A stretch of 45,663 nucleotides of DNA, taken from contig JAEUUT010000048.1 of assembly GCA_016787415.1 (NCBI GenBank), positions 1 to 45,663 of the forward strand. The letters run 5' to 3'. Position numbers and translations under genes: made by a program. How positions within the stretch are numbered: position 1 is the stretch's first letter; the number at the start of each line of letters is the position of its first letter. The notes beneath the pieces were generated by a model that had not been told where the DNA came from, searched no databases, and saw only the letters and a program-made list of their open reading frames with translations. Shown one piece after another: positions 1 through 45,663 of the stretch. This DNA comes from Saprospiraceae bacterium (GTDB taxonomy: Bacteria; Bacteroidota; Bacteroidia; Chitinophagales; Saprospiraceae).

Positions 1-1469
1 AATCCGAGTTGTTCGTTGTAGGTGTATTCCGAAGGCGAGAGCAGGCGACCGCTCATTTTTTCGAAATCGCGAATCTGCGTCAGTCCCAGTTCATTGGAGA
101 GTCGGCGAGTTATCTTGTCGTTGTAGCGCCCCGTCGGGTCGTCGTTGAGGCCTTCGGTCAGTTGCGCATATAAAGTGTTGTTGTTGTTGTCGGGCAGCGC
201 TTTGCCTTTAATATCTAGATATGGCGGCGCTGCCAGCGCATATTGGTCGCTCACCATCGTGGCGGTATCGGCTTCACCGAGGTCGGTCACCGCCACAATA
301 TCGCGGAATTGTTCGGTAGCGAGTTTGTCGTTCGTGATCCACACCTCCATCCGCGTTACGTTGAACAGGGACATGGGCACGGGCAGGCATTTCATGGCCG
401 GCTCAAACTCATTGCGGTTCCAGTGGCTCAGGAAGAAGTGGCGGTTTTCGTCGTATTCGTCGATGGGTTTTTCAAAAGTTTGCACTTGTGAGCCGCCCTG
501 GACGGTGAGGCTTTGCTGTTTGGAACGCTGCTGGCTGGCTACGAGGGTAGTGCGCAGGTGGCCGAATTTCAGTTCGGTTTTGATACCAAACAGGTTTTGT
601 GCGCCTTTGATCAGTTGAGAGCGCAGGGGCATGGATACGTTACCAGCTTCGATATTCTGAACGATTTCATCTTCAGAAAAACCTTTCGTATCGTAATTCA
701 ACTTCATCTGATTGTCGAAGTCGAAGGTAGCCTGCGTGTTGTAGTTGAAATTCAGGTTGAGTTTCTCCCCGATTTTGCCCGACGCGTTCATGTTAATGTC
801 CATGTCGAAATCGAAGTTGCCATTGCGCTGCTGGCGCAGGGTCAGAATAGGGTTCTGAATTTTCTGGTAATCAAACCCGAACGTCAGGTTGATGTTACCC
901 TGTGGTTTGATGCTCACATCGGTGCCGCCGAACAGGCGATCGATCAACGAGTTTTTAATATCGAATTTGGCGATGGGGTCCACCACGCCATTGCTGCTTT
1001 TTTTGTCGGAAGACACCACCCCTTGCAGGCGGTCGAAATACTCGTTTTGTTGCTTTTGGTCGCGCCAGCGCACATACTCGTCAAAAGTCATGTAGGTAGG
1101 AGCCCGATAAAAGTCGTCGCCAATTTTTTCGGTAATGATATACATCCCGGTCGCGGGGTCGTACTCCACCTGCTGGTCGATCGCTTTGGGGTCTTTCAGG
1201 TCGATGGGATTGCTACCGCCGGTTTGTAAAAAATCGTCGTACCGCTCCTGCAAGGGCGGTAGCGTGTCGGGGGCTACTACCGCCGGGGTGGGGGCAGGTG
1301 CCGGTTCGGCAGATACATCTGCAAAACGGTCGATGGCTACCGGAAGATTTTTTTCCGGAAAAAATATGGTGAGCAGCTGCGTACGCGCAATTTCCGGGTA
1401 GGAAAAGGCATACAATACACATACCGATAGCAGGCAGGTTGCCGCAAGAAGGAGGTTCCTCTTCGTCAT
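1..1469 (-). CDS. sprA: T9SS outer-membrane translocon SprA, N-terminal part (cut by window edge)
   Basis: SprA is the very large beta-barrel through which the type IX secretion system exports proteins across the outer membrane; it is also needed for gliding. About 489 N-terminal residues are present and the gene runs off the left edge. The start is ATG at 1469 (MTKRNLLLAATCLLSVCVLY), giving a hydrophobic signal-like segment. The stretch around residues 110-145 reads YDPATGMYIITEKIGDDFY and then APTYMTFDEYVRW, which I recognise as SprA-specific. It is followed by barrel-type sequence (LNLNFNYNTQATFDFDNQMK) and the conserved region around the membrane-protein-like LFGIKTELKFGHL. Full-length family members exceed 2000 residues, so most of the gene is outside the window. 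No TAnnTTTG box is seen just upstream. Confidence 0.93.
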   Translation of the reverse strand, partial: MTKRNLLLAATCLLSVCVLYAFSYPEIARTQLLTIFFPEKNLPVAIDRFADVSAEPAPAPTPAVVAPDTLPPLQERYDDFLQTGGSNPIDLKDPKAIDQQVEYDPATGMYIITEKIGDDFYRAPTYMTFDEYVRWRDQKQQNEYFDRLQGVVSSDKKSSNGVVDPIAKFDIKNSLIDRLFGGTDVSIKPQGNINLTFGFDYQKIQNPILTLRQQRNGNFDFDMDINMNASGKIGEKLNLNFNYNTQATFDFDNQMKLNYDTKGFSEDEIVQNIEAGNVSMPLRSQLIKGAQNLFGIKTELKFGHLRTTLVASQQRSKQQSLTVQGGSQVQTFEKPIDEYDENRHFFLSHWNRNEFEPAMKCLPVPMSLFNVTRMEVWITNDKLATEQFRDIVAVTDLGEADTATMVSDQYALAAPPYLDIKGKALPDNNNNTLYAQLTEGLNDDPTGRYNDKITRRLSNELGLTQIRDFEKMSGRLLSPSEYTYNEQLG

Positions 1470-1560
1470 TGTCAAAAAAAAGCAGGTGGTAGTTGTGTGT
1501 TACTTACGTAAACGGGTGGAATGACGCATAAGCGTGGAAAATGGTTGCCTGAGAATAGTC

Positions 1561-1700
1561 AGAAGTCCTGAGTCGACAGTCCTGAGTCCTGAGTCCGTAG
1601 CGTACACCTGATTACCATTGGCTTTCTTTTAAGCCTATGCCAAGAACAATCAGGTGTACGCTACGGACTCAGGACTCAGGACTGTCGACTCAGGACTTCT
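1561..1700. repeat. Heptamer-armed inverted repeat, copy 1 (53-bp perfect arms)
   Basis: Bases 1561-1613 and 1648-1700 are perfect inverted copies (53 bp each) around a 34-base centre. The outer part of each arm is a tandem of 7-bp units (AGTCCTG, AGTCGAC, AGTCCTG, AGTCCTG). The inner 70-bp core (1596-1665) begins CGTAGCGTACACCTG and ends with its complement. A smaller TTGGC/GCCAA stem lies inside the centre. The core is homologous to that at 13560-13628. The right arm contains the last codons and the stop codon of the TolC-like gene (stop at 1690-1692). It lies between tolC-like and sprA, both on the minus strand, so it could also act as a hairpin in the tolC transcript's 3' end or the sprA leader. 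Confidence 0.9.
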
Positions 1701-3042
1701 TCAGTTCACTCAATTTTCCAGTAGTTTTCAGCATTTTAAGGACAGCCAGTTTGTAACTGAAAACCTGTTGCCAATAATTGGTTTCCGCTTCGGAAAGGGC
1801 CGTTTGGGCATTGAGCAGATCGGTGAGGGGCACCACACCTTCTTTATACTGGAGCATAAGTTTGTCGCTGATTTCGCGGGCCAGGCCGACGTTATCTGTC
1901 TGTGTACGAAGCCCGCGCAAGGCGTTTTGGAGTTGTTCGCGGGCCTGTCTGAACTCGAGTTCCTTGGCACTGTTCAGTTGTCGTCGGTCTTCTGCAAGTT
2001 TTTGGCCTTCTATGGCCAGAAAATCTGATTTGTGCAGCCTGCGGAAACCGTCGAAAATGGGGATTTGCATTTTAAGGCCGAGTGCTACTGCGCCATACCA
2101 GCGGCGGTTGATGTCGAAAAAATTGGCATCAGGCCTGAAGGTTTGGGTAAACGCACTTGCATATGCACTGAAATTGGGTACGTTTTCTGCTTTCAAACTG
2201 CTGAGTTGAATGCGATTGAGTTCTACCTGATGCAGGAGCAGCCTGTATTCCGTGGTAGTTTCCGCTTCGAGTGCGAGGTTTTGCCAGCGGGCCGAATCGG
2301 CCGCAGGAGCCGCCATGTCATCTACCGGATCGAAGGCCTCGTCGTAGGAAACGCCGCATAGAAACTGAAGCGTTTGACGCAGGCCGCTGATGGCTGTGTA
2401 CAGATTTTGGCGCTGTGTTTCCAGGTTGGTATGTGCTACCTGGATGCGTTTCACATCTGTAGGAATGGCATATCCATTGGCTAACTGCAACTTTGCCATA
2501 CGCTGCAAGGCATCCAGTTTGTCCAGATTGGCATTGAGTGCGCGCAGGAGTTGTTCCGTTTGCAGGGTTTGATAAAAAACGGTGGCTGTGCTGTAAATCA
2601 CATCTTCTTCTGATCTGGTTTGCAGCAAATCGTAGATATTTCTGGAAATATTGGCCGCAGGCGCCATGCGACGTGCCGATTCATTGAACAACTGCTGTTG
2701 TATGTTGATGGAACCTGTTAGTTGCCAGGGGCGGCCGAATTGCACAGGCAAATACGTGTTGTCGGCCATGCCAAACAATTCGCCAGGAATCAATTGGGTT
2801 GGCAAAACCGGCAGATAATCCATATTCACGCCGACATTAATTTGTGGTAATGCAGCGCTTCGGCCTTCTTGAAGGCGTTTTTCTACGCCCTGGCGGTCTA
2901 ATTGTGCCTTGTGCAATTGCGCACTGTTGTCTATAGACAGGCGCAAACAATCGCTGAGCGAAATCGGGCGTATTGGAGCAGGTTGAGCGTTGATAATTCC
3001 TATAAAAACGCTCCACAGCAGGATGGGAAGGCTATTTTTCAT
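1690..3042 (-). CDS. TolC-family outer-membrane efflux protein
   Basis: Outer-membrane channel of a tripartite efflux or type I secretion pump. The product is 450 aa, the usual TolC size, with a signal peptide (MKNSLPILLWSVFIGIINAQ). It has the two-fold repeat of long helices typical of the family: SLSDCLRLSIDNSAQLHKAQ near the N-terminus and a second copy ending in EGVVPLTDLLNAQTALSEAE near the C-terminus. An in-frame ATG 15 bases upstream (3057) is possible, but the -7 box TATCTTTG at 3047-3054 would then lie inside the gene, so ATG 3042 is chosen. No inner-membrane pump or membrane-fusion gene is adjacent, so the partner and substrate are unknown. The last codons lie in the arm of the inverted repeat at 1561-1700. 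Confidence 0.88.
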   Translation of the reverse strand: MKNSLPILLWSVFIGIINAQPAPIRPISLSDCLRLSIDNSAQLHKAQLDRQGVEKRLQEGRSAALPQINVGVNMDYLPVLPTQLIPGELFGMADNTYLPVQFGRPWQLTGSINIQQQLFNESARRMAPAANISRNIYDLLQTRSEEDVIYSTATVFYQTLQTEQLLRALNANLDKLDALQRMAKLQLANGYAIPTDVKRIQVAHTNLETQRQNLYTAISGLRQTLQFLCGVSYDEAFDPVDDMAAPAADSARWQNLALEAETTTEYRLLLHQVELNRIQLSSLKAENVPNFSAYASAFTQTFRPDANFFDINRRWYGAVALGLKMQIPIFDGFRRLHKSDFLAIEGQKLAEDRRQLNSAKELEFRQAREQLQNALRGLRTQTDNVGLAREISDKLMLQYKEGVVPLTDLLNAQTALSEAETNYWQQVFSYKLAVLKMLKTTGKLSELKKS

Positions 3043-3046
3043 TCCG

Positions 3047-3054
3047 CAAAGATA
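3047..3054 (-). promoter_or_regulatory. -7 promoter box upstream of tolC-like gene
   Basis: Minus-strand TATCTTTG fits the Bacteroidota -7 consensus TAnnTTTG. It ends only four bases before the ATG at 3042, implying a very short or leaderless transcript. I see no clear TTG -33 element at the expected distance. Confidence 0.5.
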
Positions 3055-3101
3055 CATATATGATTCTGCGTGAAAAATAAAGAAATTTCAGCAGGATTCC
3101 T

Positions 3102-4469
3102 TCAGCGGATAAGTGTTACATCGCCCTGATAGGTTTCTACCCGTTCGTCGGTGAACAAAACAGTGGCCTGCCAGAAATATACGCCAGAAGCGGCTTTTTC
3201 CCCAGCGGTTTCGCCATGCCAGCCGGATGCAGGCGCATTCACGGGCATCTGGCGCCCATCAAACCACAACCTGCCTGACCTGTCAAAAATGCGCAGCGAT
3301 TGTACCGACCGTACACCTACATCTCCATACGCGCTGAAAAACTGGTTTGCAGGAGCGCCTGTCTCCGGCGAAAAAACATTTGGAAAATACACATTCCGGT
3401 TCTTGTGCACCTGAATCAGGATGGTATCTATCGACAGACAGCCATTTTCATCGCGTACCCGAACGGTGTATGTGGTTGATGTATTGGGAAAAAATGTTGC
3501 TTTCGCACTGGCTGTATCTTGCCAGATACCAATATGGGGCGACCAGTCGATTTTACTCAGCAGGCGATCGCTATTTAGTTCCAGTTCGAGCGTATCACCT
3601 GAAAACATGCTGGCATCCGAGCCTGCACTCAACTCAAATTCCGGCCCTTGCAGCACCTCCGCCTCCTGCAAAATGGTACATCCATTCTGATCCTGTATTT
3701 CAACCGTATACCATCCGGGCGACAGACTGTCCCACGAAGCCGAGTAGCCCGTGATAGCCGCACCTTCGAGGGTCATGGTGTAGGGCCCCACTCCGCCTCC
3801 GGCCGAGAGTACGTTCACCTGCCCAGTATTTTGATCCAGACAGGCTTCCGCTTTGGCACTTACGTCCGCAGAAAGTGGCGGCGGCGCATCCAGGGTAAAA
3901 ACAAGATCAATAGTACATCCACTGGCATCCCTTACCTGCACGGAATGCTGACCGGGTGGCAAATTGACCACTACCGGACTGGTAGTGCCTGTCGACCACA
4001 AAAAACTGTAATCATGCGTTCCTCCGCTCACTTCTACACGTGCTTTCCCATTTCCAGGCCCGTTCACACAGGCTACATCATACCCACTATAATTGGAAAG
4101 TACATTGATGGCGCCTCCCAGTGGCGGCGGTTCTATGATAGAAGCAGCAAATGTGGTGTCATTTCCATTCAGGTTCATCACCTTGAACAGATAATCACCC
4201 GGAGGGAGGCTGTCCAAAAGATCGGAAGGGCTGCTCCCAGTAAGCGAGCCGATGCCACCCAAAGTATCGGAAAAGAGGCTTTCCCACTCGTAAATGACAA
4301 ACCCGCCATTCGAAACAAGCGTGAGTTGGAATGTCCCATCGTGCATGCCGGTGCAGGAAATATTACCCGCTTGCACTTCCACGCCCATTGCTACCACCGG
4401 CTCCGGGATCGGCCCCGCCACAGCCACAGACGGCAACAAAAGGCAGCAAAAAAGGTATATTTTCCTCAT
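3102..4469 (-). CDS. Secreted SprB-repeat protein with T9SS type B (CHU_C) sorting domain
   Basis: A 455-aa exported protein: signal peptide MRKIYLFCCLLLPSVAVAG, then three or four beta-sandwich repeats of SprB type (segments beginning ISCTGMHDGTFQL, VACVNGPGNGKARVEVSGG and EACLDQNTGQVNVLSAGGG, each followed by a Y-x-W or Y-x-L strand). The C-terminus (from about residue 360) is a gliding-motility-associated domain: NVFSPETGAPANQFF, then LRIFDRSGRLWFDG and ASGVYFWQATV. This is the type B signal that sends cargo through the SprA channel, usually for surface attachment. Its specific role, such as adhesin or mucin-like coat, cannot be told. The gene is alone on its strand segment with a -7 box at 4521-4528. 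Confidence 0.88.
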   Translation of the reverse strand: MRKIYLFCCLLLPSVAVAGPIPEPVVAMGVEVQAGNISCTGMHDGTFQLTLVSNGGFVIYEWESLFSDTLGGIGSLTGSSPSDLLDSLPPGDYLFKVMNLNGNDTTFAASIIEPPPLGGAINVLSNYSGYDVACVNGPGNGKARVEVSGGTHDYSFLWSTGTTSPVVVNLPPGQHSVQVRDASGCTIDLVFTLDAPPPLSADVSAKAEACLDQNTGQVNVLSAGGGVGPYTMTLEGAAITGYSASWDSLSPGWYTVEIQDQNGCTILQEAEVLQGPEFELSAGSDASMFSGDTLELELNSDRLLSKIDWSPHIGIWQDTASAKATFFPNTSTTYTVRVRDENGCLSIDTILIQVHKNRNVYFPNVFSPETGAPANQFFSAYGDVGVRSVQSLRIFDRSGRLWFDGRQMPVNAPASGWHGETAGEKAASGVYFWQATVLFTDERVETYQGDVTLIR

Positions 4470-4520
4470 CGTGAAGTAGCAGGTGTTTATCTGTTTATTC
4501 GAAGCCAGTTATCAAAGTGG

Positions 4521-4528
4521 CAAAAATA
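4521..4528 (-). promoter_or_regulatory. -7 promoter box upstream of SprB-repeat protein gene
   Basis: Minus-strand TATTTTTG matches TAnnTTTG, about 50 bases upstream of the ATG at 4469. No good -33 TTG was found at 18-21 bases. Confidence 0.45.
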
Positions 4529-4565
4529 CGGCAATCCGTACAGGATGAGGAGGTCGCTTTGTTAA

Positions 4566-5030
4566 TTACTTGCAGGCCTTCCGCCTCGTATCGAGGATGT
4601 ACTGAATTTTCCAGCCCTCCTGGGTTTTGACCAATTGAAAAGAGTTGGTACCGCAGTGGGATATTTTTCCGTTGAGGTAAAATTTGTAGGGCGTCCACAC
4701 GCTGGCCAGTGAGGCTTCGCTCATAATAGACTCAAATTCTATTTTTTCATCGTATTTGTCTTTCGTAGGTGTACCTACAAACGTGATTAATTCGTTAAAA
4801 TCCTCCGTAAATACCTGCCAATTCCCGTCGCGGTCGGCCATGTAGGTTTGCATAACCGGCTGACTGGTACAGGATTTTTTCAGCAGAATGGTGTCGCCAT
4901 GTTCTAGGCCTTCAAAAAACAGGTTAATCACCGCTTTAATAGCCTTTTCATCTTTTTCCTCTTTTTGGGCATGGAGCGGCAGTGTTGCGAAGAGGCACAG
5001 AACAAGCAGGGCACAATGTGTGTTTTTCAT
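4566..5030 (-). CDS. Secreted NTF2-like (SnoaL/lumazine-binding-like) protein
   Basis: A 154-aa protein with signal peptide MKNTHCALLVLCLFATLPLHAQ. The mature part has the cone-shaped NTF2-like pattern: an N-terminal helix AIKAVINLFFEGLEHGD, then LKKSCTSQPVMQTYM, and a sheet ending in ASVWTPYKFYLNGKISHCG, NSFQLVKTQEGWKIQYILDT. This resembles the Bacteroidota periplasmic nuclear-transport-factor-2-like proteins (putative lumazine-binding group). No catalytic residues are evident, and a binding role is the safest guess. It stands divergent from trxA. Confidence 0.75.
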   Translation of the reverse strand: MKNTHCALLVLCLFATLPLHAQKEEKDEKAIKAVINLFFEGLEHGDTILLKKSCTSQPVMQTYMADRDGNWQVFTEDFNELITFVGTPTKDKYDEKIEFESIMSEASLASVWTPYKFYLNGKISHCGTNSFQLVKTQEGWKIQYILDTRRKACK

Positions 5031-5219
5031 AAAAATTCAAGCAGACAGAAAGTTGGTGAAATAAAATTCCAAAATAGCGGGATTTTAACCCTCCATTTCC
5101 TAAAAATAGCCGGAAAGCCTCATCCTGCCCGTGTTCAACCGCTTTAAGCAGGGTAATGGCAAATGGCAGCGAAGCGCTATCTTGTGCCGCTTTTTATCTC
5201 TTTTAAAAAAACAGAAGAT

Positions 5220-5525
5220 ATGAAATCTTCATTCGAGCAACTGGTTCAATCCGAAACACCCGTTTTGATTGATTTTTGGGCCACCTGGTGTGGGCCTTGT
5301 CGCGCTATGGCACCTGTATTGGAAGACCTGAAAACGGAAATGGGCGATCGGGTGCGTATCATCAAGATCGACGTAGACAAAAACACAGACCTGGCTGTAC
5401 AAATGAAAGTAATGGGCGTCCCTACGCTGATGTTGTATAAAAACGGGCAATTGCTTTGGAGCGAAGCCGGTGTTCAGACCAAAGCCGCCCTCAAAAAGGT
5501 CATCGAAAGTGCAGAAAACCAGTAA
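5220..5525 (+). CDS. trxA: Thioredoxin
   Basis: A 101-aa cytoplasmic disulfide reductase. It has the canonical active site WCGPC at residues 23-27, preceded by PVLIDFWATW, and the cis-proline loop GVPTLMLYKNG. The open frame extends 57 bases further upstream to 5163, but the family starts a few residues before the first strand, so ATG 5220 (MKSSFEQLVQ) is chosen; AGAAG lies just before it. It is the first gene of a plus-strand run that reaches 8893, with gaps of 22, 40, 42, 2 and 1 bases between successive genes. The following gene is 22 bases downstream. Confidence 0.93.
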   Translation: MKSSFEQLVQSETPVLIDFWATWCGPCRAMAPVLEDLKTEMGDRVRIIKIDVDKNTDLAVQMKVMGVPTLMLYKNGQLLWSEAGVQTKAALKKVIESAENQ

Positions 5526-5547
5526 AACCCAAAATCTCGCCTGCGGT

Positions 5548-6291
5548 ATGTCTGTTTTGCTGTGGTTGTTTTCATTTTTTCTCCCTGCGTGCCAGCATAC
5601 GCCTGCTTCTTCGCAAGCCGCTCCCGTATCTGCTGCAACGACTGCTCCGCAGGACTCTTTCGCACGGGAATATCTGCTGGGAAAATTTGATCCTGCCACC
5701 CATCCGGATTTTGTGCAGGTAGGAAAACCTTACACGGATCGTTCCGGCATGATGTTGCGCAAGGAAACGTTCGAGGCTTTCAAACAAATGTATCAGGCAG
5801 CGAAAGCCGATGGCATCGTACTTCGAATCATTTCTTCCACCCGCACATTTGGTCAGCAAAAAACCATTTGGGAAACCAAATGGGAACGCTTTGCCAAAGA
5901 TGCGCCGCTGCCAAAGGATCGCGCATTGAAAATTCTCCAGTTTTCTTCCATGCCTGGTTCTTCGCGGCATCATTGGGGCACCGATGTCGATTTGAACGAT
6001 CTCAATAACCCGTCTTTCGAGGCGGGTGGCAAGTACCAAAAGGTATATGCCTGGTTGCAGGCACATGCCCATGAATACGGATTTTGCCAACCCTACACTG
6101 CCGGCAGGGCGCATGGTTATCAGGAGGAAAAATGGCATTGGTCGTACACTACGCTTAGTAAACCACTGCTGCAAGCCTATAAAAAACAACTTACTGACGC
6201 CGAGATTCAGGGGTTCAAGGGCGCCGAACTGGCGCCCGAACTACATACCGTGGAATATTACGTTGGTGACATCAATACAGATTGCCAGTAG
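5548..6291 (+). CDS. VanY/LAS-family D,D- or L,D-carboxypeptidase, lipoprotein
   Basis: A 247-aa zinc peptidase of the LAS superfamily (VanY, M15B), which trims stem peptides of peptidoglycan. Zinc ligands and catalytic residues are visible: SRHHWGTDVDLN (H and D ligands) and EEKWHWSY (catalytic E and third ligand H), with the substrate motif ISSTRTFGQQ upstream. The frame is open from 5470 inside trxA, but ATG 5548 gives a clean lipoprotein signal, MSVLLWLFSFFLPAC, with a lipobox ending in C15. It is therefore likely a periplasm-facing lipoprotein. It probably shares a transcript with trxA and the redoxin downstream. Confidence 0.85.
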   Translation: MSVLLWLFSFFLPACQHTPASSQAAPVSAATTAPQDSFAREYLLGKFDPATHPDFVQVGKPYTDRSGMMLRKETFEAFKQMYQAAKADGIVLRIISSTRTFGQQKTIWETKWERFAKDAPLPKDRALKILQFSSMPGSSRHHWGTDVDLNDLNNPSFEAGGKYQKVYAWLQAHAHEYGFCQPYTAGRAHGYQEEKWHWSYTTLSKPLLQAYKKQLTDAEIQGFKGAELAPELHTVEYYVGDINTDCQ

Positions 6292-6331
6292 CCCGGAAAT
6301 ACCATCACACATTTTTTTCTTTTTTAAAGAA

Positions 6332-6898
6332 ATGGCATACACAGAATCCAACATGCTTCCTCTGGGCACCACAGCCCCCGATTTTGAACTTCCCGACCCT
6401 TCCAGCGGCCAAAATGTGCGCCTGCAGGATATTCCAAAAGGCAAGGCTACTGTGGTAATGTTCCTCTGCAATCATTGCCCGTACGTTTTATACGTCAACC
6501 CCGAAATTGTACACATCGTAGATGAATATGCGCCACAGGGCGTTTCTTTTGTAGGCATCAACAGCAACGATGCAGAAACACACCCGGATGATGGCCCTGA
6601 TAAAATGCCGGAACATGCCCGCACGGTGGGATACAATTTCCCGTACCTTTACGACGAAACCCAGGACGTGGCACGTGCATACGATGCCGCCTGTACACCC
6701 GACTTTTACGTTTTTGACAGCGAACGCCGACTGGTGTACCGCGGCCAACTCGACCCCAGCCGACCCAAGCGCAACCCTATTCCCAGTACAGGAGAGGATC
6801 TGCGCGCAGCACTCGATGCTGTGCTGAATATGCAACCGGCTCCAACCGTGCAACGCCCTTCCGGCGGCTGTAATATCAAATGGAAAGCAGATCATTGA
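6332..6898 (+). CDS. AhpC/TSA-type thioredoxin-fold redoxin (CNHC)
   Basis: A 188-aa cytosolic redoxin. After the N-terminal APDFELPD strand typical of AhpC/TSA proteins comes VVMFLCNHCPYVLYV, giving a CxxC (CNHC) active site, and later AACTPDFYVFD with a cis-Pro-like TP. The family is the widespread 'thioredoxin family protein' with CNHCPYV. Its partner substrates are unknown. The frame is open from 6026 inside the upstream peptidase gene, but that segment is shadow; ATG 6332 (MAYTESNML) follows an AAAGA Shine-Dalgarno-like tract. There is no signal peptide. The gap to the upstream gene is 40 bases. Confidence 0.87.
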   Translation: MAYTESNMLPLGTTAPDFELPDPSSGQNVRLQDIPKGKATVVMFLCNHCPYVLYVNPEIVHIVDEYAPQGVSFVGINSNDAETHPDDGPDKMPEHARTVGYNFPYLYDETQDVARAYDAACTPDFYVFDSERRLVYRGQLDPSRPKRNPIPSTGEDLRAALDAVLNMQPAPTVQRPSGGCNIKWKADH

Positions 6899-6940
6899 TC
6901 AAAAACACCTCTAAACCTGTCACTACAATAACTAACTGCA

Positions 6941-7801
6941 ATGCGACCAGAACAAATCACTGACCAACATATCCAGGATTTCATTAAAGCCGGTTTATAC
7001 GAAGACATCCGCGAAGGCGACCATACTTCACTGGCCACCATCCCGGCCGACAGTCGCAGCCGCGCTGTACTCAAGGTAAAAGATTACGGAATGTTGGCCG
7101 GCGTGGAACTGGCGCAACTCATTTTCAAACACATTGACCCCAGTTCGAATATCGTAGTACACAAAACGGACGGTACCGACGTCTTTTTTGGCGAGGTCGC
7201 TTTTGAAGTGGAAGGCAATACGCGCGCACTCCTGCAAGCAGAACGCCTGGTACTTAACTCCATGCAGCGTATGAGCGGCATCGCTACCCTAAGTAGTCGT
7301 TTTGCTTTTGAAGTAGGCGACCTGCCAGTTAAAGTGCTGGATACGCGAAAAACAACGCCTTTGATCCGTTTTCTGGAAAAATGGGCCGTGAAAATCGGCG
7401 GTTGTGAAAATTACCGCTGGGGCCTATACGACTGGATGATGATCAAAGACAACCATGTGGATGCCGCAGGCGGCGTCCGCCAGGCCATCGAGGGCGCTCA
7501 CCGCTATCAGAAAGAGAAAGGGCTGCAACTGGGCATCACCGTGGAAGTGCGCAACCTGGTGGAAGTAGAAGAAGTGTTGAACATCGGCGGCATCACACGC
7601 ATTATGTTCGACAACTTCGAACTCCCCATCCTCACAGAAGCCGTTGCTATGGTAGGAAATCAATTTGAAACGGAGGCCAGCGGTGGTATCACACTGTATA
7701 ATGTGCGAAAATATGCCCACTCCGGTGTTCATTATATTTCTGCCGGGGCACTGACGCATTCCGCCCACCCGCTCGACCTCAGTTTGAAAATTGTTCGGTA
7801 A
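6941..7801 (+). CDS. nadC: Nicotinate-nucleotide pyrophosphorylase (carboxylating)
   Basis: QPRTase joins quinolinate and PRPP to give nicotinate mononucleotide, CO2 and pyrophosphate in de novo NAD synthesis. The 286-aa length is standard. The diagnostic core is present: LDTRKTTPLIRFLEKWAVKI followed by GGCENYRWGLYDWMMIKDNH, plus EVEVRNL-type TVEVRNLVEVEE and the C-terminal SGGITLYNVRKYA. Start ATG 6941 follows TAACTGCA without a strong Shine-Dalgarno. nadA and nadB are not in the window. Confidence 0.96.
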   Translation: MRPEQITDQHIQDFIKAGLYEDIREGDHTSLATIPADSRSRAVLKVKDYGMLAGVELAQLIFKHIDPSSNIVVHKTDGTDVFFGEVAFEVEGNTRALLQAERLVLNSMQRMSGIATLSSRFAFEVGDLPVKVLDTRKTTPLIRFLEKWAVKIGGCENYRWGLYDWMMIKDNHVDAAGGVRQAIEGAHRYQKEKGLQLGITVEVRNLVEVEEVLNIGGITRIMFDNFELPILTEAVAMVGNQFETEASGGITLYNVRKYAHSGVHYISAGALTHSAHPLDLSLKIVR

Positions 7802-7803
7802 GC

Positions 7804-8463
7804 ATGTTGTGGAAACGCCTCATTCTGAATGCGTTGAAACATTGGCGAACCCGCCAGAGCAGGCGTATTCCCTACACAGAACTGAATGAGGCGCACCTTC
7901 GGCATCTTCAAACCATTCCCAACCGGGAAGCACTGCTCGATTGCCTGCCTCATCAGGCCGTTGTAGCAGAATTAGGCGTGTTTCGGGGCGATTTTAGCAA
8001 AGAAATACTGGAGCGAACAAGCCCTTCCGTATTGCATTTGATTGATAGTTGGGAAGGCCTCCAATCCCTGAAAAACCTCAATGCGGTGCAACAAAGGTTT
8101 CAACCAGAACTTGCTTGCGGGAAAATAAGCATCCACCAGGAAAGAAGTGTGGCAGCATTGAACCAGTTCCCAGATCACTATTTTGATTGGGTGTACATCG
8201 ATACCGACCACTCGTACCCAACTACCAAAGCGGAATTGCATGCCTGCGCCCGCGTGGTCAAAGCCGATGGCTGGATTGCAGGGCATGATTATGTGACGGG
8301 CAACTGGGACGGCGGCGTTCGGTACGGGGTCGTAGAAGCCGTAAATGAATTTTGTGTTGAACACGACTGGACGATCCGCTATTTCACCGCAGAAACACAT
8401 CGACACCTGAGTTTCGCTCTTCAGCGCCTCTCTCACCTCTCACCTCTCACCTCTCACCTCTAA
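7804..8463 (+). CDS. Class I SAM-dependent methyltransferase (Methyltransf_24 type)
   Basis: A 219-aa protein whose SAM-binding motif I is VVAELGVFRGDFSKEIL, followed by HLIDSWEG (motif II acid) and DWVYIDTDHSYPTTKAEL, ending in VKADGWIAGHDY. This is the Methyltransf_24 layout found with glycan or small-molecule methylation; the substrate is unknown. It starts two bases after the nadC stop and is very likely cotranscribed. The C-terminal 11 residues (LSHLSPLTSHL) are encoded by a heptamer tandem repeat (8431-8465), so the natural C-terminus has probably been replaced or extended by repeat sequence. Confidence 0.82.
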   Translation: MLWKRLILNALKHWRTRQSRRIPYTELNEAHLRHLQTIPNREALLDCLPHQAVVAELGVFRGDFSKEILERTSPSVLHLIDSWEGLQSLKNLNAVQQRFQPELACGKISIHQERSVAALNQFPDHYFDWVYIDTDHSYPTTKAELHACARVVKADGWIAGHDYVTGNWDGGVRYGVVEAVNEFCVEHDWTIRYFTAETHRHLSFALQRLSHLSPLTSHL

Positions 8464-8465
8464 CA
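8431..8465. repeat. Heptamer tandem array (TCTCACC)n
   Basis: Four exact TCTCACC units (8431-8458) and one degenerate unit (TCTAACA, 8459-8465). It encodes the C-terminal tail and stop of the methyltransferase and overlaps the ATG of the next gene. The unit is the same heptamer family (TCACCTC in another phase) as the arms of the inverted repeat at 13513-13661. Confidence 0.9.
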
Positions 8466-8893
8466 TGTCTGCTGATAATTTCTACTGGTACGCCAGCATC
8501 CTTATCTTCATTCCCTGGTTCCTGATCATTCTCGCGCCCAACGGTCGCTATACAGAATTTGTGGCATTTGCTGCAGCGATAATCCTGTTGGTGGCGGCGG
8601 CGGTGTTTACCTTTCTGTATTTGACCGGCCCCGAGGTAGAAGGCGGTTTTTTCTCACTGGAAGGTTTTAAAAACCTGTTTAGAAGCAAGGAAATGCTGCT
8701 CACCGGATGGCTCAATTATTTGTCGTTTTGCCTGTTGGTAGGCCTCTGGCAGTCGCACGATGCCCGCAATTTGCAGATCGGGCATATTTTTGTGATACCA
8801 GGTTTGCTGCTGACCATGCTCACAGGGCCTTCGGGTTTGCTGGTTTATTTGCTGGTTCGCTTTTTCAAAACCAGAAAGTGGGACATCCGTTGA
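8465..8893 (+). CDS. ABA4-like (DUF4281) membrane protein
   Basis: A 142-aa integral membrane protein with four predicted transmembrane segments (about residues 7-25, 31-53, 79-97, 108-130). The signature FFSLEGFKNLFRSKEMLLTG, then WLNYLSFCLLVGLW, followed by IFVIPGLLLTMLTGPSGLL, matches the ABA4-like family, whose plant member is needed for neoxanthin formation; bacterial members are of unknown function, possibly carotenoid related. No carotenoid gene is nearby. It starts one base after the methyltransferase stop, so it is the last gene of the trxA run. Confidence 0.8.
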   Translation: MSADNFYWYASILIFIPWFLIILAPNGRYTEFVAFAAAIILLVAAAVFTFLYLTGPEVEGGFFSLEGFKNLFRSKEMLLTGWLNYLSFCLLVGLWQSHDARNLQIGHIFVIPGLLLTMLTGPSGLLVYLLVRFFKTRKWDIR

Positions 8894-8902
8894 GCAAGCC
8901 AT

Positions 8903-9553
8903 TTATTCGCCCGTAACAAAAAACTGTAAGTAATACTCATGGCAGCGATCACTATCCGTATGATAAGGCCCTATGAGGATATGATCGCCATTGACGTAGT
9001 TTTTCAGATTTACCCTGACCTCAATACGTTCATCGCCATAACGCAGCCAATGATGCCCTGTTGAGGCAAACGGATTGTCTTGATGCGGGTTGCCAAGGTT
9101 GAAATTTACCGTGAAATAATACGCCCCATTCAGCACCATTTGCCGGTCGACCGAGTAGGTCATCAGCCGATTGATATTGTTGGCCTTTGGATAACGTGTA
9201 CCCAGCCCCTCTCCGCCGCCGTACTCCTCCCATGAATATGGGGCATAATTATCACAAACGAGGGTGTGTTCGCCCGAACGCCAGTAAATATTGCTGCCTC
9301 TATTACTGGCAATAGGATTACCATTTTGGTCAGTCACCACTCCAAGCACCAAGCCGGCTACTTTTTCATGGTGGCAATTTTCAGGCCTTCCACATTCACC
9401 CATAAATATTCCGCTCAACTCAATGTTCAGTTGGTAAGGGTCTTGTGGCGATTCAACGAGCAGTTTTTGCAGGTTCGTTTTGCAGGTATCCACAGGCGGG
9501 GTTAAGTACCGGCTTTGCAGGGCAAAAGCCAGAAGAGCGAATACTGTACTCAT
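8903..9553 (-). CDS. Hypothetical secreted protein
   Basis: A 216-aa protein I do not recognise. The N-terminus MSTVFALLAFALQSRYL is a short signal-like segment. The rest is rich in aromatic residues, N and G, with four cysteines in the first half (TCKTN, GECGRPENCHH, LVCDN) that could pair in the periplasm. The C-terminal part (HHWLRYGDERIEVRVNLKNY, then ILIGPYHTDSDRCHEYYLQF) looks like a small beta-sandwich. It converges on the ABA4-like gene with a 9-base gap and faces the 340-base spacer upstream. Confidence 0.55.
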   Translation of the reverse strand: MSTVFALLAFALQSRYLTPPVDTCKTNLQKLLVESPQDPYQLNIELSGIFMGECGRPENCHHEKVAGLVLGVVTDQNGNPIASNRGSNIYWRSGEHTLVCDNYAPYSWEEYGGGEGLGTRYPKANNINRLMTYSVDRQMVLNGAYYFTVNFNLGNPHQDNPFASTGHHWLRYGDERIEVRVNLKNYVNGDHILIGPYHTDSDRCHEYYLQFFVTGE

Positions 9554-9893
9554 GATAATAAGGGTTTTAAAACAGGTTTGTGAATACTACACAGTATACT
9601 GAATGGAAATTTTGTCACATGATCAATCGTGACAATTTGCAGGAGCAAAAGTGAGGGGATGTTTTTTGCCCAACAATCCCATGAAAATGGGATGATGCGT
9701 GTGTTCGCATACAAAGTATTCGGAGCAGGCAACCATTCAAAGCGGAAAGACGCCAATCCTGCTGGATGCAGGGATTGGCCGTTTGCATGATTTGTTTATT
9801 CAATGTTAAAATTCAAAATATTAACCGTTGATAAGCAATATACTACCGCTGCCTGTTGTTTAAATACCGATTTTAACCTTATAAATTTTTTAA
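9554..9893. other. Intergenic spacer with two hairpins
   Basis: A 340-base divergent spacer. It contains an interrupted dyad TTGTCAC-N10-GTGACAA (9612-9618/9629-9635), which could be a regulator half-site pair for the minus-strand gene. It also has a GCCAATCC/GGATTGGC hairpin (9752-9779) that resembles a terminator without a strong T run. The last 100 bases are AT-rich. No convincing gene or TAnnTTTG box was found. Confidence 0.5.
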
Positions 9894-9908
9894 ATGCCTT
9901 TCAGGCCT

Positions 9909-10145
9909 ATGGAAGAAACCTACACATATGATGCGCTGGTACAGTATCTCTACCACGAACTTTCGGCACAAGAAGTTGTCGAAATGACCGGTTCTTTGGA
10001 AGAGGATATTGAAATGCTGGCAGTTTTTCAAAGCCTGGCCACAGCCAAAGCAGAGTTTCCGAAAGTGCAATTCATGCCCTCTTCCGGAACGATCAACAAC
10101 ATCCTGCGGCACAGCGCCCAGTCTATGCTGGAAGTGCAATCCTGA
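9909..10145 (+). CDS. Small conserved Bacteroidota protein, unknown function
   Basis: A 78-aa acidic, helical cytoplasmic protein (MEETYTYDALVQYLYHEL, then SAQEVVEMTGSLEEDIEML). The pattern 'YTY-DALVQYLYHELSAQE' and a C-terminal INNILRHSAQ resembles short anti-sigma-factor-like proteins common in Bacteroidota, but there is no zinc-finger HxxxCxxC. An upstream ATG at 9894 would add five residues; ATG 9909 is chosen by resemblance to homologues I recall. It is monocistronic, closed by the hairpin at 10166-10206. Confidence 0.6.
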   Translation: MEETYTYDALVQYLYHELSAQEVVEMTGSLEEDIEMLAVFQSLATAKAEFPKVQFMPSSGTINNILRHSAQSMLEVQS

Positions 10146-10165
10146 TTGTTTGTTTCCGGCAATGA

Positions 10166-10206
10166 AAACATGAGTCGCTCCTCAATAGGGGCGGCTCATG
10201 TTGTTT
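10166..10206 (+). terminator. Hairpin terminator with AACATGAG arms
   Basis: AACATGAGTCGCTCC pairs with GGGGCGGCTCATGTT (two G-U pairs in RNA), followed by GTTTT. It lies just downstream of the small gene. The outer stem is the same as that of the hairpin at 25016-25070. Confidence 0.75.
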
Positions 10207-10323
10207 TATGGCAATTGCTTTACAAAAAGGCGGGTTTCAGTGATGCTTGTTTCAACCTTTTGCCGGCATGAACGTCCAAGTGCTTTGTGATTCATCTATC
10301 TTTTCGTTACCAAATCCATCGAT

Positions 10324-11196
10324 ATGAACACCCACCTTGCACTTTCTATTTTTTTGTTGTTGCTTTTTTGGGTCATTTTGCCCGGTAATAAAAACGGCCG
10401 CGCCTCTCAGGCAGGCAAAGGCAACACCGGCGCCCCAGGCGATCAAACCCTGAACGGTATGCCTTACACGTGTGTCGACTGTCATGATGATGGCGCATTT
10501 AACCCTTTTGTAGCCATTCATGTGGTCGATTCGAGCAATACGCCTGTGAGTCAGTACGTCCCCGGCCGCCAGTATATTGCCCGCGTCACCGTCAACCCCT
10601 CGGCCGGGCAAACGCCCGCCGGTTATGGCTTTCAGATGATTGCCCTGCGCGACAATGGAAATGTGGATCTCGACGGTTTTACCGACGTCAATCCAAACAA
10701 CTACAAACTCGTGACGATCAGCAATGGCCGTACCTATGCTGAACACCCCACCATGTCGACTTCCGACACCTTTAATGTGCGCTGGACCGCTCCGACAGCG
10801 GGTACCGGCAGTGTTACTTTTTATGCTGCTGGCAACGCCGTAAATGGCAACAACAACAGCGATGGCGACGGCGCCGATTATACGTCCCTGCAATTGTTCG
10901 AAACCGGTACTCTTTCAGATTTACAACCTTTCTCTGGTAATTCTCTCCGATTGAAGGCATTTCCCAATCCCTGTGATCGGGAAATAAATGTGTCCGCTAC
11001 ACTCCCATTTTCGGGAAATTTATTGCTCAAAGTATACGACCTTTCCGGTAATCTGATTTGGTCGGAATCGGCGCTAAACCTGGCCCCGGGAGCAATCGCA
11101 CGTCAGATACCGACAGAAAAATGGCCAGCTGGGACCTATTTCCTACAACTTGGGGGCAATGAAATTGATCAGACTGTTAAAATTCTAAAACTTTAA
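10324..11196 (+). CDS. Secreted protein with CxxCH (choice-of-anchor V-like) domain and T9SS type A sorting signal
   Basis: A 290-aa exported protein: signal segment MNTHLALSIFLLLLFWVILP, then a domain with NTGAPGDQ followed by YTCVDCHDDG, the GAP...CxxCH pattern of 'choice-of-anchor V' proteins, and a Reeler-like beta-sandwich (YVPGRQYIARVTV, GYGFQMIALRDNG). The last 75 residues are a type A T9SS signal (FPNPCDREINVSATL, VYDLSGNLIW, WPAGTYFLQL and KILKL). The CVDCH motif could bind a c-type haem or a metal. It is likely a surface or secreted protein exported by the SprA machinery. The start is ATG 10324 after TCGAT. Confidence 0.82.
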   Translation: MNTHLALSIFLLLLFWVILPGNKNGRASQAGKGNTGAPGDQTLNGMPYTCVDCHDDGAFNPFVAIHVVDSSNTPVSQYVPGRQYIARVTVNPSAGQTPAGYGFQMIALRDNGNVDLDGFTDVNPNNYKLVTISNGRTYAEHPTMSTSDTFNVRWTAPTAGTGSVTFYAAGNAVNGNNNSDGDGADYTSLQLFETGTLSDLQPFSGNSLRLKAFPNPCDREINVSATLPFSGNLLLKVYDLSGNLIWSESALNLAPGAIARQIPTEKWPAGTYFLQLGGNEIDQTVKILKL

Positions 11197-11229
11197 CAGT
11201 CAGTCTCTTACACGGAGTAGAAACGGCAT

Positions 11230-11237
11230 TAACTTTG
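11230..11237 (+). promoter_or_regulatory. -7 promoter box upstream of DUF4783 gene
   Basis: TAACTTTG fits TAnnTTTG. It implies a leader of about 95 bases before ATG 11339; the leader contains a small hairpin GTTCG-GTTTAA-CGAAC near 11303-11318. Confidence 0.5.
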
Positions 11238-11338
11238 TATTGACACTATAAAGTCGATATTGACAGTTACAATGTTTAAGACCGACGTATAAATGTCAAA
11301 CGTTCGGTTTAACGAACATCAAATCAACTACTGACGCA

Positions 11339-11728
11339 ATGAAAAATCTGCTTTTCTTATTGCTTTTCACTCCGGCTATTGCATTTGCCAACCAAGGTAA
11401 CCCGAGCCTCGACGCTATTTCCATAGCACTGGGCGCAGGCGACGCGGAAGGGCTTTCCAAATATTTTGCTGACAACGTTGAAATCTCCATCCAAGACAAG
11501 GAGCAAACGTACAACAAGACAAAAGCGACGGAAGTGATCCGCAATTTTTTCGGATCCAACCAACCCAAATCGTTCACCCAGGTGCACAAGGGTACCAGCC
11601 GCGAAAACAGCGACCAGTACTGTATCGGTAACCTGACCGGCACAGCTGGCAACTACCGTGTTTACCTTTACCTCAAAGTAAGCGGCAGCACGGTGAGCAT
11701 CCAGGAAATTCGTTTCGACAAAGAATAA
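11339..11728 (+). CDS. DUF4783 (NTF2-like) secreted protein
   Basis: A 129-aa protein with signal peptide MKNLLFLLLFTPAIAFA and an NTF2-like fold of the DUF4783 family: AISIALGAGDAEGLSKYFAD, VEISIQDKEQTYNKTKATEV, IRNFFGSNQPKSFTQVHKG, and the final strand YRVYLYLKVSG with IQEIRFDKE. The family is almost confined to Bacteroidota and has no known function. It has its own promoter and is closed by the hairpin at 11744-11776. Confidence 0.88.
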   Translation: MKNLLFLLLFTPAIAFANQGNPSLDAISIALGAGDAEGLSKYFADNVEISIQDKEQTYNKTKATEVIRNFFGSNQPKSFTQVHKGTSRENSDQYCIGNLTGTAGNYRVYLYLKVSGSTVSIQEIRFDKE

Positions 11729-11743
11729 ATTTAGTTTTTTTAG

Positions 11744-11776
11744 TTGATGGCTGCGGCGCTTGGTGCCGCAGCCATT
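11744..11776 (+). terminator. Hairpin terminator of DUF4783 gene
   Basis: ATGGCTGCGGC pairs perfectly with GCCGCAGCCAT around a 7-base loop, followed by TTTTT. It lies 15 bases past the stop codon. Confidence 0.85.
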
Positions 11777-11817
11777 TTTCATTTCCGGATATTGGCGGCA
11801 TTTTTGCAAAAACTGTA

Positions 11818-11825
11818 TACCTTTG
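11818..11825 (+). promoter_or_regulatory. -7 promoter box of the bTHX gene
   Basis: TACCTTTG fits TAnnTTTG and is followed by about 45 bases to the ATG at 11872. A TTG at 11792-11794 is 23 bases upstream, slightly far for a -33 element. Confidence 0.55.
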
Positions 11826-11871
11826 GCGCTCTTTATCCATATTTTTCAACGCAATCAAAATCTCCATCCAC

Positions 11872-11994
11872 ATGGGCAGAGGTGACGCAAGAACCAAAAA
11901 GGGCAAAATTTCCCGCGGTTCACACGGTAAAAGCCGTCCGAAACTGGAAAAAATCAAAACGGTCCTGAAAAAACAGGCTGCCGCAGCCAACTGA
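11872..11994 (+). CDS. 30S ribosomal protein bTHX
   Basis: A 40-aa, strongly basic peptide starting MGRGDARTKKGKISRGSHGK and continuing SRPKLEK, which matches the small-subunit protein THX family (MGKGD-x-KT-x-xGKI-x-xG-x-xGxxR). In Thermus it sits in the head of the 30S subunit and stabilises rRNA; Bacteroidota carry a longer form like this one. The tail (VLKKQAAAAN) is a lineage extension. It is below common ORF size cut-offs and easily missed. It has its own promoter (11818-11825) and a strong terminator (12015-12059), so it is monocistronic. Confidence 0.92.
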   Translation: MGRGDARTKKGKISRGSHGKSRPKLEKIKTVLKKQAAAAN

Positions 11995-12014
11995 TTTTCA
12001 GACAAATTCGTTCT

Positions 12015-12059
12015 AAAAGCCTTGCAAGTGTCTTTACATGACCGGCAAGGCTTTTTTTT
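12015..12059 (+). terminator. Intrinsic terminator of bTHX
   Basis: AAAGCCTTGC pairs with GCAAGGCTTT around a 19-base loop, and eight Ts follow. Confidence 0.85.
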
Positions 12060-12083
12060 AAATAAAACCGAAAAAATACGACT

Positions 12084-12503
12084 ATGAAAAAATTCCTTCT
12101 CCTGTTGGTTCTTTTCACCGCAGCCCAACTTCAGGCACAATCCTATTTCGGCACCTGGCGCACCAAAGACGACGAAACCGGCGAAGCCAAAAGCCATATC
12201 CTGATTTATGAAGGCGGCGGAAAAGTATACGGAAAAATTGAAAAACTCCTCCGCAACAATGCCCCTACCCACTGCGACAAATGCCCCGGCGAACGCAAGG
12301 ATCAGCCACTTGTAGGTATGATTCTTTTGGTCAACATGGTTCAAAAAGATGGTATGCTGCAATCGGGCGACATCCTCGATCCCGAAAAAGGCAAGTGGTA
12401 CAGTTGCAAAATGTGGCTGAAAGACGGCGACCCGAATACTCTGGTGGTACGCGGGTACCTGGGGCCATTTTACCGCACGCAATACTGGACACGGGTGAAG
12501 TAA
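12084..12503 (+). CDS. DUF2147 secreted protein
   Basis: A 139-aa protein with signal peptide MKKFLLLLVLFTAAQLQAQ. The mature part fits DUF2147: GTWRTKDDETGEAKSHILIY, VYGKIEKLL, HCDKCPGERKDQPLVGMILL, GDILDPEKGKWYSCKMWL and LVVRGYLGPFYRTQYWTRV. The family folds as a lipocalin-like beta-barrel; its ligand is unknown. The CDKCPG pair of cysteines is usual in Bacteroidota members. It is convergent with the decayed ATPase gene and shares a hairpin with it. Confidence 0.9.
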   Translation: MKKFLLLLVLFTAAQLQAQSYFGTWRTKDDETGEAKSHILIYEGGGKVYGKIEKLLRNNAPTHCDKCPGERKDQPLVGMILLVNMVQKDGMLQSGDILDPEKGKWYSCKMWLKDGDPNTLVVRGYLGPFYRTQYWTRVK

Positions 12504-12505
12504 AA

Positions 12506-12527
12506 GGCTAGGGTTATTCCCCTAGCC
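12506..12527. terminator. Bidirectional hairpin between DUF2147 and ATPase remnant
   Basis: GGCTAGGG-TTATT-CCCCTAGCC lies three bases after the DUF2147 stop. The stop codon of the convergent ATPase remnant (12514-12516) is in its loop. T-tracts are weak on both sides. Confidence 0.55.
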
Positions 12528-13202
12528 ATTCATAATAATTGTCGCGATGAATAACCTGTAATTCGTGTGCCGGGTAAGCCTGTGTAAAAGTTTTAGAAAA
12601 CGTGGGTTTCGATTTCGAGGCCCACTTCATTTCATAAGCCCACATCTTTCCGTCTCGTTCTTCAATGTAGTCGATTTCCTGCTGATCCTGTGTGCGCCAA
12701 AAAAATGTATTGGCCTGTATACCTCGATAGTGCAACGCTTTTTTACGCTCGCTAATGAGCCAGTTTTCCCACAGGGCGTCTACATCCTGCCGTAATTCCA
12801 AGGGTTGAAATTGTGCAATGATGGCATTTCGCATACCATTATCGTAAAAGTAAATCTTTCGTTTGCGCTTCAGTTCCTTGCGCAAATTGCGGCTCAGCGG
12901 AGGCAACCTGAAAATTATAAATGTTTGCTCCAGTAAGTTGATGTAGTTCTCTACGGTTTGGTTATCCAGATCAACGATTTGCCCCAATTCATGGTACGAC
13001 ACCTCGCTTCCCACCTGGAACGCCAATGCCTGCAATAATCGAGTTAGTTTTTCAGGCTTTTGGATGCGTTCCCACATTAAAATATCTTTATACAAAAAAC
13101 TATCCATCAACTGGGCCAATATCTCCTGCTCCCCATCAATATAATAGCCTTTCCACCGTTGAGCCTGCTTTGTATACGTTCTTCAAGAATACGTTTTATC
13201 AT
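12514..13202 (-). pseudogene. Decayed AAA_14/DUF4143 ATPase (internal deletion removing the P-loop)
   Basis: The C-terminal half is intact: LAQLMDSFLYKDILMWERIQ, a winged-helix region (SYHELGQIVDLDNQTVENYI), LPPLSRNLRKELKRKRKIYF, and a nuclease-like DUF4143 end (QEIDYIEERDG, AYEMKW, i.e. D...ExK). Family members begin with a sensor/AAA domain (typically MIKR...GKAIII-G-RQVGKTT). Here ATG 13202 starts exactly such an N-terminus, MIKRILEERIQSRLNGGKAI, followed by ILMGSRR, but it then shifts frame and meets a stop at 13109. The Walker A, Walker B and about 170 residues are missing. The C-terminal frame is open from about 13185 only without an ATG. This is a remnant of an accessory ATPase. Confidence 0.82.
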
Positions 13203-13204
13203 GA

Positions 13205-13258
13205 TTTTGCGATTGCATTCGCAAAAATAACGTTATTTTTGCGAATGCAATCGCAAAA
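13205..13258. repeat. 54-bp perfect palindrome ahead of the ATPase remnant
   Basis: Bases 13205-13231 and 13232-13258 are exact reverse complements with no spacer. Each arm holds a 22-bp near-palindrome TTTTGCGA-N6-TCGCAAAA, so there are two operator-like sites in inverted order. It begins three bases upstream of the ATPase ATG (13202), a natural place for an operator or a leader hairpin. Confidence 0.92.
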
Positions 13259-13379
13259 ATCTGACAAAGATGTGCCTATAGCATATTGAACACCTTATTA
13301 CAAGTAGCAGGTTACAGCCTTTAAACTTTCAATCTCTATTTTTTTTGCACTACTACTTGCACAGGTCAAGCATTCCTAT

Positions 13380-13387
13380 TAATTTTG
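13380..13387 (+). promoter_or_regulatory. Promoter of tRNA-Gln
   Basis: TAATTTTG (-7, TAnnTTTG) with TTG at 13357-13359, a 20-base spacer, and the tRNA beginning 19 bases downstream. This is the best-spaced promoter in the window. Confidence 0.75.
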
Positions 13388-13405
13388 CCCCGCTTTAAAA
13401 GCGAT

Positions 13406-13476
13406 TGGGTCATGGTGTAATGGTAACACAGCAGATTTTGGTTCTGTTATTCAGGGTTCGAGTCCTTGTGACCCAA
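13406..13476 (+). tRNA. tRNA-Gln (UUG)
   Basis: A 71-nt cloverleaf: acceptor TGGGTCA pairs with TGACCCA, D arm with TAATGGTAA, anticodon arm GCAGA-TTTTGGT-TCTGT giving anticodon TTG, and T arm with GGTTCGAGTCC. CCA is not encoded. The first base being T (pairing A) is normal for tRNA-Gln. It is followed immediately by a terminator. Confidence 0.96.
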
Positions 13477-13481
13477 CAGAA

Positions 13482-13507
13482 AGCCTTCCTTCGGGGAGGC
13501 TTTTTTT
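13482..13507 (+). terminator. Terminator of tRNA-Gln
   Basis: AGCCTTCC-TTCG-GGGAGGCT stem (one G-U pair) with a UUCG loop, followed by seven Ts. Confidence 0.9.
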
Positions 13508-13512
13508 GTTTA

Positions 13513-13661
13513 GAGGTGAGAAGTGGGAGGTGAGAAGTGGGAGGTGAGAAGTGAGAGGGCGTAGCATACACCTGATTACTCTTGGTATCCTGTAAAAGAT
13601 TGCCAGGAGTAATCAGGTGTATGCTACGCCCTCTCACTTCTCGCCTCCCACTTCTCACCTC
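13513..13661. repeat. Heptamer-armed inverted repeat, copy 2
   Basis: Left arm: six heptamers alternating GAGGTGA and GAAGTGG/A (13513-13554), then GAGGGC. Right arm: four complementary heptamers (13634-13661), one base different. The 69-bp core (13560-13628) begins CGTAGCATACACCTG and is homologous to the core of copy 1; position 7 is A here and G in copy 1, and the paired base changes with it (T versus C). It sits between the tRNA-Gln terminator and the stop codon of the peroxiredoxin gene (13665), three bases away. Confidence 0.9.
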
Positions 13662-13664
13662 TTT

Positions 13665-14285
13665 CTAGTTCGGGCAAATTTTCTTCGTAGGAAAGTGCGC
13701 CGCCTTGGGCTTGTACGTCATATCCACTGCATCGGACTGTTCTACAATATCGATCGAACGCAGAGCAGTGTCTGCAGTTTCGACTTCTTTGCCTTGCAGG
13801 CGCTCCAGTTCGCGCTCGATGTCGAGCAAAGCGCTTTCAATATTGGGCAAAGGTCGGTGGATAATGTAACGAATTACGCCCTGGGGGTCGATAATCACAG
13901 CCAGTCGGTCGCAACCAGGCTGTGGCCGGCGGCCAGAAGCCAGGCCATACATACGTGCGATGCGAAAATCGAGGTCTTCCAGCACCGGCGCTTTCAGGTA
14001 AATGCCTATAAAACGCCGGGCCTTGTTCGACCAGTCGTTTTGCGAGATCGGTTCGTTGGAAAGGCCCAGGACTTTGGTATTCCGCTCGTGCAGCCAACGC
14101 TCTTTCATACCCAGAAAAGCAGAAAACATCGTCCAGGTAGACGTGAAATTGGCCGGGTGTGCAAAAAACACACACCAGCACCCGGCACTGTACGCCGGAA
14201 ACTGAATCATACCCTTGTCCGTCGAAAATTCAAATGCCGGAGCCGGGTCGCCTACCTGTGGAAGATTTGGGTATGTATCTGACAT
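13665..14285 (-). CDS. Peroxiredoxin-like protein lacking the peroxidatic cysteine
   Basis: A 206-aa protein with the Prx6-type layout: VGDPAPAFEFSTDKG at the N-terminus, the active-site helix at 42-55, then SNEPISQNDWSNKA, APVLEDLDFRIARMYG and the C-terminal Prx domain (LAVIIDPQGVIRYIIHRPLP). Canonical peroxiredoxins have PxxxTxxC here; this one reads PANFTSTW, so Trp51 replaces the catalytic Cys. C36 and C38 (GCWC) lie nearby. Peroxidase activity is therefore doubtful; a chaperone or binding role is possible. ATG 14285 is chosen because the -7 box (14311-14318) lies upstream of it; the 14321 alternative would overlap the promoter. Confidence 0.82.
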   Translation of the reverse strand: MSDTYPNLPQVGDPAPAFEFSTDKGMIQFPAYSAGCWCVFFAHPANFTSTWTMFSAFLGMKERWLHERNTKVLGLSNEPISQNDWSNKARRFIGIYLKAPVLEDLDFRIARMYGLASGRRPQPGCDRLAVIIDPQGVIRYIIHRPLPNIESALLDIERELERLQGKEVETADTALRSIDIVEQSDAVDMTYKPKAAHFPTKKICPN

Positions 14286-14310
14286 GATATGCACGCTGAA
14301 TAAGCGTTGC

Positions 14311-14318
14311 CAAAAGTA
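14311..14318 (-). promoter_or_regulatory. -7 promoter box of the peroxiredoxin-like gene
   Basis: Minus-strand TACTTTTG (TAnnTTTG) 25 bases upstream of ATG 14285. The nearest minus-strand TTG is 23 bases further, a little distant. Confidence 0.5.
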
Positions 14319-14424
14319 CATGGTTTACACCACACTTGCTGCAATATTTGGCCTTGCGTCGGTTTTTAACACCAAAACGCAGCAATCACTGCCACTGAAG
14401 CCTGCTACGCTTCGCAGAATCCAC

Positions 14425-14432
14425 TACTTTTG
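14425..14432 (+). promoter_or_regulatory. -7 promoter box of beta-mannosidase gene
   Basis: TACTTTTG fits TAnnTTTG, 28 bases upstream of ATG 14461. No clear -33 element. Confidence 0.5.
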
Positions 14433-14460
14433 CCCGTTTTCAATCCGATAATTGCCATTC

Positions 14461-16980
14461 ATGTTCAGAAATATTCTGGTTCTCGCATTTCTCCTGCCCA
14501 TGCTCCTGCAAGCCCAACCTGTCAGTTATACCCCTGTTCGAAAGCCGTTGCCTACGGATGCCTGGACTTTCCGGCAAGCGCATACCAATGACTGGAAGCC
14601 CACTGCCGTTCCGGTCAGCGTACACACTGCTTTGCTGAAAAACGGGATGATCGAAGACCCTTTTTACCGCGACAACGAGGAAAAACTGCAATGGATAGAA
14701 AAGGAAGACTGGGAATTTCAGACCACTTTCGATGTGGAACCTGCCATTTTTCAAAAAAAACACATCGAACTGGTTTTTAAGGGCATCGACACCTATGCGC
14801 ATATTTATGTGAACGACAGCCTGGTGCTGGAAACTGACAACATGTTCCGCACCTGGGACGTAGATGTAAAAAAATGGCTGAAACCCACCGGCAACGTCCT
14901 TCACATCTACTTTGAAAGTCCCCTGAAAAAAGTGGAGGAAGACTGGAAAAACCTGGGTTACGAACTTCCCGGCGGCATCCGCACGTTTTCGAGGAAGGCG
15001 CAGTTTCATTATGGCTGGGACTGGGGACCACGCTTTGTAGGCGCCGGCATTTTGCATGCGCCTGAAATACGCGCCTGGGATGATTTGCTGATTGAAAACA
15101 TGTTTGTGACCACTCAAAGTGTCACGCCAGAACTGGCCAAAATGGTAGCGCGTTTCCGTTATCGTGCCGACGATGTTATTCCGGTGCTTGTTTCTACCCG
15201 CGATGGAAAAGGCGTTTCGCTGGAAGACCGAAAGTTCTACCCAGGCGTACATGAAGATTCCGTAACCTGGCAAATAGAAAACCCGAAACTATGGTGGTGT
15301 CAGGGCCTTGGAGAGCCAAATTTGTACGATTTTTCGCTCGAATTCAAGAAAAACGGGCGTGTTCTGGAAAAATCCTACGTGCGAACAGGTATTCGTACCA
15401 TCGAATTGATCACGGATAAAGACGACAAGGGCGAAACCTTTTACTTCAAACTGAATGGCGTGCCCGTGTTTATCAAAGGCGCCAACTACATTCCGCAGGA
15501 TATTTTTCAGGATCGCGTCACGCCGGCGCAATACGGCCGTACCATCAACGACGCCGTGGCAAGTGGCATGAATATGCTGCGTGTATGGGGTGGTGGCATT
15601 TATGAAGACGACCTTTTCTACGACCTTTGCGATGCAAAAGGCATTATGGTTTGGCAGGATTTTATGTACGCCTGCGCCATGTATCCGGGCGGTGGCTCCT
15701 TTTTAAAAACGGCGGCCAAAGAAGCGCTCCAACAAATCGAACGCCTGCGCCAACACCCCTGCATAGCCCTGTGGTGTGGCAACAATGAAAACAACGAAGC
15801 CTGGAATAACTGGGGCTGGCAAATGCAGTTCAACGAAGCCCAGCGCACCCACCTGTGGCGCGAATACAAAATCCTCTTCAACGACCTGCTGCCCACCTAC
15901 GTTGCCAACGATGGCGGCCAGGTACCCTATTGGGAAAGTTCGCCTCGATTCGGGCGCGCCAATCCCAAATCCAATACGGAAGGTGATAGTCACTACTGGG
16001 GAATCTGGCACGATGAAGAGCCTTTTGAAGAGTTCAATAAAAAAGTGCCGCGTTTTATGAGCGAATACGGCTTCCAGAGTTTTCCGGAATGGCGCACCAT
16101 ACAATCGTTTACCCTGCCGGAAGACCGCAAACTGGAAAGCAAGGTGATGTTGCTGCACCAGAAACACCCGCGTGGCAACGCCTTGATAGCCGAATACATG
16201 AAACGCGATTACAAAGTGCCCGATGGTTTTGAAGATTTTGTGTACGTGAGCCAGTTGCTACAGGCAGAAGGCATGCGTGTGGGCATCGAGGCGCATCGCC
16301 GCAACAAACCATACTGCATGGGTACCCTGTACTGGCAACTGAACGACGTGTGGCCAGTGGCGTCCTGGTCGAGCATCGACTGCTTTGGCCGCTGGAAAGC
16401 CTTGCATTATTACGTTCGGGAAGCCTACAGCCCACTGGCCGCACTGCCGCTGCTCGACAACGATACGCTTAGCATTTATGGTGTGAATGACCATTTACAG
16501 GCCGATACGGTCGACTTGCGCGTGCGCGGGCTACTTTTTGACGGTAAAGTGCTGAGTGAAACCACACTTACAGGCCTTTCGCTGCGCCCCGATGCCAGCA
16601 TGCTACTTTGGAAAGACGCTTTGAAAAATGTCGTGGACGGGCGAAAGGTAGAAAATGTTGTGGTAGAAATCATGCTGTCGAAAGGCGGGAAAACCCTGTA
16701 TCGGCGCCTCTACTACCCTGCTTCGCCCCGAAAACAGAAACTGCCTCACCCGGACTTCACCCTGACGGCCACCCGCAATGAAAAAGGCTATCAGATTGAT
16801 ATTCAATCTGATAAACTGGCTAGAAACGTACTCATTGAGACCGATTCCGACGGTTTTTTCAGTGACAACTACTTTGACCTCCTACCCGATGAGCGCAAAA
16901 GCATCCAGTTCGATACCAAAGCCGAACTGGACGTGAAAAACGCTTTCCGCGTAAAAAGTTTGGTAGATACAATGCATTGA
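14461..16980 (+). CDS. Glycoside hydrolase family 2 beta-mannosidase
   Basis: An 839-aa exported retaining beta-mannosidase that removes terminal beta-mannose from manno-oligosaccharides. A signal peptide (MFRNILVLAFLLPMLLQAQ) starts at ATG 14461; the frame extends to a TTG at 14452. Domains: N-terminal jelly-roll (about 20-200) with GWDWGPRF typical of mannosidases, an Ig-like middle domain, and a TIM barrel from about 320 with NGVPVFIKGANYIPQD and MLRVWGGGIYEDDLFYDLCD. The acid/base Glu is E443 in WCGNNENNEAW and the nucleophile is E535 in FMSEYGFQ. GTLYWQLNDVWPVASWSS follows as in the family. No SusC/D pair is next to it. It overlaps or abuts the glycosyltransferase gene downstream. Confidence 0.94.
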   Translation: MFRNILVLAFLLPMLLQAQPVSYTPVRKPLPTDAWTFRQAHTNDWKPTAVPVSVHTALLKNGMIEDPFYRDNEEKLQWIEKEDWEFQTTFDVEPAIFQKKHIELVFKGIDTYAHIYVNDSLVLETDNMFRTWDVDVKKWLKPTGNVLHIYFESPLKKVEEDWKNLGYELPGGIRTFSRKAQFHYGWDWGPRFVGAGILHAPEIRAWDDLLIENMFVTTQSVTPELAKMVARFRYRADDVIPVLVSTRDGKGVSLEDRKFYPGVHEDSVTWQIENPKLWWCQGLGEPNLYDFSLEFKKNGRVLEKSYVRTGIRTIELITDKDDKGETFYFKLNGVPVFIKGANYIPQDIFQDRVTPAQYGRTINDAVASGMNMLRVWGGGIYEDDLFYDLCDAKGIMVWQDFMYACAMYPGGGSFLKTAAKEALQQIERLRQHPCIALWCGNNENNEAWNNWGWQMQFNEAQRTHLWREYKILFNDLLPTYVANDGGQVPYWESSPRFGRANPKSNTEGDSHYWGIWHDEEPFEEFNKKVPRFMSEYGFQSFPEWRTIQSFTLPEDRKLESKVMLLHQKHPRGNALIAEYMKRDYKVPDGFEDFVYVSQLLQAEGMRVGIEAHRRNKPYCMGTLYWQLNDVWPVASWSSIDCFGRWKALHYYVREAYSPLAALPLLDNDTLSIYGVNDHLQADTVDLRVRGLLFDGKVLSETTLTGLSLRPDASMLLWKDALKNVVDGRKVENVVVEIMLSKGGKTLYRRLYYPASPRKQKLPHPDFTLTATRNEKGYQIDIQSDKLARNVLIETDSDGFFSDNYFDLLPDERKSIQFDTKAELDVKNAFRVKSLVDTMH

Positions 16981-16997
16981 TAACGATCTTCGCGGCG

Positions 16998-18680
16998 ATG
17001 AACGGTTCTCGATTCTACAGGAATCCCTGGGGGTGGCTGGGCACAGCATTGCTCGCTGTGCTGTTGCGTGGCTTGTGGCTCGACGTGATGGACGTGGATG
17101 CATCACAATACGCATCTATTGCTATGGAAATGAGTCGCAACGGCTCGTGGCTGGAGGTAAAACACCGCATGAATGATTACCTTGACAAGCCGCCGCTGCT
17201 TTTCTGGACCTCCGCAGCGTCTTTCCTCCTGTTTGGCTTAAAAACCTGGGCATACAAGTTACCTTCTGTGCTCGGGGCAGTCGGAGGCATTTATGCTATC
17301 TATCGTTTTTGCCTGATTTTTTACAACCGACAGACAGCACGGCAGGCGGCCTTTATCCTGGCTTCCAGCATGGGTTTTATCGTACTGTGCAACGACGTGC
17401 GCACCGATACCCTCTTATTGGGTACTACCTCTCTGGCCCTCTGGCAATTGGCGGCATACCTGGAAAAAAAGCGCTGGACAAACCTGTTGGGCGCTTTTTT
17501 CTGGATTGGCTGTGCCATGCTGGCCAAAGGCCCTATTGGGCTGGTGATGCCTGTACTGGCAGCGGGGACGCACTTGTTGCTCCGGCGCGACTGGGCCAAT
17601 ATCTTTCGCTGGCAATGGCTGGCAGGCCTGGTTATCACGGCCCTGGTACTGCTCCCCATGTGCTGGGGCCTGTACCATCAGTTTGATTTGCACCCGGAAA
17701 AAGCGGTCAACGACCGAATCAGCACTTCGGGGCTATATTTTTACTTCTGGGAACAGAGTTTTGGCCGCATTACAGGCAACAACGTATGGCGCAACAACGC
17801 CGGCCCGTTTTATTTCCTGCATGTGTACCTCTGGGCGTTTTTGCCCTGGGTATTGCTCGTTCCTGCGGCTTTGCTGTATTCGATAAAACTGGCCTGGCAA
17901 AAAGTTTTTCATTTTCGGGTAGCACACATGCCGGAAGCGTTTTCGCTGGGCGGTTTTTTGCTCACTTTTATTGCCCTCTCTTTGTCGAAATACAAATTGC
18001 CGCACTACATTTTTATCACCCTGCCCTGGGCGGCTGTTATGGTAGCACATTGGCTGAATATGGAAAAAAAAGAGGGACGTGGGCCGGTTTTTGGTGTTTT
18101 GGTGGGCTATTTCACCTTTTTACTCGCGCTGACAACGGCATTCCTGCTAGTTGGGTTTGTTTTTCCCGGAAATATGATGGCCTGGCTGATACTGACGGCA
18201 GGAACGATTTTTTTGCTGACCCGAATTGTGAAAAATCCTTTGCGTATTACATCGGATCAGTTTGTTCAACGGGGACTCATGGTGTCTTTACTGGCAGGTT
18301 TTGTGCTAAATTTTCATTTTTATCCGCATTTGCTGCCATTTCAAAGCACCTCCAATATGGGGCATTTCATACAAAAAGCAGGCATTCCCGGAGATCGGGT
18401 CGCATTTTTCAAACGCCACGGACATGCCCTCGATTTTTACAGTCAAACCATTTCGCAACGAATCGACAGTACGGCGCAAATCCGGAAAATCGTACATGAT
18501 TCCGGCCACCTGTGGGTGTACACCAATCTAAAAGGCAAACAGGAAATCGATCAGGCACAAATTCCCTATGAAATCGTGTATGAAATGGGCCATTTTCAGG
18601 TGGCCTTGCTCAACGGGCGTTTTTTGAACCCCGCTACCCGCCTGGAAAGCCTGGAGCCCGTGTGGCTACTAAAGTTTTGA
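16998..18680 (+). CDS. ArnT/GT39-type membrane glycosyltransferase
   Basis: A 560-aa polytopic protein of the GT-C superfamily, which transfers sugars from polyprenyl-phosphate donors to lipid A-like or protein acceptors at the periplasmic face. After the first TM comes the catalytic-loop acid (MDVDASQYASIAMEMSRN), then LDKPPLLFWTSAASFLLFGL, a GT39/ArnT hallmark (KPPL), VRTDTLLLG, and MLAKGPIGLVMPVL in later TMs. About 12 TMs are followed by a C-terminal soluble domain. ATG 16998 is 17 bases after the mannosidase stop; a TTG at 16977 is an alternative. Its 3' end overlaps the convergent gamma-CA gene by 12 bases. The substrate is unknown. Confidence 0.82.
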   Translation: MNGSRFYRNPWGWLGTALLAVLLRGLWLDVMDVDASQYASIAMEMSRNGSWLEVKHRMNDYLDKPPLLFWTSAASFLLFGLKTWAYKLPSVLGAVGGIYAIYRFCLIFYNRQTARQAAFILASSMGFIVLCNDVRTDTLLLGTTSLALWQLAAYLEKKRWTNLLGAFFWIGCAMLAKGPIGLVMPVLAAGTHLLLRRDWANIFRWQWLAGLVITALVLLPMCWGLYHQFDLHPEKAVNDRISTSGLYFYFWEQSFGRITGNNVWRNNAGPFYFLHVYLWAFLPWVLLVPAALLYSIKLAWQKVFHFRVAHMPEAFSLGGFLLTFIALSLSKYKLPHYIFITLPWAAVMVAHWLNMEKKEGRGPVFGVLVGYFTFLLALTTAFLLVGFVFPGNMMAWLILTAGTIFLLTRIVKNPLRITSDQFVQRGLMVSLLAGFVLNFHFYPHLLPFQSTSNMGHFIQKAGIPGDRVAFFKRHGHALDFYSQTISQRIDSTAQIRKIVHDSGHLWVYTNLKGKQEIDQAQIPYEIVYEMGHFQVALLNGRFLNPATRLESLEPVWLLKF

Positions 18681-19205
18681 AGTATTGTCTCCTCCTTTAA
18701 ACCAACTGGAGTAAAAGACGTAATTGTTGGCGATCCGCAGCACTTCGCCTTTAAAAAGTTCGGGCGTCATTTCCTTCACGCGTCGGGCAGGAACACCGGC
18801 ATAAACGCCGCCGGCATGACACACCGTTTTTTCCAGTATCACGGCGCCGGCAGCAATCAGGCAATTTTCTTCCACCACGGCTTCATCCATCACAATGGCG
18901 CCCATACCGATGAGCACATTGTCGTGCAGCGTACAGCCATGCACCAGCGCGCGGTGGCCGATGCTTACATTGTTGCCAATGGTCGTACCACATTTCTGGT
19001 AGGTACAGTGCAAAATAGCGCCGTCCTGAATGTTGACTTTATTGCCAATGCGGATAAAATTGACGTCCCCACGAAGAACGGCCTGAAACCACACCGAGCA
19101 CTGGTCGCCCAGTACCACATCGCCCACAATAGTGGCATTTTCGGCCAGAAAACAATCTTCGCCTATTTGTGGAACAATTCCATGACAGGGTAAAATCAGT
19201 GCCAT
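18669..19205 (-). CDS. Gamma-carbonic-anhydrase-like hexapeptide protein (YrdA/PaaY group)
   Basis: A 178-aa left-handed beta-helix protein with the isoleucine-patch/hexapeptide repeats (IGNKVNIQDGAILHCTY, TIGNNVSIGHRALVHGCTLH, VLIGMGAIVMDEAVVEENCL). The three metal-site histidines of gamma-carbonic anhydrases are visible as AILHC, SIGHRA and LVHGC. The acidic proton-shuttle loop is absent as in most YrdA/PaaY proteins, so CO2 hydration is possible but unproven. Its C-terminal codons overlap the 3' end of the convergent glycosyltransferase gene. It is the last gene of a minus-strand run with vanZ (gap 6) and the SH3 gene. Confidence 0.88.
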   Translation of the reverse strand: MALILPCHGIVPQIGEDCFLAENATIVGDVVLGDQCSVWFQAVLRGDVNFIRIGNKVNIQDGAILHCTYQKCGTTIGNNVSIGHRALVHGCTLHDNVLIGMGAIVMDEAVVEENCLIAAGAVILEKTVCHAGGVYAGVPARRVKEMTPELFKGEVLRIANNYVFYSSWFKGGDNTSKL

Positions 19206-19211
19206 GCGTTT

Positions 19212-19595
19212 TTATTCATGTTTATTTGAGTGAATGTACATCTTGTAAAAGAAAGCCCTGAACAAGGTCAGGCCAAGGATACTGCCAAAAGAGTTAGCCA
19301 GCATGTCGTCGATTTCATAAAAACGACCAGGAATAAATGCAAATTGCACAAACTCCATTAAAACGCCATAAAATATTGAAATACAGGCAATTGCAACAAG
19401 AGTCTTATTGCCCGGTGTTCCTTTAAACTTCAAATATCCGTGCAACAATAGCCAGGTAAATATCCCGTAGACACCCGCATGAGCCAGTTTGTCCATCGAA
19501 AACAGGTTGAACGATGGCAGTTGCACATTGGGCATCACGGAAAGAATTGTAATAATCACCAGCCACAGCAGTGCCGGCCAGTACGCCTTCATCAT
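19212..19595 (-). CDS. VanZ-family membrane protein
   Basis: A 127-aa protein with four predicted TMs and the VanZ pattern: AYWPALLWLVIITILSVMP, SMDKLAHAGVYGIFTWLLLH, ISIFYGVLMEFVQFAFIPGR and YEIDDMLANSFGSILGL. The DK-x-xH and E-x-xQ-x-x-x-x-R and D-x-x-x-N residues of the family are present. VanZ gives low-level teicoplanin resistance in enterococci; the function in Bacteroidota is unknown. It is separated by six bases from the gene downstream and by one from that upstream. Confidence 0.88.
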   Translation of the reverse strand: MMKAYWPALLWLVIITILSVMPNVQLPSFNLFSMDKLAHAGVYGIFTWLLLHGYLKFKGTPGNKTLVAIACISIFYGVLMEFVQFAFIPGRFYEIDDMLANSFGSILGLTLFRAFFYKMYIHSNKHE

Positions 19596-19596
19596 C

Positions 19597-20232
19597 TTAC
19601 AGAACTCCTTTTCGTTTCATTTTGTAGTAGTGTACGCCGGCGCCGAATACCCAGCCTTCTTTACCCGATTTGGTACGCACTTTTACCCAGTGATCGGTTA
19701 CTTTTTCAAGCCCCAGGCTAATTTCTTCTGTTTTCTCGCTTTTTTTATTCAAAAAGTACACTTCTTCATATAATTCCAGCGTAGCCACTACCTCACCTTT
19801 CAGTCCGGGTTGTTTGCGCAATTTGAGTCCGTCGATGGTGACGTACAGGCTCGAATATTTCGCACTGCTTGTGCTACTGCTACTGGAAGCAGCCGGAGCA
19901 GCAGGTTTGGGCTGCGTTTCGTTGCTCAGCGTTGGGCGGGAAGGGCGTGTGCCTGGTACAGTGGAAGTAGAAGGCGTAGTGGTGGTTGGGGTGGTTTGCT
20001 GTACCGGTTTTGGGCTCGGGGCTGGCATTTGAGGTGTTTCAGCGGTTGTGGTGGCGGCAGGCACGCGAATGGTATCGTGTCGAACGGGCCGGTCTTCATT
20101 TTCTTCATCAGTTGTTTCAGTGACACGCCGTACCAGATCCGAACGACGGGAAGAGCACTTGGAAATGCCCCAAAGAACAACACAACCTAAAAAAACCAGG
20201 ATAATCAAAGATTCAATGCGTGGGAGTTTCAT
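19597..20232 (-). CDS. Membrane-anchored SH3-domain protein
   Basis: A 211-aa protein. One N-terminal TM (IESLIILVFLGCVVLWGI) is followed by a disordered linker (about residues 50-125) rich in T, P and S. The C-terminal bacterial SH3 domain (about 130-200) reads LYVTIDGLKLRKQPGLKGEV, then DHWVKVRTKSGKEGWVFG. Such SH3b domains bind peptidoglycan or other periplasmic ligands. A cysteine at residue 17 (LGCVV) is inside the TM and not a clear lipobox. It is the first gene of the three-gene minus-strand run. Confidence 0.8.
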   Translation of the reverse strand: MKLPRIESLIILVFLGCVVLWGISKCSSRRSDLVRRVTETTDEENEDRPVRHDTIRVPAATTTAETPQMPAPSPKPVQQTTPTTTTPSTSTVPGTRPSRPTLSNETQPKPAAPAASSSSSTSSAKYSSLYVTIDGLKLRKQPGLKGEVVATLELYEEVYFLNKKSEKTEEISLGLEKVTDHWVKVRTKSGKEGWVFGAGVHYYKMKRKGVL

Positions 20233-20324
20233 GGTTAAACGCTTGATTTCTTATTTTTACGGGATAAAACTACGGGAAAAAAAGACAGTATCCCGTTATC
20301 ATCACGCTTCGTATTCCAAAATTT

Positions 20325-21431
20325 ATGTCTGATAATCTGCTATACCAAATAGCGCTTACCCTTGTGCCCCAGGTAGGCGCCATGACAGCGAAAAACCTCG
20401 TCAGTTATTGCGGTAGCGCCGAGGCTGTTTTTAAGGCTTCGCGCCGCGAATTGCTCAAAATACCGGGCATCGGCTCGGTGGTCACCAACTCCATTCTTCA
20501 TTCATCTGTATTGCCTTCCGCTGAACAGGAAATGGTTTTCCTGGAAAAAAATGGCGTGCAGGCGGTATTCTACACCGATGAGCACTACCCTTTCAGGCTG
20601 AAACAATGCCCTGATGGCCCGGTTTTGCTGTTCTTCAAAGGCTCGTCGCTTTCACTGCTCAACTACGAACGTATAGTGGCTATTGTAGGCACCCGCCAGC
20701 CCAGCGACTACGGAAAGTCGGCCTGCGAAGAGATGGTGGAAGGCCTAAAAACATATAACACGCTGATTATTAGTGGGTTAGCGTACGGTATTGACATTTC
20801 TGCGCACCGTCAATCATGTGCGTTGCAAGTGCCGAATATCGGCATCCTGGGGCATGGACTGGGAAGCATCTATCCAAGCCAGCACAGAAGTATTGCCCTG
20901 AAAATGATAGAAAATGGCGGACTGCTTACCGAGTATGTTCACGGCGCCAAGCCCGACCGGGAACATTTTCCGATGCGCAACAGGATCATTGCAGGCATGT
21001 GCGACGCCCTGATCGTAATAGAAACCGCCGCCTCAGGTGGATCCATGATTTCTGCCCAACTGGCCGTCGATTACGCGCGCGACCTTTTTGCCATACCAGG
21101 CCGCACCAATGATTCAAAAAGTATTGGTTGCAATTACCTCATTCAAAATGGTAGTGCCCGGCTTACCATGTCGGCCGCCGATGTAGCAGAATCTATGGGC
21201 TGGGAAGAATTTGGCAAAACCAGCCCGCGCCAAACACAACTGCTGCTCGATTTGTCGCTTCAAGAATCAACCTTGCTCGAAAAAATAAAACAGCATCCGG
21301 AAATCGCCATCGATCAACTTACCCTCTCGATGCAAATGCCACCGGGTGAACTGGCGTCGGCACTACTCGGGCTGGAGTTCAAAGGCGCTATTCGCACCCT
21401 ACCGGGAAAAAGATATATCGTTATGGGCTGA
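20325..21431 (+). CDS. dprA: DNA-processing protein DprA (Smf)
   Basis: A 368-aa protein that binds incoming single-stranded DNA and loads RecA during transformation. Order: helix-hairpin-helix (LLKIPGIGSVVTNSI, about 40-60), Rossmann-like core with VAIVGTRQPSDYGKSACEEM, IISGLAYGIDISAHR and GILGHGLGSIYPSQH, then FPMRNRIIAGMCDALIVIET and GGSMISAQLAVDYAR, and a winged-helix C-terminus ending LPGKRYIVMG. All core motifs are intact. Its stop codon abuts that of the convergent DUF1501 gene, making TGATCA at 21429-21434. Confidence 0.96.
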   Translation: MSDNLLYQIALTLVPQVGAMTAKNLVSYCGSAEAVFKASRRELLKIPGIGSVVTNSILHSSVLPSAEQEMVFLEKNGVQAVFYTDEHYPFRLKQCPDGPVLLFFKGSSLSLLNYERIVAIVGTRQPSDYGKSACEEMVEGLKTYNTLIISGLAYGIDISAHRQSCALQVPNIGILGHGLGSIYPSQHRSIALKMIENGGLLTEYVHGAKPDREHFPMRNRIIAGMCDALIVIETAASGGSMISAQLAVDYARDLFAIPGRTNDSKSIGCNYLIQNGSARLTMSAADVAESMGWEEFGKTSPRQTQLLLDLSLQESTLLEKIKQHPEIAIDQLTLSMQMPPGELASALLGLEFKGAIRTLPGKRYIVMG

Positions 21432-22625
21432 TCAAATGAACTGAAGCAGGTCAAACTTCTGACCCAGTACCTTTTCTGCATCTGCATCCAGCCAGCCATG
21501 CAGCAGGGTGGCGTATACCTGTCTGAAATCGATTTTGTATTTTAAATCGCCATCGTCCAGATCGCTCAAATCGGGCAGTGGATTTAAAAGGCCTTTTTCC
21601 CGAAGCGCGCCGCCCAGAAAAATCATGTTGTTGGCAGTGCCATGATCGGTTCCACCGGAGGCATTTTGCGACACACGGCGGCCGAACTCGGAAAATGTAG
21701 CCAGCAACACGTCATTCCATTTGCTGTTGGTTTTCATATCCTTGATAAAAGCAGCCAGTGCATCGTTCATTTCCTGAAAAAGGCGTTTTTGCTGGCCTTC
21801 CTGATTGATATGGGTATCAAAACTGCCCAACGACACGTAATAAACGGATGTGTCGGTATCGGCCAGTATGAGCGAAGCAATCGTTTTCAGTTGTTTGCCC
21901 AGGCCTGTGGCGGGGTATGCAGAAGAGATAGGTTTTCGCCTGCTTTGCTCATACAGGTAATCGGCCGAAGAAAGTGTTTCTGCCATGGTTTTGTACAGAT
22001 AAGCCACTGGCGCTTCTGCTTCTATATGCTGATGAGCGGCTGAATAATCGGCAAAATACTGGCTGTGTGCGCTTTCATACAGGCGTTTTGGGTCTTGCAA
22101 TGCCAGGCCCTTTCGTTGTTCGCCCTTGAGAGCAAAACTCAGCGTGTCGTCTATTTCTATGGCTGCCGATGGCCTGCCGGCGCATTGGGCATCCAGGTAA
22201 CGGCCAATCCAGCCTGTTTGCCAGTATTCGGAAGCCGCGCTCGCCGAATGCCAGATATCCATACTTCTGAAATGAGAGCGATCGGGATTGGGATAACCCA
22301 CGCTGTTGAGCACTGCCATTTCTCCCTGATCGTACGCATTTTTCATGGCAGTAAGCACGGGGTGCAGGCCCGCCTCGTCGCCGAGGGCCAGCGATGTTTC
22401 ACGTGGAACAGCGATGCGTTTGCGTTCCCTGTAATAAATATCATTGCGTACGGGAATGACGGTGTTGAGGCCATCGTTGCCTCCGCTCATTTGAAGTACG
22501 ACCAGTACTTTACCGTTGGGGGCAAGGGTGTTTTTCCCTTCAACGGCTTTCAAAAATTGAGGTACAAACAACGATGCCGTTGCCAAGGAACCTGCTTTGA
22601 GGAAATCTCTTCTTTTAATCAGCAT
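21432..22625 (-). CDS. DUF1501 secreted protein (sulfatase-like fold)
   Basis: A 397-aa protein beginning with a Tat-like signal (MLIKRRDFLKAGSLATASLF). The DUF1501 core is clear: KVLVVLQMSGGNDGLNTVIP, NPDRSHFRSMDIWHSAS, LGSFDTHINQEGQQKRL, LLATFSEFGRRVSQNAS and GGTDHGTANNMIFLGG. The family has an alkaline-phosphatase/sulfatase-like fold and metal-type residues (D, H). It is usually beside DUF1800, as here, with a 12-base gap, so the pair almost certainly works together in the cell envelope. The function is unknown. A parS-like site (22395-22410) lies inside the gene, encoding AVPRET. Confidence 0.9.
   Translation of the reverse strand: MLIKRRDFLKAGSLATASLFVPQFLKAVEGKNTLAPNGKVLVVLQMSGGNDGLNTVIPVRNDIYYRERKRIAVPRETSLALGDEAGLHPVLTAMKNAYDQGEMAVLNSVGYPNPDRSHFRSMDIWHSASAASEYWQTGWIGRYLDAQCAGRPSAAIEIDDTLSFALKGEQRKGLALQDPKRLYESAHSQYFADYSAAHQHIEAEAPVAYLYKTMAETLSSADYLYEQSRRKPISSAYPATGLGKQLKTIASLILADTDTSVYYVSLGSFDTHINQEGQQKRLFQEMNDALAAFIKDMKTNSKWNDVLLATFSEFGRRVSQNASGGTDHGTANNMIFLGGALREKGLLNPLPDLSDLDDGDLKYKIDFRQVYATLLHGWLDADAEKVLGQKFDLLQFI
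22395..22410. promoter_or_regulatory. parS-like ParB-binding site 1 (in DUF1501 gene)
   Basis: TGTTTCACGTGGAACA, one base away from the general consensus TGTTTCACGTGAAACA, and a hybrid of the two symmetric forms seen. Two further sites are 5.9 and 6.3 kb away. Confidence 0.75.
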
Positions 22626-22637
22626 ATTGAAAGGATA

Positions 22638-24068
22638 TTAGCACAATTGATATTCCGGCGTTGCCATCAGGCGAATCATGGCCGTTTTGATATAACTCGC
22701 CCTGTCGTGCCGATCTGTATATTGTTCGAGCACGTTCAAGGGCACTTTTGCATCCGTTTGCCACAGGTATTCAGCAAGGGCGGGAATAATATTGTTTTCT
22801 TTCAGTCTTGAAAATTGTTTCAGCACTGGTTGCCAGTCTACATCGGCTCCGAGCAAACGCCGTTGATTTGCGTTTTTCATGCCCATTTGTTGATCATCAT
22901 CGTCTTTGGTTTCCACATCCAGATCACCTTTGTCAACGATGAGTTGAGGAATACGAAGCCGAAGCATCAGCGAACTGCTGTCGATCCAGGCTTTTCCGCC
23001 TGGCCATCCCGCTACATTGGGTGGAAAAAAGAGGATTTGATCGAGTGCGCGTTGCAATTTCAACTGGACTTGCGGGTCTTCCAGTTCCATGGGTAGTACG
23101 CGTCGGATACCGATCCAGTATTCTACCGGCGATTTGATATGGTTGCCCATGTTCTCGGGCGCATAAAACCAGTCGCTACGAACGATGTCTTCCAGCAGGC
23201 GCAGGATTTTGTAATCCGATTCGTAAAAACGATCGCCCAGCCACTTAATTCTTTCTTCTGGTATCAGCGTATCGTTTACAAAGAATTTGTATGCCTTGCG
23301 GGCGATGAAATACGCTGTTTCGCGTTTTTCGAGCAAAATATCAATGATGTCGTCGCCATCGAATTTGCCGGTTTTGCCCAATACCGTTTTTTCGTCTTTG
23401 TCGTGGTCGAAGGTCCTGAAAACAAAATCGCCATTGAGTTTGAAATTCCAGCCGGTAAAGGCGCGTGCGGCTTCTTTCACATCGTGCTCGGTATAATGGC
23501 CACGCCCCATAGTGAAAAGTTCCATGACCTCCCTGGCGAAGTTTTCATTGGGATGCTGTTTTTTATTCTGTTGATTGTTTAGAAAAGCAATCATGGCAGC
23601 GCTTTTGGACACGCCTCGCAGCAAGTCGCGAAAATTGCCCAGTGCATTTTGCCGGATAATATGCAGCAATTGCTGCTGGTACAGGATATTGATATTTCGG
23701 CTGGCAAAGTGGCCATGCCAGAAAAGGGCCATTTTTTCACGTAGTTGTGCCTGTGTACGCGTCATTTCTTCCAGCCACAGCAGGTTGAGGTTGCGTAGGT
23801 CGTCTCGGCTTTGCTCGCGGATTCGTTTTTTTTCAGCCTGATCGAGTTCGCGGCGCTCCATACGCCCGATTTCTCCAATGCCCATCAGAAGGCCTTTTAT
23901 TGCGCTGTCGGCAATATCGAAATACTCCGGCTCAATGGCTGAATCGTCTTTCATTTTAGGCCACCACGCGTTTTCAGGCAGTGCGATCCACTTATCCCAA
24001 CTTTGTGTACGCGGCCCGAAGCCCATACGCCAGAGCAAATGTTTGAGTTTTTGCATCTTTTTTTCCAT
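22638..24068 (-). CDS. DUF1800 protein
   Basis: A 476-aa mainly helical protein: KLKHLLWRMGFGP at the N-terminus, REKMALFWHGHFASRNINIL, MIAFLNNQQNKKQHPNENFA followed by REVMELFTMGRGHYTE, the EHDVKEAARAFTGW box, and LFFPPNVAGWPGGKAWIDSS. These are DUF1800 hallmarks. No signal peptide is visible. It is upstream of and presumably cotranscribed with DUF1501. The ATG at 24068 or at 24056 (MQKLKHL) could be the start. The pair is widespread in Bacteroidota and Planctomycetota with no established biochemical role. Confidence 0.9.
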   Translation of the reverse strand: MEKKMQKLKHLLWRMGFGPRTQSWDKWIALPENAWWPKMKDDSAIEPEYFDIADSAIKGLLMGIGEIGRMERRELDQAEKKRIREQSRDDLRNLNLLWLEEMTRTQAQLREKMALFWHGHFASRNINILYQQQLLHIIRQNALGNFRDLLRGVSKSAAMIAFLNNQQNKKQHPNENFAREVMELFTMGRGHYTEHDVKEAARAFTGWNFKLNGDFVFRTFDHDKDEKTVLGKTGKFDGDDIIDILLEKRETAYFIARKAYKFFVNDTLIPEERIKWLGDRFYESDYKILRLLEDIVRSDWFYAPENMGNHIKSPVEYWIGIRRVLPMELEDPQVQLKLQRALDQILFFPPNVAGWPGGKAWIDSSSLMLRLRIPQLIVDKGDLDVETKDDDDQQMGMKNANQRRLLGADVDWQPVLKQFSRLKENNIIPALAEYLWQTDAKVPLNVLEQYTDRHDRASYIKTAMIRLMATPEYQLC

Positions 24069-24547
24069 GTCGTTGTTATAGTCGCGTATGAATGAGCAAT
24101 TACTTGTTTGGTTGTCGGTTGATAAAAGACGACAAAGCAGGCCCGATGTTTAATCCCTTAACGAATGTTTATCATTTGCTCATCTCTCCTTTTTATTGCC
24201 ACAGCGTGGAGCATAGGTGTTTTTACACTAAATGCTTGAAACATGAAATGTTAATCTTGTGACTTTTCGACCAAAAAACGTCCGAAAAGCACCTTTCCCT
24301 AAAAAAACAGGAACTTTTTTCACGCTGCCTCTTGCGCCGAGTATTAACAAAATCTTAAATTGCAGCTCTTTTCATCCAGAAGGGCTGAGCCTATTCCTTC
24401 AGGTGATATTTAATCCTGCCTGGTTTCCGAAAGTTCGGTCAACCCAACCCGGTAATCTGATTGTTCATACATCCTGCTTTTTTAACCCAACAATCGATTT
24501 AGATGTATTCAACAATGAGCGCCGGATTTGATAACAAAAATTTGCGA
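24069..24547. other. Intergenic spacer between DUF1800 and RsbW-like genes
   Basis: A divergent spacer of about 430-480 bases, depending on the start used downstream. It holds a 7-bp dyad CTTTTCG/CGAAAAG (24263-24269/24283-24289) and AT-rich stretches. No TAnnTTTG box with good spacing, no small ORF and no RNA gene was recognised. Confidence 0.45.
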
Positions 24548-24952
24548 ATGAGCGACTTACACACGAATCTTACCCTTACGTCCGATCCCCAAAGTGTATC
24601 CAGAGTCGAACCATTTGTACATGACGTAGCAACGCGCTACAAACTTTCATCATGCACTCATGGCAATATCCTTGTCAGCCTCACAGAAGCAGTTACAAAT
24701 GCCATTCTTCATGGAAACGGTGGCGACTGTTCGAAAACAGTGAGTATTTCCCTTCGCCATCAGAGAGACGCGCTTTCCATCCGCGTTTCGGATGAAGGCC
24801 CAGGGTTCGACCCACAAGATGTACCGGATCCCACTAATTCTGAATGTTTGGATAAATGCGGCGGCCGGGGAATTTTTCTAATGCGCAACCTGAGCGACGA
24901 ATGTCGGTTTACGCGCGGAGGCAGTACCGTTGAAATGCGTTTCAAAATATAG
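24548..24952 (+). CDS. RsbW-like anti-sigma / serine kinase (HATPase_c_2)
   Basis: A GHKL-type ATP-binding regulatory protein of 134 aa from ATG 24548 (MSDLHTNLTL); ATGs at 24503 and 24515 would add 15 or 11 residues. ATP-binding boxes are present: N box ILVSLTEAVTNAILHGNGG, G1 box VSDEGPGFDP and G2 box GGRGIFLMRNLSDE. RsbW-type kinases bind a sigma factor and phosphorylate an anti-anti-sigma factor (RsbV/STAS). No STAS, RsbU-type phosphatase or sigma gene lies nearby. It is closed by a hairpin at 24986-25007. Confidence 0.87.
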   Translation: MSDLHTNLTLTSDPQSVSRVEPFVHDVATRYKLSSCTHGNILVSLTEAVTNAILHGNGGDCSKTVSISLRHQRDALSIRVSDEGPGFDPQDVPDPTNSECLDKCGGRGIFLMRNLSDECRFTRGGSTVEMRFKI

Positions 24953-24985
24953 GATTACTGCCAGTGCTTTTTGAATTCAATCTTT

Positions 24986-25007
24986 AATCGGGGGTTCCCG
25001 ATTTTCA
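24986..25007 (+). terminator. Small hairpin after RsbW-like gene
   Basis: AATCGGG-GGTT-CCCGATT with a following TTCATTTT. It is 34 bases after the stop. Confidence 0.6.
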
Positions 25008-25015
25008 TTTTCGAT

Positions 25016-25070
25016 AAAACATGAGCTATCACTCCGTTGTCAGCGGGATTTGTGGTGGCTCATGTTTTTT
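25016..25070 (+). terminator. Long hairpin terminator with AACATGAG arms
   Basis: AAACATGAGCTATCAC pairs along its whole length with GTGGTGGCTCATGTTT in RNA (three G-U or altered positions), followed by TTTT. The outer arm AACATGAG/CTCATGTT is shared with the terminator at 10166-10206. It stands 34 bases before the ybeY start. Confidence 0.7.
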
Positions 25071-25103
25071 ATTTAATGTTACCAATTACCGCCCAGTCTG
25101 GTT

Positions 25104-25574
25104 ATGGAATTTCCGGAATTTCCCACTGATGAAACACCTGAAGGGAACGAGGTGTTTTTTCATTTTGAAGATGTTCAATTTGACATCCCTGACGAACCGC
25201 TCATCAAGGAATGGCTGATCGATGTGGCCCGACAAGAAGACACACCTTTTTATGAGGTAAACTATATTTTTTGCTCGGATGAGTATTTGCGCCAAGTCAA
25301 CATCGAATACCTCGACCACGATTACTACACTGACATTATTACTTTCCCTCAGGAAGAAGATGCTGTATACGGCGACATGTATATCAGTTCGGAACGTGTC
25401 GTTGAAAATGCACAAAACAATGGTGTTTCTTTCCAGCAGGAGTTATGCCGTGTCATGGTACACGGGGTGCTTCACATGATCGGATACGGTGATAAAACTC
25501 CGGAGGAAGAAAAGACGATGCGCGAAAAGGAAAACGTTTACTTACAGTTGCTGGCCGGCAAACTACACAACTAA
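25104..25574 (+). CDS. ybeY: rRNA maturation endoribonuclease YbeY
   Basis: A 156-aa metal-dependent RNase for 16S rRNA 3'-end processing and ribosome quality control. It has the strand YYTDIITFPQ (family: DVLSFP) and the zinc box HGVLHMIGYGDK. The canonical box is HGxLHLxGYDH; the third ligand His is absent here (GYGDK). As far as I recall, Bacteroidota YbeY proteins often read GYKDK, so this is lineage-typical rather than damage. ATG 25104 gives a start close to the family N-terminus. It is 30 bases ahead of the OmpA/PD40 gene and may be cotranscribed with it. Confidence 0.92.
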   Translation: MEFPEFPTDETPEGNEVFFHFEDVQFDIPDEPLIKEWLIDVARQEDTPFYEVNYIFCSDEYLRQVNIEYLDHDYYTDIITFPQEEDAVYGDMYISSERVVENAQNNGVSFQQELCRVMVHGVLHMIGYGDKTPEEEKTMREKENVYLQLLAGKLHN

Positions 25575-25604
25575 CCCCGGGCTGGCTCCTTCATTTACAG
25601 GTGT

Positions 25605-27251
25605 ATGACTTTAGTTCAGATGACCCGGATTTTTTGGTTTTGGATAGCCTTCGTCTGCATGACTGGCACTGTGTATTCACAGGATTTTATCCTGGAAAAA
25701 CTACCCGATTTTATCAATTCAGCGTACGAGGAAATTTCCCCTGTACCGGGCAGGGATGGCAAAACCCTGTTTTTTACAAGAGTAGGGTACCCGGAGTTCG
25801 ACCACACGTTGCTTATTGATTCCGTCGATCAGTATAAAGAACTTTCTGCCACCGCCTACAATACGCTGCTGGCACAAGTGTACACGGAAATCAATGGAAA
25901 AACGGTGTCCAACCCGGTTCGTTCCGGCTTCAACCAGGATATATGGATGGCACAGGGCGACTCTGTCGGGCAGTTCGTCAAAGTCTTGCACCCGGGATTC
26001 CCTTTAAACAATGCCTTACCCAACAGCCTCGTTGCCGCTACCCCTACGCCGGGCGCTTATTATGTTATCAACCAATATCCCCGTCGTGGCGGTTTGAGTA
26101 AAGGGTTTTCTGTGATTCAGCAGAATCCGGATAGTACAGGGGGCTGGTCTTTACCCGAACCTGTAGAAATCAAAGACTATTACACCATCACTTCAGATGT
26201 AAGCCTAACCATGAGTTTCGACGGAAAAGTGCTCATCCTGTCGGCAACCCGGTTCGACTCAAAGGATATGGACCTGTACGTGTGCTTCCGCGAAGGCAAA
26301 CACCAATGGAGTGCCCCGCAGCACCTGGGTTATCTGGTAAATTCTGTGCGCCGAGAAACAACGCCGTTTTTATCTGAAGACAACGAGACCTTGTTCTTTT
26401 CGTCTAACCGTGGAGAAAGTTCGGGCGGCAATGACATCTTCATGTGCAAACGGCTGGACGATACCTGGGTACATTGGACGACGCCTGTACGCCTTATTGA
26501 ACCTATTAACTCAGCGGCTGACGAAAGCCAGCCCTATTTCAACATGACTTCTGGATACTTGTATTTTACTTCACGACGGGGTGGAAACAGTGATATTTAT
26601 CGGGTTCAGATAGCGCCACCCCAGCCCACCGAAATTGAAGTGATCGGCCGCGTCTTAAACAGAAAGACTGGCGCCCTGATGAAAAACGTGAGCGTACAAT
26701 ATGGCACTGCCGACAACAGCGAACCCTCACATAGTATCCGTTCTGACAATGGTGCGTTTCGACTGAAGATACCAAAGGGTATTGCATTTGCAATTACACC
26801 TTCCAAACCGGCATTCTGGGGCGAAACAGATACCATCATGTTTCGCCGCGACCATTATTATTTCCAGGAGCATTACATTGATCTTTATCTGGATCCGGCA
26901 GAAGTAAACGAGCGAATTCCCCTGCACGCAATCTTTTTCCAGCAATCCAAGGCACTTATTCTGGAGAGTTCGTATCCGGAACTGGAGCGTTTGTATGCCG
27001 TATTGCAGGAGAATCCGGCACTGGAAATTCGTATTGAAGGCCATACCGACAATGTAGGAAAAGCAGAAGACCTGCTCCGTTTATCTGAAGAACGGGCTGC
27101 TGCCATACGAGATTACCTTATTCAGAAAGGAGTTGCGTCGGGGCGGATAAGTATTGTAGGGCATGGGCCCAAATACCCTTTGACTGATAACACGACCGAT
27201 GACCTGCGTCGGCAAAACCGCCGTGTAGAAATTGTCATCACAAAAATATAG
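25605..27251 (+). CDS. OmpA-family protein with PD40 beta-propeller (PorE-like)
   Basis: A 548-aa cell-envelope protein. The signal peptide lies in the first 26 residues (an inner ATG at residue 6 is also possible). WD40-like PD40 repeats occupy about 35-330 (for example GKTLFFTRVGYPEF, DVSLTMSFDGKVLILSA, FLSEDNETLFFSSNRGESSG, GYLYFTSRRGGNSDIYRV). A carboxypeptidase-regulatory-like sandwich is at about 345-420 and a C-terminal OmpA domain at 440-548 (IRIEGHTDNVG, LSEERAAAIRDYLIQKGV, RRQNRRVEIVI) binds peptidoglycan. This is the domain set of T9SS PorE except that an N-terminal TPR is missing, so a T9SS envelope-linker role is only a possibility. Confidence 0.85.
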   Translation: MTLVQMTRIFWFWIAFVCMTGTVYSQDFILEKLPDFINSAYEEISPVPGRDGKTLFFTRVGYPEFDHTLLIDSVDQYKELSATAYNTLLAQVYTEINGKTVSNPVRSGFNQDIWMAQGDSVGQFVKVLHPGFPLNNALPNSLVAATPTPGAYYVINQYPRRGGLSKGFSVIQQNPDSTGGWSLPEPVEIKDYYTITSDVSLTMSFDGKVLILSATRFDSKDMDLYVCFREGKHQWSAPQHLGYLVNSVRRETTPFLSEDNETLFFSSNRGESSGGNDIFMCKRLDDTWVHWTTPVRLIEPINSAADESQPYFNMTSGYLYFTSRRGGNSDIYRVQIAPPQPTEIEVIGRVLNRKTGALMKNVSVQYGTADNSEPSHSIRSDNGAFRLKIPKGIAFAITPSKPAFWGETDTIMFRRDHYYFQEHYIDLYLDPAEVNERIPLHAIFFQQSKALILESSYPELERLYAVLQENPALEIRIEGHTDNVGKAEDLLRLSEERAAAIRDYLIQKGVASGRISIVGHGPKYPLTDNTTDDLRRQNRRVEIVITKI

Positions 27252-27322
27252 CGCTCGCTTGCCCGCACCAGATTTACCTTTTCATTGCACTTCATTCATT
27301 CAGTAAAAAACGAATCGTACCC

Positions 27323-28624
27323 ATGCAGTTTTACAGTACCAACACCCCTGCCCTGCGCGCAAGTTTGCAAGAAGCCATATTCAAAGGTTTGCCCGACGAT
27401 AATGGTCTTTATATGCCCGTTGAAATTCCACGTCTGCCGGATTCGTTTTTAAAAAACCTGGGCAACTATTCTTTTCAGGAAATTGCTTTTGAGGTAGCCA
27501 ATGCACTTTTACATGAAGACATCCCTGCTAATGATTTAAAGAAGATCATTGATACCGCCATTGATTTCCCGGCGCCGGTAGTACAACTGGATGATAACAC
27601 CTGCGTACTGGAATTATTTCACGGGCCGTCTTTGGCCTTCAAGGATTTTGGAGCGCGTTTCATGGCGCAAACCATGTCGTATTTTAACCGTTCGGAGGAC
27701 AAACAGTTGGTCATCCTGGTAGCCACATCCGGCGACACAGGCGGGGCAGTGGCCGCCGGGTTTTACAAAACACCGGGCATCCAGGTAGTGATCCTGTACC
27801 CTTCCGGCAAAGTAAGCCCCTTGCAGGAAAAGCAACTTACGGCCCTGGGGCATAATATCACCGCGCTGGAAATAGATGGTACTTTCGACGACTGCCAGGC
27901 ACTGGTGAAAAAAGCCTTTCTGGATCAGGAAGTAACACGTTCGGTGCGTCTCAGTTCGGCCAATAGTATCAATATCGCCAGGCTTATTCCGCAGTCATTC
28001 TACTACTTCGAGGCATACAAACAGGTTGTGCATCAAGGCAGGCCTGTCGTTTTTTCGGTACCTTCTGGCAACTTCGGCAACCTTACCGCAGGACTTCTGG
28101 CTCAAAAAATGGGATTACCTATTGAGCATTTTATTGCGGCTACCAATGCCAATGACGTTGTGCCTGAATACCTGAACACAGGCGCCTACACTCCCCGGCC
28201 ATCTCAACGCACTTTATCGAACGCTATGGATGTAGGTGCGCCTTCCAACTTTGCTCGCATGCTCGACCTGTATTGTTCCACGTGGAACAATATGCGGAAC
28301 GACATCAGCGGCTATGGATTTAGCGATGCAGCCACAGTGGAGGCCATGAAAGAAATACATACAAAGTACAACTACGTGATTGACCCGCACGGCGCTGTAG
28401 GCTACCTGGCACTAAAGAAGTACCAGGAGTCACATCCCGATCACTTAGGTATCATACTGGAAACAGCCCATCCTTCCAAGTTTATAGAAGACGTGGAAAG
28501 TATTCTGGAAAAACAAGTACCCATTCCTGAAAGGCTGGCGGTGTTGCACGATGCACAGAAAGTGTCGGTAAATCTGAGTACACAATACGACAACTTCAAG
28601 ACCTGGTTGCTGGAGCACTTTTAA
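27323..28624 (+). CDS. thrC: Threonine synthase
   Basis: A 433-aa PLP enzyme converting O-phosphohomoserine to threonine. PLP lysine is in FHGPSLAFKDFGARFM; the phosphate/PLP loops are VATSGDTGGAVAAGF and PSGNFGNLTAG. Other conserved parts are STNTPALRASLQEAIFKGLP at the N-terminus and IDPHGAVGYLAL near the end. Length is standard for the short (type 1) class. It is monocistronic, with a parS-like 22-bp palindrome inside (28271-28292, encoding YCSTWNN) and a 36-bp parS-containing palindrome after the stop. Confidence 0.96.
   Translation: MQFYSTNTPALRASLQEAIFKGLPDDNGLYMPVEIPRLPDSFLKNLGNYSFQEIAFEVANALLHEDIPANDLKKIIDTAIDFPAPVVQLDDNTCVLELFHGPSLAFKDFGARFMAQTMSYFNRSEDKQLVILVATSGDTGGAVAAGFYKTPGIQVVILYPSGKVSPLQEKQLTALGHNITALEIDGTFDDCQALVKKAFLDQEVTRSVRLSSANSINIARLIPQSFYYFEAYKQVVHQGRPVVFSVPSGNFGNLTAGLLAQKMGLPIEHFIAATNANDVVPEYLNTGAYTPRPSQRTLSNAMDVGAPSNFARMLDLYCSTWNNMRNDISGYGFSDAATVEAMKEIHTKYNYVIDPHGAVGYLALKKYQESHPDHLGIILETAHPSKFIEDVESILEKQVPIPERLAVLHDAQKVSVNLSTQYDNFKTWLLEHF
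28274..28289. promoter_or_regulatory. parS-like ParB-binding site 2 (in thrC)
   Basis: TGTTCCACGTGGAACA, a perfectly symmetric 16-mer centred in a 22-bp perfect palindrome (28271-28292). The GTTCCACGTGGAAC form is used as parS in other bacteria such as Pseudomonas. Confidence 0.85.
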
Positions 28625-28687
28625 AGTGTATCTGAAAACCATGCCGTCTTATCCCTTGTTTTAATTGCCGGGATGCAATAAGACAAC

Positions 28688-28723
28688 ACGCTTTCAATGT
28701 TCCACGTGGAACATTGAAAGCGT
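28688..28723. promoter_or_regulatory. parS-like site 3 in a 36-bp perfect palindrome after thrC
   Basis: An 18+18 perfect palindrome with no spacer whose centre (28698-28713) is TGTTCCACGTGGAACA, identical to site 2. Outer arms read ACGCTTTCAA/TTGAAAGCGT and are followed by seven As. It lies in the thrC-lpd gap 64 bases after the thrC stop, so it may also fold as a hairpin at the end of the thrC transcript. Confidence 0.85.
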
Positions 28724-28765
28724 AAAAAAAACTGTCCATGTTCCTTGAAGTAGCGGCATCTCCCC

Positions 28766-28773
28766 TACTTTTG
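28766..28773 (+). promoter_or_regulatory. Promoter of lpd
   Basis: TACTTTTG (-7, TAnnTTTG) with TTG at 28745-28747 and an 18-base spacer. A leader of about 55 bases would precede ATG 28836. Confidence 0.7.
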
Positions 28774-28835
28774 CGGGACTCTTCAAAACACCATTCCATA
28801 CCAAACCTGTTCCACCACTCTAATAATTTTCACAC

Positions 28836-30236
28836 ATGACATACGACGTTACCGTCATCGGCTCAGGGCCGGGAGGATATGTTGCTGCTATTCGTTGCGC
28901 CCAATTGGGAATGAAAACTGCCTTGATTGAACGATACACTGTACTCGGTGGCACTTGCCTGAATGTGGGTTGCATTCCTTCAAAGGCATTGCTGGATTCC
29001 TCCGAGCATTTTCACAATGCCGATAAAACTTTCAAAACACATGGCATTACCATAAAGGATTTGAAAGTAGATATGCCTCAAATGATCAAGCGCAAAAAAG
29101 ATGTTGTGCTCGAAAACAATAAAGGCATTGAGTTTTTGATGAAGAAAAATAAGATCGATGTCTATCACGGACATGGTTCTTTCATCAATAAAAATCGTAT
29201 CCGTATTACCTCTCAGGAAATTACGGAAATCGATACGGAGCGTGTCATCATTGCTACGGGTTCAAAGCCTATTGTGCCGGCTGCTTTTAACTATGACAAG
29301 CAAAGGGTCATCACTTCTACCGAAGCACTCAATCTGGAAAAGGTACCTGGCAGCATGGTGATTATCGGCGGTGGCGTAATCGGTCTCGAACTTGGAAGTG
29401 TGTATGCCCGACTGGGTACAGAGGTGCATGTAGTGGAATATCTGGATCGCATCATCGCAGGCATGGACGCCGACTGCAGCCGCGAACTTCAAAAAAGTTT
29501 GAAAGGGTTGGGAATGCAGTTTCATCTCCGGCATGCCGTCACCGAAGTGACACCATCCAAAACGAAAGTAAAGGTGGTAGCGAAAAGCCGCGACGATGAA
29601 TCCAAAACGCTTTCCTGGAATGTCGACTACTGCCTGGTTGCGATTGGCCGCCGACCTTACACCGACAACCTGGGGCTTGAAAATATCGGTATCACCCTGG
29701 ATGAAAAAGGCCGCATTCCGGTAGACCAACATTTGCAAACTTCCGTGCCCGGTGTGTACGCAATTGGCGACGTGATCCAGGGAGCCATGCTGGCGCACAA
29801 AGCAGAAGAAGAAGGTGTATTTGTAGCCGAAACAATGGTCGGCCAAAAACCGCACATTAACTACAACCTGATACCTGGCGTGGTATATACCTGGCCAGAG
29901 GTGGCAAGCGTAGGTTATACGGAAGAACAATTGAAAGAAATGGGGACGCCTTACAAGCCCGGAAAATTCCCATTTCGTGCATTGGGCCGCGCCCGCGCTT
30001 CGATGGACCTGGATGGCATGGTGAAGGTGCTGGCACACAAAGAAACCGATGAAATTCTCGGCGTCCACATTGTAGGCGCTCGTGCAGCCGATATGATTGC
30101 AGAAGCCGTAGCCCTGATGGAATTCCGTGCATCCGCAGAAGATGCTGCTCGGATGAGCCATGCACATCCAACTTACACCGAGGCTTTCAAAGAGGCTTGC
30201 CTGGCTGCGACAGCCAACAGGCCTATTCACGTGTAA
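28836..30236 (+). CDS. lpdA: Dihydrolipoyl dehydrogenase (E3)
   Basis: A 466-aa FAD/NAD flavoprotein that re-oxidises dihydrolipoamide of 2-oxo-acid dehydrogenase complexes or the glycine cleavage system. FAD-binding VTVIGSGPGGYVAAIRCAQL, redox disulfide GGTCLNVGCIPSKAL, NAD fold VIIGGGVIGLELGSVYARLG, second FAD motif VYAIGDVIQGAMLAHKAEEE and the C-terminal catalytic base pair HAHPTYTEA (H...E) are all present. No E1/E2 genes are adjacent. The stop lies in a small GCCTATT/AATAGGC dyad, and a bidirectional terminator follows. Confidence 0.97.
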   Translation: MTYDVTVIGSGPGGYVAAIRCAQLGMKTALIERYTVLGGTCLNVGCIPSKALLDSSEHFHNADKTFKTHGITIKDLKVDMPQMIKRKKDVVLENNKGIEFLMKKNKIDVYHGHGSFINKNRIRITSQEITEIDTERVIIATGSKPIVPAAFNYDKQRVITSTEALNLEKVPGSMVIIGGGVIGLELGSVYARLGTEVHVVEYLDRIIAGMDADCSRELQKSLKGLGMQFHLRHAVTEVTPSKTKVKVVAKSRDDESKTLSWNVDYCLVAIGRRPYTDNLGLENIGITLDEKGRIPVDQHLQTSVPGVYAIGDVIQGAMLAHKAEEEGVFVAETMVGQKPHINYNLIPGVVYTWPEVASVGYTEEQLKEMGTPYKPGKFPFRALGRARASMDLDGMVKVLAHKETDEILGVHIVGARAADMIAEAVALMEFRASAEDAARMSHAHPTYTEAFKEACLAATANRPIHV

Positions 30237-30272
30237 ATAGGCATAATCTATTGATTATCAATCACATATGAC

Positions 30273-30309
30273 AAAAAAAGCGATTCACGGGCTCGTGAAT
30301 CGCTTTTTT
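30273..30309. terminator. Bidirectional terminator between lpd and hydrolase
   Basis: A-rich run, GCGATTCACG-GGCT-CGTGAATCGC perfect stem, T-rich run. The A and T tracts flanking the stem make it serve both convergent genes. Confidence 0.9.
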
Positions 30310-30331
30310 ATTATACTTAAAACATTGGAAA

Positions 30332-31111
30332 TCAGGCAACTGTATTCTTTTCCGATACTTCTTTTAAAAATCCGTCGAGAATAGCATTAAAGTCATCCGG
30401 TTTTTCCATCATGGGGGCATGGCCGCATTCGTCGAGGAAGTATAGGCGGGAATCAGAAATGAGTTCGTGAAATTTTTCTCCTACGAACGGCGGCGTGACA
30501 GCATCCTGCTTGCCCCAGATAAGCAAGGTAGGCGCTTTTATATTGTGCAATTTATCGCCCAGGTTATGGCGTACAGCCGACTTGGCGGTTGCCACTACAC
30601 GGATGGCTTTGTTGCGGTCGTTGACAATATCAAACACCTCATCGACCAGTTCCTTACTGGCAACAGCCGGATCGTAAAATGTTTCGGCAGTTTTGTTTTT
30701 GATGTATTCGTAATCACCTCGTTTCGGGAAGGCCGTACCGAAGGCGCTTTCAAATAATCCGGAACTGCCGGTAAGCGTAACAGATGCGATACGCTCAGGA
30801 TGAGCCACAGCATACAACAAAGCGACGTGCCCGCCCAGGGAATTGCCCAAAAGATGCACCTTGTCATATCCTTTGTATTCCACAAATTTGGTAGTGAAAT
30901 CAACCAGCCCCATAACGGATACCTGAAAAATAGGCATCTCGTAAATAGGCAGCAGCGGCACTACCACGTTGTAGCGATCTGAAAAATGATCGATGATTCC
31001 CTGAAAATTGCTCAATGCTCCAAACAATCCGTGCAGGAGAAGCAATGTTTCGCCCTGTGTTCCGGATTCGATATAACGGAAACCGTTTTCTTCTTTAGTT
31101 GATAAAGTCAT
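30332..31111 (-). CDS. Alpha/beta-fold hydrolase
   Basis: A 259-aa serine hydrolase. Oxyanion loop ETLLLLHGLFGALSNF, nucleophile elbow GNSLGGH, acid in LIWGKQDAVTP and base in DECGHAPMMEKPDDF are all in place. The cap region (residues about 125-185) is unlike well-known specific families, so substrate is unknown; general esterase or C-C hydrolase chemistry is likely. It has no signal peptide. Its promoter box is at 31137-31144. Confidence 0.88.
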   Translation of the reverse strand: MTLSTKEENGFRYIESGTQGETLLLLHGLFGALSNFQGIIDHFSDRYNVVVPLLPIYEMPIFQVSVMGLVDFTTKFVEYKGYDKVHLLGNSLGGHVALLYAVAHPERIASVTLTGSSGLFESAFGTAFPKRGDYEYIKNKTAETFYDPAVASKELVDEVFDIVNDRNKAIRVVATAKSAVRHNLGDKLHNIKAPTLLIWGKQDAVTPPFVGEKFHELISDSRLYFLDECGHAPMMEKPDDFNAILDGFLKEVSEKNTVA

Positions 31112-31136
31112 TCGTTGTGGTTCGATATAAGATGTG

Positions 31137-31144
31137 CAAAAATA
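31137..31144 (-). promoter_or_regulatory. -7 promoter box of the alpha/beta hydrolase gene
   Basis: Minus-strand TATTTTTG fits TAnnTTTG, 25 bases upstream of ATG 31111. Confidence 0.5.
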
Positions 31145-31220
31145 GCAAAAACCGCCAAACTAAATCATTTGTAGAAAATGAGGCTCAACAGCATAGAGTC
31201 TGCGGGCAAAAGCAATGCAA

Positions 31221-32315
31221 TCAGTTTTTTGTATCAAAAGTCAATTTGTAGTGATACGTCACAAACAACAGGATAGCCAGAAGTACGATAGCGCCTGCCT
31301 GGTGCAATACGCCCAATACCACAGGAATTCCGCCGTTGCAGTTGATCAGGGTAAATATACCAAGCAATACCTGAATACCCAGCATACTCAGCAATGCAAT
31401 TGTTCCTGAACGCAATGCAGGCGCCTTCCGCGTATCCGCAGCCGTACGCCACACAAAATAAATCATCAAACCAGAAAGCAGGTAAGCCGTGTTGCGATGC
31501 AAAAACTGAATCAGGGTTGGCATAAAAATATCGCTGTCATAATGCTGAAAATTTTCAGCAGTCCAGTTTGCAGTATCCAGCAACAAGGCCGGCAGATAAC
31601 TTCCATGCATGTCAGGCCAGGTTGGGTACGACAAGCCGGCTTTGGTGCCCGACATCATGGCGCCCAATGCAATTTGTACAAATGCCACGCCGACCATTGT
31701 CCACAAAAATGCAAGCCCGTTCTTTTTCATTACATCGGCTGACTTGCGTATGCCTTCGGGCTTAAAAGCAATAAACGTCGTCCAAAGCAAGTAGGAGAAA
31801 ATGATGATAGCCATACACAGGTGCAAAGTCAGGTTGTAGGCATTTACCCAGGGGCGTTTAATCAGTCCGCTGGCTACCATGATCCATCCGAAAAAACCTT
31901 CCAGGCCGGCCAGTGCTACTACGATCAGGAGTCTGGGGAGCAGGCGCTTTGAAAACATGCCTTTCATCAAAAACCAACCAAATGGAATGATAAAGACCAG
32001 AAACATGAGCCGGGCCCACAGTCGATGGAAGTATTCCCAGAAGTAAATAAACTTGAATGCATCCAGGCTCATTCCCTGATTGATCTTATGGTACTGAGGC
32101 GTCTGTTGGTACAGTTCGTAGGCCGACTGCCAGGCGGCTTCCGAAAGAGGCGGCAGGGTACCTGTCACAATCTCCCAGCGCGTGATGCTCAATCCGCTGC
32201 CCGTGAGCCTTGTAATGCCTCCCAATGCAATTTGAATTAAAATCATGACCAGCCCGGTGATGAGCCATATTTTAACCGCGCGAGGAATAGCGGTGTCTTC
32301 TGAAAATCGAAACAT
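31221..32315 (-). CDS. ctaA: Haem A synthase (COX15/CtaA)
   Basis: A 364-aa inner-membrane protein that converts haem O to haem A for cytochrome c oxidase. Eight TMs in two four-helix repeats, with GGITRLTGSGLSITRWEIVT, FIYFWEYFHRLWARL, LTLHLCMAIIIF, GLSYPTWPDMHGSYLP, FLHRNTAYLL and LGVLHQAGAIVLL, giving the haem histidines (EYFHR, LHLC, LHR, LHQA). A GTG start at 32351 would add 12 residues but its G is the last base of a TAnnTTTG box (32351-32358), so ATG 32315 (MFRFSEDTAIP) with a 30-base leader is preferred. ctaB is not here. The gene borders the candidate origin. Confidence 0.95.
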   Translation of the reverse strand: MFRFSEDTAIPRAVKIWLITGLVMILIQIALGGITRLTGSGLSITRWEIVTGTLPPLSEAAWQSAYELYQQTPQYHKINQGMSLDAFKFIYFWEYFHRLWARLMFLVFIIPFGWFLMKGMFSKRLLPRLLIVVALAGLEGFFGWIMVASGLIKRPWVNAYNLTLHLCMAIIIFSYLLWTTFIAFKPEGIRKSADVMKKNGLAFLWTMVGVAFVQIALGAMMSGTKAGLSYPTWPDMHGSYLPALLLDTANWTAENFQHYDSDIFMPTLIQFLHRNTAYLLSGLMIYFVWRTAADTRKAPALRSGTIALLSMLGIQVLLGIFTLINCNGGIPVVLGVLHQAGAIVLLAILLFVTYHYKLTFDTKN

Positions 32316-32350
32316 CAGAAATGGATTTTTTGATTCGATGAATTTTGACA

Positions 32351-32358
32351 CAAAAATA
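32351..32358 (-). promoter_or_regulatory. -7 promoter box of ctaA
   Basis: Minus-strand TATTTTTG fits TAnnTTTG, 35 bases upstream of ATG 32315; it decides the start codon of ctaA. Confidence 0.55.
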
Positions 32359-32974
32359 GAACGTTTGATTCGGCTACTTTCGAAAGGGTGATACCCCTTT
32401 ATTAATTTTAGATGATTTTAAATTAAAAACCTGCGGCCATCATCAGGGGTGTTAGTTTGTGGAAAACCTCATAACTGCACATACATTCCTCCAGGCTACC
32501 ATTAGTTACCACCTTTTTCTACAGGTTATGTGGAAAAAGGGGCCTTTGTAATCAGTATTTTGTGAAGTTGTTCACAGTATTTCGCAAAAATGTTGAAAAA
32601 CACAGCGTTTGTCGTTTCTCCAGCCCTTGTGTTGTTAACTACCGTTTGCAACGGAGCCGTTACAAACAGCGCGATCGTTGAAACCTGCTCATGTGTATAA
32701 ATTCTCCGTCCTGATGTGAATGACAGTTAATGAAACACAGGGTTTTCCACATACGTGTATTGGTTTTATGCTGTTCATTTTCAGTTTTATAGACATGTTA
32801 TTATTTGTTATGTTTATAACTGTTTCAAACAAGAAGTTGGCTTACTGAAAACGTTCAAAATGAAGAAATTGTAAATTTTTACCTCCTGACAGCAGAATAA
32901 AACTTCGCGTTGCGGGGGAGAACATTTTCATTTATACTGTGTTTTTTAAAACAAAATCCACATTTCACATCCTT
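32359..32974. other. Candidate chromosomal replication origin (oriC)
   Basis: The longest gene-free stretch in the window (about 620 bases), between divergent ctaA and the SRAP gene. TTTTCCACA, a common DnaA-box variant of TTATCCACA, occurs exactly at 32458-32466 (minus), 32529-32537 (minus) and 32743-32751 (plus), and again at 33051-33059 (minus) just inside the next gene. Relaxed boxes include TTGTTCACA at 32568-32576 and AAATCCACA near 32954. AT-rich segments that could unwind lie at 32401-32430 and 32795-32820. The parS-like sites are 4-10 kb to the left. dnaA is not adjacent, as is often so in Bacteroidota. No ORF or RNA gene was recognised here. Confidence 0.65.
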
Positions 32975-33655
32975 ATGTGCGGTCGTTACTCCTTCGCGCC
33001 TACCAAAAAGCAAAAAGCCCAACAACTGGATGCTTTGAAACAGCCCCCAGTGTGGAAAATTCGTTTCAACCTGGCGCCTACCCAATCGGCTTATGTTATT
33101 GCAAATAACAATCCTGCCGAGATCAGGGAAATGAACTGGGGGCTGGTTCCTTCCTGGAGCCGGAATGGTGTGAACAATGGAAAACTGATCAATGCCCGCT
33201 CCGAAACCATTTTTGAAAAACCCTCCTTCCGCGAAGCCGTTTTCAGCAGGCGCTGCCTTGTGCCGGCAGACAGTTTTTATGAATGGCGCAAAGAACCCGA
33301 CGGGCGAAAACTTCCCTATCGCATTTTCCTGAAAAATGGCGACTTGCTCATGATGGCAGGAATTTGGGAACAGTGGGGAGGTGGTACCAACGTACAACAT
33401 ACGTTTTCCATTCTTACCACCGGGCCCAATACTGAAATGGCGTCGCTGCACAATCGAATGCCGCTCATTTTGCCAACAGAAACGGCACAGCAAAAATGGC
33501 TGGGAGATTTGTCCGAATCATCACTGAAAGAAATGCTGGCGCCTCCTGCCGATGGCTTGCTCGATATGTACCGCGTATCGGAACGGCTGAATAGCACTGG
33601 GGTAGATGAGCCGACACTACATGAAGAAGTGGCGGATGCCTTGCGATTGTTTTAA
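32975..33655 (+). CDS. SOS-response-associated peptidase (SRAP; YedK/HMCES family)
   Basis: A 226-aa protein that forms a covalent thiazolidine link with abasic sites in single-stranded DNA and so protects them at forks. The start is fixed at ATG 32975 because catalytic Cys2 must follow Met1 (MCGRYSFAPT); the open frame starts upstream at 32939. Other family motifs are visible: RFNLAPTQSAYVI, MNWGLVPSWSR, INARSETIFEKPSF, RCLVPADSFYEWRK (conserved E) and MASLHNRMPLIL (active-site H). It lies right at the candidate origin; whether that placement matters is unknown. Confidence 0.95.
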   Translation: MCGRYSFAPTKKQKAQQLDALKQPPVWKIRFNLAPTQSAYVIANNNPAEIREMNWGLVPSWSRNGVNNGKLINARSETIFEKPSFREAVFSRRCLVPADSFYEWRKEPDGRKLPYRIFLKNGDLLMMAGIWEQWGGGTNVQHTFSILTTGPNTEMASLHNRMPLILPTETAQQKWLGDLSESSLKEMLAPPADGLLDMYRVSERLNSTGVDEPTLHEEVADALRLF

Positions 33656-33702
33656 TACAAGTTTATACCATATATATGGTGTGGCCAGTGCAACGTTTCT
33701 TC

Positions 33703-34155
33703 CTATTCCCTGTTTTTGGAATCGATGAGGATTGTTACCGGACCGTCATTGAGCAATGACACCTTCATGTCGGCGCCAAAGGAACCTGTGTTTACTGGCC
33801 GCCCAGATTCCTGCCGAAGCGCCTCGACAAAACGTTCGTACAAGGGAATGGCGGTTTCCGGGCGTGCTGCTTTGATAAAGGACGGGCGATTGCCTTTTTT
33901 CGTACTTGCATGCAAGGTAAACTGGCTCACTACGAGCATTTCACCATTGATGTCCTGCACAGAGCGGTTCATAAGCCCTTCATCGTCTGAAAAGACCCTC
34001 AAAGCACTGATTTTTTTGCAAAGCCAGTCAATATCTTCCTGATGGTCTTCCTGTTCAATGCCCAATAAAATGAGAAAACCCCAACCGATGCGGGATTTTT
34101 CTACCCCCTCGATGGTAACTGATGCCTGAGAAACCCTTTGTAATACGACACGCAT
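33703..34155 (-). CDS. dtd: D-aminoacyl-tRNA deacylase
   Basis: A 150-aa editing enzyme that frees D-amino acids (and glycine from tRNA-Ala) from tRNA. Both active-site signatures are intact: MLVVSQFTLHAST (SQFTL) and LLNDGPVTILID (GPVT, cross-subunit Gly-cisPro). ATG 34155 (MRVVLQRVSQASV) is the universal family start; an upstream TTG at 34161 is not used. It is monocistronic and convergent with the SRAP gene. Confidence 0.96.
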   Translation of the reverse strand: MRVVLQRVSQASVTIEGVEKSRIGWGFLILLGIEQEDHQEDIDWLCKKISALRVFSDDEGLMNRSVQDINGEMLVVSQFTLHASTKKGNRPSFIKAARPETAIPLYERFVEALRQESGRPVNTGSFGADMKVSLLNDGPVTILIDSKNRE

Positions 34156-34264
34156 AATCAAATGTGGAAATTGTGAGACTTTTGCATCCAGTTTTCACTA
34201 CCTGCGAAGAAACATTACACGTTTAAATGGATTGGAGTTACAAAGACGTCCATCTTCTTCGCCT

Positions 34265-34299
34265 GATAACCGATAACGAATAACTGATAACTAACAACA
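34265..34299. repeat. Heptamer tandem array (GATAACN)n before the AhpD-like gene
   Basis: GATAACC, GATAACG, AATAACT, GATAACT, AACAACA in strict 7-base period, ending two bases before ATG 34302. Confidence 0.85.
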
Positions 34300-34301
34300 G
34301 A

Positions 34302-34643
34302 ATGTCACTCGTACAAGAATTCAACGACTACCGCGCCCGCATGAACGAGCGCATCCTCGCTACCGACAACAAAGTCATCAAACGGTTCTGGAGCCTCGAC
34401 AACCAAACCTACCAGGAGGGCGCCCTCGATGTTACAACCAAGGAAATGCTTGGCCTTGTAGCATCTATGGTGTTGCGTTGCGATGATTGCATCAAATATC
34501 ACCTGGGCAAGTGCCACGAACTGGGTGTGAGCACCGACCAGATTTTTGAAATTTTTGCGGTGGCCAATATGGTTGGCGGTTCTATCTGCATCCCGCATAC
34601 GCGCCGGGCGGTAGAATACTGGGACGAACTACAGAACGCCTGA
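34302..34643 (+). CDS. AhpD-like carboxymuconolactone-decarboxylase-family protein
   Basis: A 113-aa helical protein. The motif LRCDDCIKYHLGKCHELGV contains CxxC-xx-x-H, the AhpD-type redox/proton-relay site, in an otherwise CMD-like frame (TTKEMLGLVASMVL before it and EIFAVANMVGGSICIPH after it). AhpD-type members reduce AhpC or serve as alkylhydroperoxidases; the true role here is not known. The heptamer array takes the place of the ribosome-binding region. Confidence 0.88.
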   Translation: MSLVQEFNDYRARMNERILATDNKVIKRFWSLDNQTYQEGALDVTTKEMLGLVASMVLRCDDCIKYHLGKCHELGVSTDQIFEIFAVANMVGGSICIPHTRRAVEYWDELQNA

Positions 34644-34651
34644 ACGGGAGA

Positions 34652-35395
34652 CTACTCTTCGTCCAGGTATTCTACCTTGCGCAGCAAACGCAGCCCTACC
34701 CCCAATTCGACGGCGGCATTGCGAATACGCCGTTCGGAAATGGTGATGATATTACCCGGCGTAAACGGGTCGATCACGTTGCCAATAGCCGGCTGGTTGT
34801 ATTGCAGGGTCACGTCTGGTTGTATCGATAATTTTAATTCGCCGCCGATCAGTTCGCTCAGTTTGAACTCGATACCTGTGGCAACGGTAAAACCAGCCAT
34901 CCAGCGATTCATGTAACCCACGCTGGGGTAAAACAATACCAGAGATGGATTGCCGTTCGAAAGGTTGTCGATATTGGTCGAAAGGGTGTAATCGATGCGA
35001 AGTCCGCCGCCGTAATAAAACTTGGCATTGCCACTGGCGCCGAAAGGGCGTTTTTGTTTTGCGCCCAGCACCAGCGAAAGGTTGTTGAACCTGAATTCTT
35101 CGGTAAAAGTCCCGCTTGGCGCGCCCGAGTTGATGTTGTAATACCGGAACCTGTTGGCGCTACCTTTTATGTGGTATCCAATTTGCATAAAAAGAGAGTT
35201 TTTGTCCTCTTCATTATCGACAGATTCGATACTCAGTGCGCCATGGTATTTAAAAAGTGGCTCGCGCTCAAAAGAATTATCCCACTTTTGCAGTCCGATC
35301 GTCGGGCCAAATTGAAACACATACGCCGTGGACTGAGCCTTTACAGAAAGGCAAGTGCAGGCAATTAATGCAGATACATATACAAAACGCATCAT
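34652..35395 (-). CDS. Outer-membrane beta-barrel-like hypothetical protein
   Basis: A 247-aa exported protein (signal MMRFVYVSALIACTCLSVKAQ). The rest is amphipathic beta-strands: YVFQFGPTIGLQKW, SLFMQIGYHIKGSANRFRYY, RFNNLSLVLGAKQ, FYYGGGLRIDYTL, YMNRWMAGFTVATGIEFKLS and AAVELGVGLRLLRK. It resembles the 8- to 10-stranded porin-like proteins of Bacteroidota, but I cannot assign a family. It is convergent with the AhpD-like gene (8-base gap) and divergent from DUF4159. Confidence 0.65.
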   Translation of the reverse strand: MMRFVYVSALIACTCLSVKAQSTAYVFQFGPTIGLQKWDNSFEREPLFKYHGALSIESVDNEEDKNSLFMQIGYHIKGSANRFRYYNINSGAPSGTFTEEFRFNNLSLVLGAKQKRPFGASGNAKFYYGGGLRIDYTLSTNIDNLSNGNPSLVLFYPSVGYMNRWMAGFTVATGIEFKLSELIGGELKLSIQPDVTLQYNQPAIGNVIDPFTPGNIITISERRIRNAAVELGVGLRLLRKVEYLDEE

Positions 35396-35451
35396 AAAAT
35401 CGTTTTTAGGGCGAAAAGTAAGGTTTTATACAAGAACCCCAAGCCCATAAA

Positions 35452-36126
35452 ATGCACAAAGGCAATTATATGCGCATCACAATTCTTTTTTTGCTGCTCC
35501 TGGTACAGTCGGCATGGACGCCTCTGAACCAGCAGCCCCCTACCCTCAAACTTGCCCTGCTGAAATATGCAGGTGGCGGCGACTGGTACAATGACGTCAA
35601 TTCGCTGAAAAACTTGGCCAAATTTTGCAACGACAACCTGCGCACCAATTTTGACCTGGAATTTGCCACAGTGGAGTCGGGCAGCGCCGAAATTTTCAAC
35701 TACCCGATGGTGTACGCTACTGGTCATGGAAATATGTTGTTCACGGATATGGAAGCCCGCAACATGCGCGCTTATCTGGAGGGCGGCGGCTTTCTGATAT
35801 TGAACGACGACTACGGACTGGATCCATTCGTGCGCCCGGCCATGAAAAAAGTATTTCCTGAACTGGACTTTGTAGAATTGCCATTCAATCACCCTGTTTA
35901 CCACCAGAAATACAATTTCAATAACGGCCTCCCGAAGATTCACGAACACGATGGTAAACCCCCGCAAGGGTTTGGGCTCATCTGGCAGGGCCGGCTGGTT
36001 TGTTTTTACGATTTTGAAACAGACCTCGGCGATGGCTGGGACGATGTACACAACGACCCGCTCGAACTCCGCACAAAGGCATTACAAATGGGCGCCAACA
36101 TCGTTCAGTATGTATTTCAGCAATAA
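35452..36126 (+). CDS. DUF4159 secreted protein
   Basis: A 224-aa exported protein. The core is DUF4159 with a ThuA/GATase-like fold: LKLALLKYAGGGDWYNDVNS, LKNLAKFCNDNLRTNF, VYATGHGNMLFTDMEARNMR and LEGGGFLILNDDYGLDPFV. ATG 35452 (MHKGNYMRITIL) or 35470 (MRITILFLLLLVQSAW) may start it; the second gives a more usual signal peptide. The C-terminal LVCFYDFETDLGDGW with a WDDVHNDP loop is also family-typical. Function unknown; family members often neighbour MoxR-type ATPases, absent here. Confidence 0.87.
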   Translation: MHKGNYMRITILFLLLLVQSAWTPLNQQPPTLKLALLKYAGGGDWYNDVNSLKNLAKFCNDNLRTNFDLEFATVESGSAEIFNYPMVYATGHGNMLFTDMEARNMRAYLEGGGFLILNDDYGLDPFVRPAMKKVFPELDFVELPFNHPVYHQKYNFNNGLPKIHEHDGKPPQGFGLIWQGRLVCFYDFETDLGDGWDDVHNDPLELRTKALQMGANIVQYVFQQ

Positions 36127-36142
36127 AAAACGCCCCACTCAC

Positions 36143-36163
36143 ACTCACTACTGACTACTCACT
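36143..36163. repeat. Heptamer tandem array (ACTCACT)n abutting purD
   Basis: ACTCACT, ACTGACT, ACTCACT in perfect 7-base period running directly into ATG 36164; a partial unit lies at 36137-36142. No Shine-Dalgarno sequence is left between array and start codon. Confidence 0.85.
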
Positions 36164-37441
36164 ATGACCATCCTTTTGCTCGGCTCCGGTGGCCGCGAAC
36201 ATACATTTGCCTGGAAACTGGCTCAAAGCAAAAAATGCAGCCGACTGTTTATTGCACCCGGAAATGCGGGTACTTCCGAGTGCGGAGAAAATGTGCCGCT
36301 CGACCCGCTGGATTTTAATGCGGTCGGCCGGTTTGTACTCGAACACAAGGTCGAGATGGTGGTAGTAGGTCCTGAAGAGCCGCTGGTGCGTGGTATTTGG
36401 GATTATTTTCAGGAAAAAGATGACTTGAAAAATATTCCGGTCATTGGCCCGTCCAAAGCAGGAGCAGTCATGGAAGGTAGCAAGGCATGGTCGAAAAAAT
36501 TCATGCAACGCCACCAGATACCCACGGCTGCTTACCGGGAGTTTACAGCTGCCGAACTAGAATCAGGCGTAGAATATCTGCGCCAGCACTCCTTACCCAT
36601 TGTGCTCAAAGCCGACGGGCTGGCTGCCGGCAAGGGGGTGGTAATTTGCCAGAAGCATAAAGAAGCCGAACTGGAATTCAGGGCGATGCTTGATGGTAAA
36701 TTCGGTGCGGCGGGCGAACGCGTGGTGGTGGAAGAATTTCTTACTGGTATAGAATTCAGCGTTTTTGTTCTTACGGATGGAAAAACCTACAAAATTTTGC
36801 CGGAAGCCAAGGACTACAAACGCATCGGCGAAAAAGATACCGGCCCCAATACAGGCGGAATGGGCGCCGTGAGTCCCGTGCCGTTTGTAGACGATGTCAT
36901 GTGGCAGAAAGTGGAAGAGCGTATTATTGCCCCTACAGTCAAAGGCCTCCGAAAAGAAAAAATCGTATACAAAGGGTTTATCTTTTTTGGACTGATCAGT
37001 GTAGCCGGCGAGCCCTATGTCATAGAATACAATTGCCGTATGGGCGACCCGGAAACGGAAGTGGTACTGCCACGGCTGAAAAACGACCTGGTACAATTAT
37101 TTGAAAACTGTGCCAAAGGAACGCTGGGCCGTGTGCGCATCCGTGCCGACAAAAAAATTGCCACCACTATTTTTCTGGTGAGCGGCGGCTACCCCGATCA
37201 CTATGATAAAGGAAAAGTAATGAGTGGGCTGGATCAGGTAAAAGGCAGCCTTGCATTTCATGCAGGCACCCGCAGGCAGGGAAATGAGGTGCTGACCAAT
37301 GGCGGGCGGGTACTGGCACTCACCAGCCTGGGTAAAGACTTAAAGGCGGCTATCCGAAAATCGCGGCGCAACGCAAAAGTGGTTCAGTTTGAAGGAAAAT
37401 ATTATCGGCGCGACATCGGCAAGGATTTAGAGTCTTTGTAA
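36164..37441 (+). CDS. purD: Phosphoribosylamine-glycine ligase
   Basis: GAR synthetase, an ATP-grasp enzyme of step 2 in purine synthesis; 425 aa is standard. It starts ILLLGSGGREHTFAWKLAQS and has VVVGPEEPLVRGIWDYFQE, GPSKAGAVMEGSKAWSKKFM, VLKADGLAAGKGVVIC (ATP-grasp), LPEAKDYKRIGEKDTGPNTG followed by GMGAVSPVPFV and EYNCRMGDPETEVVLPRL. Other pur genes are not adjacent. The start sits directly against a heptamer array (36143-36163). Confidence 0.97.
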   Translation: MTILLLGSGGREHTFAWKLAQSKKCSRLFIAPGNAGTSECGENVPLDPLDFNAVGRFVLEHKVEMVVVGPEEPLVRGIWDYFQEKDDLKNIPVIGPSKAGAVMEGSKAWSKKFMQRHQIPTAAYREFTAAELESGVEYLRQHSLPIVLKADGLAAGKGVVICQKHKEAELEFRAMLDGKFGAAGERVVVEEFLTGIEFSVFVLTDGKTYKILPEAKDYKRIGEKDTGPNTGGMGAVSPVPFVDDVMWQKVEERIIAPTVKGLRKEKIVYKGFIFFGLISVAGEPYVIEYNCRMGDPETEVVLPRLKNDLVQLFENCAKGTLGRVRIRADKKIATTIFLVSGGYPDHYDKGKVMSGLDQVKGSLAFHAGTRRQGNEVLTNGGRVLALTSLGKDLKAAIRKSRRNAKVVQFEGKYYRRDIGKDLESL

Positions 37442-37499
37442 GACTGCGCATACCGCCAAATCCTCCTATCTTCACCAGTCCAAACGCATTGCCTGTATT

Positions 37500-40400
37500 T
37501 TGAAACACTTCCTGCCACATTTTATCCAGGAAAATTACCGAAACGGCATACAGGAAGGCCAACTAAATGCCTTCACGATGTTCGTCGATCTCAGCGGGTT
37601 CACCCAACTGACGGAGACGCTTATGCGCAAAGGCTCGGAGGGCGCCGAAGAATTGTCGGTAGCGCTCAATTATATCTTCCAGCCGATGGTACACCTGGTA
37701 TACGAGCAGGGAGGTTTCATTCCATATTTTGCAGGCGATAGTTTCACAGCAATTTTTCCTACGACATCCAATAGCGCTGCTTCCCAGGAAAACCTGGAGG
37801 TCGGACGCCGTGTCATTTCAACCGCACAGTCTTCCCTCACCCGGTTTGCAGAAGCACAGGCCAACGAGGAATCCTTGTTGTTTCAGCACCATATTGGTAT
37901 CAAAATCGGCCTCTCACAAGGAACGGTGGAATGGGGAATAGTGGGTAAAGAATGCAAAGCCTACTACTTCAGAGGAGCGCCCATCGACGGCTGCGCCCAG
38001 GCCCAGGGTAAGGCGGCCAGCCTGGAAATTGTGGGCGATACCTTGCTGAAACCCTTCCTGCATCCGCTCCAACTGGAAGCGGAAGACCTGCCGGATGAGT
38101 ACTACAAAATTATCCTCCAGCCGGAAAAAGAACAAACACCGGTTAGTAACCCGGAGCCCAGACACTTACCTGAACCGGATCCGCAGTTGATGGCGCAATT
38201 TCTTCCCAAGGAAGTATTTGCAAATCAGGAAATCGGAGAGTTTCGCAATGTGGTGAGCGTATTTATTTCGTTTTCCGGCGTTGAATACCACACAGCGCTC
38301 GATCATTTTGCCTCCGTCGTATTGCAGGAATGCGACAATTTTGGCGCTTATCTGAAAGAAATTGACTTCGGCGACAAAGGCGGAGTCATCTTTTGCCTTT
38401 TTGGCGCACCCATTTCGTTCGAAAACAATGTAGAGCGCGCACTCGAATTTGTAGCTGCTATCCAGGAACAAATGGGCTCGCTGGAAAACCTAACGGGCGC
38501 CAAATACCGCATCGGTATTACGTCCGGACTGGCATTTACAGGTGTCATCGGAAGTGCCGAACGCTGCCAGTATGCCGCCGTAGGCGCCCGCGTCAACCTC
38601 GGCGCCCGTCTTATGATGAAGGCCGGCTGGGGCGAAGTGATGGTAGACGAAAACGTTCAACGCAACCGCAACTTCAAGTTTACATACCGGGGAGAAGGGA
38701 AATATAAGGGATTTACCAAACCGATACCCACGTACGTGCTGACGGGTAGAAACCTGCTTGGACGAGCGAGTTTTTCGGGCGATTATTTTGGCAGGGCTGC
38801 CGAACTTCGGCAATTGGTAGAATTTGCCCACCCACTACGCGAAGGACAATTTGCCGGTGTGGCCTATGTGTTTGGCGAGGCTGGTATTGGCAAAAGCCGG
38901 CTTAGTTACGAGCTTCGCCGGCAAATTCGCGACGCCATGACGGTGAGTTGGTTTACTTGCCAGAGCGACCAGATTCTGCGCAAACCCTTCAATCCTTTTA
39001 TTTATTTTCTCAAAAACTACTTCGAACAGAGCCCGGAAAACACACACGGCCGCAATCGGGAACTGTTTGAGCAGAATTTTATAGAACTGCAATTTGAACT
39101 CACGGAAAGCAAGCACCCGGAAGCCGATGCTGTTCGCCGTGAAATAAGCCGGACACAAAGCGTGCTCGCCGCCATGCTCGGCATACATTACCCGGGCTCG
39201 TTGTGGGAACAACTCGACGGCCGGGGCCGCTACCAGAACGGTTTGGCTGCCATGGCCAATTTGTTCGTAGCCGAGTCGCTGTTGCAGCCCGTCGTGATAG
39301 AACTCGAAGATGCGCACTGGTACGATGAAATGAGCCACGAATTTTTGGCGCAATTTATCCGGCGCGCACAATCCTACCCCTTGCTGTTTCTGGCAACCAG
39401 CCGTTATGAAGACGATGGTTCCAAATCATACCTGTTCAAAAAAAATGTGCTGGACGAGTTGTCGATCCAGAACGTGGAAGTCGACCTCAATTTCCTGCAT
39501 CCGGAAGACCTGAAGGCTTTTGCAGAAGCACGACTGGGCGGAAACCTGCATCCGGAACTGCTCGAATTGCTGCAACGCATGACGCAGGGCAATCCTTTCT
39601 ATATCGAACAAATGGCCGAGTATTTCCGCGAAGCCAATTTGCTCAAAAATACGGGCGGCTTGCTGCAACTGAAAAACCAGGACGTGCAAATGAATGATTC
39701 CGTCAAGGAAATCATGATGGCGCGTATCGACCGGCTCAGCGGACTGGTGAAAGAAACGGTAAAAGCGGCAGCGGTGATCGGCCGCGAATTTGAACTTCCC
39801 GTTCTGTCGGCCGTCATGGCCAAACAGGAAGAGTTTATCCGGAAAAACGGCGACATGGAAACGGTGCTTCGCGAGCAAATCCAGACTGCCGAGAAGTGGC
39901 AGGTATGGTATGCCATGAATGAACTGCGCTATATTTTCCGCCACTCGCTCCTGCGCGAAGCCGCCTACGATATGCAATTGCGCACCCGCCTGCGCGAACT
40001 GCACCAACTCATAGCAGATGCGATCGAACATTTGTATCCCAATTCGGAGGAACGGTATGTCGACCTCGCATTCCACTACGAACAGGCGGAAGAAGAGCGC
40101 AAAACGAATAAATACCTCGAAAAAGCCGCGCGCTACTCCCAGCGAAATTTCCTGAACAGGCAGGCACTGGCTTTTTATGGAAAATTGATTGCCAATACCC
40201 TCGATAAGGATAAAAAAGGCAAAAAAGTTATCAAACTCATCCTCCGAAAAGGTACCGTCCACGAACTTGTAGGGCAATGGGATGAAGCCGAACGCGATTA
40301 CCGCATGGCGCTCGAACGCGCTAAAAACCTGAACGACTGGTATTTGATCGGGCGCAGCAACCGCCGACTGGGTCAGTTGCTGATGTTGCGCGGCAATTAC

Positions 40401-41573
40401 CCCGAAGCCAAAAAATACCTCGACGTAGCCATTACCTGTTTCGACCTGGCCAACGACCAGATCGGGATTGCCAAAACCTACGGCAATCTGGGCACTTTCT
40501 TTTTCCGGCAGGGTAGTTACGATGCAGCCAAAAGTTGGTTCGCCAAAGCCATCGAAATCAACCGGGCCAACAACCGCGAAACGGAAAATGCCTCTATCGT
40601 GGCCAATCTCGGTCTCATTTTTATGAACCAGGGCCACTACGACGAAGGTATCCGCTGGCTGGAAGAACAACTCGACATCGTAGAACGGGTGGCCGACAAA
40701 CAGGGCCTTACCACCCTGTACACCAACCTGGGTATTATTTACCTCGAAAAAAACAGCCTCGACAGCGCCCTGCTCTGCCTCGAAAAAGGCCTGGCTTATT
40801 CCGAAGAACTGGGCAACAAACTATTTATGACCATCTGCATCGGCTCCATCGGTTCCGTTTGGGAAAAGAAAGGCGACTACGCCAAAGCCATGCAAAATTT
40901 CGAACGCGACCTGCTGCTGGCCCGCGAACTGGGTGACAAACAGGGCACGGCTATTGCCTGCGGGCTCATCGGCGACCTGCTTTCCACGATGGGCCAGTTC
41001 GATGCCGCTATTGAATACCTCGACCAGAACCTGGCGCTTAGCCGCGAACTCAACTACAAAAAAGGCATTGCCAAAGCGCTGAATACCCTGGGCGACACCT
41101 GGTTTTTTAAACGCGACTACGCTAAAAGTATCCGCTACTACAACGAAGCTATCGAACATGCCCGCGAAATGGGCAACCGACTCGTGCTCGGCTATTCGCT
41201 GGTGGAAAAAGGCCTGGTACACCTGCACTCCGGCGAAATTGCCGCCGCCCGCCAATTACTGGAAGAGGGCCGCGATATTGCGCTGGCACTCGGCAATGCC
41301 GATCTTACCTTTAGTTCGAATATCCTGCGCGCCCAGGTCATCATTGCTGAAGGCAACAAACCCGAAGCCTTGCGCCAACTCCAGCAATTGCTGGCGCTGG
41401 CCCGCACCGAACGGGAAGAGGCGGCCGTACATTTTGAACTGCGGCGTGTGGCCGACAACCCAATTCCACACCACCTGCGCGCCATGACCTTGTACAAATC
41501 CCTGTACGATCGCACACCGCAGCATATCTATCGGATGCGACTGGATGAGTTGGAGAAGGAAGGAAGGGTGTAG
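37500..41573 (+). CDS. Tandem adenylate-cyclase/AAA ATPase/TPR protein (soluble adenylyl cyclase architecture)
   Basis: A 1357-aa protein. Cyclase domain 1 (about 22-205) has MFVDLSGFTQLTE (D30) and FAGDSFTAIF (D80), the two metal Asps, and IKIGLSQGTV, but IDGCAQAQ replaces the VN..AR motif. Cyclase domain 2 (about 250-415) lacks the first Asp (FISFSG, S257) but has FGDKGGVIFCLFG (K293) and VGARVNLGAR (N366, R370). One composite active site is thus likely, as in animal soluble adenylyl cyclase. A P-loop ATPase follows: GEAGIGKS (459-466), Walker B VVIELEDAHW (598-607). TPR repeats fill about 850-1330 (NLGTFFFRQGSYDAAKSWF and similar). The start is TTG at 37500; the first in-frame ATG is residue 27, too late. 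No close neighbour on its strand. Confidence 0.9.
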   Translation: MKHFLPHFIQENYRNGIQEGQLNAFTMFVDLSGFTQLTETLMRKGSEGAEELSVALNYIFQPMVHLVYEQGGFIPYFAGDSFTAIFPTTSNSAASQENLEVGRRVISTAQSSLTRFAEAQANEESLLFQHHIGIKIGLSQGTVEWGIVGKECKAYYFRGAPIDGCAQAQGKAASLEIVGDTLLKPFLHPLQLEAEDLPDEYYKIILQPEKEQTPVSNPEPRHLPEPDPQLMAQFLPKEVFANQEIGEFRNVVSVFISFSGVEYHTALDHFASVVLQECDNFGAYLKEIDFGDKGGVIFCLFGAPISFENNVERALEFVAAIQEQMGSLENLTGAKYRIGITSGLAFTGVIGSAERCQYAAVGARVNLGARLMMKAGWGEVMVDENVQRNRNFKFTYRGEGKYKGFTKPIPTYVLTGRNLLGRASFSGDYFGRAAELRQLVEFAHPLREGQFAGVAYVFGEAGIGKSRLSYELRRQIRDAMTVSWFTCQSDQILRKPFNPFIYFLKNYFEQSPENTHGRNRELFEQNFIELQFELTESKHPEADAVRREISRTQSVLAAMLGIHYPGSLWEQLDGRGRYQNGLAAMANLFVAESLLQPVVIELEDAHWYDEMSHEFLAQFIRRAQSYPLLFLATSRYEDDGSKSYLFKKNVLDELSIQNVEVDLNFLHPEDLKAFAEARLGGNLHPELLELLQRMTQGNPFYIEQMAEYFREANLLKNTGGLLQLKNQDVQMNDSVKEIMMARIDRLSGLVKETVKAAAVIGREFELPVLSAVMAKQEEFIRKNGDMETVLREQIQTAEKWQVWYAMNELRYIFRHSLLREAAYDMQLRTRLRELHQLIADAIEHLYPNSEERYVDLAFHYEQAEEERKTNKYLEKAARYSQRNFLNRQALAFYGKLIANTLDKDKKGKKVIKLILRKGTVHELVGQWDEAERDYRMALERAKNLNDWYLIGRSNRRLGQLLMLRGNYPEAKKYLDVAITCFDLANDQIGIAKTYGNLGTFFFRQGSYDAAKSWFAKAIEINRANNRETENASIVANLGLIFMNQGHYDEGIRWLEEQLDIVERVADKQGLTTLYTNLGIIYLEKNSLDSALLCLEKGLAYSEELGNKLFMTICIGSIGSVWEKKGDYAKAMQNFERDLLLARELGDKQGTAIACGLIGDLLSTMGQFDAAIEYLDQNLALSRELNYKKGIAKALNTLGDTWFFKRDYAKSIRYYNEAIEHAREMGNRLVLGYSLVEKGLVHLHSGEIAAARQLLEEGRDIALALGNADLTFSSNILRAQVIIAEGNKPEALRQLQQLLALARTEREEAAVHFELRRVADNPIPHHLRAMTLYKSLYDRTPQHIYRMRLDELEKEGRV

Positions 41574-41596
41574 TTTCCCTTTTTGTAGCAAGTGAA

Positions 41597-42013
41597 TCAG
41601 GCAGAGTAGTGCTCTTTAAACCAGATTTGTAATTGAACCGTTGTTTTAAAAAGATTGTCTTTAAGGGAAAATAATATCTCAGGTATTTTAGCATTCCGCC
41701 CCCCTTCCAGCGATTCGAACAAATGAAAGAAGCCACCGGCGCTATTGAGTATGGATTGTATGGCTTGGCCGGTAGCCATGGCATCAATGTCTGGCTCGGT
41801 CAACTGCGACAATGCTGACTGAATTGGGAGAGTGATGTGAACATAGTGTGCAGGAATCTTTTTAGATCGGACTTTTTGGCTTCTTAGCCATTCCTCCAAA
41901 CCTCGTTCTATTTCATTAATATCATTTTGTATTGTTTGAACCAGCAATAAGGCATATTCTGTAAGCATCGTATTCGGTATGTGATCAGTAAATGAAGATT
42001 CCTCAATTTCCAT
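41597..42013 (-). CDS. Hypothetical protein
   Basis: A 138-aa cytoplasmic protein I do not recognise. It is helical: LTEYALLLVQTIQNDINEIE, RGLEEWLRSQKVRS and SLKDNLFKTTVQLQIWFKEH. It starts inside the 3' end of the upstream secreted-protein gene (11-base overlap, ATG at 42011-42013), so translation is probably coupled. Convergent with the cyclase gene. Confidence 0.5.
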   Translation of the reverse strand: MEIEESSFTDHIPNTMLTEYALLLVQTIQNDINEIERGLEEWLRSQKVRSKKIPAHYVHITLPIQSALSQLTEPDIDAMATGQAIQSILNSAGGFFHLFESLEGGRNAKIPEILFSLKDNLFKTTVQLQIWFKEHYSA

Positions 42014-43049
42014 TCTCCACGATCTCCTTCACCCGACGTTCGTTCAAATCGTACAAATCCTTTTCTTTCATCACTGTGCCTACGCCCAGGTTTTTATTTC
42101 CTGGCGTGGAATACCCCAGAATGGAGCCTCCGGTATCCATCGCCCAGAAATAGGTGCCTCCGAGTGCGTTGGCAATTTCGTGGGTAGTGCTGACCAACAC
42201 GGCAAAATTGGGGTCTTTTTTGGCAACAGCATCGTCGATTTCTTTATTGCTAGCAAACTTCCAGGGCCAGGAGTACAGTTTTTTCAAGTCAGCATCCTGA
42301 ATTGTTTTTTTACCGTTGCCGGCCTTGATGGTATATTCTTCCGGGATCAGCAGGGTTTTGCCCGCCAGTTTGCCCTTGTTGGAGGGGTTAAAATTCAGAT
42401 AGAAAATGAATTCATTGCGTTGTTGGGCATTTGCGCGCAGCGCCTCCTGCATTTGTTCGAGTGCAAAAACAATGTCGGACGCGGTCAGGTACCAGCGGCT
42501 GAATTCGAGCCGTGCCAGCGCGGTTGTTGCGCCGGTTGCAATTTCATTGTCGTCGAAAGGCCGTACGTTTTCGAGGTTGAACAAGGAGACGGGTTGGGTA
42601 AAATCGCTTCCGGTTTTTACTTTTTCAAATTCAATATGCGCGAGCGCAGCGGGCTCCTCGTTTTCCAGCGCATTCATAAACTGGTATTCTGGTGATTCGA
42701 ACAACAGCACCAGCGTTTGTTTTTTATCCTGTGCGCCGGCCTTTTTTCTGAATGCGATAAAATCTTTTACCGTCATAAAATCGATCTGTTTGCAGAGCGT
42801 CCAGTGCGACTGAACCGGTTGTTTTATCATGTCGTTGAACACACGGGTGTAACGGCTGTATGCTTTTACCAGATCGGTATTTTTTTTCAACTTTTTGACA
42901 TCGGGCAAGTCAGTGGAGTCCAGTTGAAGCACGATCAGGCGTTTGGTGTCGGAAAGGGCGTCCGATTTTCTGTCCCATACGACGCATTGCGCCTGGGCAG
43001 TGCAGAAAGAGAAGAGGAAGAGGAAAAAAGGGGCAACGAGTTTTTTCAT
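42003..43049 (-). CDS. Hypothetical secreted protein
   Basis: A 348-aa protein with signal peptide MKKLVAPFFLFLFSFCTAQAQ; I do not recognise the family. The mature part is mixed alpha/beta with charged helices (KKLKKNTDLVKAYSRYTRVF) and hydrophobic strands such as LIVLQLDSTD and KQTLVLLFESPEYQFM. The segment FAVLVSTTHEIANALGGTYF and the C-terminal MDTGGSILGYSTPGNKNLGV look conserved-like but match nothing I can name. The downstream gene overlaps it by 11 bases. The upstream side is the 41-bp-arm hairpin region. Confidence 0.55.
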   Translation of the reverse strand: MKKLVAPFFLFLFSFCTAQAQCVVWDRKSDALSDTKRLIVLQLDSTDLPDVKKLKKNTDLVKAYSRYTRVFNDMIKQPVQSHWTLCKQIDFMTVKDFIAFRKKAGAQDKKQTLVLLFESPEYQFMNALENEEPAALAHIEFEKVKTGSDFTQPVSLFNLENVRPFDDNEIATGATTALARLEFSRWYLTASDIVFALEQMQEALRANAQQRNEFIFYLNFNPSNKGKLAGKTLLIPEEYTIKAGNGKKTIQDADLKKLYSWPWKFASNKEIDDAVAKKDPNFAVLVSTTHEIANALGGTYFWAMDTGGSILGYSTPGNKNLGVGTVMKEKDLYDLNERRVKEIVENGN

Positions 43050-43224
43050 GGGAGTCGGTAATTGGTTGAGATGTATTGATATTGAAATTTTTAGGTAAAC
43101 CAGGTGCCGAAGTTCATTATTTCACACTGTTGCTGCAAAGAAGTGTCAGCATATTTATCATTTGTTGGACAGTACATGGTATACATTTCAGGAAGCCTCT
43201 ATCAAGGGATAGTTAGCCGTATCG

Positions 43225-43310
43225 TACAGTTGTGTTGGATATAAAGTCAGGGGTATTTTTTTGCCCAAAGGCAAAAAAATACCCCTGACTTTATATCCAA
43301 CACAACTGTA
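43225..43310. repeat. Perfect inverted repeat with 41-bp arms
   Basis: Bases 43225-43265 and 43270-43310 are exact reverse complements around the 4-base loop CAAA. The arm includes GGGGTATTTTTTTGCC, so the hairpin is also A/T-tracted near its tip. It lies in the 279-base gap between cysS (stop at 43329) and the secreted-protein gene (start 43049), both on the minus strand. Neither arm is related to the heptamer-armed elements. It would form a very stable hairpin in RNA and act as a terminator for cysS or a cruciform in DNA. Confidence 0.95.
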
Positions 43311-43328
43311 GGGCCCATGCCACCATCA

Positions 43329-44834
43329 CTAAGCCTTCTCCCACGAAACCCCTTCTTTCCCATCCTTCACCTGAATACCGGCGGCAGCCAGGGCGTCGCG
43401 GATTTTATCGCTCGAAGCCCAGTCTTTTTGGGCCCGGGCATTGGCGCGCAGTTCCAGGATCAGGTTCATCAGGTTATCCACGGTGCCGTTGTCATCCTGT
43501 GCGGCTTCTTCCCGAAATCCGAAAATATCGAACAGGAAAGTGCTGAAAACCGTTTTCAGGCGTTCGATCACCCAGGGCGCTATATCGTTGTGCGGGATAT
43601 GTCCGTGGGTGAGTTTGTTCACATAACCGCCGAGTTCGTTGAGCGCGGCAATGGCGATGGCCGTGTTGAAATCGTCGTCCATGCCCTGGTAGGCATCTTC
43701 GATAAGGGCAAGGATGGCGCGGTCATGCTCCGATTCGGAGCCATCGAAGTCGCGGGCGTCTACCGGCAGTTTTTGCAGGAGCGCGTAGGTATCCATCAAC
43801 TTTTTAAAGCCTTTTTCTGCGGCCTGTAGTCCGTCGTCGGTGATGTCGAGCGTGCTGCGGTAGTGGGCCTGGAGCATAAAAAAGCGCACTGCCATAGGCG
43901 AGTAGGCTTTGCTGATGTGCTCGCTGTCGCCGCTGAACAGTTGGGGCGGATTGATGGTATTGCCGTCTGATTTCGACATTTTTTTGCCGTTCAGGAGCAG
44001 CATATTGGTATGCAGCCAGTAGTTGGCCGGCGAGCAGCCGCAGGCGCCATTGCTTTGGGCTACTTCGTTTTCGTGGTGGGGAAACTTGAGGTCATTGCCG
44101 CCGCCGTGGATATCAAATGTTTTACCAAGGTATTTGGTGCTCATGGCGCTGCATTCGAGGTGCCAGCCTGGGAAACCTGTCGACCAGGGGCTTTTCCACA
44201 CCATGAGGTCTTGCGGACGGGCTTTCATCCAGATAGCAAAGTCGGCCGGGTGGTTTTTTTCATCCTGATTTTTCAGGTTGTCGCGGCTTTCGGCCATAAG
44301 TTCGTCGATCACGCGGCCCGACAATTGACCGTATAGGCCCGGATGATCCTGCGAAAATTTGATGACATTGAAATAAACCGAACCATTGCGTTCGTAGCCA
44401 TACCCGCGTTCGAGGATACTTTCCACCATTTCGATTTGTTCGGGGATGTGGCCGGTGGCACGCGGCTCGATGCTGGGCGCCAGGTTGTTGAAAATCCGCA
44501 TCATGTCGTGGAAGCCCACGGCATAGCGCTGGGCTACTTCCATCGGTTCGATTTGGGCCACTTTGGCGCCTTTTGCCATGCGGTCTTCCCCGTCGTCGGT
44601 GAGGTGGCCAACGTCGGTGATATTGCGTACATACCGTACCCGGTACCCCAGGTGGAGCAGGTAGCGATAGATGACGTCGAAACTGGTGAAGGTGCGGCAG
44701 TTGCCCAGGTGTACATCGCTGTACACGGTAGGGCCGCATACGTACATGCCGACGTAACCCGGGGTGATGGGATTGAAAATTTCTTTTTTGCCGCTAAGGC
44801 TGTTGTATAATTTGAGGACGCGCGGTTGTTTCAT
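43329..44834 (-). CDS. cysS: Cysteine-tRNA ligase
   Basis: A 501-aa class I aminoacyl-tRNA synthetase that charges tRNA-Cys. YVCGPTVYS-DVHLGNCRTFT carries the HIGH motif (HLGN) and first zinc Cys, FPGWHLECSAMSTKYLG carries further zinc ligands, FPHHENEVAQSNGACG the catalytic helix, and KKMSKSDGN the KMSKS loop. The C-terminal DALR-like and anticodon-binding part is complete. The start ATG 44834 follows a -7 box at 44842-44849 by seven bases, so its leader is very short. Confidence 0.97.
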   Translation of the reverse strand: MKQPRVLKLYNSLSGKKEIFNPITPGYVGMYVCGPTVYSDVHLGNCRTFTSFDVIYRYLLHLGYRVRYVRNITDVGHLTDDGEDRMAKGAKVAQIEPMEVAQRYAVGFHDMMRIFNNLAPSIEPRATGHIPEQIEMVESILERGYGYERNGSVYFNVIKFSQDHPGLYGQLSGRVIDELMAESRDNLKNQDEKNHPADFAIWMKARPQDLMVWKSPWSTGFPGWHLECSAMSTKYLGKTFDIHGGGNDLKFPHHENEVAQSNGACGCSPANYWLHTNMLLLNGKKMSKSDGNTINPPQLFSGDSEHISKAYSPMAVRFFMLQAHYRSTLDITDDGLQAAEKGFKKLMDTYALLQKLPVDARDFDGSESEHDRAILALIEDAYQGMDDDFNTAIAIAALNELGGYVNKLTHGHIPHNDIAPWVIERLKTVFSTFLFDIFGFREEAAQDDNGTVDNLMNLILELRANARAQKDWASSDKIRDALAAAGIQVKDGKEGVSWEKA

Positions 44835-44841
44835 AAGGGCG

Positions 44842-44849
44842 CAAAGTTA
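44842..44849 (-). promoter_or_regulatory. -7 promoter box of cysS
   Basis: Minus-strand TAACTTTG fits TAnnTTTG and lies directly upstream of the cysS ATG at 44834, as with the tolC-like gene; transcription would begin at or next to the start codon. Confidence 0.5.
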
Positions 44850-44980
44850 ATACGAAGACGAGCGGGAGGCTGCGTAGCGTATCGGGTTTTTGTGAAAAAA
44901 AACTATTTTTACAGCACGAATAACCTTCTTGTTCAAGAGATATGCCAAAACAAGGGCATTCTCCCGGAAAAAGTTCCACC

Positions 44981-45663
44981 ATGCGCCACTTGATTTTCCT
45001 TCTTTCCATTGCCCTGTTTATACCCTTTCAGGCGCATGCACAACCCCAGCAGGTAAAAACCGGTGTTTACCTCATGAATTTGTACGATCTAAACATGGAC
45101 GAGCATTCGTTTTATGCAGATTTTTACATCTGGTTCAAGTGGAAAGGGCGCATCGACCCGACGAGCATTGAATTTGTGAATGCCATTGAAAAATGGAGCA
45201 TGGACAAAGCCACTTTTGACGGAGATAGTACACCTGTATCACTCAAAACAGGCGAGAAATACAAGATTTTCCGGATTGAAGGACGTTTTTTTCACTCCTT
45301 TTCCCTCAACCGCTTTCCACTGGATCAACACCAACTTGATATACAAATTGAAAACCCGGAATTTCCGGCCGATTCATTGCAGTATGTGGCCGATACCATG
45401 GGCGCACAAATACGCAATACCCTGAACATGGTGGGTTGGGATATGAAAGGCAGTGAAATTGTGACAAAAGTGCACGACTACGGCAGTAATTTCGGCAACC
45501 CCGAAGAAAATGCACAGCGATACAGCAACCTGAGTTACCAGATTAATCTGGCCCGCCCGCTCAGTTATTTTCTGTTGAAAATGCTCCTGCCCTTGTTCAT
45601 TGTTATGTTGGTGAGTATTGGAGGCTTGTTGCTACACCCGACACATATCGACTCGCGCTCCTC
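44981..45663 (+). CDS. Pentameric ligand-gated ion channel homologue, N-terminal part (cut by window edge)
   Basis: Runs off the right edge with about 227 residues visible. A signal peptide (MRHLIFLLSIALFIPFQAHA) starts at ATG 44981; an in-frame ATG at 44942 would add 13 residues. The extracellular domain has GVYLMNLYDLNMDEHSFYAD followed by FYIWFKWKG, and FRIEGRFFHSFSLNRFPLDQ then HQLDIQIENPEF, the loop (RFPxDxQ-x-L) of Cys-loop receptors; the Cys pair is missing as in bacterial members. LSYFLLKMLLPLFIVMLVSI near the end is TM1. Bacterial homologues are cation or anion channels (GLIC, ELIC), but ligand and ion are unknown. It is divergent from cysS. Confidence 0.72.
   Translation, partial: MRHLIFLLSIALFIPFQAHAQPQQVKTGVYLMNLYDLNMDEHSFYADFYIWFKWKGRIDPTSIEFVNAIEKWSMDKATFDGDSTPVSLKTGEKYKIFRIEGRFFHSFSLNRFPLDQHQLDIQIENPEFPADSLQYVADTMGAQIRNTLNMVGWDMKGSEIVTKVHDYGSNFGNPEENAQRYSNLSYQINLARPLSYFLLKMLLPLFIVMLVSIGGLLLHPTHIDSRS

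Follow-up and report, generated by a model that had tools for sequence, protein, structure and literature searches.

A published search rule for basal unwinding systems tolerates up to 2 mismatches to TTATCCACA in the DnaA box, allows a spacer of up to 16 bp, and requires three or more triplets of the form 3'-NAN-5' (PMC8287927). The spacer length peaks at 10-13, single-box modules are allowed by the rule, the usual triplet is 3'-GAT-5', and the I190A change in DnaA, which concerns single-stranded DNA binding, abolishes strand separation (PMC8287927). Asn187 of Bacillus subtilis DnaA contacts the middle base of the triplet (PMC10721633). Bipartite origins, in which a gene lies between two box clusters, are described as oriC1-dnaA-oriC2 in C. 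difficile and B. subtilis (PMC7561715).

The oriC as a kind of element is already known. An origin that lies away from dnaA is hard to locate in a draft genome, and drafts make up most of the relatives found here. The oriC of Cytophaga hutchinsonii, a Bacteroidetes origin, was reportedly used in replicative plasmids by Xu et al. in 2012. In the literature searched, supplements excepted, we found no published Saprospiraceae origin and nothing on a DnaA-trio together with oriC in Bacteroidetes.

Here we analyze a 45,663-nucleotide stretch of DNA (hereafter, the window) from a Saprospiraceae bacterium, for which an initial annotation had proposed an origin of replication at 32359..33059. The proposal of an origin is supported by a conserved and ordered core, by the closeness of parS sites, by a sign change in the averaged GC skew, and by the presence of the window's two least stable 35-bp stretches; the proposed limits are to be replaced by 32316-32974, with a working core at 32397-32466. 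From sequence comparison, we assign a probability of roughly 95% to the reading that this gap is the chromosomal oriC of a Saprospiraceae-type chromosome, located away from dnaA.

Results

The gap between ctaA and SRAP contains an array of DnaA boxes

The predicted origin is flanked, as had been proposed, by divergent genes, namely ctaA on the minus strand and the SRAP gene on the plus strand (Table 1). It may not be the longest non-coding stretch, in that the interval 9554-10323 between listed ORFs may exceed the 659-bp gap. An RNA element was considered and set aside: matches to Rfam within 32000-33300 were all below threshold, and the only tRNA in the whole window is a tRNA-Gln at 13406. 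Elsewhere in the window, at 37500-41573, an ORF of 1357 amino acids matches adenylate/guanylate cyclase, AAA, and many TPR repeats.

Table 1. Coordinates of the predicted origin, its elements and its neighbors in the window
Feature	Position	Strand	Remarks
parS GTTTCACGTGGAAC	22396..22409		perfect site, 3 found genome-wide
parS GTTCCACGTGGAAC	28275..28288		perfect site, within the threonine synthase gene
parS GTTCCACGTGGAAC	28699..28712		perfect site
ctaA/COX15 (haem A synthase), left neighbor	31221..32315	-	PF02628, E 1.6e-89; start ATG 32315
Predicted oriC gap	32316..32974		659 bp, divergent ctaA and SRAP on either side
Conserved origin core	32397..32466	-	DnaA box, 11-base spacer, three in-phase triplets, AT-rich segment
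Predicted DNA unwinding element	32397..32431		adjoins the triplets; least stable 35 bp of the 45.7-kb window (nearest-neighbor energies)
Three triplets, predicted DnaA-trios	32438..32446	+	CATCATCAG, i.e., 3'-GAC-TAC-TAC-5' from the box, on the strand DnaA would capture
Weak second box position, overlapping	32450..32458	-	AAACTAACA, 5 mismatches here
Core DnaA box TTTTCCACA	32458..32466	-	1 mismatch from TTATCCACA; kept in 4/5 compared genomes, window included
DnaA box position	32515..32523	+	TTTTCTACA here; TTATCCACA in 2/4 close relatives
DnaA box TTTTCCACA	32529..32537	-	conserved only in part
DnaA box position	32568..32576	+	TTGTTCACA here; TTATTCACA, TTATACACA, TTATGCACA in 3/4 relatives
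DnaA box TTATACACA	32692..32700	-	TTATCCACA in 2/4 close relatives
DnaA box TTTTCCACA	32743..32751	+	exact TTWTNCACA in 5/5 compared genomes; TTATCCACA in two
Second AT-rich, easily melted segment, SRAP side	32784..32818		second least stable 35 bp of the window
SRAP (SOS-response-associated peptidase), right neighbor	32975..33655	+	PF02586, E 2.4e-62; ATG 32975, MCGRYS start

The 9-mer TTTTCCACA is indeed found at 32458 (-), 32529 (-), 32743 (+), and 33051 (-), and a fifth time in the window at 44192 (+). The chance expectation of 0.35 originally given for it is too low, as dinucleotide shuffles of the window yield a mean of 0.88; the excess is nevertheless real, for none of 100 shuffles reaches 5 sites and the largest number is 3. 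In the whole genome (6.11 Mb) the 9-mer occurs 185 times, versus 140 for the pattern read backwards. Only three of the four clustered sites, however, lie in the gap. The fourth, at 33051, falls 76 bases inside SRAP, in coding sequence, and the 9-mer is absent there from two of the four closest relatives compared; because of both features we dropped it from the array, as it is probably a coding coincidence. Another three TTTTCCACA sites occur within 930 bases at G000:C132:14294-15223 (among the first 100 of the 185 places), with no match to the core model described below.

Three further box positions were identified in the gap. The one at 32692 is an exact TTWTNCACA; those at 32515 and 32568 each have one mismatch here, and are exact boxes in two and three of four relatives, respectively. 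The boxes at 32515 and 32529 form an inverted pair, CCTTTTTCTACA-GGTTA-TGTGGAAAAAGG (32512-32540). The 675 bp starting at 32392 contain 5 exact TTWTNCACA, the coding site at 33051 among them, against a window mean of 0.165 per 675 bp and a maximum elsewhere of 1. In the close comparison, which comprises the window and genomes G034, G016, G030, and G006, the substitutions at 32515, 32568, 32692, and 32743 mostly preserve a DnaA box. A block of 27 bases upstream of SRAP (GTTCAAAATGAAGAAATTGTAAATTTT, 32853-32879) is identical in all five of these genomes, with weaker matches in a few further loci; it is possibly the SRAP promoter or a second element on this side of the origin.

An ordered core with in-phase triplets and easily melted DNA

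Read on the minus strand, the order of the core is TTTTCCACA-AACTAACACCC-CTG-ATG-ATG-(GC-rich)-AT-rich. We compared 72 such elements, that is, the window and 71 others from the best 80 of 563 ctaA loci. The middle bases of the triplets (bases 22, 25, and 28) are T in 70, 71, and 70 of the 72, respectively; at least three in-phase triplets are present in 67 elements, while in either of the other phases there is none that has them (0/72). Base 24 is invariant, as are bases 15-17 (ACA), which belong to the second box position; this position is of the TCCACA type in some relatives, and has 1-2 mismatches in 17 of the 72 elements. When set against the published rule, the window has 1 mismatch to TTATCCACA, a spacer of 11 bp, and 3 triplets; 56 of the 72 elements fall within the rule and 16 outside it. 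The weight matrix with which the elements were collected was seeded with the window's pattern, including TGATGATG, and hence the conservation of the motif among its matches is partly selected.

The AT-rich segments noted in this region are also borne out by calculation, as the gap holds the window's two 35-bp stretches of lowest stability. Among the eight least stable stretches of the window, those in the gap rank 1st and 4th at a length of 50 bp, and 2nd and 3rd at 100 bp. The plus strand has a terminator-like hairpin, with T-rich DNA after it, at the core's edge (32383-32400; one such site was found, with 0.7 expected).

The DnaA protein of this genome is 477 amino acids long. Its Asn and Ile residues align with Asn187 and Ile190 of B. 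subtilis DnaA, according to residue numbers counted from the printed alignment, and the motif in question reads GGRDHSTVI here versus GGRDHTTVI in B. subtilis.

We infer from this anatomy that strand opening takes place at the core. DnaA would dock on the core box at 32458, with the other boxes at 32515-32751 assisting, and a DnaA oligomer would then grow along the triplets (32438-32446) on their plus strand. Opening of 32397-32431 would permit the helicase to be loaded and two forks to leave, and ParB, at the nearby parS sites, would subsequently help segregate the newly copied region.

The core is conserved upstream of ctaA in relatives

Conservation within the genus was first seen by blastn, without a matrix. 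A search with 32300-33100 against 60 genomes, including the genome itself, gave 31 genomes with a match, and the match covers the core region (about 32440-32477) in 28 of 36 same-genus relatives. Among 30 loci cut from these matches, again including the window's own, ctaA and the core are both present in 29, the exception being L025; SRAP is visible on the examined stretch in 16 of the 30.

A larger set, the best 80 named loci among 563 confirmed relatives of ctaA, was scanned for the core with the weight matrix; the scan took no account of position relative to ctaA. The core was found in 71 of these 80 loci. All 71 carry it on the same strand as ctaA, at a distance of 94-385 bp (median 188) upstream of the ctaA match. 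The other nine scored below 20, and were therefore left out of the triplet, distance, box, and skew counts but kept in the parS count. By title, the named loci are mostly from Saprospiraceae or Chitinophagales metagenome genomes, and also include Phaeodactylibacter luteus, P. xiamenensis, Flavilitoribacter nigricans, and Lewinella cohaerens. Two contigs with a Saprospiraceae-type ctaA and origin core are filed under other taxa, namely L058 under Thermoanaerobaculia and L102 under Flavobacteriaceae; both are likely misbinned or mislabelled.

The density of boxes beside the core was compared in 68 named loci, using 600 bp beside the core plus the core's first 75 bp, with control stretches taken from the same loci (these control stretches included the ctaA-side array described below). 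The mean is 2.79 exact TTWTNCACA per 675 bp, versus 0.17 in the controls, and the count exceeds that of every control stretch in 42 of the 68 loci. For TTWTCCACA alone, the values are 1.72 and 0.12.

We also built sequence models of the core. Model R1 consists of 60 rows, 18 of which, the window's own row included, occur letter for letter in genomes of the genus. In the present genome R1 has a single dominant match, the core (E 1.2e-13), followed by one at 0.01. Strong matches (E <= 1.6e-5) were obtained in 32 of 37 genomes of the genus, including this one, and in 14 of the 19 among them that lie outside the model; in 5 of the 37 a strong R1 match to the core is absent. One metagenome genome, G033, contains two strong copies of the core (G033:C6:1294 and G033:C361:6028), perhaps from two organisms binned together. 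At the level of the class, the first model matched 51 of 247 genomes at E <= 0.01, many of them weakly. Model R2, which includes members of other families, matched 20 of the 247 at E <= 0.001, this genome included, and left 227 without a match under these stricter filters; 7 of its 19 match genomes outside the genus were among its sources. The first-model match in G115 (E 0.002) was taken as false, as it is absent from the R2 matches at E <= 0.001 and lies 0.2 Mb from the parS of that genome.

The core is linked to parS

The three parS-like sites of the initial annotation are exact. They are the only perfect sites found in this genome, all on this contig, and lie 3.7-10 kb from the core (GTTYCACGTGRAAC). 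parS is present in 32 of 36 same-genus relatives; in the 28 genomes of the genus with both parS and a strong core, the two are on the same contig in 22, at 0.4-20 kb, and on different contigs in 6. Among the named loci (best 80 of 563), 38 of 80 contain parS, and none contains the pattern read backwards.

Outside the genus, 15 of the 19 R2 genomes have parS (GTTNCACGTGNAAC), on the contig of the core in 11 of the 15, at 1.3-16.6 kb, and on another contig in 4; none was found in the remaining 4 of the 19. Ten of the 12 outside genomes that were not used in R2 have parS, and in 7 of these 10 it is within 8.3 kb of the core. At the level of individual genomes of other families, parS is near the core in G055, G185, and G153; no parS was found in G168 or G287.

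GC skew changes sign at the core on average

This assembly consists of 299 contigs, and within the window the skew is weak: its mean is -0.013 to the left and +0.010 to the right, with the cumulative G-C minimum at 36259. The skew was also averaged over the named loci, oriented by ctaA, with 45-65 loci per bin and the 1.5 kb containing ctaA left out. To the left of the core the mean ranges from -0.027 to -0.041 in five bins; to the right it is +0.054, +0.029, +0.014, and +0.009 in four bins, the outer two being within 1.4 standard errors of zero. Gene orientation may contribute to this averaged skew.

Three genomes with long contigs were examined individually. In G055 (a contig of 2.85 Mb in a genome of 2.9 Mb), all 19 samples to the left of the core are negative, and the only sample to the right is +0.068. 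The strand use of an 8-mer, the sole one tried, chosen because it ranked among the most skewed in the left samples, is 37+/10- to the left of the core and 12+/26- to the right, and 22+/9- versus 12+/26- outside the training stretches (Fisher p 0.0016); the walk of this 8-mer turns at 1.26 Mb, versus the core at 1.33 Mb, and turns back after 2.57 Mb. In G168, a single contig of 5.08 Mb, the core (3.71 Mb) lies about 0.2 Mb from the sampled GC minimum (about 3.49 Mb) and about 1.1 Mb from the keto-skew minimum (2.62 Mb). In G007, of the same genus (a contig of 3.67 Mb, 60 samples), the cumulative skew is noisy, with a minimum near 0.2 Mb versus the core at 3.20 Mb; parS in this genome is 14 kb from the core. 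The lack of a clean pattern in G007 counts against reliance on skew in this genus.

Gene neighborhoods differ between families, and dnaA is elsewhere

In family f20, the Pfam neighbors of the core are NadA and SurA_N (G168 and G287) or NadA (G055); in family f35, the neighbor is an AMP-binding enzyme gene (G185 and G153). A tblastn search of the 3-kb core loci of these families gave no match to ctaA or SRAP. The core thus retains its anatomy in the absence of ctaA, and is more than just a regulator of that gene.

As had been proposed, dnaA is not adjacent to this locus; it is on another contig, C130. An origin adjacent to dnaA was considered as a candidate and rejected, as the 3.3-kb dnaA locus on C130 contains no exact TTWTNCACA. 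In three genomes dnaA shares a contig with the core but is distant from it: the separation is 0.41 Mb (G055), 1.78 Mb (G168), and 1.93 Mb (G007).

A second box array around ctaA in relatives

In relatives, the exact boxes extend beyond the gap, into and past ctaA. Such boxes occur 0.3-1.6 kb from the start of the core in 47 of 71 loci, with 62 sites within ctaA and 70 outside; the latter are mostly just past its stop, in a frame walk that failed in at least L037, L073, and L086. By our own count, 19 loci have, close to where ctaA ends, a pair of boxes on the same strand spaced 12 bp apart. This second array is seen in loci such as L060-L067 and L074-L076, at about +0.7 to +1.4 kb from the core. 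It suggests that many relatives may have a bipartite origin, arranged around ctaA. The far side of ctaA in the window has a single TTTTGCACA (31133), located, as in L032, 79 bases beyond the stop of ctaA; the second array was apparently lost from the window, or never present there.

Discussion

Could the conserved element instead be a cis-regulatory region of ctaA, and perhaps of SRAP as well, at which DnaA or another protein regulates transcription? DnaA can work as a transcription factor, and the element is located just upstream of ctaA in 71 of the named loci (the best 80 of 563). Yet other families place it by NadA/SurA_N or AMP-binding enzyme genes, in 3-kb loci with no match to ctaA or SRAP; parS is near it in three of those genomes (though none was found in the two others, G168 and G287), and in G055 the skew changes sign at the element. 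We thus regard ctaA regulation as very unlikely. It is also highly improbable, in our assessment, that the locus is merely a neighbor of the origin, conserved through origin-linked synteny, while replication starts at another site within tens of kb. Skew and parS do locate an origin only to tens of kb, and the G-C minimum of the window is not in the gap; however, the gap is the one place found in the window that combines boxes, triplets, and the least stable DNA, and the element stays close to parS in families whose gene neighbors are different.

A cluster of boxes that titrates or reactivates DnaA, akin to datA or DARS, would account for the dense boxes in the gap and for those in and past ctaA in relatives, but the ordered anatomy, the lowest duplex stability, the parS linkage, and the skew switch are expected of an origin and not of a titration site, making this explanation extremely unlikely. 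As for a chance cluster of the 9-mer in AT-rich DNA, the 185 copies in the genome and the coding location of one of the four sites speak for it, whereas the shuffles do not reproduce the five sites, most substitutions in relatives leave the box consensus intact, and the enrichment in boxes recurs over 68 related loci. Conservation refutes this candidate, and we consider its likelihood negligible. We read the gap between ctaA and SRAP as very likely oriC.

We lean slightly towards a broader proposal, namely that a single portable origin core, about 65 bp long, is common to Saprospiraceae and to at least the two other Bacteroidia families whose loci we examined. Its triplet code would be specific to the lineage, 3'-GAY-TAY-TAY-5' (in the commonest form, the top strand is CTR-ATR-ATR). 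The neighborhoods of the core would have changed while the anatomy and the link to parS were kept, without the core staying beside dnaA; in many Saprospiraceae it would be one half of a bipartite origin around ctaA, and the second box array would lie where that gene ends. If this proposal is true, even a fragmented metagenome assembly would reveal the origin directly. Estimates of replication rate, origin plasmids, and studies of strand bias would become feasible for this group with a sequence model that flags the likely origin in 32 of 37 genomes of one genus. The set of cores is, in addition, a natural and divergent test set for the DnaA-trio idea, in that the middle base of the triplets is almost fixed while the flanks are lineage-specific. 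What seems to be new here is the precise core, the triplet code, the use of the core as a marker for likely origins in drafts, and, in relatives, the additional box array at ctaA. This triplet code may already be recorded in the per-phylum trio logos in the supplements of PMC8287927.

Comparison with known systems

The basal unwinding system of B. subtilis oriC, formed by DnaA-boxes 6/7 and DnaA-trios (PMC6669920, PMC8287927), resembles the predicted core in its box, spacer, three or more central-A triplets on the captured strand, and AT-rich DNA; the equivalents of Asn187 and Ile190 are also kept in the DnaA of this genome. It differs in that the triplets here are 3'-GAC-TAC-TAC-5' and not 3'-GAT-5', the second box is weak, and the origin is away from dnaA. 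The latter is a feature shared with oriC of E. coli (PMC6669920, PMC8287927), which likewise has boxes beside an AT-rich unwinding region. Unlike in E. coli, the neighbors here are ctaA and SRAP, and in-phase triplets are clear, whereas the published score for E. coli is relatively weak (PMC8287927).

Bipartite oriC1-dnaA-oriC2 origins are comparable to the arrangement in many relatives, with boxes on both sides of and inside ctaA; the intervening gene, however, is ctaA and not dnaA, and on the far side the window has only the TTTTGCACA mentioned above. Lastly, the origins in DoriC and Ori-Finder are predicted from skew, boxes, and indicator genes, with trios as an extra criterion (PMC10225481). 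In contrast, we defined the element described here by aligning draft genomes, and used its linkage to parS as a check.
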